From NCBI GenBank assembly GCA_015485355.1, contig WFTQ01000095.1:1-33762 (forward strand): DNA of 33,762 nucleotides. Direction: 5' to 3'. Below the pieces are notes generated by a model. That model saw only the letters and a program-made list of their open reading frames with translations, had not been told where the DNA came from and ran no database searches. This stretch comes from a bacterium. Lineage in GTDB: Bacteria > Calditrichota > Calditrichia > RBG-13-44-9 > J042. Positions within the stretch are counted from its first letter, which is position 1. The number at the start of each line of letters is the position of its first letter. Shown here piece after piece: positions 1 to 33,762 of this stretch. The position numbers were made by a program, and so were the translations under genes.

Positions 1-539
1 CATTCCTGCTGTTCCAGTTTTGACATCAATGCCTCGGTAAATTCCCCTATCACCCGATGGTGGTTGCTGGTTATCATATTATCGTCTACCACCACGTCCT
101 CATGAACCAGTTCGGCGCCTTTTTGCCGCAACAGGATGGTCGAATGATAATCCGGAAATACGGTGGCCTTTTTTCCGGTCAATCCGCCCGCATTGGCCAG
201 CACCACCGGGGCCACGCCCGAGGCGGCTACAACTTTGCCCAGACGCACCGCTTCCTGAACCAGCCGGTGAGTTCCCTCATCGTTCCACAAATACACTCGC
301 GCACCGTACCCCCCCAAGATAACGATGGCGTGATAGTCTTCCGGGCGCGCCTCTTCAATGGTCAGGTCGGGGGTCAGGTAACCGCCCAGGCGTCCCAGGG
401 CCTTCTCCATCCGATTGCTGGCCACAAAGAGGTCGGCACCCGCTTCTTCTAAACGAGGATAAAGGTGGTTAAATTCTTCATCATCGTAGTTTTTTTGACC
501 AACCACCAGCAGAATCTGCTTACCTTCGATGCGTGCCAT
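1..539 (-). CDS. DJ-1/PfpI-family protein lacking the catalytic cysteine (3' end off the window)
   Basis: The frame opens at ATG 539 behind the ribosome-binding site AGGAGGTG and stays open to the left edge, giving at least 179 residues, nearly the whole single-domain family length. The N-terminus (KQILLVVGQKNYDDEE), the ILGGYG turn near 74-79, and GKVVAASGVAPVVLANAG at 101-118 followed by GKKATVFP match the DJ-1/PfpI alpha/beta fold. Family members act as proteases, deglycases, glyoxalases or chaperones through a nucleophilic Cys in an A-I-C-x-x-P elbow. Here that elbow reads A-S-G-V-A-P, so the Cys is Gly108 (codon 216-218). It is the second gene of an operon: its ribosome-binding site overlaps the stop of the upstream 2-hydroxyacid dehydrogenase. 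The fold assignment is firm; classical catalysis is doubtful, and a binding or chaperone role is only inference. Confidence 0.85.
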   Translation of the reverse strand, partial: MARIEGKQILLVVGQKNYDDEEFNHLYPRLEEAGADLFVASNRMEKALGRLGGYLTPDLTIEEARPEDYHAIVILGGYGARVYLWNDEGTHRLVQEAVRLGKVVAASGVAPVVLANAGGLTGKKATVFPDYHSTILLRQKGAELVHEDVVVDDNMITSNHHRVIGEFTEALMSKLEQQE

Positions 540-548
540 TTTCACCTC

Positions 549-1547
549 CTATATTTTCGGACTCTTCTGCCTCAATACTTCCGGATTGACCAACGAGACG
601 GGGGATTCTCCGCGCAGATAACGGATAATGTTTAAAGCCGCCACCTCAGCCATTCGATTCCGGGCTTCCACCGTGGCACTACCTATATGGGGGGTTAAAA
701 CCACCTGGTTCAGTTGTTCCAGGCCGGGGGTTAAGCGGGGTTCGTTTTCGAACACATCCAGGGCGGCACCGGCAATGCGGTTCTCCCGCAGGGCCGTCAA
801 CAGGGCCTTTTCGTCCACGACCGCGCCGCGAGCGGTGTTGATGAGGAACGCGGTAGGCTTCATCAGGGCCAATTCCCGGGCGCCGATCAGGTGGTGGGTT
901 TCCCGGGTCAGCGGCACATGAAGGCTGACAAAATCGGATTCCTGCAACAGGGTGTTCAGCGGCACCCGGCGGGCCGCAAAACGGTCTTCCAGTTCCGGCC
1001 GGGGGGAATGACTGACAAACAAAATCTTCATCCGCCATCCCAGGCTCCGTTCCATCACCGCGGTTCCGATGCGCCCGGCTCCAACGATGCCCAGCGTGCG
1101 CCCTTTGATTTCCGTCCCTAACATGTAGAGGGGGTCCCACCCCTCGAAAGCACCGGCGCGCATCACCCGGTCTCCTTCTACCACCCGACGGGCCACGGCC
1201 AACAACAGGGCCCAGGTTAAATCGGCCGTGGCATCGGTCAACACATCCGGCGTGTTGGTCACGGCTATACCTTTTCGGGTGGCGCAACCGACATCAATAT
1301 TATCGTACCCTACCGCCATGTTGGAAACGATCTTCAATCCCGGGGCCCGCTCCAGCACCCAGGCATCGACCGGAGTGCTAAAAATACTCAACAAAGCCAC
1401 CGCTCCCCGAATATGTTTCACCAGCGCTTGACGGGAAAGGGGGGTGCGCTTGCGATACACCTCGACGTCGAAGTGGGAGCGCAACAGCGCTATTCCTTTT
1501 TCCGGGATCTGCCGGGCGACAAATACCCGGGGCTTTGGTGATACCAT
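549..1547 (-). CDS. D-isomer-specific 2-hydroxyacid dehydrogenase (glyoxylate/hydroxypyruvate reductase-like)
   Basis: 332 residues with both domains of the family: an N- and C-terminal substrate-binding domain around a Rossmann domain carrying GAGRIG at 156-161. The catalytic Arg240 (NTARGAVVDE), Glu269 (FENEP) and His287 (LTPHIGS) are all present. It should reduce a 2-keto acid such as glyoxylate or hydroxypyruvate with NAD(P)H in the cytosol. The GyaR-type glyoxylate reductase group is the best fit, but phosphoglycerate-type substrates cannot be excluded. The open frame extends 45 codons further upstream into the terminator of the preceding gene, so I chose the ATG at 1547, where the family's conserved N-terminus (RVFVARQIPEKG) starts; an AGAGGG lies about 10 nt upstream. 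It is followed directly by the DJ-1-like gene, suggesting linked handling of reactive small carbonyls (inference). Confidence 0.9.
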   Translation of the reverse strand: MVSPKPRVFVARQIPEKGIALLRSHFDVEVYRKRTPLSRQALVKHIRGAVALLSIFSTPVDAWVLERAPGLKIVSNMAVGYDNIDVGCATRKGIAVTNTPDVLTDATADLTWALLLAVARRVVEGDRVMRAGAFEGWDPLYMLGTEIKGRTLGIVGAGRIGTAVMERSLGWRMKILFVSHSPRPELEDRFAARRVPLNTLLQESDFVSLHVPLTRETHHLIGARELALMKPTAFLINTARGAVVDEKALLTALRENRIAGAALDVFENEPRLTPGLEQLNQVVLTPHIGSATVEARNRMAEVAALNIIRYLRGESPVSLVNPEVLRQKSPKI

Positions 1548-1629
1548 CGTCCATGGACCCTCTACATGAAAAAAAATATTAAGGATTTTACATAGGGAAA
1601 GCAATACGTTTATCCGAAGGCCCTGTAAC

Positions 1630-1655
1630 AAAGGGCGGGTCTGTGCCCGCCCTTT
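1630..1655 (-). terminator. Rho-independent-type hairpin after the S41 peptidase gene
   Basis: A perfect 10-bp inverted repeat (AAAGGGCGGG, six-base loop, CCCGCCCTTT) lies 39 nt past the stop of the peptidase on the minus strand. The trailing U-tract is only UUU followed by GUU, so termination strength is uncertain. It also separates the dehydrogenase gene from readthrough. Confidence 0.6.
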
Positions 1656-1693
1656 GATGAAGAGCAATCCGTTCCCGGCCATTGTGCCGGCCG

Positions 1694-3385
1694 TTAGTTT
1701 TTCTTGTTTACCGCCAGAATTTCCTGATAAGCCGACAGATTATGCAACACTTCCAGAGCCTTTTTCACCTGCTTGTCGTATTTCAACATGGCTTTCACCC
1801 GGGCGCGGCTCCCGCCCAATTTTTCGGCAAATTCGGCTTCCAGATAGCGCCGTATCTTGTCGCGATCCTTTTGGTAAAGGCTCTTTTTTTCGACCCCCAG
1901 CTTCTGCATGGCAACTTTGACCAAATCCTGGATGTCTTCGTTATACTGATTCTCCCGGGCGATTTCCAGGAATGTTTCCAACTCCTCTTCCCCGGCCAAA
2001 TCGTAATCAAACCCCTCTTTTTCCAGAAATGCCAGGAACGCATCGATTATTTCATCGGTCACTTCAAAGGGACTCTGCTCCTTCAGTTCGGGATGTTGAG
2101 CCAGATATTCCACGCTGAAGCGAAAGAAATAGCCCCGGGAGGTCAATGCCGCCAGAAAACGATCCATTTTATCGTTTTCCATTTTTACATCGGGATGAAT
2201 CCCCCCTCCACCATGCACCACCCGTCCGTTTCGGGTGTAGTAATTAACGTGATCATCGTATTCCACACTGTCGGAGAGATCGACAAAAATCTCCCGATTT
2301 TTCTTATAGTCCTCTTTCTGAATGCTTCTCCCCGAAGGGGTATAATATTTGGCCGTGGTAATTTTCAAATAGGATTGATTGATCTTATCGATCGGATAGA
2401 CTTTTTGGACCAGTCCTTTCCCAAACGTCTGGGTCCCGACCAGCACTCCGCGGTCCAGATCCTGAATGGCGCCGGCAACAATTTCCGAGGCACTGGCGCT
2501 CCACTGGTTCACCAATACCACCAGGGGTTGATGGGGTAATAGGGCGGCTTCTTTGGTAAAGAATTTGTTTTCTTTTTCGTGGGCACCACGGGTGGAAACA
2601 ACCAGTTGGCCCGGTCCTAAAAAGATATTGGCCACTTCCACCGCCGAGGTCAGAAGTCCCCCGGGATTGCCCCGCAAATCCAGAATGACCCGTTCGATCT
2701 TGCCCCGGGCCTTCAGCTGCCGGATGGCATCCTTCAGTTCCCGGGCGGCTTTATCGGAAAAGCCCGACAGCCTCAACAATACGGTGCCCGGCTCCAGAAA
2801 ATCGGCATAGGTCACATCCTTGATCACAATTTCTTCCCGGGTAAGGGTCAATTCTATCGGTTCATCCAATCCCGGTCGTTGAATCTCGATGGTCACCTGG
2901 GTTCCCACCCTACCGCGCAATTTCTGAGACGCTTCTTCCAGGGTCATGTCTTTGGTGGTCTGACCGTCGATGCTGATGATCACATCCCCGGGTAAAATGC
3001 CCGCCCGCTTGGCCGGGGTGTCTTCCATCGGTGCGATGACGGTAATCTTTCCATTCTGTTTCACAATCTCCATCCCCAGTCCGCCGTACTTGCCCCGGGT
3101 AATCATCCCCAGGCGCTGAGAGCCGGGATCCTCGAAAAACACCGTATAAGGATCCAGCTCTTTAACCATGCCCTGTATGGCCGCCTTGCTCACCCCTTCG
3201 GGGTCGAGTTCGTCCACATAATTCCGGGATAGGGTCTCAAACACTTCTTTGAGATTAAACAATCCCTTGTCGATTTTATAATACAAATCATCGCTTCCGG
3301 CGACGGTGGTGTTGTATAACCAACTGATCAGTAGTACCGATAAAAGAATGGAAACCCAATAGATGGTGCGTCGATGTTTTTTCAT
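1694..3385 (-). CDS. S41-family C-terminal processing peptidase with PDZ domain
   Basis: 563 residues starting at ATG 3385, which follows GGAGGA with 5-nt spacing; an upstream ATG in frame (3403) lacks such a site. Residues 7-30 form a membrane anchor or uncleaved signal. A PDZ domain spans roughly 98-185 (GGLGMEIV, LPGDVIISIDG), followed by the S41 core with DLRGNPGGLL at 236-245, catalytic Ser298 in SASASE and Lys323 in TFGKG, spaced 25 residues apart as in Prc/CtpA. About 180 further residues form a helical C-terminal extension. Family members degrade or trim periplasmic proteins from the C-terminus, including peptidoglycan hydrolases and mis-assembled envelope proteins. The gene is monocistronic, with a promoter and a hairpin terminator of its own. 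Function is well supported; the substrate is unknown. Confidence 0.93.
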   Translation of the reverse strand: MKKHRRTIYWVSILLSVLLISWLYNTTVAGSDDLYYKIDKGLFNLKEVFETLSRNYVDELDPEGVSKAAIQGMVKELDPYTVFFEDPGSQRLGMITRGKYGGLGMEIVKQNGKITVIAPMEDTPAKRAGILPGDVIISIDGQTTKDMTLEEASQKLRGRVGTQVTIEIQRPGLDEPIELTLTREEIVIKDVTYADFLEPGTVLLRLSGFSDKAARELKDAIRQLKARGKIERVILDLRGNPGGLLTSAVEVANIFLGPGQLVVSTRGAHEKENKFFTKEAALLPHQPLVVLVNQWSASASEIVAGAIQDLDRGVLVGTQTFGKGLVQKVYPIDKINQSYLKITTAKYYTPSGRSIQKEDYKKNREIFVDLSDSVEYDDHVNYYTRNGRVVHGGGGIHPDVKMENDKMDRFLAALTSRGYFFRFSVEYLAQHPELKEQSPFEVTDEIIDAFLAFLEKEGFDYDLAGEEELETFLEIARENQYNEDIQDLVKVAMQKLGVEKKSLYQKDRDKIRRYLEAEFAEKLGGSRARVKAMLKYDKQVKKALEVLHNLSAYQEILAVNKKN

Positions 3386-3419
3386 AAGAGTCCTCCACCG
3401 CATGGCTGATTCCGATAAT

Positions 3420-3448
3420 ATAATAAAAATTTTCGGTGACCGTGTAAA
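3420..3448 (-). promoter_or_regulatory. Sigma-70-like promoter of the S41 peptidase gene
   Basis: On the minus strand TTTACA (3443-3448) and TATTAT (3420-3425) are separated by exactly 17 bp, each matching the consensus at five of six positions. The implied start of transcription is about 3412, giving a leader of about 27 nt before the ATG at 3385. The remaining upstream stretch to 3644 shows nothing else that I recognise. Confidence 0.55.
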
Positions 3449-3644
3449 TTTGTTTGTTTTTCAACCATAAAATTTCCCCATTCTCATTATTCGGCTTCTG
3501 AGTCCGGAAATATTAATTTTACGGCCGATTTCGTGCTCCGGCATCCCTTTCGAAAGACGTTTTTCTTACGCCGGTTCACGGGGGAAAGATTCCGGGTAAG
3601 GGAGTCGTTTCAGCGTTGCAGGCCTGGGGGAGAAGAAAAGCGGG

Positions 3645-4280
3645 CTACACATTCCACCACTGCCGGACATAAGCCCAGATTTGGGCGGCGATGGCCTCCA
3701 CCTCCTGTTCTCCGGCAATGAAAACCAATCGATCCGGTTCTTCCCGGGCGATGTGATAAAATCCCTCCCGGACGCGGCGATAGAAATCGATCCCCCCGCT
3801 TTCCAGACGATCCTGCTTTAGACCCTCCTGCCGCCGCCGCCGTTCGGCCTCCTGGGGAGAAATATCCAGAACGATGGTCTTATACGGCGTTACCCCGGAA
3901 GTCGCAAACCGGTTCAACCGTTTGACGAAGGCAATATCCAGGCCACGGCCGTAGCCCTGATAGGCGGTTGTAGAATCGTAAAACCGATCGGCAATCACGT
4001 GGATACCCTGCCGAAGCAGCGGTAGAATTTTTTGATGCACCAGCTGGGATCGGGCGGCGGCATACAGCAGAATCTCGGTCTGGGCCTCCATCTCCTCGTG
4101 GGAACGGTCCAGTAAAATCTCCCGGATCTTTTCAGAAATCGCCGTCCCCCCCGGTTCCCGCACCACTTCCACCCTCAGGCCAAGGCCGCGCAACCGCTCC
4201 ACCAACCGCTGAATCTGGGTGGTTTTTCCACAATAATCAATGCCCTCAAAGGAGATGAAACGCTGAAATCGATTGGTCAT
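3645..4280 (-). CDS. tmk: Thymidylate kinase
   Basis: 211 residues, the usual length. The P-loop is FEGIDYCGKTTQ (11-22), where the more common G-A before GKT is Y-C. DRFYDS at 98-103 is the conserved DR(Y/F) nucleotide-monophosphate site, and the LID region near 147-160 is arginine-rich (RRRRQEG). The enzyme phosphorylates dTMP to dTDP for DNA synthesis in the cytosol. The start lies 3 nt after the stop of the MATE gene, so the pair is very probably co-transcribed; the only ribosome-binding candidate (TGAGG) lies within that junction, so translational coupling is likely. No terminator is obvious downstream before the peptidase promoter. Confidence 0.95.
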   Translation of the reverse strand: MTNRFQRFISFEGIDYCGKTTQIQRLVERLRGLGLRVEVVREPGGTAISEKIREILLDRSHEEMEAQTEILLYAAARSQLVHQKILPLLRQGIHVIADRFYDSTTAYQGYGRGLDIAFVKRLNRFATSGVTPYKTIVLDISPQEAERRRRQEGLKQDRLESGGIDFYRRVREGFYHIAREEPDRLVFIAGEQEVEAIAAQIWAYVRQWWNV

Positions 4281-4283
4281 GCC

Positions 4284-5630
4284 TCAAAGTATGTTTTTCT
4301 TTTTCCACTTTCTTAGACGAAACCGCCGATAGTTCATGAAGAATCGCCAGGATTCGTCCACCCCCTGGATAGCCCACAGCCCGTAAAGCGAGAATTGAAA
4401 CACGAAGGCCAGTATATAAGCCGTCACGGTCTCGAAAATAAACACGCTGGCAATGGACAACCACATCAGCCAGACCATATCGGCGCTGCCCCGCAGGTTC
4501 CCCGTGAAGACGATATTGACGGCTTTGGGTATCTGGATCAACGCCAGGACGATGATGACTTTGGAGCCGAAAGCGACTACATCCATGTTATTGGTAAAGG
4601 CCCGAACCAGCTGACCACGGAACACTATGATGGTAAGCGCCAGCAATAGGGCGGCAATCAAGGCCACTCGGGCGGTGGTGCGTCCGGTGGTAATGGCCTG
4701 GTGTTCGTTTTGCGCTCCCAGGTTCTTGCCCACCAGCGTCATGGATGCCAGGCCGAAGCCGGTAAATGCCATGGTCAGTACCGATTGGATCCTCAGGAAC
4801 ACCTGATGGGTGGCCAGCACCACAATGCCCATCCGGGCCGCATAAAAGCTCAAAATCAATTGGCCCACCGCCCACACCAATTGTTCGACGGTGGTGGGTA
4901 CCCCCAATTTAAACAATTTCTTGAACGTGGCAAAATTCACGGTAGTAAATTCCTTGAAAGACAGAAACAGCGCCGACTTGCGGCTGCGCAAGTAATATAG
5001 CGTCAGAAAAGCCGCGGCGGTATGGGCGATACCGGCTGCCAATCCGGCCCCTCGGGCTTCCAGGCGGGGAAAACCCAAATAGCCAAATATCAAGGAAAAG
5101 GATAAAAACAGGTGCAACATGTTGGTAAAAAGGTTCACCTTCATGGTGATGATCGTATCCCCGGACATGCGCATAATCCCCAGGGCAATGAAATTGAGCA
5201 CAATAAAAAAGCTGAACATGGAAACCGTTTGTAAATACTGCTCTCCGTAAATGCGGGCCAGGGGTTCTTCCTCGCGAATGATCGTGAGCAATTGAGTCCC
5301 CCCAAAGTACCACAACAGAAAGATGAGAAGGGACATGATCGCCCCGATGAACATGGCCTGTCCGAAAACGTGATTGGCATTCCAGTAGTCTTCTTGTCCC
5401 AAATACCGTAGAATGATGACGGATGCACCCACTACAAAGGTGAGTACCACGGTAAACGTGAGCAGGATAATCTGCAAGGCAATCCCTACTCCCGCCAGGG
5501 CTGCCGCCGATAAGTGCCCGATAAAGATCGCTTCAACAAGCCAGGTAATCGTCTGGGAGGAAAGATCCAATACGGCGGGCAGGGACGTTTTTAATATATC
5601 CTTTAACGGCGATGTTCTTGAAGACGACAA
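4284..5630 (-). CDS. MATE-family multidrug/solute exporter, TTG start
   Basis: 448 residues with about 12 hydrophobic segments and the MATE N-terminus (LKDILKTSLPAVLD, then VEAIFIGHLS); the two halves show the usual pseudo-repeat (LFKLGVPTTVEQLVW in the second). The tail is strongly basic (RRFRLRKWKKK), as expected for a cytoplasmic end. MATE proteins export cationic drugs or metabolites using a Na+ or H+ gradient; the substrate cannot be read from sequence. The start is TTG, because an in-frame TAG lies 24 nt upstream and no ATG occurs near the conserved N-terminus; GGGTGG precedes it at suitable spacing. It leads into tmk. An upstream hairpin (5688-5717) separates it from the inositol genes, so a promoter must lie in 5631-5687 or transcription must read through. 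Confidence 0.9.
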   Translation of the reverse strand: MSSSRTSPLKDILKTSLPAVLDLSSQTITWLVEAIFIGHLSAAALAGVGIALQIILLTFTVVLTFVVGASVIILRYLGQEDYWNANHVFGQAMFIGAIMSLLIFLLWYFGGTQLLTIIREEEPLARIYGEQYLQTVSMFSFFIVLNFIALGIMRMSGDTIITMKVNLFTNMLHLFLSFSLIFGYLGFPRLEARGAGLAAGIAHTAAAFLTLYYLRSRKSALFLSFKEFTTVNFATFKKLFKLGVPTTVEQLVWAVGQLILSFYAARMGIVVLATHQVFLRIQSVLTMAFTGFGLASMTLVGKNLGAQNEHQAITTGRTTARVALIAALLLALTIIVFRGQLVRAFTNNMDVVAFGSKVIIVLALIQIPKAVNIVFTGNLRGSADMVWLMWLSIASVFIFETVTAYILAFVFQFSLYGLWAIQGVDESWRFFMNYRRFRLRKWKKKNIL

Positions 5631-5687
5631 ATTAGCCCACCCGTTCCTACTCTAACTTCTCAACTTAATGATTCACCAACCCGAAAG

Positions 5688-5717
5688 CAAACAGCAGGGG
5701 TGGTCCCCTGCTGTTTG
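5688..5717 (-). terminator. Strong hairpin after the inositol-phosphate synthase gene
   Basis: A perfect 13-bp stem (CAAACAGCAGGGG / CCCCTGCTGTTTG) around a TGGT loop, 22 nt beyond the stop at 5740. Only short T runs follow on the minus strand, so it may be a partial terminator or RNA-stabilising structure. Confidence 0.65.
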
Positions 5718-5739
5718 TCCGTCTCCACTGCTCGTATCA

Positions 5740-7068
5740 TCATTTGTAAAAATCATAATAATCGGCACCAAGGTGGGTGATTTGCTCCTCACCTCTCATA
5801 AAGCGTAATGTGTTTTTCAATTTCATGAGCTGGATAAAGAGATCGTGCTCCGGATAGAGCTCGGGCAGGTGCATGGGGCTTTTAAAATAAAACGAAAGCC
5901 ACTCTTGAATACCGGAGAAATCCGCCCGTTTGGCCAGATCCAGAAACAGGGCCAGGTCCAGGACGATGGGGGCGGCCAGAATGCTATCCCGACAGAGAAA
6001 ATCGATCTTAATCTGCATGGGATAACCCAGCCAGCCAAAAATGTCGATATTGTCCCAGCCCTCTTTGTTATCGCCCCGGGGAGGATAATAATTGATCCGG
6101 ACTTTATGGTAGAAATTCCGGTACAGATCCGGGTACAGATCCGGCTGCAAAATGTATTCCAGCACCGAAAGCTTGCTTTCTTCCTTGGTTTTGAAGCTTT
6201 CCGGATCGTCCAGCACTTCCCCGTCCCGATTGCCCAGAATGTTGGTGGAAAACCATCCGTGGAGTCCCAACAACCGTGCCTTTAAACCCGGGGCAATGAT
6301 GGTCTTCATTAACGTTTGCCCGGTTTTGAAGTCCTTACCGGCAATGGGTGTCCGGGTTTCCCGAGCCAGTTGGTACATGGCCGGAATATCGACGGTTAAG
6401 TTGGGCGCCCCGTTGGCATAAGGAATACCCATTTTTACGGCGGCATAGGCATAGATCATGCTGGGAGCGATGCCCGGATGATTCGCCTTCAAGCCCTCCT
6501 CAAAGGCTTCCAGATCCCGATGAACATCCTGCTGCTTCAAATAGACCTCTGTGCTGCCACACCAGATCATGACCAGGCGATCCAAGCGGTTTTCCTCTTT
6601 AAACCGGGCCATGTCTTCCATAACCATCTGAGCGTAATCCCATTTGGTAGAGGCCTTTTTGATGTAATGACCGTCCAATTTCTTAACGTACCGTTTATCG
6701 AATACAGCCGGCCAGGGTTGGACGGCCTCCAGTTCCGGCCGAATCTGATCCAACAGGGTTTTATCCAGTACCCCGGATTTCAGCGCCGATTGATAGGCAT
6801 TGTCCTCAAAAATATCCCAGCCTCCAAAATAAATATTTTCCAGACGGGTGAGGGGGACAAATTCCTTGATCAAAGGGAATTGCTTTTCGGTTCGTTTGCC
6901 TATGCGAATGGTTCCCATCTGAGTCAAAGAACCGATGGGTTGACCCAGTCCTTTCCGAACAGCGATAACACCAGCAATAAAGGTTGTGGCAACGGCTCCC
7001 ATCCCGGGGAGAAGAATGCCCAATCGGCCCTCCGCTGGTTTGATCTCCATTTTCGGTAAATTCTCCAT
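5740..7068 (-). CDS. ino1: Myo-inositol-1-phosphate (1L-myo-inositol-3-phosphate) synthase
   Basis: 442 residues. An NAD-binding start (GRLGILLPGMGAVATT, 14-29) is followed by the family signatures GGWDIFEDNAY, GAPNLTVD, GKDFKTGQT, STNILGNRDGEVLDD, KVRINYYPPRGDNKE and CRDSILAAPIVLDL. These surround the NAD and glucose-6-phosphate sites and include the catalytic lysines. The enzyme makes inositol phosphate from glucose 6-phosphate by oxidation, aldol cyclisation and reduction. The start follows AAGGAG at 7-nt spacing. It lies 22 nt after a CDP-alcohol phosphatidyltransferase gene, so its product is likely used for inositol phospholipid synthesis. The extended signatures resemble the Bacteroides inositol-lipid MIPS more than the short archaeal enzymes, to my recollection. 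Confidence 0.95.
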   Translation of the reverse strand: MENLPKMEIKPAEGRLGILLPGMGAVATTFIAGVIAVRKGLGQPIGSLTQMGTIRIGKRTEKQFPLIKEFVPLTRLENIYFGGWDIFEDNAYQSALKSGVLDKTLLDQIRPELEAVQPWPAVFDKRYVKKLDGHYIKKASTKWDYAQMVMEDMARFKEENRLDRLVMIWCGSTEVYLKQQDVHRDLEAFEEGLKANHPGIAPSMIYAYAAVKMGIPYANGAPNLTVDIPAMYQLARETRTPIAGKDFKTGQTLMKTIIAPGLKARLLGLHGWFSTNILGNRDGEVLDDPESFKTKEESKLSVLEYILQPDLYPDLYRNFYHKVRINYYPPRGDNKEGWDNIDIFGWLGYPMQIKIDFLCRDSILAAPIVLDLALFLDLAKRADFSGIQEWLSFYFKSPMHLPELYPEHDLFIQLMKLKNTLRFMRGEEQITHLGADYYDFYK

Positions 7069-7090
7069 CGTGGTCTCCTTCCTTTTGCCC

Positions 7091-7747
7091 TTAAATTCCC
7101 AGCGATTCGTCCAAAGGTTCTTCCTGCTCCTGCTCCTTTTTTTCTTTCTTTTCCAGTCGCCAGACGTGCTGCATCCGCTGGAAGGCGGTAAAATTGGCCA
7201 GAAGGGCCACCATCCAAATAACGATTTCCAAAACCAGGGAATGCAAGATGGCGCTAAACCCGATGTAGACGATGCGTTCCGGTCGCTGCATCAGCCCTAC
7301 CTTGCAATCGTATCCCAGACCCTCGGCACGGGCCCGCACATAACTCACCATCAACGATCCCCCCAGGGCCAGAAACACCATCATGCTGGTGGCCGGATTG
7401 CCTTGTTTGACAAAGTAGATGCCAATGCCCAGATACATGAACATTTCGGCATACCGATCCAGGCTGGAGTCCAACAGGGCTCCAAATTTAGAAGAAAGGC
7501 CCGATCGACGGGCGATCTTGCCGTCCAAAATATCACAAACGCCACCCACCAATACAAACATGCCCCCGGTCCGCAAATCTCCAATCGCAAAAAAATATGC
7601 ACTCACGCCGGAAAGGACCAGCCCCAGCACGGTAAAAAAGTGCGGGTGTACGTTAAACTGTACGATTAAATCGATAACGGGATCAATGAGCTTTAAAAAG
7701 CGTTGTTGTATCCATTCCGGCAACACAGTAAAACGGTTTCTATCCAT
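7091..7747 (-). CDS. CDP-alcohol phosphatidyltransferase, probable phosphatidylinositol-phosphate synthase
   Basis: 218 residues, about six membrane helices. The full CDP-alcohol motif D-G-x2-A-R-x8-G-x3-D-x3-D is present (DGKIAR near 74-79, then KFGALLDSSLD), as is SYVRARAEGLG and the basic segment MQRPERIV, typical of phosphatidylinositol-phosphate synthases. It would join inositol 3-phosphate to CDP-diacylglycerol at the inner membrane, releasing CMP. The neighbour encoding inositol-phosphate synthase supports this substrate. There is no cytidylyltransferase domain, which argues against the thermophile enzyme making di-inositol phosphate. No phosphatase that would remove the phosphate from the lipid lies beside it. 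The ribosome-binding site is weak (GTGGGA). Confidence 0.85.
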   Translation of the reverse strand: MDRNRFTVLPEWIQQRFLKLIDPVIDLIVQFNVHPHFFTVLGLVLSGVSAYFFAIGDLRTGGMFVLVGGVCDILDGKIARRSGLSSKFGALLDSSLDRYAEMFMYLGIGIYFVKQGNPATSMMVFLALGGSLMVSYVRARAEGLGYDCKVGLMQRPERIVYIGFSAILHSLVLEIVIWMVALLANFTAFQRMQHVWRLEKKEKKEQEQEEPLDESLGI

Positions 7748-7760
7748 GCAACTGGTCCCA

Positions 7761-8447
7761 CTATGTAAACGGTTTGAATTGGGTTCCGGCTATTAACAGG
7801 ACAATCTCTCCTTTCATCTCACCTTCGTCCAGCAATTGTAAAATATCCGAGGCATAACCCCGGATGAATTCTTCAAAGCGCTTGGTCAACTCGCGAGCAA
7901 GGACAATATAACGATTTCCGAATATGTTTACAATATCTTCTATTGTTTTTCGGACACGCTGGGGAGACTCGTAAAGCACAATGGTTCCGGGTTCGTCTTT
8001 CAGCTGGAGCAATTTGGTCTGCCGGCCTTTTTTACGGGGTAGAAATCCCTCGAAGACGAATCGGTTGGTGGGCAGACCCGAAGCCACCAAAGCGGCGATC
8101 ACTGCCGAGGGGCCGGGTATCGGAACCACCGCAATCCCCTCTCGGACCGCTGCCATTACCAGGGCATGACCGGGATCCGAAATCCCCGGGGTGCCGGCCT
8201 CGGATACCAACGCAACCCGCTCCCCTTGCTGCAACCGGGAAATGATCTGTGGGATCCGCTGTTTGATATTATAGGCATGGCAGCTCACCAAACGGTTGCG
8301 TATGTGATAATGGGCCAACAATTTCCGGGTGGTTCGGGTATCTTCGGCACAAATGCAATCCACTTCCCCCAGCACCCGGAGCGCCCGCAGGGTGATGTCT
8401 TCCAGGTTACCAATCGGTGTACTTACAATATACAACGTTCCCGCCAT
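7761..8447 (-). CDS. rsmI: 16S rRNA (cytidine-1402 2'-O)-methyltransferase RsmI
   Basis: 228 residues. The N-terminus LYIVSTPIGNLEDITLRAL, AEDTRTTRKLL, VSEAGTPGISDPG (the usual Asp is Glu) and PIPGPSAVIAAL are the hallmarks of this tetrapyrrole-methylase-fold enzyme. It methylates the ribose of C1402 in the decoding centre using S-adenosylmethionine. The C-terminus ends soon after the core, lacking the roughly 50-residue extension of the E. coli protein, which is common in other phyla. It lies 13 nt upstream of the phosphatidyltransferase and is probably the first gene of that operon; I see no convincing promoter in 8448-8577. Confidence 0.95.
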   Translation of the reverse strand: MAGTLYIVSTPIGNLEDITLRALRVLGEVDCICAEDTRTTRKLLAHYHIRNRLVSCHAYNIKQRIPQIISRLQQGERVALVSEAGTPGISDPGHALVMAAVREGIAVVPIPGPSAVIAALVASGLPTNRFVFEGFLPRKKGRQTKLLQLKDEPGTIVLYESPQRVRKTIEDIVNIFGNRYIVLARELTKRFEEFIRGYASDILQLLDEGEMKGEIVLLIAGTQFKPFT

Positions 8448-8577
8448 TTCGGAGGCCTTTCTATTTCTTCGATCCTTAATAGGAGAAAGGATTTCCGTGT
8501 GGGTTTACGCGTTCCTCCACAGATCGGTACAATACGGTCATCCCAACGCCTGGCCGAGCCGTGTGCTACGCCCCATT

Positions 8578-11286
8578 TCAGGCCGTCAGGGGGTCCGCTT
8601 TTTCGGGATCGATACCCAGCTCCTGAATGGCCTGGCTCACCAGGCTTTGTTTAACCTTTCCCCGCCGGGCCAGTTGATAAAGTACCGCCACCACAATGGA
8701 TTCTGCATCGACTTCAAAGAATCGCCGGAGGGATTCCCGGGTATCGCTTCGCCCAAATCCATCGGTACCCAAGGCGAAAAGGCCACCCGGCACCCAACGG
8801 GCGATTTGATCCGGCACCGTTTTCATATAATCCGACACCGCCACAAAGGGACCTTCCTCTTTTTCCAGCAACTGAACGATATAGGGTTTGCGTGGGGGCG
8901 CCTCCGGATGCAGCATGTTCCAGCGCTCGGCAGCCAGAGCCTCCCGGCGCAATTCTTTGAAACTGGTGGCACTCCAGACGTCCGCCGATACCCGATACTT
9001 TTGGGCCAGCATGTCCTGCGCGCGTAAGGCCTCCCGCAGTATGGCACCGCTGCCCAGGATGTGCGCCTTTAAATACGGCCGCTGCCGACCCCGGGCCGTT
9101 GGACCCTTCTTAAAACGATAGAGTCCCTTCAAAATTCCATCTTCTACCCCCGCCGGCATGGGCGCCTGAGGATAATTCTCGTTATGCACGGTAATGTAAT
9201 AGAAAATATCTTCGCGATTCTGATACATCCGGCGCAGGCCGTCCTGAATGATGACGGCCATCTCATATGCCCAGGTGGGATCGTAAGCGATACAATTGGG
9301 TACCGTGCTGGCCAGAAGATGGCTATGGCCGTCCTGATGCTGCAGACCCTCTCCCAACAGGGTGGTTCTTCCAGAAGTGGCCCCAATCAGAAACCCGCGT
9401 CCCCGCTGATCGGCAAAGGCCCATATCAGATCTCCCACCCGCTGAAAACCGAACATGGAATAAAAGATGAAAAAGGGGATCATATCCACACCGTAATTGG
9501 CATGGGCCGTTCCCGCGGCCGTAAACGAGGCCATAGAACCCGCTTCGGTGATCCCTTCTTCTAAAATCTGGCCGTCTTTGGCTTCTTTATAATACAAAAA
9601 TGTATCCGCATCGACCGGTTCGTAGATTTGCCCAACATGGGAATAAATCCCAAACTGGCGAAACAGGGATTCCATACCGAAGGTTCGCGCTTCGTCGGAC
9701 ACAATGGGAACGATTCGTTTGCCGATCACCGAATGACGCATTAACAGGGTTAACAGGCGCACGAAGGCCATGGTGGTTGAGACCGCCCGCTGCGATCCCT
9801 GAAGGAATTCTCTAAAATACTCGCTTCCGGGCACATCCAGGGCCTCGACCAGGACGCGCCGCTGGGGCACAAATCCCCGCAGTCGGCTGCGCATGTCCTT
9901 TAAATACTGAATCTCGATACTGTTTTCCGGTGGTCGATAGAAAGGGGCATCGGGAATTTTGCTGTCCGGAATGGGAATGTTGAACCGATCCCGAAACTGC
10001 CTCAATTCTTCCTCGTTCAACTTTTTTTGTTGATGGGTGATGTTTTTCCCTTCGCCGGCCTCACCCAGCCCGTAGCCTTTAATGGTGCGTGCCAAAATCA
10101 CGGTGGGCGATCCTTCGTTCTCCACCGCCGCCTGGTAAGCCGCATACACCTTTTCCGGATCATGACCGCCCAGGCGCAACTTCTTGATCTCCTCGTCGGA
10201 GAGGTGTTCCACCAACTTCAGCAATTGAGGATATTTTCCAAAAAAGTGTTGCCGAATATAGGCCCCGGATTCCACGATATATTTCTGGAAATGGCCGTCC
10301 ACCACTTCCTCCATGCGTCGGATGAGCCAGCCCTCCTCGTCCTTTTCGAACAGAGGATCCCAATCGTTGCCCCAGATGACTTTAATAACGTTCCACCCGG
10401 CGCCGCGGAAAATGGCCTCCAACTCCTGAATAATCTTTCCGTTCCCTCGCACCGGGCCATCAAGCCGTTGCAGATTACAGTTGATCACAAAGACCAGGTT
10501 ATCCAGTCGTTCCCGCGCCGCAAGGGTGATCGCCCCCAGGGTTTCGGGTTCATCGGTTTCACCATCCCCCAGAAAGGCCCAAATGCGCTGGCCATCGGTC
10601 ATTTTAATACCCCGATCCTGAAGGTATCGAGCAAAGCGCGCCTGATAGATGGCCGAAATGGGCGACAACCCCATAGAAACCGTGGGGAATTCCCAGAAAT
10701 CGGGCATCAGCCAGGGATGAGGATAGGACGACAATCCCCCGTTTTTTTCCAGCTCCCGGCGAAAGTTTTCCATCTGTTCCAGGGTAATGCGGCCCTCCAG
10801 AAAGGCCCGCGCGTAAATGCCCGGAGACGCATGGCCCTGAAAATACACCAAATCCCCGTCAAAGTCCTTCCCCTTGGCCCGTAAAAAATGATTGAAAGCC
10901 ACCTCGAACAACGTGGCCGCCGAGGCATAGGTGGAAATATGCCCACCGATGCCGGGAAATTTCTTGTTCGCCCGTACCACCATCGCCATGGCATTCCAGC
11001 GAATCATACTCTTGATGCGGCGTTCCACCTGCCGATCGCCCGGATAGGGCGGTTGCTTGTCCCGGGGAATGGTGTTTACATAGGGAGTATTGGGAACGAT
11101 GGGAATTTGAACACCATTTAAGTAACTGTTGCGCAACAACTCGTACAATAAAAACCGAACGCGCTCCGGCCCTTTATAGGTAAGCACGCCCCGCAAGGCT
11201 TCCAGCCACTCGCTGGTCTCTTCCGCATCACTGTCTTTCTCACGCTCCAAATCTATATCGTATCGATATAAAATATCTTTTTCCAT
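8578..11286 (-). CDS. aceE: Pyruvate dehydrogenase E1 component, homodimeric type
   Basis: 902 residues, close to the 887 of E. coli AceE and collinear with it. The thiamine-diphosphate motif starts GDGETDE at 240-246 and closes at INCN (268-271). GHISTYASAA (115-124) and GHASPGIYARAF (151-162) are typical active-site loops, and the C-terminal part carries the VSADVWSATSFKELRREA region. The enzyme decarboxylates pyruvate and acetylates the lipoyl E2 of the pyruvate dehydrogenase complex. No E2 or E3 gene lies within the window, so the complex is encoded at more than one site or beyond the edges. The start has an excellent GGGAGGAG site three bases upstream of the ATG. Its cofactor TPP is the ligand of the riboswitch at 24016, a metabolic rather than a genetic link. 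Confidence 0.96.
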   Translation of the reverse strand: MEKDILYRYDIDLEREKDSDAEETSEWLEALRGVLTYKGPERVRFLLYELLRNSYLNGVQIPIVPNTPYVNTIPRDKQPPYPGDRQVERRIKSMIRWNAMAMVVRANKKFPGIGGHISTYASAATLFEVAFNHFLRAKGKDFDGDLVYFQGHASPGIYARAFLEGRITLEQMENFRRELEKNGGLSSYPHPWLMPDFWEFPTVSMGLSPISAIYQARFARYLQDRGIKMTDGQRIWAFLGDGETDEPETLGAITLAARERLDNLVFVINCNLQRLDGPVRGNGKIIQELEAIFRGAGWNVIKVIWGNDWDPLFEKDEEGWLIRRMEEVVDGHFQKYIVESGAYIRQHFFGKYPQLLKLVEHLSDEEIKKLRLGGHDPEKVYAAYQAAVENEGSPTVILARTIKGYGLGEAGEGKNITHQQKKLNEEELRQFRDRFNIPIPDSKIPDAPFYRPPENSIEIQYLKDMRSRLRGFVPQRRVLVEALDVPGSEYFREFLQGSQRAVSTTMAFVRLLTLLMRHSVIGKRIVPIVSDEARTFGMESLFRQFGIYSHVGQIYEPVDADTFLYYKEAKDGQILEEGITEAGSMASFTAAGTAHANYGVDMIPFFIFYSMFGFQRVGDLIWAFADQRGRGFLIGATSGRTTLLGEGLQHQDGHSHLLASTVPNCIAYDPTWAYEMAVIIQDGLRRMYQNREDIFYYITVHNENYPQAPMPAGVEDGILKGLYRFKKGPTARGRQRPYLKAHILGSGAILREALRAQDMLAQKYRVSADVWSATSFKELRREALAAERWNMLHPEAPPRKPYIVQLLEKEEGPFVAVSDYMKTVPDQIARWVPGGLFALGTDGFGRSDTRESLRRFFEVDAESIVVAVLYQLARRGKVKQSLVSQAIQELGIDPEKADPLTA

Positions 11287-11336
11287 TATCTCCTCCCGTT
11301 GCTTTTCCTATCCGTCACCGTCAAAAACAAGCCCCT

Positions 11337-11365
11337 AATATAATTATACAACCTGCCGGAAACAA
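11337..11365 (-). promoter_or_regulatory. Sigma-70-like promoter of aceE
   Basis: TTGTTT (11360-11365) and TATATT (11337-11342) stand 17 bp apart on the minus strand, 50 nt upstream of the aceE start. An overlapping perfect TATAAT (11343-11348) is an alternative -10 element but lacks a -35 at good spacing. The region between the antiporter terminator and this promoter holds nothing else I can identify. Confidence 0.5.
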
Positions 11366-11475
11366 GGTAACCAAATTTGTGAACCCCAATACCCCCTGCC
11401 CCCAATGTTGATTTACCCAGGGTCTCGGCGTTCCGCCGCCATTGGGACAAAGCCGGATTCGGTGGAACCATACGG

Positions 11476-11494
11476 AAAAAACCCGAAGGCGGGT
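11476..11494 (-). terminator. Intrinsic terminator of the antiporter gene
   Basis: On the minus strand ACCCG-CCTT-CGGGT is followed directly by a run of T (six in TTTTTT counting the last stem base), 23 nt after the stop at 11517. The stem is short but GC-rich, and the U-tract is the best on this strand. Confidence 0.7.
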
Positions 11495-11516
11495 CCGGTT
11501 CCGAAAGGATGAAAGG

Positions 11517-12731
11517 CTAATGATTTGCCGGAATCTCCCCCTGTTCCCTTAAAATGCGCACGGTGCTAAAGGCCGCCAATTCATCGAACACCAGAATGGC
11601 CACAATGGTTGCGCTGATTACCAGATCCCCCACCAGTCCACCATAAAACAACTGAAAATTAAAGGCGATGGCCAGAGAAATTCCGCCGAAAGAAAGCAGT
11701 ATTCTACCCACCTTGGGGGGAACGGGAAAGGCACAATTGATTTTCCGGCTGGCAACCCGCCCCCCGATCGTTTTACCCGCATACCGAGCAATCAGAAAGA
11801 GCCCGATAATTAAAAATTCCGTGAGGGCATGAAAATTCCAAACCGCCCCCGCAAAGACCAACAAAAATAAATAGATCGGCTTTTCTGCATAGGCCAGAAC
11901 CCGCATCACCCGACTGGCATGCACACGGGACTGGGCCAGTACAATGCCCACGATCATATTCAAGAAAATCGGCGAAATACCCAGATAAAATCCCACACCG
12001 CTTACAAATACAACCAACCCCAAAACCAGAAGCAAGAGCTCTTCCTGATCGAACCCGATGCGTAGCAAATACAGAAAAGCCAAACCAATGACGACACCGG
12101 CCGTCAGGTTGATTAACAACCATACCCCACTCCAGAGAAAGGAGGGATGAGCCGTGTCCAAATTCCGGTAGACAATAAAAAGCAACCCGGAAAACAGGAT
12201 TCCCCAAAAAGCGTCCAGGCTGGACACAAATTGCAGCAGGTGAGTGAGTCGCCCGCGGGCCCGGAAACTGACCACCGTCCGACCAATGGTCACAGGCGCA
12301 GAGATGGATCCAATAGCGGCCAAAATCAGCGCCACCTGCAACGGCCGAGGAAAATCCCCGGGCGCAAACAGAACCATCCCCACATAACAAAGGATCCCAA
12401 TGATGCCCAGAGCAATTAAACTCTGAACCGTGGCAAAAAGAAGATAATTGGGAGGAAAGCGTCTAACGTTTCTCCAGCGCAACTGAATGCCAAATAAAAT
12501 GCCCACCCACCCCAGGGCCAGACTGATAAGAGGTTCCAGACGACCCAGAATGTCGGTATCCAGCAGGTTAAACGCATAGGGCCCCAGAAACATCCCCAGC
12601 AGAATGTAGGGTATTCCGCCCACCGCCAGACCGGTTACAATCGGGCTGGCCTGATTGACCCGGGGTAAAATCACCAACTTACTCAATAACGCCACTATGA
12701 TGACCAGTAAAAATCCCAGAATCGGCGTCAT
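11517..12731 (-). CDS. Cation:proton antiporter-like membrane protein (CPA superfamily)
   Basis: 404 residues with about 11-12 hydrophobic helices. The order of helices, the segment GFYLGISPIFLNMIVGIVLA resembling the G-x-S-x-x-x-G-A type core of CPA2 exchangers, and the pore-like stretch AAIGSISAPVT support a sodium/proton-exchanger fold. It would exchange Na+ or K+ for H+ across the inner membrane. There is no C-terminal TrkA-N domain as in Kef systems, and the classic paired aspartates are not obvious, so ion specificity and even transport activity are open. I chose ATG 12731, preceded by AAGGGCGGGG; an in-frame TTG at 12752 is possible. The gene is monocistronic with its own terminator and diverges from the AddB-like gene. 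Confidence 0.7.
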   Translation of the reverse strand: MTPILGFLLVIIVALLSKLVILPRVNQASPIVTGLAVGGIPYILLGMFLGPYAFNLLDTDILGRLEPLISLALGWVGILFGIQLRWRNVRRFPPNYLLFATVQSLIALGIIGILCYVGMVLFAPGDFPRPLQVALILAAIGSISAPVTIGRTVVSFRARGRLTHLLQFVSSLDAFWGILFSGLLFIVYRNLDTAHPSFLWSGVWLLINLTAGVVIGLAFLYLLRIGFDQEELLLLVLGLVVFVSGVGFYLGISPIFLNMIVGIVLAQSRVHASRVMRVLAYAEKPIYLFLLVFAGAVWNFHALTEFLIIGLFLIARYAGKTIGGRVASRKINCAFPVPPKVGRILLSFGGISLAIAFNFQLFYGGLVGDLVISATIVAILVFDELAAFSTVRILREQGEIPANH

Positions 12732-13092
12732 ATACCCCGCCCTTTTCGGCAAATACGGCCCATCGTTTCGAACCTTTCAACGGTTTTTCCCGGCTTTCTC
12801 CGTTATCGGATGAATAATCCACCACGTTATTCCCATTTCACCTCACCGACAAACCCGCTCCACCCCCAGCATCCTTTCTGCACATCCACCCCTCAACAGC
12901 GAATCCCCCCGTCAGGATTCCAATCGGCTTCCCTAAATTACACCGAAATCCCTGATCTGCAACCCATTTTGCAAAAGACCGCCATTCCCCCGGGGCCGCT
13001 TAACCCGCCGACTGCTCCGGCGAAAGGATTGCAATGGCCTGATGGTACGGTTATATTTACTCCACATGAGTGGGAATCGTACATCAAAAGGT
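12732..13092. other. Divergent intergenic region between antiporter and AddB-like gene
   Basis: This 361-bp stretch carries the promoter of the plus-strand gene at its right end. From about 12830 to 13015 it is strikingly C-rich and G-poor on the plus strand (many CCC runs). Open frames here are proline-rich and read as composition artefacts. I could not find a convincing promoter for the minus-strand antiporter; the best pair is a weak TTGTCG-17-TAACGT. Confidence 0.5.
13029..13057 (+). promoter_or_regulatory. Sigma-70-like promoter of the AddB-like gene
   Basis: TTGCAA (13029-13034) and TATATT (13052-13057) are 17 bp apart. The implied transcription start near 13064 excludes the earlier in-frame ATG at 13042 and fits translation from ATG 13093. 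Confidence 0.5.
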
Positions 13093-16000
13093 TGGATGCG
13101 GGTAGCCTGCGCCGAAAGTTGGGCGCCGTTGACCAAATGGGTGATGAACCGACTCCCCCTCCCCCGGGGCATCTCCTATTCCTGGCTCTACATCTGCCCG
13201 GACCAGAGTCGAAAAAACCACCTGGAAGAGTGCTACCGCAAGCACCATGATCTAAAAACACTGGCCGCTCCACCCTTCATCACCCGAGAGGCTTTCTTGC
13301 AGGAGCTGATCCTACGGGTGTATCCGGGCCGGTTTTCCCTGACGGAGATGGAAGAACTATACCTGGTTCATCTGGCCGGAATGCACCAGGGGGACTCTCA
13401 GGAACCCTCCAGCGGATGGGTTCAGGAAACCCATCGCTTCATCCATACCCTGCAACTGAACGGTTACTCGGAGCAAACCCTCCAATCCCTTCCGGAGCAA
13501 ACCCCGGCATTACGCCGGTTGTGCTCTGCTTTCTCCGCGTATCAACAATTAAAATCGAACCGATTTTTAGATCGCGCAGAGGCCCTCAGGCTGCTCAACG
13601 AAAACCTCAACCAAGAGCATTTGGAACACCTTTATCCGGGCATACAAGCGATTTTTTGGGAGGTTCCGGAGCCTTTACCCGGCCGACTGTTCCGTTTTTT
13701 GAAATCCCTGGTTGATATGGGGATCGACCTGCAGATTCTTCTGCGTTTCTCCAGAAACCCCGATCTCTTTGGAAATCTGTACCCTTTCCTGCAATTTTTA
13801 AGCAAACAGGGCATTGCGATCACCCCTATCGAGGAGGGAACGAGACTCTCCGATACCCTGTATTGCCTATCGGGGAAACCGTTACACCCCCCCTCACCCA
13901 TCCACATACACCGATTACCTCACCGCATGGCGGAAATGGACTGGATCGCCCGCCGGATCAAAACGCTCTGCGCAGACGAGGGTCTGCAACCGGAAGAGAT
14001 CGGTTTCTCCGCACCCAACCTGGACACTTATCTGCCCCTTCTGAAAAACACATTGTGTAACTACGGCATTCCTTTTCGAATATGCCTTCCCGAACGGCTG
14101 GACCGCCTGGTTATTATCCAGCATATACGGTTGTTTCTGGAGCTGGTGATCGAGAATTTCCCTCTACAAACCTTGCTAAAAATCTTCCAGAGTCACTACC
14201 TGAACTATCGGCAGAAGCTGGAAGGTGTCGATGCGGAAACGGTGCTCAAGCGCCTACGGGTGTGGACGGGCCTGGAGGCGATGAGGCAGCAGATTCAGCG
14301 TTTCCTCGACAGTGGGATACTGGAAACCGATCGAGAAAGCGGGGAAGCAGACCCGGGTGTGAGTGTATTGGAACAGTTCCGACGGGTAAAAGACTGTTTG
14401 GAGCTGCTGCACCGGGAAACCGCGGAGCTGACAGGAACATTGCCTGCTCGAAAATTTGTGCAATTCGTGGAAAACCTTTTGCAGACTCACCGGGTAAACC
14501 ATAAGCTGCTTCATGTGGCGGAGTCGCTATCCCTGGCCACGGGGGCGGAACATCTGGCCGCCCTACGCACACTGATGCAAAACCTGTATGCCTGGGCTCA
14601 ATTTATAGAAGGCGTCTCGCCGGAGCGCCGCTTCACTGCCTGGCAGCTGCTGCAGGTGTTTGATGCGATCACCCAAAACTCCCGGATTTCTCCCACACTT
14701 CCGGAATCAGCAGGGGTACTGGTATTTCCTTTGACCCGAATCCATGCTCACGCGGTAAAGGTGCTTTTCGTCGCCGGGATGACGGATTCAGATTTTCCTA
14801 CGGGAGAGGTCACCCCCCTGAGCTATTTGCCGGAACCGGTAGCCGGGCTTTTCCCCCGGCAGCAAATCTTTCGGGATCGGCAAACCTTTCTGGAATGTCT
14901 CCATCAACCGGAACAGATGCTTTATCTAAGCTACCCTTACCGGGACGGGGAAACCGTCAACGTTCCCTCGGAGGCCATACGCGAAATTCGGCGCACAACC
15001 GATATTGACATCACCGACCCGGCTCCCTTGCCTGTACCCACCAGCATGGAAATCATCCAACGGCTGGAACGGTGTCCGGAAACCAAACGGGCTTCGTGGA
15101 TCGCCTCGCTTGACGATCACTTTCCGGGAAAACGATTCAACGTCTACCTCTATCGGATTAAGCAACAAATCGTTCTCCAGCGCCGACAAGGGACGACGAG
15201 TTCCCGCTATGAAGGCATTCTTACCCACAACCGCACAATTCGGGAATACATGATCAAGCGTTTTCGAAACTCTCTTTTCTCCGCCTCGGCGCTGGAGACC
15301 TACGCCCGATGCCCTCAACTGTTTTTCCTTCAGCGACTGCTTGCCATCAAGCCGCCCGAAGAATGGAGCGGGTTTATCACCCCCATCGAAAAGGGCAACC
15401 TGGTGCATCAAACATTATTTCGGTTTTACTCCGAAGTACCGCCCGAGCAACGAAATGGGCAGGTATTGCAACAAATCGCAGAGGAAGAATTCCAGAAACT
15501 CCCCTTGCCTTCCGGACTCTTTCGGGACCTCCAAAAAGCCGTATTTTTGGGCGACACCTACCGGAAAGGGCTGTTTCAGGCCTTTTACGAAAAGGAATCG
15601 GCGCGATTGGAAGCGTTGAAGGCCACCCCTACCCATCTGGAGCTGCCTTTCGGTCACCCGGCAGAATCATCCGATGCGTTGCCTGCCTTTACCCTGGAAC
15701 GGGAAGGATGCCGCATCGCCTTCCGGGGCGTGATCGACCGAATCGACATCCTGGATAACAAAGCCGTTCTGATTATCGATTATAAAACGGGCTCCATCCC
15801 CACACCCGATGATGTGGTGAACGGGCTTTCTCTACAATTGCCCGTTTATCTGCTGGCGGTGCAACGCCTGATGCCACCGCCATCGGGTCACCCGCCTTTT
15901 CTGGGTGCGGCCTATTATCAAATTTCTCGAGAAAATGAGATTCGCTTTGTTCCCTTTCTGATGGATTCGGCCGTCATCCGGGACCTGGTCCCCGGTATCA

Positions 16001-16248
16001 AACCCAAGGCGTTTTACTCGGCAGACGGCCGGCAACTGGATTTTTCTCAGGTTCTGGAGATAACCCAGCAATGGATCGTGCGGTATTCTCAGGAACTTGG
16101 GTTGGGACGTTTTCCTCACACCACCAATTTAAGCCATTGCCAGACGGGGAAGCGGCGTTGTCCATACGAAGCCATCTGCCGAATCAATCCCCACAAAATG
16201 AGAACCATCGCCGCCCGCACCACCCCGGAACATCCTGGACAAATGTAG
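13093..16248 (+). CDS. addB: AddB-type helicase-nuclease subunit with Fe-S-stapled RecB nuclease domain
   Basis: 1051 residues from ATG 13093 (AAAGG four bases upstream). The C-terminal PD-(D/E)xK nuclease is complete: GNLVHQ, GVIDRID, IDYKTG with Asp896 and Lys898. Four cysteines in the AddB iron-sulfur arrangement surround it: Cys740 (YARCPQLF), then Cys1016, Cys1023 and Cys1029 (C-x6-C-x5-C). The N-terminal two thirds is a degenerate helicase region; where AddB proteins usually have a Walker A loop this one reads VACAESWAPLT, so nucleotide binding there is lost. With AddA it would resect double-strand breaks for RecA. No addA lies next to it in either direction, which is unusual because addAB are normally adjacent. 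An in-frame ATG at 13042 is upstream of the predicted transcription start. Confidence 0.85.
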   Translation, partial: WMRVACAESWAPLTKWVMNRLPLPRGISYSWLYICPDQSRKNHLEECYRKHHDLKTLAAPPFITREAFLQELILRVYPGRFSLTEMEELYLVHLAGMHQGDSQEPSSGWVQETHRFIHTLQLNGYSEQTLQSLPEQTPALRRLCSAFSAYQQLKSNRFLDRAEALRLLNENLNQEHLEHLYPGIQAIFWEVPEPLPGRLFRFLKSLVDMGIDLQILLRFSRNPDLFGNLYPFLQFLSKQGIAITPIEEGTRLSDTLYCLSGKPLHPPSPIHIHRLPHRMAEMDWIARRIKTLCADEGLQPEEIGFSAPNLDTYLPLLKNTLCNYGIPFRICLPERLDRLVIIQHIRLFLELVIENFPLQTLLKIFQSHYLNYRQKLEGVDAETVLKRLRVWTGLEAMRQQIQRFLDSGILETDRESGEADPGVSVLEQFRRVKDCLELLHRETAELTGTLPARKFVQFVENLLQTHRVNHKLLHVAESLSLATGAEHLAALRTLMQNLYAWAQFIEGVSPERRFTAWQLLQVFDAITQNSRISPTLPESAGVLVFPLTRIHAHAVKVLFVAGMTDSDFPTGEVTPLSYLPEPVAGLFPRQQIFRDRQTFLECLHQPEQMLYLSYPYRDGETVNVPSEAIREIRRTTDIDITDPAPLPVPTSMEIIQRLERCPETKRASWIASLDDHFPGKRFNVYLYRIKQQIVLQRRQGTTSSRYEGILTHNRTIREYMIKRFRNSLFSASALETYARCPQLFFLQRLLAIKPPEEWSGFITPIEKGNLVHQTLFRFYSEVPPEQRNGQVLQQIAEEEFQKLPLPSGLFRDLQKAVFLGDTYRKGLFQAFYEKESARLEALKATPTHLELPFGHPAESSDALPAFTLEREGCRIAFRGVIDRIDILDNKAVLIIDYKTGSIPTPDDVVNGLSLQLPVYLLAVQRLMPPPSGHPPFLGAAYYQISRENEIRFVPFLMDSAVIRDLVPGIKPKAFYSADGRQLDFSQVLEITQQWIVRYSQELGLGRFPHTTNLSHCQTGKRRCPYEAICRINPHKMRTIAARTTPEHPGQM

Positions 16249-16267
16249 GCTCGCCGGCGGATACCGT

Positions 16268-16283
16268 TTTCCCTATAGGGAAA
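16268..16283. repeat. 16-bp perfect palindrome and nearby GC-rich stem-loops
   Basis: TTTCCCTATAGGGAAA lies 20 bp after the AddB-like stop codon. Further on (about 16372-16400) CCCTCCC and GGGAGGG arms form a GC-rich hairpin. No T-tract follows either one. Possible roles are transcript 3'-end structure or an operator for the next gene; the sequence does not decide. Confidence 0.4.
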
Positions 16284-16490
16284 CAGCCAACCGATCTGGG
16301 GGAGCGGATAGTGTATACCCGGTCCCTCTGGAAGCGTTGACCCCATGGTATTGCCGGGGGCGGGAACCCCTCCCTCTCCCGGTGAACGGGGAGGGTTCGC
16401 CACCGGGGAACCGATTTTATAAGTTTTTACTGTCCACTCCCTTAGAAAATTTATTATGTTTTGTCCTGCATAAAGTGAAGTGGAGGGATT

Positions 16491-17333
16491 ATGAAATTCG
16501 GTCGATACGAAGTAACCCTTCTGGAAGCCGGACGATTCAAGCTGGATGGCGGCGCCATGTTTGGGGTGGTTCCCAAGGTTTTGTGGGAACGGCACAAGCC
16601 GGCGGACGAGAAAAACCGGATTGCCATGGCAACCAACCTGCTACTGATACAGGGGGAAGGACGGAACATCCTGGTGGATACGGGACTGGGGAATAAATAC
16701 AGCGCCAAGTTCAAAGACATGTATGCGATAGAGGATGGTTTTACTGTGGAGCGGGCTCTGGCTACGGTGCCTTTGACCGTGGATGACATTACCGACGTTA
16801 TCATTACCCATCTGCATTTTGATCATGCAGGGGGGAACACGATCCGGGATCATAAGGAGGAGATCCGCCCCACATTTCCTCATGCGCGCTATTATCTACA
16901 GCGCCAACAGTACGAGTGGGCCAATCGTCCTTCGGAAAAAGACCGAGCCAGTTACTTCCCCGAGAACGTCATGCCCGTCAAAGCGGCCGGACAGCTGGAA
17001 TTGCTGGACGAAGGCGGCCCCCTGTTTCCCGATATCGAACTGATCGTGGTCAACGGTCACACCCCAGGCCAACAACTGGTTCGGGTTGCGGGAGAAGAAC
17101 GCTCTTTGTTGTTTGCCGGCGATCTCATTCCCCTGGCTCCTCAGGTGGCCATCCCCTGGATCATGGCCTACGATCTGTACCCTCTGACCACCCTTCAGGA
17201 AAAGAAAGAAATACTAAACCGAGCCGCCGAGGAAGACTGCCTGCTGATTTTTGAACACGATCGCGACATCCAAGCCGCCACAGTACACCACACCGAAAAG
17301 GGATTCGCCATTAAGCCAGTGGTAACCTTTTAG
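16491..17333 (+). CDS. Metallo-beta-lactamase-fold hydrolase
   Basis: 280 residues. The binuclear metal site is complete: HLHFDH at 107-112, His190 (VNGHTPGQ), Asp211 (FAGD) and His256 (FEHD). The spacing and the preceding LVDTGLG (61-67) resemble the lactonase-like branch that includes AHL lactonases and related esterase/lactonase enzymes, but the natural substrate cannot be inferred. No signal peptide is visible, so it should act in the cytosol. GGAGGG stands 3 nt upstream of the ATG. It stands alone, with the next gene convergent; two short GC hairpins at 17370-17405 lie in the convergent gap without a T-tract. Confidence 0.88.
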   Translation: MKFGRYEVTLLEAGRFKLDGGAMFGVVPKVLWERHKPADEKNRIAMATNLLLIQGEGRNILVDTGLGNKYSAKFKDMYAIEDGFTVERALATVPLTVDDITDVIITHLHFDHAGGNTIRDHKEEIRPTFPHARYYLQRQQYEWANRPSEKDRASYFPENVMPVKAAGQLELLDEGGPLFPDIELIVVNGHTPGQQLVRVAGEERSLLFAGDLIPLAPQVAIPWIMAYDLYPLTTLQEKKEILNRAAEEDCLLIFEHDRDIQAATVHHTEKGFAIKPVVTF

Positions 17334-17416
17334 TTGCAAGCCCGTTTTCAAGCGGCCGGTCGAGGCGGGGATCCCGTTGGGGAACGGCGCCGGCTCATCC
17401 GGCTCCACCCAGCCGC

Positions 17417-18127
17417 CTACAGAAAATCTCTGCGCAGCACTCCCCGGTAGGACCACCAGTACAATATCACCATCTGGACAAGGGCTACCGGCAAAAAACC
17501 GCCCCGCAACGTCCAGAAATCCAAAGAAACACTTAAAAAACTCAACTCCTGAAAGGGAGGGAGCAACAACACCAGAAGTTTGTATCCCTCCAGAATGCTC
17601 TGCAAGGGAAACACCGCCGGTTTATTCACGATGCCGCCGAAAACCACCAAGAGAAACAGAAGCCAGCTGAGCTGGGGCCGATAAGTGTAAGCCAGGCTGA
17701 TCAACAGCGTGGAAAGCAGTAAGATCAATAGAACGGGGAACAGATGAAGGGGCAGCCGGAGAAAATACTCCAGCGATAAATAACGCAATCCATAAAGCAG
17801 AATGAAAATACCCAGCCAGAAAAGGTCGATGATCACAATCAGGATCAGCCGGGAGAGGAAGAAATATTTCCTTCCCGCGGGTTTACCGATTAAAAAATAA
17901 AGCGTATTGCCCCTTTCCTGAAAAAACACCGAAGGCGTAGTGATCACATTCAGCACCATGGCAAAAACAGAAAAGACCAACCAGATGGCCGCACCCGGCT
18001 GCGAATCATACAAAAACCCCCGGAAAAAAATCTGGAAAATGATGACCGCCACCAACTCCCTTAAATAGCGATGCCGCCGAATATAATTCAACCCGCTGAA
18101 TGTCACATAAGCGAAAACCGAACGCAT
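17417..18127 (-). CDS. ABC-2-like membrane protein, six predicted helices, no ATPase partner
   Basis: 236 residues, nearly all hydrophobic, with about six transmembrane segments and short charged loops. A helix pair near 45-66 is followed by FFQERGNTLYFLIGKPAGRKYFFLSRL; this last stretch resembles the cytoplasmic coupling segment of ABC-2 type permeases (E-R-x-x-G-T / P-x-x-x-x-x-x-L). I do not recognise a specific family. No ATP-binding cassette gene is adjacent, since both neighbours lie on the other strand. It may be an orphan subunit served by an ATPase elsewhere. AAGGG lies 10 nt upstream of the ATG. Confidence 0.6.
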   Translation of the reverse strand: MRSVFAYVTFSGLNYIRRHRYLRELVAVIIFQIFFRGFLYDSQPGAAIWLVFSVFAMVLNVITTPSVFFQERGNTLYFLIGKPAGRKYFFLSRLILIVIIDLFWLGIFILLYGLRYLSLEYFLRLPLHLFPVLLILLLSTLLISLAYTYRPQLSWLLFLLVVFGGIVNKPAVFPLQSILEGYKLLVLLLPPFQELSFLSVSLDFWTLRGGFLPVALVQMVILYWWSYRGVLRRDFL

Positions 18128-18276
18128 CGACGATTACCCTTAGGTTCCGCCCGTAATATAAAAACCATCCGCCGGGAATCCTACAATTCCGTCTCCATCA
18201 CCTCAGCACCAAGACGCCCATCCCCGGCATCCTCCAAAACGCCCGTTTCAGACAAGAACCCCAAATAAATTCCTTT

Positions 18277-18293
18277 TTTGCAGAAATTGCAAA
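18277..18293. promoter_or_regulatory. Inverted repeat upstream of the HAD phosphatase gene
   Basis: TTTGCA and TGCAAA flank a 5-bp spacer, in an A+T-rich tract about 40 bp before the plus-strand gene. A weak promoter TTGCAG-17-TATTTT overlaps it, so it could be an operator. The match is short and may be chance. Confidence 0.25.
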
Positions 18294-18334
18294 TTTTTCT
18301 TATTTTAAACAGGGGATAAAAATCCGGGTATCTA

Positions 18335-19120
18335 ATGGTCACCCAACACCATCACGTGGTGAATGGTCTTCTCATCGACATTGACGGGGTACTCTACGAA
18401 GGCGAATCGGCCATTCCTGGAGCCGTGGATACCCTTCAATTCCTAACGAAAAAACAAATTCCTTTTCTGCTGATCACCAACACGACCCGAAAGAGCCGCT
18501 TCGGCATTCAGAGTAAGCTTCAACGCATGGGTTTTCGGGCATCCATTGAACAAATTTTCAGTGCTCCTTATGCGGCGGTGCAATGGTTGAGAGAACATCG
18601 GGCCCAATCGCTCTATCTGTTTGTTCGAGGGGATGTATTCCGGGAGTTCAGCGAGTTTAAATCCACACACTATCGGCCCGAATACATCGTGATCGGAGAC
18701 ATGGGCGAGGACCTGACTTACGAACGTTTAAACCAGGCTTTCCGTATGGTGATGGGAGGCGCCCGAATCATCGCTTTACAAAAAAATCGATTCTGGAAAA
18801 AGGAGGATGGTCTGGCCATCGATGCAGGGGCGATTGTGGCGGCCCTGGAATACGCCACCCGAAGGCGGGCCATTGTTATCGGGAAACCCCGCAAAGAATT
18901 CTTCCGGCAGGCCATCAAGCGCCTGGGCTTACCTCCAGAAAAGATTGCTATTGTGGGAGACGACCTGGAAGCCGACATCCAGGGAGGCGCCAAGGTGGGC
19001 CTGTTCACCATCGGTGTAAAAACAGGTAAGTTCCGCGAGGAGGACTTACAACGCGCCAAGGTAAAACCCGACCTCATGGTGCATTCGTTTTCGGACTTAC
19101 CCAAACTCTTTAAATTTTAA
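18335..19120 (+). CDS. HAD-superfamily (subfamily IIA) phosphatase, LHPP/HDHD2-like
   Basis: 261 residues. Motif I is IDIDGVLYEG with nucleophile Asp15 and Asp17, motif II is LITNTTRKSR, the conserved lysine is in VIGKPRKEFF, and motif IV is GDDLEADIQGG. The whole protein aligns, from memory, with human LHPP (phospholysine/phosphohistidine inorganic pyrophosphate phosphatase) over features such as NxxxKSR, the DxGE (GDMGEDLTYE) segment and the C-terminal KTGKFR. Function as a small-molecule or phosphoamino-acid phosphatase in the cytosol is inferred. It is followed 12 nt later by the YbjQ-family gene and likely co-transcribed. The ribosome-binding site is poor. Confidence 0.85.
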   Translation: MVTQHHHVVNGLLIDIDGVLYEGESAIPGAVDTLQFLTKKQIPFLLITNTTRKSRFGIQSKLQRMGFRASIEQIFSAPYAAVQWLREHRAQSLYLFVRGDVFREFSEFKSTHYRPEYIVIGDMGEDLTYERLNQAFRMVMGGARIIALQKNRFWKKEDGLAIDAGAIVAALEYATRRRAIVIGKPRKEFFRQAIKRLGLPPEKIAIVGDDLEADIQGGAKVGLFTIGVKTGKFREEDLQRAKVKPDLMVHSFSDLPKLFKF

Positions 19121-19132
19121 GGGAGGCTTATC

Positions 19133-19450
19133 ATGATTGTTACCACGACACCCACGCTGGAGGGCAAACGCATTCGAGAGTATAAGGGCATTGTCGCCGG
19201 AGAGGCCATTATGGGAGCCAACGTCATCCGGGATATTTTCGCCAGTATCACCGACATCGTCGGTGGTCGTTCCGGTGCCTATGAATCCAAATTGATTGAA
19301 GCGCGGGAAATCGCCATACAGGAAATGACCGCCAACGCCGAACAAATGGGCGCCAATGCCGTGGTGGGGGTAGACATCGACTACGAGGTTGTACGGGAAG
19401 GCATGCTGATGGTGACCGCCGCCGGCACCGCCGTCGTGGTGGAAGACTAA
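19133..19450 (+). CDS. YbjQ/UPF0145-family protein (DUF74)
   Basis: 105 residues, matching the compact family: [62 protein letters not shown] and the final [11 protein letters not shown]. The family forms pentamers and has been called heavy-metal-binding on structural grounds only; its cellular role is unknown. GGGAGG precedes the start at 6 nt. It is second in a pair with the HAD phosphatase. Confidence 0.93.
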
Positions 19451-19454
19451 ACTG

Positions 19455-19513
19455 GCCCCGCTTTGGAGAATCGGTGATCGCAATGAAAAAACCCAGGTAC
19501 TCGGAAGCGGGGC
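19455..19513. repeat. Spaced inverted repeat after the YbjQ-family gene
   Basis: Arms GCCCCGCTT (19455-19463) and AAGCGGGGC (19505-19513) could pair around a 41-nt loop in RNA. No T-tract follows. A 19-codon open frame (19483-19542) lies in the loop without a good ribosome-binding site. Confidence 0.3.
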
Positions 19514-19575
19514 AGGAGCATCGCCAACGGACGTTTCCGTGAGTGCCAAACCAATCGGTGGAGGAAAGCATTCCC

Positions 19576-20208
19576 ATGGATAAAATCTTAATCTGGCTTG
19601 CGGCCATGCTGATCGGCCTGCCGATTTCCTGTTCCCACCAAAACTCCCCCTCCGGTGAACCAACCCCGGAACCCATTGTCCAGCAGATTCAGGAATGGCG
19701 GCAACAAAAAGATCGTTTTTTCAAGGAAAGCGACAACTCCCCCCTGCTTCCAGAAGACCGTCAGCATTTTCAGGGACTGAATTACTTTCCCATCGACCCG
19801 GCTTATCGGTTCGAAGGACCGATCGTTCGATATCAGGGTCTGCAGATCGACACCATCATAGCCACGGGAGGAGACACCCGACCGGCCTTGCGATACGGCT
19901 ACTTTGCGTTTCGCTTTCAGGGGAAAACCTATCGCCTACAAATCTATAAATTCTTCTCCGGCGATCCCGAGTCGGCCCAGCATCTTTTCCTGGGCTTTAC
20001 GGACGAAACCAACGGTACGACCACTTACGGGGGAGGCCGGTACATCGACCTTAAAGAAAATCCCGAAAATCACTATGTAGTCGATTTTAACCTGGCCTAC
20101 AACCCGTACTGCGCCTATAACCCGCAATATTCCTGTGCTCTACCCCCGGCGGAAAATCATTTGCCGTTTCCCGTGCGGGCGGGCGAAAAGCTATTGAAAC
20201 CCCACTAA
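19576..20208 (+). CDS. DUF1684-family putative lipoprotein
   Basis: 210 residues from ATG 19576, with GGAGGAAAG about 8-10 nt upstream; an in-frame GTG at 19543 lacks a site. The N-terminus is a signal peptide ending LPISC, an imperfect lipobox (Pro at -3), so lipidation is likely but not certain. The C-terminal half has the DUF1684 signature: GGGRYIDLKENP, VVDFNLAYNPYCAYN, YSCALPPAEN, LPFPVRAGEK. Members are widespread in Bacteroidota and Actinobacteria; their function is not established. It would sit in the envelope. It appears to stand alone. Confidence 0.85.
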   Translation: MDKILIWLAAMLIGLPISCSHQNSPSGEPTPEPIVQQIQEWRQQKDRFFKESDNSPLLPEDRQHFQGLNYFPIDPAYRFEGPIVRYQGLQIDTIIATGGDTRPALRYGYFAFRFQGKTYRLQIYKFFSGDPESAQHLFLGFTDETNGTTTYGGGRYIDLKENPENHYVVDFNLAYNPYCAYNPQYSCALPPAENHLPFPVRAGEKLLKPH

Positions 20209-20331
20209 CCGCCCCCAGGGCACCTTTCAGGCGATCGAGGGGAAGCTTGCAGCCCCCTAAGGGGGGGAGAGAAAAGCCCGAATCGCCGGATCCGAAAGTG
20301 CGCTCAAGGCTTGTCGGCAGGTGATAATTCA

Positions 20332-20362
20332 AGTGGGCAGAGACCCGAAAGTCCTGCCCACT
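20332..20362 (+). terminator. Stable stem-loop, possible terminator of the lipoprotein gene
   Basis: AGTGGGCAG pairs perfectly with CTGCCCACT (9 bp); inside it GAC/GTC adds three pairs after a one-base bulge, leaving the loop CCGAAA. It lies 124 nt past the stop codon and is followed by TCTTCG rather than a U-run, so it may be an RNA element rather than a terminator. Confidence 0.35.
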
Positions 20363-20524
20363 CTTCGTGGAGGTAAGTATGAGCACCTTGCGGTACTCGG
20401 AATCCTGAATTTAATCAATGATCAGGGGGAAAGAAACCACGATCTGGATTTTCCCGGAAAGCGGCGTCTCAATGCATCGCTCCCATCAACGGAAGGCATT
20501 CTTCGGCCCGGCAGCGCTTTTCAC

Positions 20525-20553
20525 TTGACAAACGTGGAGCCAAATCCTAATTT
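20525..20553 (+). promoter_or_regulatory. Sigma-70-like promoter of the DUF1992-like gene
   Basis: A perfect TTGACA (20525-20530) is followed after 17 bp by TAATTT (20548-20553), a weak -10. The implied start near 20560 leaves a leader of about 17 nt with GGTGGGGG before ATG 20577. Confidence 0.5.
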
Positions 20554-20576
20554 TTTTGCTCAAGGTGGGGGACCCG

Positions 20577-21227
20577 ATGTTCCTTATTGAAAAAATTGTT
20601 GAGGAAAAACTGGCTCAAGCCAGAGCCGACGGGCAGTTCGACGATTCGCCTCTGAAAGGCGTTCCCTATCGCTTCGACGGCTATTTATACGAACACCCTT
20701 CCGAACGGGTGTTCTACAAAATTCTGCACGACCATCGCTTCTTGCCCCTGCCGCTGGAGCTGAAACGAAAAATCGAACAGCAGCTATCGGCCATAGACGA
20801 GTTATTGCACACCACGGAACACCGTTACCGGCGCAGATTCCGACAACTCATCGATCTGCTGAACCTTGAGCTTCATTACCCTCCGGAAGATTTCAGCGCT
20901 CATTTAACATCCCATCACCGTTTTCTTCAACATGACCTGAAAATATGGCTGACCCTAAAATCGAACTCTCGAACTCGAATGGCCGTTCAAATGTTTAATA
21001 AGATGCAACAGACATACTTTCAACGGTATCAGGAAATGGTTATCCATCTACTGGAGCTGATCGATGCCTATAACGAAGAGGTGGTCAAGCTGTGCTTAAA
21101 ACAACGGGATCGCTTTCGGGTAATGACCACCCTGGGCAAAAAACCGCTGCATTCCTGGATAGACTATTTCCACCATCGATTTCCCCGACTACCGGTCATC
21201 CATAAAGAGGAGGTGGGATTGCCATGA
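20577..21227 (+). CDS. DUF1992 (DnaJC28-like conserved domain) protein
   Basis: 216 residues. The first 70 residues (EEKLAQARADGQFDDSPLKG, RVFYKILHDHRFLP) match the DUF1992 pattern of I-x-x-A-x-x-x-G-x-F-D-x-L-P-G-x-G followed by a conserved Lys/Asn-x-x-x-x-P segment. The rest is helical and charged with no recognised motif. No membrane segment or signal peptide is seen. The biochemical role of the family is unknown. I chose ATG 20577 rather than the in-frame TTG at 20556, because the latter lies at or before the predicted transcription start. The last four bases overlap the next gene (ATGA), so the two are coupled. Confidence 0.75.
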   Translation: MFLIEKIVEEKLAQARADGQFDDSPLKGVPYRFDGYLYEHPSERVFYKILHDHRFLPLPLELKRKIEQQLSAIDELLHTTEHRYRRRFRQLIDLLNLELHYPPEDFSAHLTSHHRFLQHDLKIWLTLKSNSRTRMAVQMFNKMQQTYFQRYQEMVIHLLELIDAYNEEVVKLCLKQRDRFRVMTTLGKKPLHSWIDYFHHRFPRLPVIHKEEVGLP

Positions 21228-21616
21228 GCCGCCGAAATATCCAACATGTATTCGTGTACGGCACCCTGATGGATCCTCATATCATCAAGGCCGTCACGGG
21301 CAAGCGGTTCGAAACCCGACGGGCCATTCTGTATGGATATCGCAAGATCGATCCCCCGTATTCCTACCCCCTTTTGCTGCCCGATCCCCGGCACAAGGTG
21401 GAAGGGCGGTTGCTGTTGAATGTGGACGCCGACTCCCTGAAACGCCTTGATGATTACGAAGACGAAGGTAAATTGTACCAGCGTTGTGTGGTAACCGTAA
21501 AAACCGACGACGCCGATATGGAGGCCTTCGTCTACTTCGGCAAACCCCATATGCTGCTGAAAACCCGTGACCTGAGGGCCATTTTGGTCGATATCGAAAT
21601 CCACGACCTTTTCTAA
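21224..21616 (+). CDS. Gamma-glutamylcyclotransferase / AIG2-like protein
   Basis: 130 residues. VFVYGTLMDP (9-18) is the family glycine-rich substrate loop and Glu79 in LDDYEDEGKLYQR is the expected catalytic acid. The family releases 5-oxoproline from gamma-glutamyl amines or peptides; the exact substrate varies between members. It shares ATGA with the upstream DUF1992-like gene, indicating translational coupling, and GAGGAGG-type purines occur just before it inside that gene. No further gene follows for 120 bp. Confidence 0.85.
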   Translation: MSRRNIQHVFVYGTLMDPHIIKAVTGKRFETRRAILYGYRKIDPPYSYPLLLPDPRHKVEGRLLLNVDADSLKRLDDYEDEGKLYQRCVVTVKTDDADMEAFVYFGKPHMLLKTRDLRAILVDIEIHDLF

Positions 21617-21738
21617 GAGGAGATAGCTCCATCACCCTTGCCCCCCACAGCGGCGAAAAAATAATTCCCTTTGTTCTCCTCCCTCCAGCCGGTATTTTAA
21701 CCTCACCAGAAAAAACCAATAAACCGTAGGAGGAAACT

Positions 21739-22449
21739 ATGCGCACCGGACGTTTTCTTATCGTTATTTTAATGTTCACCACACCGCTCTGGTCTCAAGC
21801 GCTATACTACTTGGAACAGGAGAATCGGATTGAAAACCCCCATCAACAGGAAAGCAAAACCATCCTGCAAAAGGTCTGGTATGCTAAAGATAAAATGAAA
21901 ACCGAAGACCCTCAGACCGTTACCATAATTCGCCTGGACTTGAATAAAATCTGGATTTTGAATCCCACCGAAAAGACCTACATGGAAATGCAGCTGGAAG
22001 ACTTGGAAGCGATGGGACAACTGGCCCTGGGTATGTTGGGCAATACGGAAGATCTGAAGCCCGTGGTTACCCGCACCGGCAAGGAAAAAAAATATGGTCA
22101 ATGGAAGGCCTCTGAGCTGCGGATCCAAATGGGTCCGGTTACCCAGCGACTGTGGATATCCCGCGAAGTGGATTTTCCTCTGGATTATTACAAGCAGACC
22201 TTGAAGGCCATGCCCTCTTTAAAACAGATCTCCCAACTGTTGGAAAAAGAAGTGGACGGCATACCCGTCTATACCGAATCTACCATGGAGATTATGGGTA
22301 CGCGAGTCTCTTCCAGCACCGAATTGATAAAAGTGGAACGGCTCCCCTCGCTCCCGGGCGATTTTTTCGATTTACCAGAAGGCTATACCAAAATCCTGAA
22401 TCCCGTTCAGCAGATACAACCACGGATGCGAGGCATGCAACAAAAATAA
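21739..22449 (+). CDS. DUF4412-like secreted protein
   Basis: 236 residues with a clear signal peptide (hydrophobic 6-17, probable cleavage after LWSQA). The mature part has a central beta-rich region: KVWYAKDKMKTED, IRLDLNKIWILNPTEKTYMEM, then KPVVTRTGKEKKYGQWKASE and LWISREVDFPLDYYK. That order matches DUF4412-type periplasmic proteins, which resemble the LolA/LolB-like beta fold. The function is unknown; binding a lipid or other hydrophobic ligand is inference from the fold. AGGAGG precedes the ATG at 6 nt. A weak pair TTGTTC-16-TATTTT lies upstream. A bidirectional terminator follows immediately. Confidence 0.75.
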   Translation: MRTGRFLIVILMFTTPLWSQALYYLEQENRIENPHQQESKTILQKVWYAKDKMKTEDPQTVTIIRLDLNKIWILNPTEKTYMEMQLEDLEAMGQLALGMLGNTEDLKPVVTRTGKEKKYGQWKASELRIQMGPVTQRLWISREVDFPLDYYKQTLKAMPSLKQISQLLEKEVDGIPVYTESTMEIMGTRVSSSTELIKVERLPSLPGDFFDLPEGYTKILNPVQQIQPRMRGMQQK

Positions 22450-22450
22450 A

Positions 22451-22478
22451 CCGAGCCCCGCTCCTTGGCGGGACTCGG
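22451..22478. terminator. Bidirectional terminator between convergent genes
   Basis: CCGAG-C-CCCGC pairs with GCGGG-A-CTCGG (two 5-bp stems and a single C/A mismatch) around TCCTTG. On the minus strand it is followed by GGTTTATTTTTG, a good U-tract for the small membrane-protein gene; on the plus strand it follows the DUF4412-like stop by two bases. Confidence 0.75.
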
Positions 22479-22509
22479 CTCTTCCCTTAGCAGCCGATCA
22501 GGCATTCGC

Positions 22510-22815
22510 TCAGGCGGCTTTGGTTTTCATCTCCCGCAAGTGGCCCAGACCGATCCACAAGCCCAACAACCCCATCACCAGACCCACAATGATCAAATTC
22601 GCCGGAACGATCAGATTCAGAACCAACCCGCTTAAAATCGTCCACAATCCTAAAAGCCCCACCACAAAACCCTGCCACATTTTGTAGAGCCAGAAGCCGA
22701 AAACCATGGCCAGAATACCGGTAATCACCATATTAATGGGATGATGCAGCGTGGTGAAAATCCCGGAAACAATCAGCCAAATGCCCAGAATCAGGTTAAT
22801 CCAACCCTGCCACAT
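22510..22815 (-). CDS. Small four-helix membrane protein, SPW-repeat-like
   Basis: 101 residues, four hydrophobic helices and almost no loops. Two internal repeats (WINLILGIWLIVSG and FVVGLLGLWTILSG) show the W-x-N-x-x-x-G-x-W-x-x-x-S pattern of SPW-repeat proteins. These are inner-membrane proteins without a known function. An AAGGAGG site 5 nt upstream fixes the start. It is monocistronic and converges on the DUF4412-like gene. No strong promoter was identified in 22816-23020. Confidence 0.8.
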   Translation of the reverse strand: MWQGWINLILGIWLIVSGIFTTLHHPINMVITGILAMVFGFWLYKMWQGFVVGLLGLWTILSGLVLNLIVPANLIIVGLVMGLLGLWIGLGHLREMKTKAA

Positions 22816-23020
22816 AGTGCCTCCTTCCTGTTTTGGTTAACCTGATTCAAGCCTCCTGCCGTGGACTCACTTCCTGGTAAACTCAATTCTAATATACTTT
22901 TCAAGTAGATGAAAGTTCGGGCTTCAGGGCAATTTTCCCCACTTTCCTTTTGCAATCCCCGCCCCGGGTCAACAAATTAAGGGACCGGGGGTCGCGAACA
23001 AATCGGGAGAGCAAACGCTC

Positions 23021-23926
23021 ATGAAAAATCTCTATAAAAAACAGAATGTATTTATTTGCCGCCATGAAGCCCACAATGGTTTCCAGAGTAAAATGTCGGT
23101 GTTCCACATTCTTAAAGAAAAAAAATGTTTTCCCCACGGATGCGTGTATTACAAATGGAAATGTAAATCAATGAACAAGGGAAAAGCCTGCTATCGGGGT
23201 TACCAGTATGTCGGGAAAAACTGCCCCGGCTGTCGGTATTTCTACGAGGAAACCGTTCATTGCTACCCTCAACTGGTGCTGGATCAGCAAAAATATCCCG
23301 CTTTCTTGAACGAATTCAAACAGTTTGAAGAGTGGCTTCAGGATCACCAGGGCCGGGAATGGGAGATTCACGGCCGGATTTACGGGATAAAACCTCGATT
23401 CGAAAAGACCCTCTTCCCCCGCGCCGAGCGGCTCACCTTCCGCGGTTTCTTACTGATCTTTCACGGCCTTTATCTGGAACGGACTCACATCCAGGACCTG
23501 GTGTATGCCCATATCTCCCCCCTGACCCAGGAAAATTTAAAATTTGGAAAAGGGGACACCCTGACGGCCAGGGCCACCCTCACCACAGACCGGGGCCGAT
23601 TGATCCTGAAAAAACTGCGTCGCATCGATATCGAACAGCGTGGAGAACCTGCGGAATGGTCGCGCTCCCGGGCATTGGTGGCCCGGGAAACCGCAACATC
23701 GTTCCCCTATCAGCCCCAAGGCTGCATCCAATGCCCGTTCGGGGCCCTGGTGGACGTGACCGATCTCAGAAACGGCGACAATCACTTCCGGGAACTCTTT
23801 TGTCTGAAAGGCATCCAGGACCCCCGCGGGTGTCACATCCGCGCTTTATACAAACACCTGGACGAAGAGGTTGACGATGAAGCCTCCGCCGCCTGTCTTA
23901 CCCAAAGGGTCAAAACACATTCCTGA
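23021..23926 (+). CDS. Unrecognised cysteine-rich protein with probable two metal-binding clusters
   Basis: 301 residues with 13 cysteines. The N-terminal cluster is Cys36, 41, 48, 57, 68, 71 and 81 (KCFPHGC, WKC, ACYRG, CPGC); the C-terminal cluster is Cys235-x2-Cys238-x22-Cys261-x9-Cys271. Between them (about 112-205) is a beta-rich stretch (WEIHGRIYGIKPRF ... GDTLTARATLTTDRGRLILKKLRRID) that looks like an OB-type barrel. I do not recognise the family. Binding of Zn or Fe-S, and possibly nucleic acid, is inference. The start is uncertain: ATG 23021 follows GGGAGAG at 11 nt, while ATG 23093 (MSVFHILKEKK) begins just before the first tight cluster. No signal peptide is seen. The gene ends 56 bp before the promoter of the thiamine riboswitch. 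Confidence 0.7.
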   Translation: MKNLYKKQNVFICRHEAHNGFQSKMSVFHILKEKKCFPHGCVYYKWKCKSMNKGKACYRGYQYVGKNCPGCRYFYEETVHCYPQLVLDQQKYPAFLNEFKQFEEWLQDHQGREWEIHGRIYGIKPRFEKTLFPRAERLTFRGFLLIFHGLYLERTHIQDLVYAHISPLTQENLKFGKGDTLTARATLTTDRGRLILKKLRRIDIEQRGEPAEWSRSRALVARETATSFPYQPQGCIQCPFGALVDVTDLRNGDNHFRELFCLKGIQDPRGCHIRALYKHLDEEVDDEASAACLTQRVKTHS

Positions 23927-23981
23927 TATGTAATCGCTTCGCCCTAACAAGACGGGACAAGGAAACCATGTAAAAATTCTA

Positions 23982-24010
23982 TTGTAAAAAATTATCCAGA
24001 TACGTAATAT
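23982..24010 (+). promoter_or_regulatory. Promoter of the TPP riboswitch operon
   Basis: TTGTAA (23982-23987) and TAATAT (24005-24010) are 17 bp apart. The implied transcription start, 24016-24018, falls exactly at the 5' base of the riboswitch P1 stem, which supports the call. Confidence 0.6.
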
Positions 24011-24015
24011 GTGGT

Positions 24016-24107
24016 ACTCCGTTGGGGGTGCTTTCTGCGAAAGCAGAAGGCTGAGATTATACCCCTCGAACCTGAACTGGGTAATGCCAGCGTAGGGAAA
24101 CGGAGTT
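24016..24107 (+). ncRNA. TPP (THI-box) riboswitch aptamer
   Basis: The conserved THI core is present in order: GGGGGTGC, a short P3 hairpin (TTTCTGCGAAAGCAGAA), GGCTGAGATTATACCCC, GAACCTGAACTGGGTAATGCCAGCGTAGGGAA. Stem P1 is closed by ACTCCGTT (24016-24023) with AACGGAGT (24099-24106). It binds thiamine pyrophosphate and should switch off the downstream genes when TPP is plentiful, through the terminator at 24143. An antiterminator can be drawn: GGGAAACGG (24095-24103) with CCGTTTTCC (24144-24152), stacked on AGTTCAAAAAG (24104-24114) with CTTTTTGGACT (24127-24137). Confidence 0.97.
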
Positions 24108-24142
24108 CAAAAAGATCGTGGTCTGCCTTTTTGGACTCTTAG

Positions 24143-24174
24143 GCCGTTTTCCTGCGCTGGAAAACGGCTTTTTT
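24143..24174 (+). terminator. Riboswitch-controlled intrinsic terminator
   Basis: GCCGTTTTCC pairs perfectly with GGAAAACGGC around TGCGCT, followed by six T. Its 5' arm is the same segment that the antiterminator captures, so TPP binding should let it form. It ends 30 nt before the receptor's start codon. Confidence 0.93.
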
Positions 24175-24204
24175 ATTGGGCAACAATAAAAGGAGGACTG
24201 CAAC

Positions 24205-26658
24205 ATGGTGCGCCTATTGGTAGCCGGTTTGCTGGTAAGCGGATGGCTTCTGGCACAAACGGGCAAAATCACCGGCGTGGTGAAAGACGAAACCACCCGT
24301 AAACCTTTGATCGGGGCCAATGTGTATCTCAAAGATACGGGCGTGGGTACAACGACGGATGAAGACGGGACTTTTTTAATGGAACGTGTTCCTGCTGGAA
24401 AATATGAACTGGTCGTAGACTTTCTGGGCTACAAGAGCTTCCGCACCCCCGTGGAAGTACAGGAAGGAGAAACCCGACGTCTGGAAATCCGGATGACGCC
24501 CATTATTCTTCCGGGCGAGGAAATCGTAGTGCTGGGCACCCGCGCCGAAGAACGCAAAACCCCCGTGGTCTTCACCACCCTAAGCAAAGCCTACATTCGG
24601 GAAGTGCACACAGTGGAAGACATTCCCATGATGTTAACCGAAATTCCCAATGTGTTCGCCTATTCCGATGCCGGCAACGGTACCGGATATTCTTACCTCA
24701 AAGTGCGAGGATTCGACCAGAAACGCATTGGTGTGATGATCAACGGAATTCCCCTTAACGACCCTGAGGATCATCAGGTGTACTGGGTGGATATGCCCGA
24801 CTTTGCCGAAAGTCTTCAAGATGTTCAATTCCAGCGGGGTGTGGGAACTTCCCTTTACGGTGTCAGTACTTTCGGAGGTTCCCTGAACCTGCTCACTTCC
24901 AGCTATACCGACCTGAACAGCCCCGAAATATATTTCAATTACGGCAGCTATCGAACTCGACGCTTCGGGACAAAGATCAGCATCCCCTTGTTCAATAATC
25001 GGTACAACGTTTCGGCCCGATTCTCCCGCTTAATTTCCGACGGTTATCGGGAACGTTCCGGCACAGACCAGTGGGCCTTCTTCACCACATTAAGCCGCTT
25101 CGGAGAGCGTTCGTACACCCAACTGAATATTTACGGCGGAAAGGAAATCACCGATGCGGCCTGGTATGCATCACCGGAAAGCGCCTTAAAAGAAAATCCT
25201 CGACACAATCCCATCACCTATTCCAATGCCATTGATAATTTCAGCCAACCCCACTTCGAGCTGCATCACACATACAAATTCACAGACAATAGCTATTGGA
25301 AAAATACCCTATTCTACATTCGCGGCGTGGGCTATTACGAAAGCTATAAAAGCGATCGGGATTTATGGATGTACGGACTGTGGCCCGAACCGGACACCGC
25401 CCCCGAAAGCGACCTTATCCGACAAAAATGGGTCAAGAAAAACCATTACGGCTGGATTTCGCAATGGGGTTTGAAACACGGAAACGGGGGTGAACTGACA
25501 GTCGGCAGCTACATCAGTCTGTTCAACAGTGATCACTGGGGTGAAATCGAGTGGCTGGCGGCCCAGGATCAGATCGACTTTACCCCCAACTTTAAATATT
25601 ACCAGTATTTTGGAAACAAATCCTACCTCACCTTTTACGTCAATGAATTATATCCCCTCACCTCCCGGATTACCGCCATGGTAAACCTCCACTTCCAACA
25701 TATTCGATATCGCTTCCGCCAGGCGGAAGTGGCCAATTTCCGGGGAGAAAATCGCCACGAATACGAAGTGAGATACACCTTCTTTAACCCCCGATTCGGG
25801 TTGAATGTCAACCTGACCGATCGATTCAATCTGTTCGGGAATGTTTCGATGGCTCAGCGTGAACCGGCAGACGACGAACTGTTCGACATCTGGCAGGGCC
25901 CCGATGATCTGGGCGTTCCCCCCCTGTTTCGAAAATCCACCCCTGTTCGTCGCAACGGCCAGATCGTGAAAGTGACCTGGGAAGACCCCATCGTACAACC
26001 CGAAAAACTGTATGACCTGGAATTCGGCGGCGGTTACCTCACCCCCTCCTTACAAGCGAAGGCGAATCTGTTCTTTATGTACTTCCGCAACGAAATCGTG
26101 CCTTACAGTCAGGTGGATAAAGACGGTTTTCCCATCCGGGGCAATGCAGAAGCTACCTTGCATCAGGGCATCGAACTTTCCCTGAAAGCCCGACCTTTTC
26201 GCAACGTGGAATTTTCCGGCAATTTCGCCTACAACGACAATCGCTATTTGAAATTCAAACAGTACAGTTATGATTGGGAAAAAGGGTCTACCGTGATAAT
26301 GGATCTCAGCGGAAACACCATTGCCGGATTTCCAGACATTCTGGCCAATGCTCGCATCACTTACCGGGAGAACGCCTTGACGGCCTCCCTGCATTGGCAA
26401 CACGTGGGTAAGCAATACCTGGACAACACCAACCGGGAGGATCGAACGGTTCCGCCGTTCTCGTTGTTGAACGCTCATTTCATTTACCGGTTGGAAAATG
26501 TTTTTGGAGTTTCCAACGTCGAGTTAACCATACGCTTGAACAATATATTAAACAAACGCTACTACACGGCCGGTTACTACGACGCCTGGGAGGGAGAAAA
26601 CTTCTACTGGCCGGGGGCGGAGTTTAATCTCATCGGTGGAGTCCGGATCAATTTGTAA
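24205..26658 (+). CDS. TonB-dependent outer-membrane receptor, predicted thiamine uptake
   Basis: 817 residues. A short signal peptide (about 1-18, ending LLAQ) leads into a carboxypeptidase-regulatory-like beta domain (about 20-100: GKITGVVKDETTRKPLIGANV, GYKSF), a plug domain (about 115-230: IPNVFAYSDAGNG, KVRGFDQKRIGVMINGIPLND, GVGTSLYGVSTFGGSLNL) and a 22-strand-type beta barrel ending in the aromatic-rich EFNLIGGVRINL. It would import a scarce nutrient across the outer membrane with TonB energy. The TPP riboswitch upstream and the kinase downstream identify thiamine or a phosphorylated or precursor form as the likely ligand. There is no SusD-like partner, which argues against glycan uptake. 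GGAGG lies 8 nt before the ATG. Confidence 0.93.
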   Translation: MVRLLVAGLLVSGWLLAQTGKITGVVKDETTRKPLIGANVYLKDTGVGTTTDEDGTFLMERVPAGKYELVVDFLGYKSFRTPVEVQEGETRRLEIRMTPIILPGEEIVVLGTRAEERKTPVVFTTLSKAYIREVHTVEDIPMMLTEIPNVFAYSDAGNGTGYSYLKVRGFDQKRIGVMINGIPLNDPEDHQVYWVDMPDFAESLQDVQFQRGVGTSLYGVSTFGGSLNLLTSSYTDLNSPEIYFNYGSYRTRRFGTKISIPLFNNRYNVSARFSRLISDGYRERSGTDQWAFFTTLSRFGERSYTQLNIYGGKEITDAAWYASPESALKENPRHNPITYSNAIDNFSQPHFELHHTYKFTDNSYWKNTLFYIRGVGYYESYKSDRDLWMYGLWPEPDTAPESDLIRQKWVKKNHYGWISQWGLKHGNGGELTVGSYISLFNSDHWGEIEWLAAQDQIDFTPNFKYYQYFGNKSYLTFYVNELYPLTSRITAMVNLHFQHIRYRFRQAEVANFRGENRHEYEVRYTFFNPRFGLNVNLTDRFNLFGNVSMAQREPADDELFDIWQGPDDLGVPPLFRKSTPVRRNGQIVKVTWEDPIVQPEKLYDLEFGGGYLTPSLQAKANLFFMYFRNEIVPYSQVDKDGFPIRGNAEATLHQGIELSLKARPFRNVEFSGNFAYNDNRYLKFKQYSYDWEKGSTVIMDLSGNTIAGFPDILANARITYRENALTASLHWQHVGKQYLDNTNREDRTVPPFSLLNAHFIYRLENVFGVSNVELTIRLNNILNKRYYTAGYYDAWEGENFYWPGAEFNLIGGVRINL

Positions 26659-26831
26659 TAAACCATTTAGAGAACCGGTGAAATTCTTCCTAAATTGCCG
26701 ATCCGAGGGTGCCGCCGGGACCCGGGCAAGGGGAACGGATCGTTAGAATATTCGAATCGTTACTCCGGGCATAATGGCCGCCTTTACCGAGCCCGGGAGG
26801 GGGAAAGGTTCACAAAAACAAGGGTACAACA

Positions 26832-27467
26832 ATGGAACCCAGGGCTCTTTTGTTGGCCAACGGGGAGGTGACGCGGCGGGAAATCCAGCGGCTGTCTTCC
26901 GTTCAATTTAAATGGATCGTTGCCGCCGATGGCGGCGCCCACCACGCCCTGCGCTGGAATTTGCCACCGCACTACATCGTCGGGGATCTGGACTCCGTCC
27001 CCCCAAAACTCCGCTCGCAGCTTCCCAAAACCCGATTCATCCACCGCCCCTCCCAGGACCACAATGATCTGGAAAAAACGCTTCAATTTTGTCAGGAACT
27101 GGGGGTGGTTCACCTTACCCTTTTGGGGATGACCGGAAAACGTCTGGATCATACCTTGACCAACCTTTCCGTCCTGAGCCGGTATGATCATTGCTTTCGC
27201 CTGACCATCCTCGACCCCCACGGGGAAATGTTCCTGGTTCGAGAGCATTTTACCTATACAGGGAAAATCGGACAACTCATCTCCCTGCTTCCCCTGTACA
27301 CCGCCGAAGGGATCACCACCCGGGGATTGGCTTTTCCCCTGAACCATGAATCCCTGCACTGGGGAAAACGGGAAGGATTGAGTAATTATATTGTAGAGAA
27401 TCCCGTGCAGCTCTCTATAAAACGGGGACGGCTTCTGGTAATGGCCCTATATCCGGACGAGGTATGA
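26832..27467 (+). CDS. thiN: Thiamine pyrophosphokinase
   Basis: 211 residues. ADGGAHHAL (32-40), GDLDS (51-55), DHNDLEK (76-82) and GMTGKRLDHTLTN (99-111) are the ATP/Mg and thiamine site motifs of this family, and GLSNYI near 190 is the conserved C-terminal strand element. The enzyme transfers pyrophosphate from ATP to thiamine, giving TPP directly and trapping it in the cytosol. AAGGG stands 7 nt upstream. The 173-bp gap after the receptor has no clear terminator, so riboswitch control probably extends to this gene. The last four bases overlap the transporter gene (ATGA). Confidence 0.95.
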   Translation: MEPRALLLANGEVTRREIQRLSSVQFKWIVAADGGAHHALRWNLPPHYIVGDLDSVPPKLRSQLPKTRFIHRPSQDHNDLEKTLQFCQELGVVHLTLLGMTGKRLDHTLTNLSVLSRYDHCFRLTILDPHGEMFLVREHFTYTGKIGQLISLLPLYTAEGITTRGLAFPLNHESLHWGKREGLSNYIVENPVQLSIKRGRLLVMALYPDEV

Positions 27468-28864
27468 CCACGCCCCTTCACCCGGCAGAATATCTGCCGA
27501 TTCTGATCTATTTGGCAGCATTGTTCTACTTGGGTTTGCGCAACCGGGGGGGCAACTCCGAAGAAGATTTTGTGCTGGCCGGTCGCTCTCTTACTCTGCC
27601 AGCCTTTGTGGCCACCCTGGTGACCACCTGGTACGGCGGGATTCTGGGTGTGGGAGAGTTTACTTATTTGTATGGGCTTTCCAACTGGTTCGTGTTCGGA
27701 TTGCCTTATTACCTATTTGCCCTTGTGTTTGCCTTTGTTTTAGCACCTCGCATCAGAAGCTCGCCCATGCTCTCGATACCGGATCAATTCTTCCGCCATT
27801 ATTCCCGGTCGGTTGGTGCACTGGGGGCACTGTTTACCTTTTTCATGACCTTGCCCGCCCCCTATATCCTGATGGTGGGCCTCCTGTTACAGTGGATCAC
27901 CGATTGGCCCCTCTGGGGGTGCATTCTACTGGGGGCACTGTTCTCCATGGGATATGTGTGGGTGGGAGGATTCCGCTCTGTGGTGCGGACGGACAAGCTT
28001 CAATTTGCCCTGATGTTTGGTGGATTTATCGTGTTGTTGATGTATTTATACCGCCGCTACGGCGGGATTCATTATCTCCGCTCGCACCTGCCTCCCGAGC
28101 ACCTATCTTTAACCGGAGGGCACGATTGGCAGTACCTGCTGGTGTGGTTTTTTATCGCCAGCTGGACATTCATCGATCCCGGTTTTCATCAGCGATGCTA
28201 TGCGGCCCGTAACCCAACCACCGCGCGTAATGGGATCGGGGTGTCCGTCCTCTTCTGGTGTGTATTCGATTTTCTCACCACCAGCACGGGTTTATATGCC
28301 CGAACCTTGATCGAATCCCCCATGCCGGCTTTAGCCTATCCGGAACTCTCTCATCAAGTACTGCCGCCATTGATTTCGGGACTGTTTCTTACCGGTCTTT
28401 TGGCCACCATCATGTCCACCGTCGACAGCCTTTCTCTGCTGGCGGCGATTACCTTAGGGCACGATCTCTGGAACCGCCGGCTGCCTGCAACCGTCCCTCA
28501 CCCAATCCGTCCGATCCAAACGGGCCTGGGAATCACTGGGGCGGTCTCCATTCTGATGGCCCTATTCATCCCATCGGTCATCCAGCTATGGTATGTGGTA
28601 GGGACGCTCTTCATCCCTCCCATGTTACTTCCGGTGTTGGCGGTATATTTTCCCGTTATTCGTCCTCGCCCGCCCTGGATACTTGCCAACCTGACCCTGG
28701 CTTTCGGCACCTCCCTGGCCTTTTTAATCCTATCCATCATTCAAAGCCCTTCCCTGCAAGAACTTCAATTCTTCTGGAATATTCAACCCATGTATCCGGG
28801 TCTGTTTGTTTCCGTTCTTCTTTTTGTGCTGGGCAATTCCCACAAACGGCTCTACAGAAAATAG
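27464..28864 (+). CDS. Sodium:solute symporter (SSS) family transporter, predicted thiamine permease
   Basis: 466 residues with about 12-13 transmembrane helices. The SSS pattern is clear: EDFVLAGRSLTLPAFVATLVTTWYGG near the start, VWVGGFRSVVRTDKLQFALMF in the middle, and GLFLTGLLATIMSTVDSLSLLAA, which carries the Na-site Ser/Asp residues. The family imports organic solutes with Na+. Its ATGA overlap with thiamine pyrophosphokinase and the upstream TPP riboswitch make thiamine or a precursor the likely cargo. Pantothenate/proline-type specificities are known in the family, so substrate is inferred from context only. SSS-type transporters in thiamine regulons have been proposed before from comparative genomics. 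Confidence 0.88.
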   Translation: MTTPLHPAEYLPILIYLAALFYLGLRNRGGNSEEDFVLAGRSLTLPAFVATLVTTWYGGILGVGEFTYLYGLSNWFVFGLPYYLFALVFAFVLAPRIRSSPMLSIPDQFFRHYSRSVGALGALFTFFMTLPAPYILMVGLLLQWITDWPLWGCILLGALFSMGYVWVGGFRSVVRTDKLQFALMFGGFIVLLMYLYRRYGGIHYLRSHLPPEHLSLTGGHDWQYLLVWFFIASWTFIDPGFHQRCYAARNPTTARNGIGVSVLFWCVFDFLTTSTGLYARTLIESPMPALAYPELSHQVLPPLISGLFLTGLLATIMSTVDSLSLLAAITLGHDLWNRRLPATVPHPIRPIQTGLGITGAVSILMALFIPSVIQLWYVVGTLFIPPMLLPVLAVYFPVIRPRPPWILANLTLAFGTSLAFLILSIIQSPSLQELQFFWNIQPMYPGLFVSVLLFVLGNSHKRLYRK

Positions 28865-28935
28865 ATTCCTGTTTTGAATCCCAACCGGTTAATCGTAAAT
28901 TCGCCCTTTTACAAAGGTAGGAGGAATGCCTGGCT

Positions 28936-29694
28936 ATGAAACCGAAGCTCGGGTCAGCGGTTGCAATCCCGCTGTTATTTTTCGGACTGGGCTGTCTGCC
29001 AACCGCCACGAAAAAACAACCGCTTTATACATTTCAGGAGGCGGGACAAACCCTGACCGTTCAGGTGCTGCAAGAAAACATCCGCCAATCCCCCAACGGG
29101 AAAATCCTGGGTCGACTTCGAAAAGGGGATCCGATAAGAGCCATCCGTCGGGTAGGAAACTGGATTGAGTTCACTACGGCCCAATTTCCCCGGGCTTATA
29201 TCTGGGCCCCCTCGGTGGGATTCGATTACCTCAACCTCTATAGCCCTTATTTTTACATCGATTCCCTGACCCAGCGCTTCAAGCCGGTGGAATATTTCCA
29301 GGCGATTTTTTCCCAGCCGGGAGATACTCTTCAGGAAACGGCAAAAGATTACGAATTGTTCTTTTCCAACCTGGGCCTGGGTAGCCACACGGCGGTGGTC
29401 ATGGAGGTTGTAATGACCTCCAGGGAAGTGGTTCATCATGGCATTACGCTTGTAATCCACAAAGAAACCCACCGGATCGAAAGGGTAAAAATCGATTTCT
29501 TTCGTCCTGTGAAGGGTTACCAGGCCGCTTTAACAAAATGCGGATTGCCTTCGGTACCCCCTGAAGAAGAAAACAGCGGGCATCTTATCTGGCCTGCGGG
29601 TAAACTATTGCCCCACCATTCCATCGATCTGGAACGAAAAGAATGGGACAGCAACTGGTTTTCCACTATATGGTACATTCAGGCATCCCCTTGA
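28936..29694 (+). CDS. Putative lipoprotein with SH3-like domain
   Basis: 252 residues. A signal peptide ends FFGLGC20, an imperfect lipobox (Gly at -3). Residues about 38-95 (VQVLQENIRQSPNGKILGRLRKGDPIRAI, GNWIEFTT, AYIWAPSVGF) look like a bacterial SH3 domain, often a cell-wall or protein-binding module. The remaining 150 residues (YFQAIFSQPGDT, VVMEVVMTSREVVHHGIT) are unfamiliar. It should be anchored in the envelope. AGGAGGA is 9-10 nt upstream; a second ATG (28926) sits directly behind that site but opens a different frame of 80 codons that is not convincing. It sits between the thiamine genes and the thiol-redox genes, with a weak TTGAAT-16-TAAATT upstream. Confidence 0.7.
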   Translation: MKPKLGSAVAIPLLFFGLGCLPTATKKQPLYTFQEAGQTLTVQVLQENIRQSPNGKILGRLRKGDPIRAIRRVGNWIEFTTAQFPRAYIWAPSVGFDYLNLYSPYFYIDSLTQRFKPVEYFQAIFSQPGDTLQETAKDYELFFSNLGLGSHTAVVMEVVMTSREVVHHGITLVIHKETHRIERVKIDFFRPVKGYQAALTKCGLPSVPPEEENSGHLIWPAGKLLPHHSIDLERKEWDSNWFSTIWYIQASP

Positions 29695-29840
29695 TGGAAA
29701 CGGAAAAGAGACCGGAAAGCGCAGGAATGGCCCAAGGGAAAAAAGAGGATCAAGGCGGTTGTCAATTGGAGGGGCGTCTGGTCCCTGTCGCCCGGCGGCT
29801 GCCTGCGGAGGAGGTCATCCCGGAAGTTTGTAACCTTTAA
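29694..29840 (+). CDS. Possible small protein, 48 residues, coupled to the lipoprotein gene
   Basis: ATG 29694 overlaps the TGA of the lipoprotein gene (TGATG) and the frame runs 48 codons to TAA, ending shortly before the next ribosome-binding site. The product is charged and contains two cysteines, with no recognised motif. The junction geometry is that of a coupled gene, but there is no Shine-Dalgarno sequence and the length could be chance. Confidence 0.2.
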   Translation: METEKRPESAGMAQGKKEDQGGCQLEGRLVPVARRLPAEEVIPEVCNL

Positions 29841-29897
29841 CCCCGAAACTCATCTATGAAGGAGAACGTTAAGCGGTCTAAATTCAGGAGGTGTTGG

Positions 29898-30566
29898 ATG
29901 GCCTTTATTACCGGCGAAAACGAACAAACCGTACGGGAGGTGCTGGGGAAGCTTCCGCGGAAGGTCCAGCTGGTCTATTTTACCCAGGAATTGGAATGCC
30001 AGTACTGCCGGGAAACCCGGCAATTACTGGAAGAGATTCGGGACCTGAGTGATGGCAATGTTTCACTGGAGGTCTACAATTTTATAACCGATAAGGAGAA
30101 GGTAGAACAGTATCGGATTGACAAAGTGCCGGGTCTGGTGATTCTGGACGAAGAGGGCAAAGATTATGGGATTCGATATTACGGGATACCCTCGGGGTAT
30201 GAATTCGGCTCCTTGCTGGAAGATATTCAAATGGTTGCTCAAGGGGAGCCCGATTTGAGCGACCAGAGCAAACAGCTCCTCGCCCGGATCGACAAACCCT
30301 TGCATTTGCAAGTCTTTGTCACCCCTACCTGCCCCTACTGCCCTTCGGCCGTGCTGCTGGCGCATAAAATGGCCATGGTTAACGACAACATTATTGCCGA
30401 CATGGTAGAAGCCACCGAATTTCCCCATCTGGCGATGAAGTACAATGTGCACGGGGTGCCGCGTACCATGGTGGGCGAAAGTTACGCCATCGAAGGCGCC
30501 CTGCCAGAAACCCATTTTATTCAACGGGTGCTGGAGGGCTTCAAGCAAATATACCCGAAAAACTAA
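29898..30566 (+). CDS. Protein disulfide oxidoreductase (PDO), two glutaredoxin/thioredoxin folds
   Basis: 222 residues from ATG 29898, which follows AGGAGGTG; the frame is open 14 codons further up without a site. It contains two thioredoxin-like domains with CQYC (34-37) and CPYC (145-148), and the cis-prolines Pro78 (KVPG) and Pro188 (GVPR). The duplicated architecture is that of the PDO family of hyperthermophilic archaea and thermophilic bacteria, which forms and shuffles disulfides in cytosolic proteins. No signal peptide is present, so it acts inside the cell. It heads a run with a TlpA-like lipoprotein and an OsmC protein. It suggests a thermophilic host with intracellular disulfides. 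Confidence 0.92.
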   Translation: MAFITGENEQTVREVLGKLPRKVQLVYFTQELECQYCRETRQLLEEIRDLSDGNVSLEVYNFITDKEKVEQYRIDKVPGLVILDEEGKDYGIRYYGIPSGYEFGSLLEDIQMVAQGEPDLSDQSKQLLARIDKPLHLQVFVTPTCPYCPSAVLLAHKMAMVNDNIIADMVEATEFPHLAMKYNVHGVPRTMVGESYAIEGALPETHFIQRVLEGFKQIYPKN

Positions 30567-30584
30567 ACACAGGATGTCGGTGTC

Positions 30585-31085
30585 ATGAAACAAATCGGAT
30601 GGATATTCATATTGATTCTCCCGCTTGTCCTGCTGATCGGTTGCGGCGGGGAAAATGAGAAACCCGCAGCCGACTCGGCGACTGCACCCGACTTTGCTCT
30701 GGAAGATCACCAGGGCAACGTGGTGCGATTATCAGACTTCCGGGGCAAGGTGACCATCATCAATTTCTGGGCCACCTGGTGTGGCCCCTGCCGTCAAGAA
30801 ATCCCCGGCTTCGTGCGGCTCTATGATCGCTACAAGGCAGACGGTCTGGCAATCATCGGCGTTTCCCTGGATCGGCCCGGATGGGAAGTGGTTCGTCCGT
30901 TTATGAAACAGTACAAGATCAACTACCCCATCGTACTGGGCAATCAGAAAGTCGTTTTGGATTATGGAGGAATCCAGGCCATTCCCACAACGTTTATCCT
31001 GAATCGGGAAGGACGGGTGGTAGATCGCATCATCGGTTACCGACCGGAATCCTTTTTCGAAGAACGAATCAAAGCGCTTCTGTAA
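30585..31085 (+). CDS. TlpA/ResA-like thioredoxin-fold lipoprotein
   Basis: 166 residues. A signal peptide with lipobox LLIGC20 anchors it to a membrane facing the periplasm. The rest is a single AhpC-TSA/Redoxin-type domain with NFWATWCGPCRQEIP (active Cys66 and Cys69), SLDRPGWEVVRPF and the cis-proline segment IPTTFILNREG. It likely reduces cysteine pairs, for example in cytochrome c maturation, or resists oxidants. It is 18 nt after the PDO gene, with AGGAT as the ribosome-binding site, and 27 nt before the OsmC gene. Confidence 0.93.
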   Translation: MKQIGWIFILILPLVLLIGCGGENEKPAADSATAPDFALEDHQGNVVRLSDFRGKVTIINFWATWCGPCRQEIPGFVRLYDRYKADGLAIIGVSLDRPGWEVVRPFMKQYKINYPIVLGNQKVVLDYGGIQAIPTTFILNREGRVVDRIIGYRPESFFEERIKALL

Positions 31086-31112
31086 GCCAGGGAAAAAGGG
31101 AAAGGGTGAATC

Positions 31113-31553
31113 ATGGCCGAAGTGATTGTGAAACAAGTAGAGGGCATTACCTTTGTGGGCCGCGGGGAATCGCGGCACTGGGTGGTGATGGATGGTCCTG
31201 AAGCCTTTGGCGGTTCCGAAGCCGGAACCCGGCCCATGGAGCTGTTCCTGATGAGCCTCGCCGGCTGCACCGGCGCCGATGTCGCCTCCCTGCTAAAAAA
31301 AATGCGCGTCAATGTGGACCAAATTGAGATCGTGGTCAAAGGCCAGCGGGCCGAAGAGCATCCCAAAGTCTATACCCAAATCGAGCTGGAATACCGGTTT
31401 TACGGAAATGATCTGGAAGCTGCCAAGGAAAAAATCGAAAAGGCTATTGAACTGTCCCAATGGAAATATTGTTCGGTATCGGCGATGATCCGCAAAGCGG
31501 AAATTCCTTTTCGCTACAGCTACAGGCTGATACCAGCGGATTCGGAAACCTAA
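31113..31553 (+). CDS. OsmC/Ohr-family peroxidase-like protein
   Basis: 146 residues. The family layout is kept: SEAGTRPMELFLMSLAGCTGADV with Cys52, and KYCSVSAM with Cys120, the reactive pair. OsmC-type proteins reduce organic hydroperoxides using dithiol donors. This one is of the shorter YhfA-like type, with a substrate that may differ from Ohr. It ends the PDO-TlpA run and is followed by a strong terminator, so the three genes probably form one transcript. AAAGGG lies 6 nt upstream of the ATG. Confidence 0.93.
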   Translation: MAEVIVKQVEGITFVGRGESRHWVVMDGPEAFGGSEAGTRPMELFLMSLAGCTGADVASLLKKMRVNVDQIEIVVKGQRAEEHPKVYTQIELEYRFYGNDLEAAKEKIEKAIELSQWKYCSVSAMIRKAEIPFRYSYRLIPADSET

Positions 31554-31568
31554 GGGGAAGCGTATTCA

Positions 31569-31607
31569 AAAAAAGCGACACTTTTTTCATCAAAGTGTCG
31601 CTTTTTT
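31569..31607 (+). terminator. Strong intrinsic terminator after the OsmC gene
   Basis: A perfect 16-bp stem whose core is GCGACACTTT / AAAGTGTCGC, flanked by six A and six T, with a short loop. It works as a terminator on both strands. Confidence 0.95.
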
Positions 31608-31707
31608 CGTGCCGGTTTTGACGCCCGTCAAGAATCTCCCCCGACACAATGTTTCTAACCCCTTGTAAACAAATGGGATATAAAAATTAATTTCCCGGGA
31701 GCATCTC

Positions 31708-31723
31708 TGGCATAATTATTGTA
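31708..31723 (+). promoter_or_regulatory. Sigma-54-like site upstream of the tiny gene
   Basis: TGGCAT-N5-TTGTA resembles the -24/-12 consensus TGGCAC-N5-TTGCA, with T for C at the usually conserved -12 position. It is 42-81 nt before the two candidate start codons. No better sigma-70 pair was found here; the best is TTGTAA-17-ATTAAT further upstream. A 14-bp palindrome (TTGACG-CC-CGTCAA, 31618-31631) lies just after the OsmC terminator. Confidence 0.3.
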
Positions 31724-31803
31724 TTGTTTGACCGGGTGCACAGGGAAATCGGGTGAACGGAGGTATGTTTCGCCCACAGAATAATCAATCAGGAGGGAAC
31801 ACC

Positions 31804-31863
31804 ATGAAGTTGAAAATTAAAGTAAAAATGAAAATTAAACGGTATACCCACCAAAACGGTTAA
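31804..31863 (+). CDS. Tiny gene for a lysine/hydrophobic alternating peptide
   Basis: Nineteen codons, MKLKIKVKMKIKRYTHQNG. AGGAGGG with 6-nt spacing is an excellent ribosome-binding site, and a perfect intrinsic terminator begins five bases after the stop, so this is a self-contained transcription unit between two other terminated units. From residue 2 to 12 every second residue is lysine and the others are aliphatic or Met, which as a beta strand gives one fully cationic and one hydrophobic face. An in-frame ATG at 31765, right behind GGAGGT, would extend it to 32 residues with a Asn/Gln/Gly-rich leader. I recognise no family. It could be membrane-active, an RNA-binding peptide, a precursor peptide, or a by-product of a small regulatory RNA. 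Confidence 0.55.
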   Translation: MKLKIKVKMKIKRYTHQNG

Positions 31864-31868
31864 CGGGC

Positions 31869-31900
31869 AAGCCCCGCATCCCGGCGGGGCTTTATTTTTT
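31869..31900 (+). terminator. Intrinsic terminator of the tiny gene
   Basis: AAGCCCCGC pairs with GCGGGGCTT around ATCCCG, followed by TATTTTTT. It overlaps the end of the convergent minus-strand gene. Confidence 0.92.
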
Positions 31901-32120
31901 ATAAGGATTTAATGACCTGCCTGATCCGCTCCCCAATCTCGGGGGGGACCTCCTCATCTTCCCCTCCACGAAAGAGTCGATTGACATAGGTTATTTCCTC
32001 ATAGTACCTCCGGCAGGGGGAACACCGATCCCGATGTTCCTGGAAAGCCCGGATTTCCGATTCACTCGACATTTTGTCCCAATCCAGGGATACGAGGTTT
32101 CGAAATGGTTCCCAGGTCAT
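31899..32120 (-). CDS. Small zinc-finger-like protein (anti-sigma zf-HC2 type, incomplete site)
   Basis: 73 residues from ATG 32120, where GGAGGG stands 8 nt upstream; the frame is open 21 codons further but without a site. It carries HRDRCSPC (H-x3-C-x2-C), the second half of the anti-sigma-factor zinc-binding motif, within a helical protein of the right size (ALSLDWDKM-like start, QEHRDRCSPCRRYYEE). The first Cys of the canonical motif is missing. There is no transmembrane segment and no adjacent sigma factor gene. It lies 65 nt downstream of the hibernation factor gene and probably shares its transcript. Its function is unknown; a sigma-factor partner elsewhere is a guess. Confidence 0.6.
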   Translation of the reverse strand: MTWEPFRNLVSLDWDKMSSESEIRAFQEHRDRCSPCRRYYEEITYVNRLFRGGEDEEVPPEIGERIRQVIKSL

Positions 32121-32185
32121 GATGTATCCCTCCAATTCTTCCCCATACCCGTTCTCCTTTAGACCCGCCGGAGAACCATTCACAA

Positions 32186-32575
32186 CTACTCTTCTTTGAT
32201 TTTTTCCCGGAAATGATGCCGGTGCAAAAACCGTTCTTTGGGATTGGGACGCTGTTTGCGACGATATTCCGGTTCCCTTCGTAAAAACGCCTTATATTGC
32301 TTGAGTTCGCGCCACAGGGCGTCGAAGGCTTCGCTGATGGACTGGACGACATCCCGCGACTGTTTTTCCGCCCGCAACGTTTTATGAGGCAACTCCAGAA
32401 CCAGACGCGTGGCAATCAACTCCTTGCGAGCCACCCGATCGAAATGAATGGTGAACAATACCAGCTCCGGATGAAACGACTCCAGCAGTCGCTCCAGCTT
32501 TTGTACCTTTCGGCGAATCAGATTTTCACCCAGGGCGTTGATTTTTAAACCATTGCGTTGAATGATGCAATTCAT
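32186..32575 (-). CDS. hpf: Ribosome hibernation promoting factor (HPF/RaiA family)
   Basis: 129 residues from ATG 32575, 7 nt after AAGGAGG (an in-frame GTG two codons earlier is the alternative). The RaiA fold is recognisable: MNCIIQRNGLKINALGENLIRRKVQKLERLLESF, then HFDRVARKELIATRLVLELPHKTLRAEKQSRDVVQSISEAFDALWRELKQYK in its usual order. It binds the 30S decoding region and stores idle ribosomes under stress or starvation. The C-terminus is a basic tail (RRKQRPNPKERFLHR) rather than the full long-HPF dimerisation domain, so it is closer to the short type. Two candidate promoters lie upstream. Confidence 0.88.
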   Translation of the reverse strand: MNCIIQRNGLKINALGENLIRRKVQKLERLLESFHPELVLFTIHFDRVARKELIATRLVLELPHKTLRAEKQSRDVVQSISEAFDALWRELKQYKAFLRREPEYRRKQRPNPKERFLHRHHFREKIKEE

Positions 32576-32624
32576 CACCACCCCTCCTTTCCTGCTGTTT
32601 TCGGTTCAGGATGGCCGGGCATCT

Positions 32625-32653
32625 CTTATACCCCCTCTCACCTTGCCCTTAAA
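32625..32653 (-). promoter_or_regulatory. Candidate sigma-70 promoter of the hibernation factor gene
   Basis: TTTAAG (32648-32653) and TATAAG (32625-32630) are 17 bp apart on the minus strand, about 50 nt before the start codon. It competes with the sigma-54-like site further upstream. Confidence 0.35.
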
Positions 32654-32692
32654 GGGTTTTGCCGCCCAATTCACGGATTCATGACAGGCGGA

Positions 32693-32708
32693 TACAAATC
32701 CAGTGCCA
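32693..32708 (-). promoter_or_regulatory. Candidate sigma-54 promoter of the hibernation factor gene
   Basis: On the minus strand TGGCAC-TGGAT-TTGTA matches TGGCAC-N5-TTGCA at every consensus position except C at -12. The implied leader is about 105 nt. Hibernation factor genes are associated with rpoN in Proteobacteria, but no rpoN is visible here. Confidence 0.35.
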
Positions 32709-32795
32709 CAGCATTGATGTGTTGAAAAATCAATGGGTTGAATATATTACCGTCTCCGGGGCTTCCAGACAATTTGACGGATGAGGTGTACCGGA

Positions 32796-33536
32796 TTACT
32801 GTAAAATTTGCGTGATCCAGGCGTCCAGGTATCCCTTCTGAACCAGCCGTTCCCGGAAGCGCATCGCTTCCTCTCGTTTGGAGAAACGGCCCAGCAATAC
32901 CTTCCATAGAGGTCCCTCCCGGAGCACGGTGATCGGTTGAGCAAACTGTTGCTCCAGGCGCCGGCTCAATTGGCGGGCCTTTTCCTCGAAACCGGTGGCC
33001 GCCACCTGGACGGCATAAAAAATGCGGGCGTCCCCTTCGGTCAGGGAAACCGCGGCCTTCGGTTTGGGCACCCGAATCCGGGTCTCTACAATCCATCCGT
33101 TGGGAAATCCCGCGTAATACCATCGATCCAGTGCAATACGAGCCATGTCTCTCGTGGGATAATCTCCCACCTGCACTTTATACAAGCCATCCCGGTGATC
33201 TTTTTCCAGGTAGACGGAGTCCAGCCGGGATCGGCGTGCCCGTCCGGCAACTTGTTCGGCTTCCCGGCGGGAGCGCCCTGCAAATATCTGCACCCGAAAT
33301 CCCTCCTCCAGGGTGTAGGGCAAGGCCTCCTGGCGCCGTTGAACTTCCCCTTTGACCCGAAATTGAACGCTGTGATCCCCGTACTTTTTGACCAGCCCGC
33401 GAAAATCCGAACGATTGAGGAAATCCTCCAATCGAGTAGCTTCCTGTTCTTGACCCAAGGCGACGGCGGTCATCATCCCTACGATGAACAGGATACCCGG
33501 AAAGGGACGGCGACGGATATTGGATTTCTGTTTCAT
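32796..33536 (-). CDS. Exported protein with two SPOR domains
   Basis: 246 residues from ATG 33536 (GGAAGG 7 nt upstream). A signal peptide with hydrophobic core near 13-27 ends around VALGQ. Two SPOR repeats follow: about 78-150 (FRVQIFAGRSRREAEQVA, YKVQVGDYPTRDMA) and about 170-246 (IFYAVQVAATGFEEKARQL, WKVLLGRFSKREEAMRF). SPOR domains bind glycan strands stripped of stem peptides, at septa or during spore-like peptidoglycan remodelling. The gene overlaps the upstream SpoIID/LytB gene by one base (TGATG), so the two are co-translated; SpoIID-type enzymes cleave denuded glycan, giving a sensible functional pair. Confidence 0.88.
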   Translation of the reverse strand: MKQKSNIRRRPFPGILFIVGMMTAVALGQEQEATRLEDFLNRSDFRGLVKKYGDHSVQFRVKGEVQRRQEALPYTLEEGFRVQIFAGRSRREAEQVAGRARRSRLDSVYLEKDHRDGLYKVQVGDYPTRDMARIALDRWYYAGFPNGWIVETRIRVPKPKAAVSLTEGDARIFYAVQVAATGFEEKARQLSRRLEQQFAQPITVLREGPLWKVLLGRFSKREEAMRFRERLVQKGYLDAWITQILQ

Positions 33537-33762
33537 CAATAAACCTTCCGTAGGGTATAATCCGGAAAATAAAACCGCAAGATATCCCGATAATCAGCCC
33601 CGGAAAGAGCCATTCCCAGGGCTCCCCACTGGCACATTCCCCGACCATGACCAAAACCGGCACCGATTACATAGAACATTTCCGGGCGGGTGGGAGAGGT
33701 CATCAGGATAAAGAAGTTGCTGGGCAAAGTCCGCCCCGAAGCATCCGCCAGCGCCCGGCGGA
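33536..33762 (-). CDS. SpoIID/LytB-domain protein, C-terminal part (5' end off the window)
   Basis: The frame is open from the right edge to TGA at 33536-33538, giving about 74 residues. They contain the C-terminal SpoIID/LytB signature: SGRTLPSNFF, then GAGFGHGRGMCQWGALGMA and YRDILRFYFPDYTLRKVY. SpoIID family proteins are lytic transglycosylases acting on glycan without stem peptides, or amidase enhancers (LytB). In non-sporulating diderms they probably act in peptidoglycan remodelling. The catalytic N-terminal part is outside the window. It is translationally coupled to the SPOR protein gene. Confidence 0.9.
   Translation of the reverse strand, partial: RRALADASGRTLPSNFFILMTSPTRPEMFYVIGAGFGHGRGMCQWGALGMALSGADYRDILRFYFPDYTLRKVY

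Follow-up and report, generated by a model that had tools for sequence, protein, structure and literature searches.

Does a frame of only 19 codons in a genome from the sparsely studied phylum Calditrichota encode a peptide that the cell uses, and what could a chain of alternating lysines and hydrophobic residues do there? Genes of 14–20 codons are easily overlooked by gene finders. We examined this locus in the window, meaning the whole analyzed stretch of 33,762 nucleotides, and compared it with its relatives. Compared genomes and families are labeled with G- and f-numbers, the window's own genome being G000, in family f1. The core elements of the unit are the following:

31804–31863, plus strand: micro-gene MKLKIKVKMKIKRYTHQNG, including its TAA stop codon.
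31791–31797, plus strand: Shine–Dalgarno sequence AGGAGGG, read directly, ending six bases 5′ of the ATG.
31869–31899, plus strand: intrinsic terminator, a 9-bp stem (31869–31892) and a T-run.

The first base of the terminator stem lies five bases past the micro-gene stop codon, and the sequence thus agrees with the initial annotation, which had described a 19-codon frame with an AGGAGGG site and a terminator at that distance. Its description of residues 2–12 of the 19-residue peptide as Lys alternating with Leu, Ile, Val, or Met is equally accurate; the pattern ATG-K-h-K-I-K-h-K has a single match in the entire 3.44 Mb source genome and none in the reversed control. The gene had also been called free-standing, and it is: osmC has its own hairpin and T-run on one side, and a convergent gene pair lies on the other. 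More precisely, the osmC side is an AhpC-TSA/OsmC gene pair, and the convergent pair comprises the gene for a small cysteine-containing protein and then the S30AE/HPF gene, hpf. The suggested proximity to hpf and osmC is seen in part of the window's own family (G000, G001, and, within contig limits, G003), with different neighbors in G002 and in the other families. Because the neighbors differ between families, we regard the micro-gene as its own unit. The 19-residue peptide gene of the source bacterium is real and appears to be independently controlled. Rfam gives no match at the micro-gene locus; elsewhere in the window, a TPP riboswitch (Rfam RF00059, 78.2 bits) is present at 24014–24115 on the plus strand.

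Protein, profile, and pattern searches combined with locus-by-locus reading yielded 43 candidate loci, a few of them weak, in 29 of 40 Calditrichota genomes, and it is near certain that the gene family is real. The weaker members, which we include tentatively, are G015:C27, C396, and C345; G008:C95 and C104; and G006:C23. The conserved part is the N-terminal Lys/hydrophobic alternation of ~12 residues, starting from the ATG at 31804, and the C-terminal tail is variable. Most members in f1–f3 have 14–20 residues, as in MKLKIKVKMKIKRYTPPTA (G001), MKIKIKVKMKVKKSQGDN (G004), and MKLKIKVKAKIKKYTP (G007). Family f5 contains short forms (MKLKIKAKYKIKTR in G017) plus forms of 30–55 residues, and f6 contains long forms only, such as MKLKIKYKMKAKFFLHCQKPLKITVYGEESTPIQSSVRQPRAKAALAA. 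The loci sit at different places in the genomes, five of them in each of two related f2 species (G008 and G015). Each has its own Shine–Dalgarno sequence and usually a terminator, which in most short relatives is likewise 3′ of the open reading frame. A second group of short members (e.g., MKLKMKLKVKIKRAPAK) occurs at G008:C49, G015:C405, G006:C45, G012:C40, and G014:C279, and the terminators 3′ of this group are similar across genera (GGCTGCCG...CGGCAGCC). Several long forms in G022, G023, G035, G020, G034, G016, and G028 end in ALAA, IAA, KAA, LAS, or FAS. These C-termini resemble the end of the ssrA tag, and by this likeness long members might be ClpXP substrates.

Family members have no match in Pfam or among PDB sequences, and only chance-level matches in NCBIfam (0.011, far under the cut-off) and PHROGs (0.15). 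The statement that no described family shows this pattern is therefore upheld as far as Pfam, NCBIfam, and the PDB go. Judged by sequence, the peptide pattern resembles that of man-made membrane-active peptides and that of no known natural protein family.

Divergence among relatives argues for translation. The shared cores of five close pairs contain 25 differences, all synonymous and 0 non-synonymous (synonymous:non-synonymous, G000/G001 4:0; G004/G006 7:0; G017/G033 8:0; G022/G035 4:0; G008/G015 2:0). More distant pairs have additional conservative exchanges, which fall on the hydrophobic side. Across the family, the alternating positions are almost all Lys (248, against 3 Arg). Since both AAA (149) and AAG (99) are used for these lysines, it is the amino acid, not the codon, that is conserved. 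The hydrophobic positions are mainly Ile, Leu, Met, and Val, with Ala, Tyr, and Ser next; a near-fixed Lys beside a variable hydrophobic side fits the needs of an amphipathic strand. The initial annotation had set a conserved RNA structure without a conserved reading frame against a translated gene. The comparison came out for coding, as synonymous changes dominate and the mRNA is no more stably folded than its shuffles (z −0.46), which supports the free-standing, translated micro-gene that had been claimed.

A longer product had also been considered, in which a second ATG would add a leader in the manner of a precursor peptide:

31765–31803, plus strand: in-frame upstream ATG plus 13 codons, rejected as a leader.

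This ATG exists, is in frame with the micro-gene, and stands behind GGAGGT, and an upstream ATG is frequent among relatives. The 13-residue leader does not hold up, because its frame is not conserved in G001, G008, and G014. In G001 and at one G014 locus, the frame ends at a TGA overlapping the start codon (ATGA in G001). It meets a stop after six codons in G008 and is in frame in G015, though the two are close relatives. We rejected a RiPP precursor on account of this unconserved leader frame and the absence of a modifying enzyme among the neighbors found; the remark that no maturation enzyme adjoins the gene stands for the genes found here.

Upstream of the gene is a conserved promoter-like element:

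31707–31723, plus strand: putative σ54-type promoter CTGGCATAATTATTGTA (CTGGCAT-N5-TTGTA).

We infer that this element functions as a σ54-type promoter, with a predicted transcription start at ~31733. Counterparts are found in G001, G002, G003, G006, G012, and at one G014 locus, 92–113 nt upstream of the ATG. The spacing is enriched genome-wide: in five genomes (G000, G001, G002, G003, G017), TTGGCAY-Nx-TTGTA occurs 35 times at x = 5 and 7, 6, 2, and 1 times at x = 3, 4, 6, and 7, respectively, and the TTGCA variant at x = 5 is at background level (8) in the same genomes. RpoN is encoded in 37 of the 40 Calditrichota genomes, including G000. The element shares with σ54 promoters of Desulfovibrio (tGGcacg / tTGCt; PMC4641369) the GG at −24 and the fixed −24/−12 spacing, the position before genes, an upstream palindromic site, and an encoded RpoN. 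Unlike these promoters, which have TTGC, it has TTGTA at −12 and so lacks the GC of that element. The same would apply to most σ54-type promoters in Calditrichota, which appear to carry TTGTA, not TTGCA, at −12 (e.g., L182, L191, L208, L286).

Sites of this type in G000 and G001 are often ~50–140 nt upstream of genes, including those for Hsp20 paralogues, ClpB, a multihaem cytochrome, and a TonB-linked receptor. The sites before the Hsp20 and ClpB genes would link heat-shock chaperones with RpoN in Calditrichota, and the TTGTA element at these genes makes an unusual promoter specificity in the phylum directly testable. A 63-residue protein without a Pfam match (MFRVTENWIRILEFRDRKSKELKRQISFSEAVALWMSESM...) is likewise encoded behind a σ54-type promoter, at L297 (G000:C103) and L302 (G001:C38).

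Two operator-like sites accompany the promoter:

31618–31631, no strand assigned: upstream palindrome and putative operator TTGACGCCCGTCAA (TTGAC-N4-GTCAA), 89 bp before the −24/−12 box.
31728–31741, no strand assigned: imperfect candidate for a second operator, TTGACCGGGTGCAC, close to where transcription is predicted to start and identical in G001.

A KTGAY-N4-RTCAM palindrome is located 87–90 bp before the −24 box in G000, G001, G002, G003, G006, and G012, and, counted from the ATG, at a corresponding distance in G008 and G015. In f5 and f6, it lies ~70–117 nt before the ATG, and several loci have it twice, 23 bp apart; no −24/−12 box was seen upstream of family members in f5 and f6. We shuffled the sequences clade by clade and scored GTGAY-N4-RTCA per clade and position. 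In each of three clades, 0 of 1000 shuffles reached the observed total in the relevant interval, P values that are optimistic because the motif was chosen after viewing the same sequences, a choice that does not explain the fixed distances. Farther and nearer intervals in f5/f6 were at background. The second operator-like site is weak alone (P 0.03, f1–f3 set).

A CRP site (TGTGA-N6-TCACA), considered as the first operator motif, was rejected as too loose, with few loci significant. The half-site of the palindrome resembles CRP/FNR family sites, which we take as a resemblance only; at that distance, the regulator could equally be an enhancer-binding protein. A perfect-palindrome search for the operator's regulon returned no coherent gene set. 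In G000 and G001, the sole other σ54-type promoter with a perfect operator at this distance (85 bp) is that of the TonB-linked receptor gene (L283, G000:C27; L290, G001:C23), which has the same perfect palindrome as the micro-gene. It is possible that the two genes are coregulated.

These features can be combined into a tentative mechanism. The σ54-type promoter, under a factor binding the KTGAY-N4-RTCAM palindrome, would give a ~165-nt transcript, and the 19-residue peptide translated from it would be used without a leader or processing. The first 12 residues would adopt an extended strand whose lysines face one way and whose Met, Leu, Ile, and Val face the other. Once the gene is on, this strand would rest against an anionic cellular surface; the inner membrane face is the most likely one, with nucleic acid or an acidic partner protein as alternative targets. 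We favor, at something short of an even chance, the reading that the gene supplies, under regulation and without processing, a cationic amphipathic peptide whose strand acts at the membrane or another anionic surface inside the cell. An intracellular effector is preferred because of the purifying selection, the absence of export and immunity genes, and the conserved control elements. With slightly more reserve, we suggest that the family may represent phylum-wide, gene-encoded Lys/hydrophobic strand peptides under σ54-type control that act inside the cell on membranes or polyanions, nature's equivalent of the designed [KL]n peptides.

Linear β-stranded antimicrobial peptides are uncommon in nature, and designed [KL]n and [IK]n peptides form strands on membranes, with KL peptides of 9–15 residues the most antibacterial and KV peptides inactive (reviewed in PMC8757834). 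The micro-gene peptide shares with the synthetic [KL]n, [IK]n, and [KV]n series the strict cationic/hydrophobic alternation over ~12 positions, in the length range of highest activity (PMC8757834). It differs in being a gene product with a variable tail and no known export, known from its sequence, whereas those peptides are designed and added externally. Strict alternation of this kind has come mostly from peptide design; a natural family that is conserved and regulated would reveal what evolution does with the pattern and how cells put up with a peptide that could disturb membranes. An AlphaFold2 prediction of a 48-residue relative, modeled with no membrane, gave a low-confidence helix over residues 2–15, not a strand, a result that tells neither for nor against the proposed strand.

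Charge alone does not explain the strong preference for Lys, since a membrane or polyanion role of that kind would also admit Arg, which is almost never used. The preference may reflect a dedicated partner or the chemistry of lysine. Mainly for this reason, we keep as a serious rival a microprotein that would bind a specific protein by strand addition, as a regulator or subunit of a conserved machine, for instance the ribosome, a protease, or a chaperone. Such a partner is suggested by the nearly invariant Lys of the alternating positions, and the Hsp20 and ClpB genes behind σ54-type promoters in the same genome are consistent with it. On the other hand, there is no sequence relative in Pfam, NCBIfam, or the PDB, and a tight interface would not usually leave the hydrophobic face as free to vary as it is here. 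On balance, we consider a dedicated protein partner unlikely.

Leaderless bacteriocins are short cationic peptides without a leader, and the micro-gene peptide is likewise short, cationic, and leaderless. A released antibacterial peptide whose strand permeabilizes the membranes of competitors would need no leader, and both length and alternation match the designed [KL]n peptides, most active at 9–15 residues (PMC8757834). Very few Val-type peptides, however, are active (PMC8757834). The micro-gene peptide also differs from leaderless bacteriocins in being shorter and conserved phylum-wide, and no recurring transporter, immunity, modification, or maturation gene is found beside any of the 21 loci examined. 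Moreover, its core is under strong purifying selection throughout the phylum, whereas peptides directed against rivals usually diversify. Release against competitors is therefore improbable.

The type I toxins described so far are hydrophobic helices that span the membrane. Like Ibs and Ldr, the micro-gene is a very short open reading frame in an intergenic, self-terminated unit, with several copies in some genomes, and its long untranslated leader and membrane-active composition would also suit a peptide that acts on the producer's own membrane and is held down by an antisense RNA. Its product is no hydrophobic membrane-spanning helix, however: the core has Lys at every second position and is half lysine. 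In addition, the mRNA is not unusually structured, the sequence of the locus revealed no antisense RNA, and no sigma70-like promoter was found on either strand of the micro-gene region, with the proviso that Calditrichota promoters may differ. We rate a toxin of this type as slightly less probable still than a released peptide.

An attenuator leader peptide, with lysine codons controlling transcription of a following operon, would suit a tiny open reading frame rich in one codon family with a terminator immediately after it, but is rejected as highly improbable because the gene 3′ of the micro-gene is on the opposite strand (convergent) in the window and at most of the 21 loci, leaving no co-directional operon behind the terminator. 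The idea that the locus holds no protein gene is equally hard to credit, whether the frame is put down to chance, to a hexanucleotide repeat, or to a small RNA; pattern matches in other phyla are mostly repeated hexamers or frames lacking a Shine–Dalgarno sequence, but those in Calditrichota combine Shine–Dalgarno sequences and varied core codons with synonymous-only core divergence and RNA structure not above shuffles.

The comparison comes from a pattern scan over 84,980 species genomes (GTDB), which returned 67 matches, 10 in Calditrichota and 57 in other phyla. All 10 Calditrichota matches have a Shine–Dalgarno-like sequence and 5–7 different core codons. Such a sequence precedes only 6 of the 57 others, most of which consist of one or two repeated hexamers (AAAATG, AAAATC). 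We rejected these 57 as members, since they look like hexamer repeats or frames lacking a Shine–Dalgarno sequence. Two matches on viral contigs were also unconvincing, as one frame runs on upstream and the other begins a 170-residue protein. By sequence criteria, the family appears restricted to Calditrichota, having been found only there in these searches; divergent relatives in other phyla could be missed because the pattern demands I/L/M/V-type codons at most positions. The AAAATG/AAAATC repeats, reading (K-M/I)n, occur at L110, L123, and L150 (Bacteroidetes HyVt-532) and at L122, L137, and L147 (Saprospiraceae). Some are present on both strands as inverted pairs and mimic the micro-gene in pattern searches.
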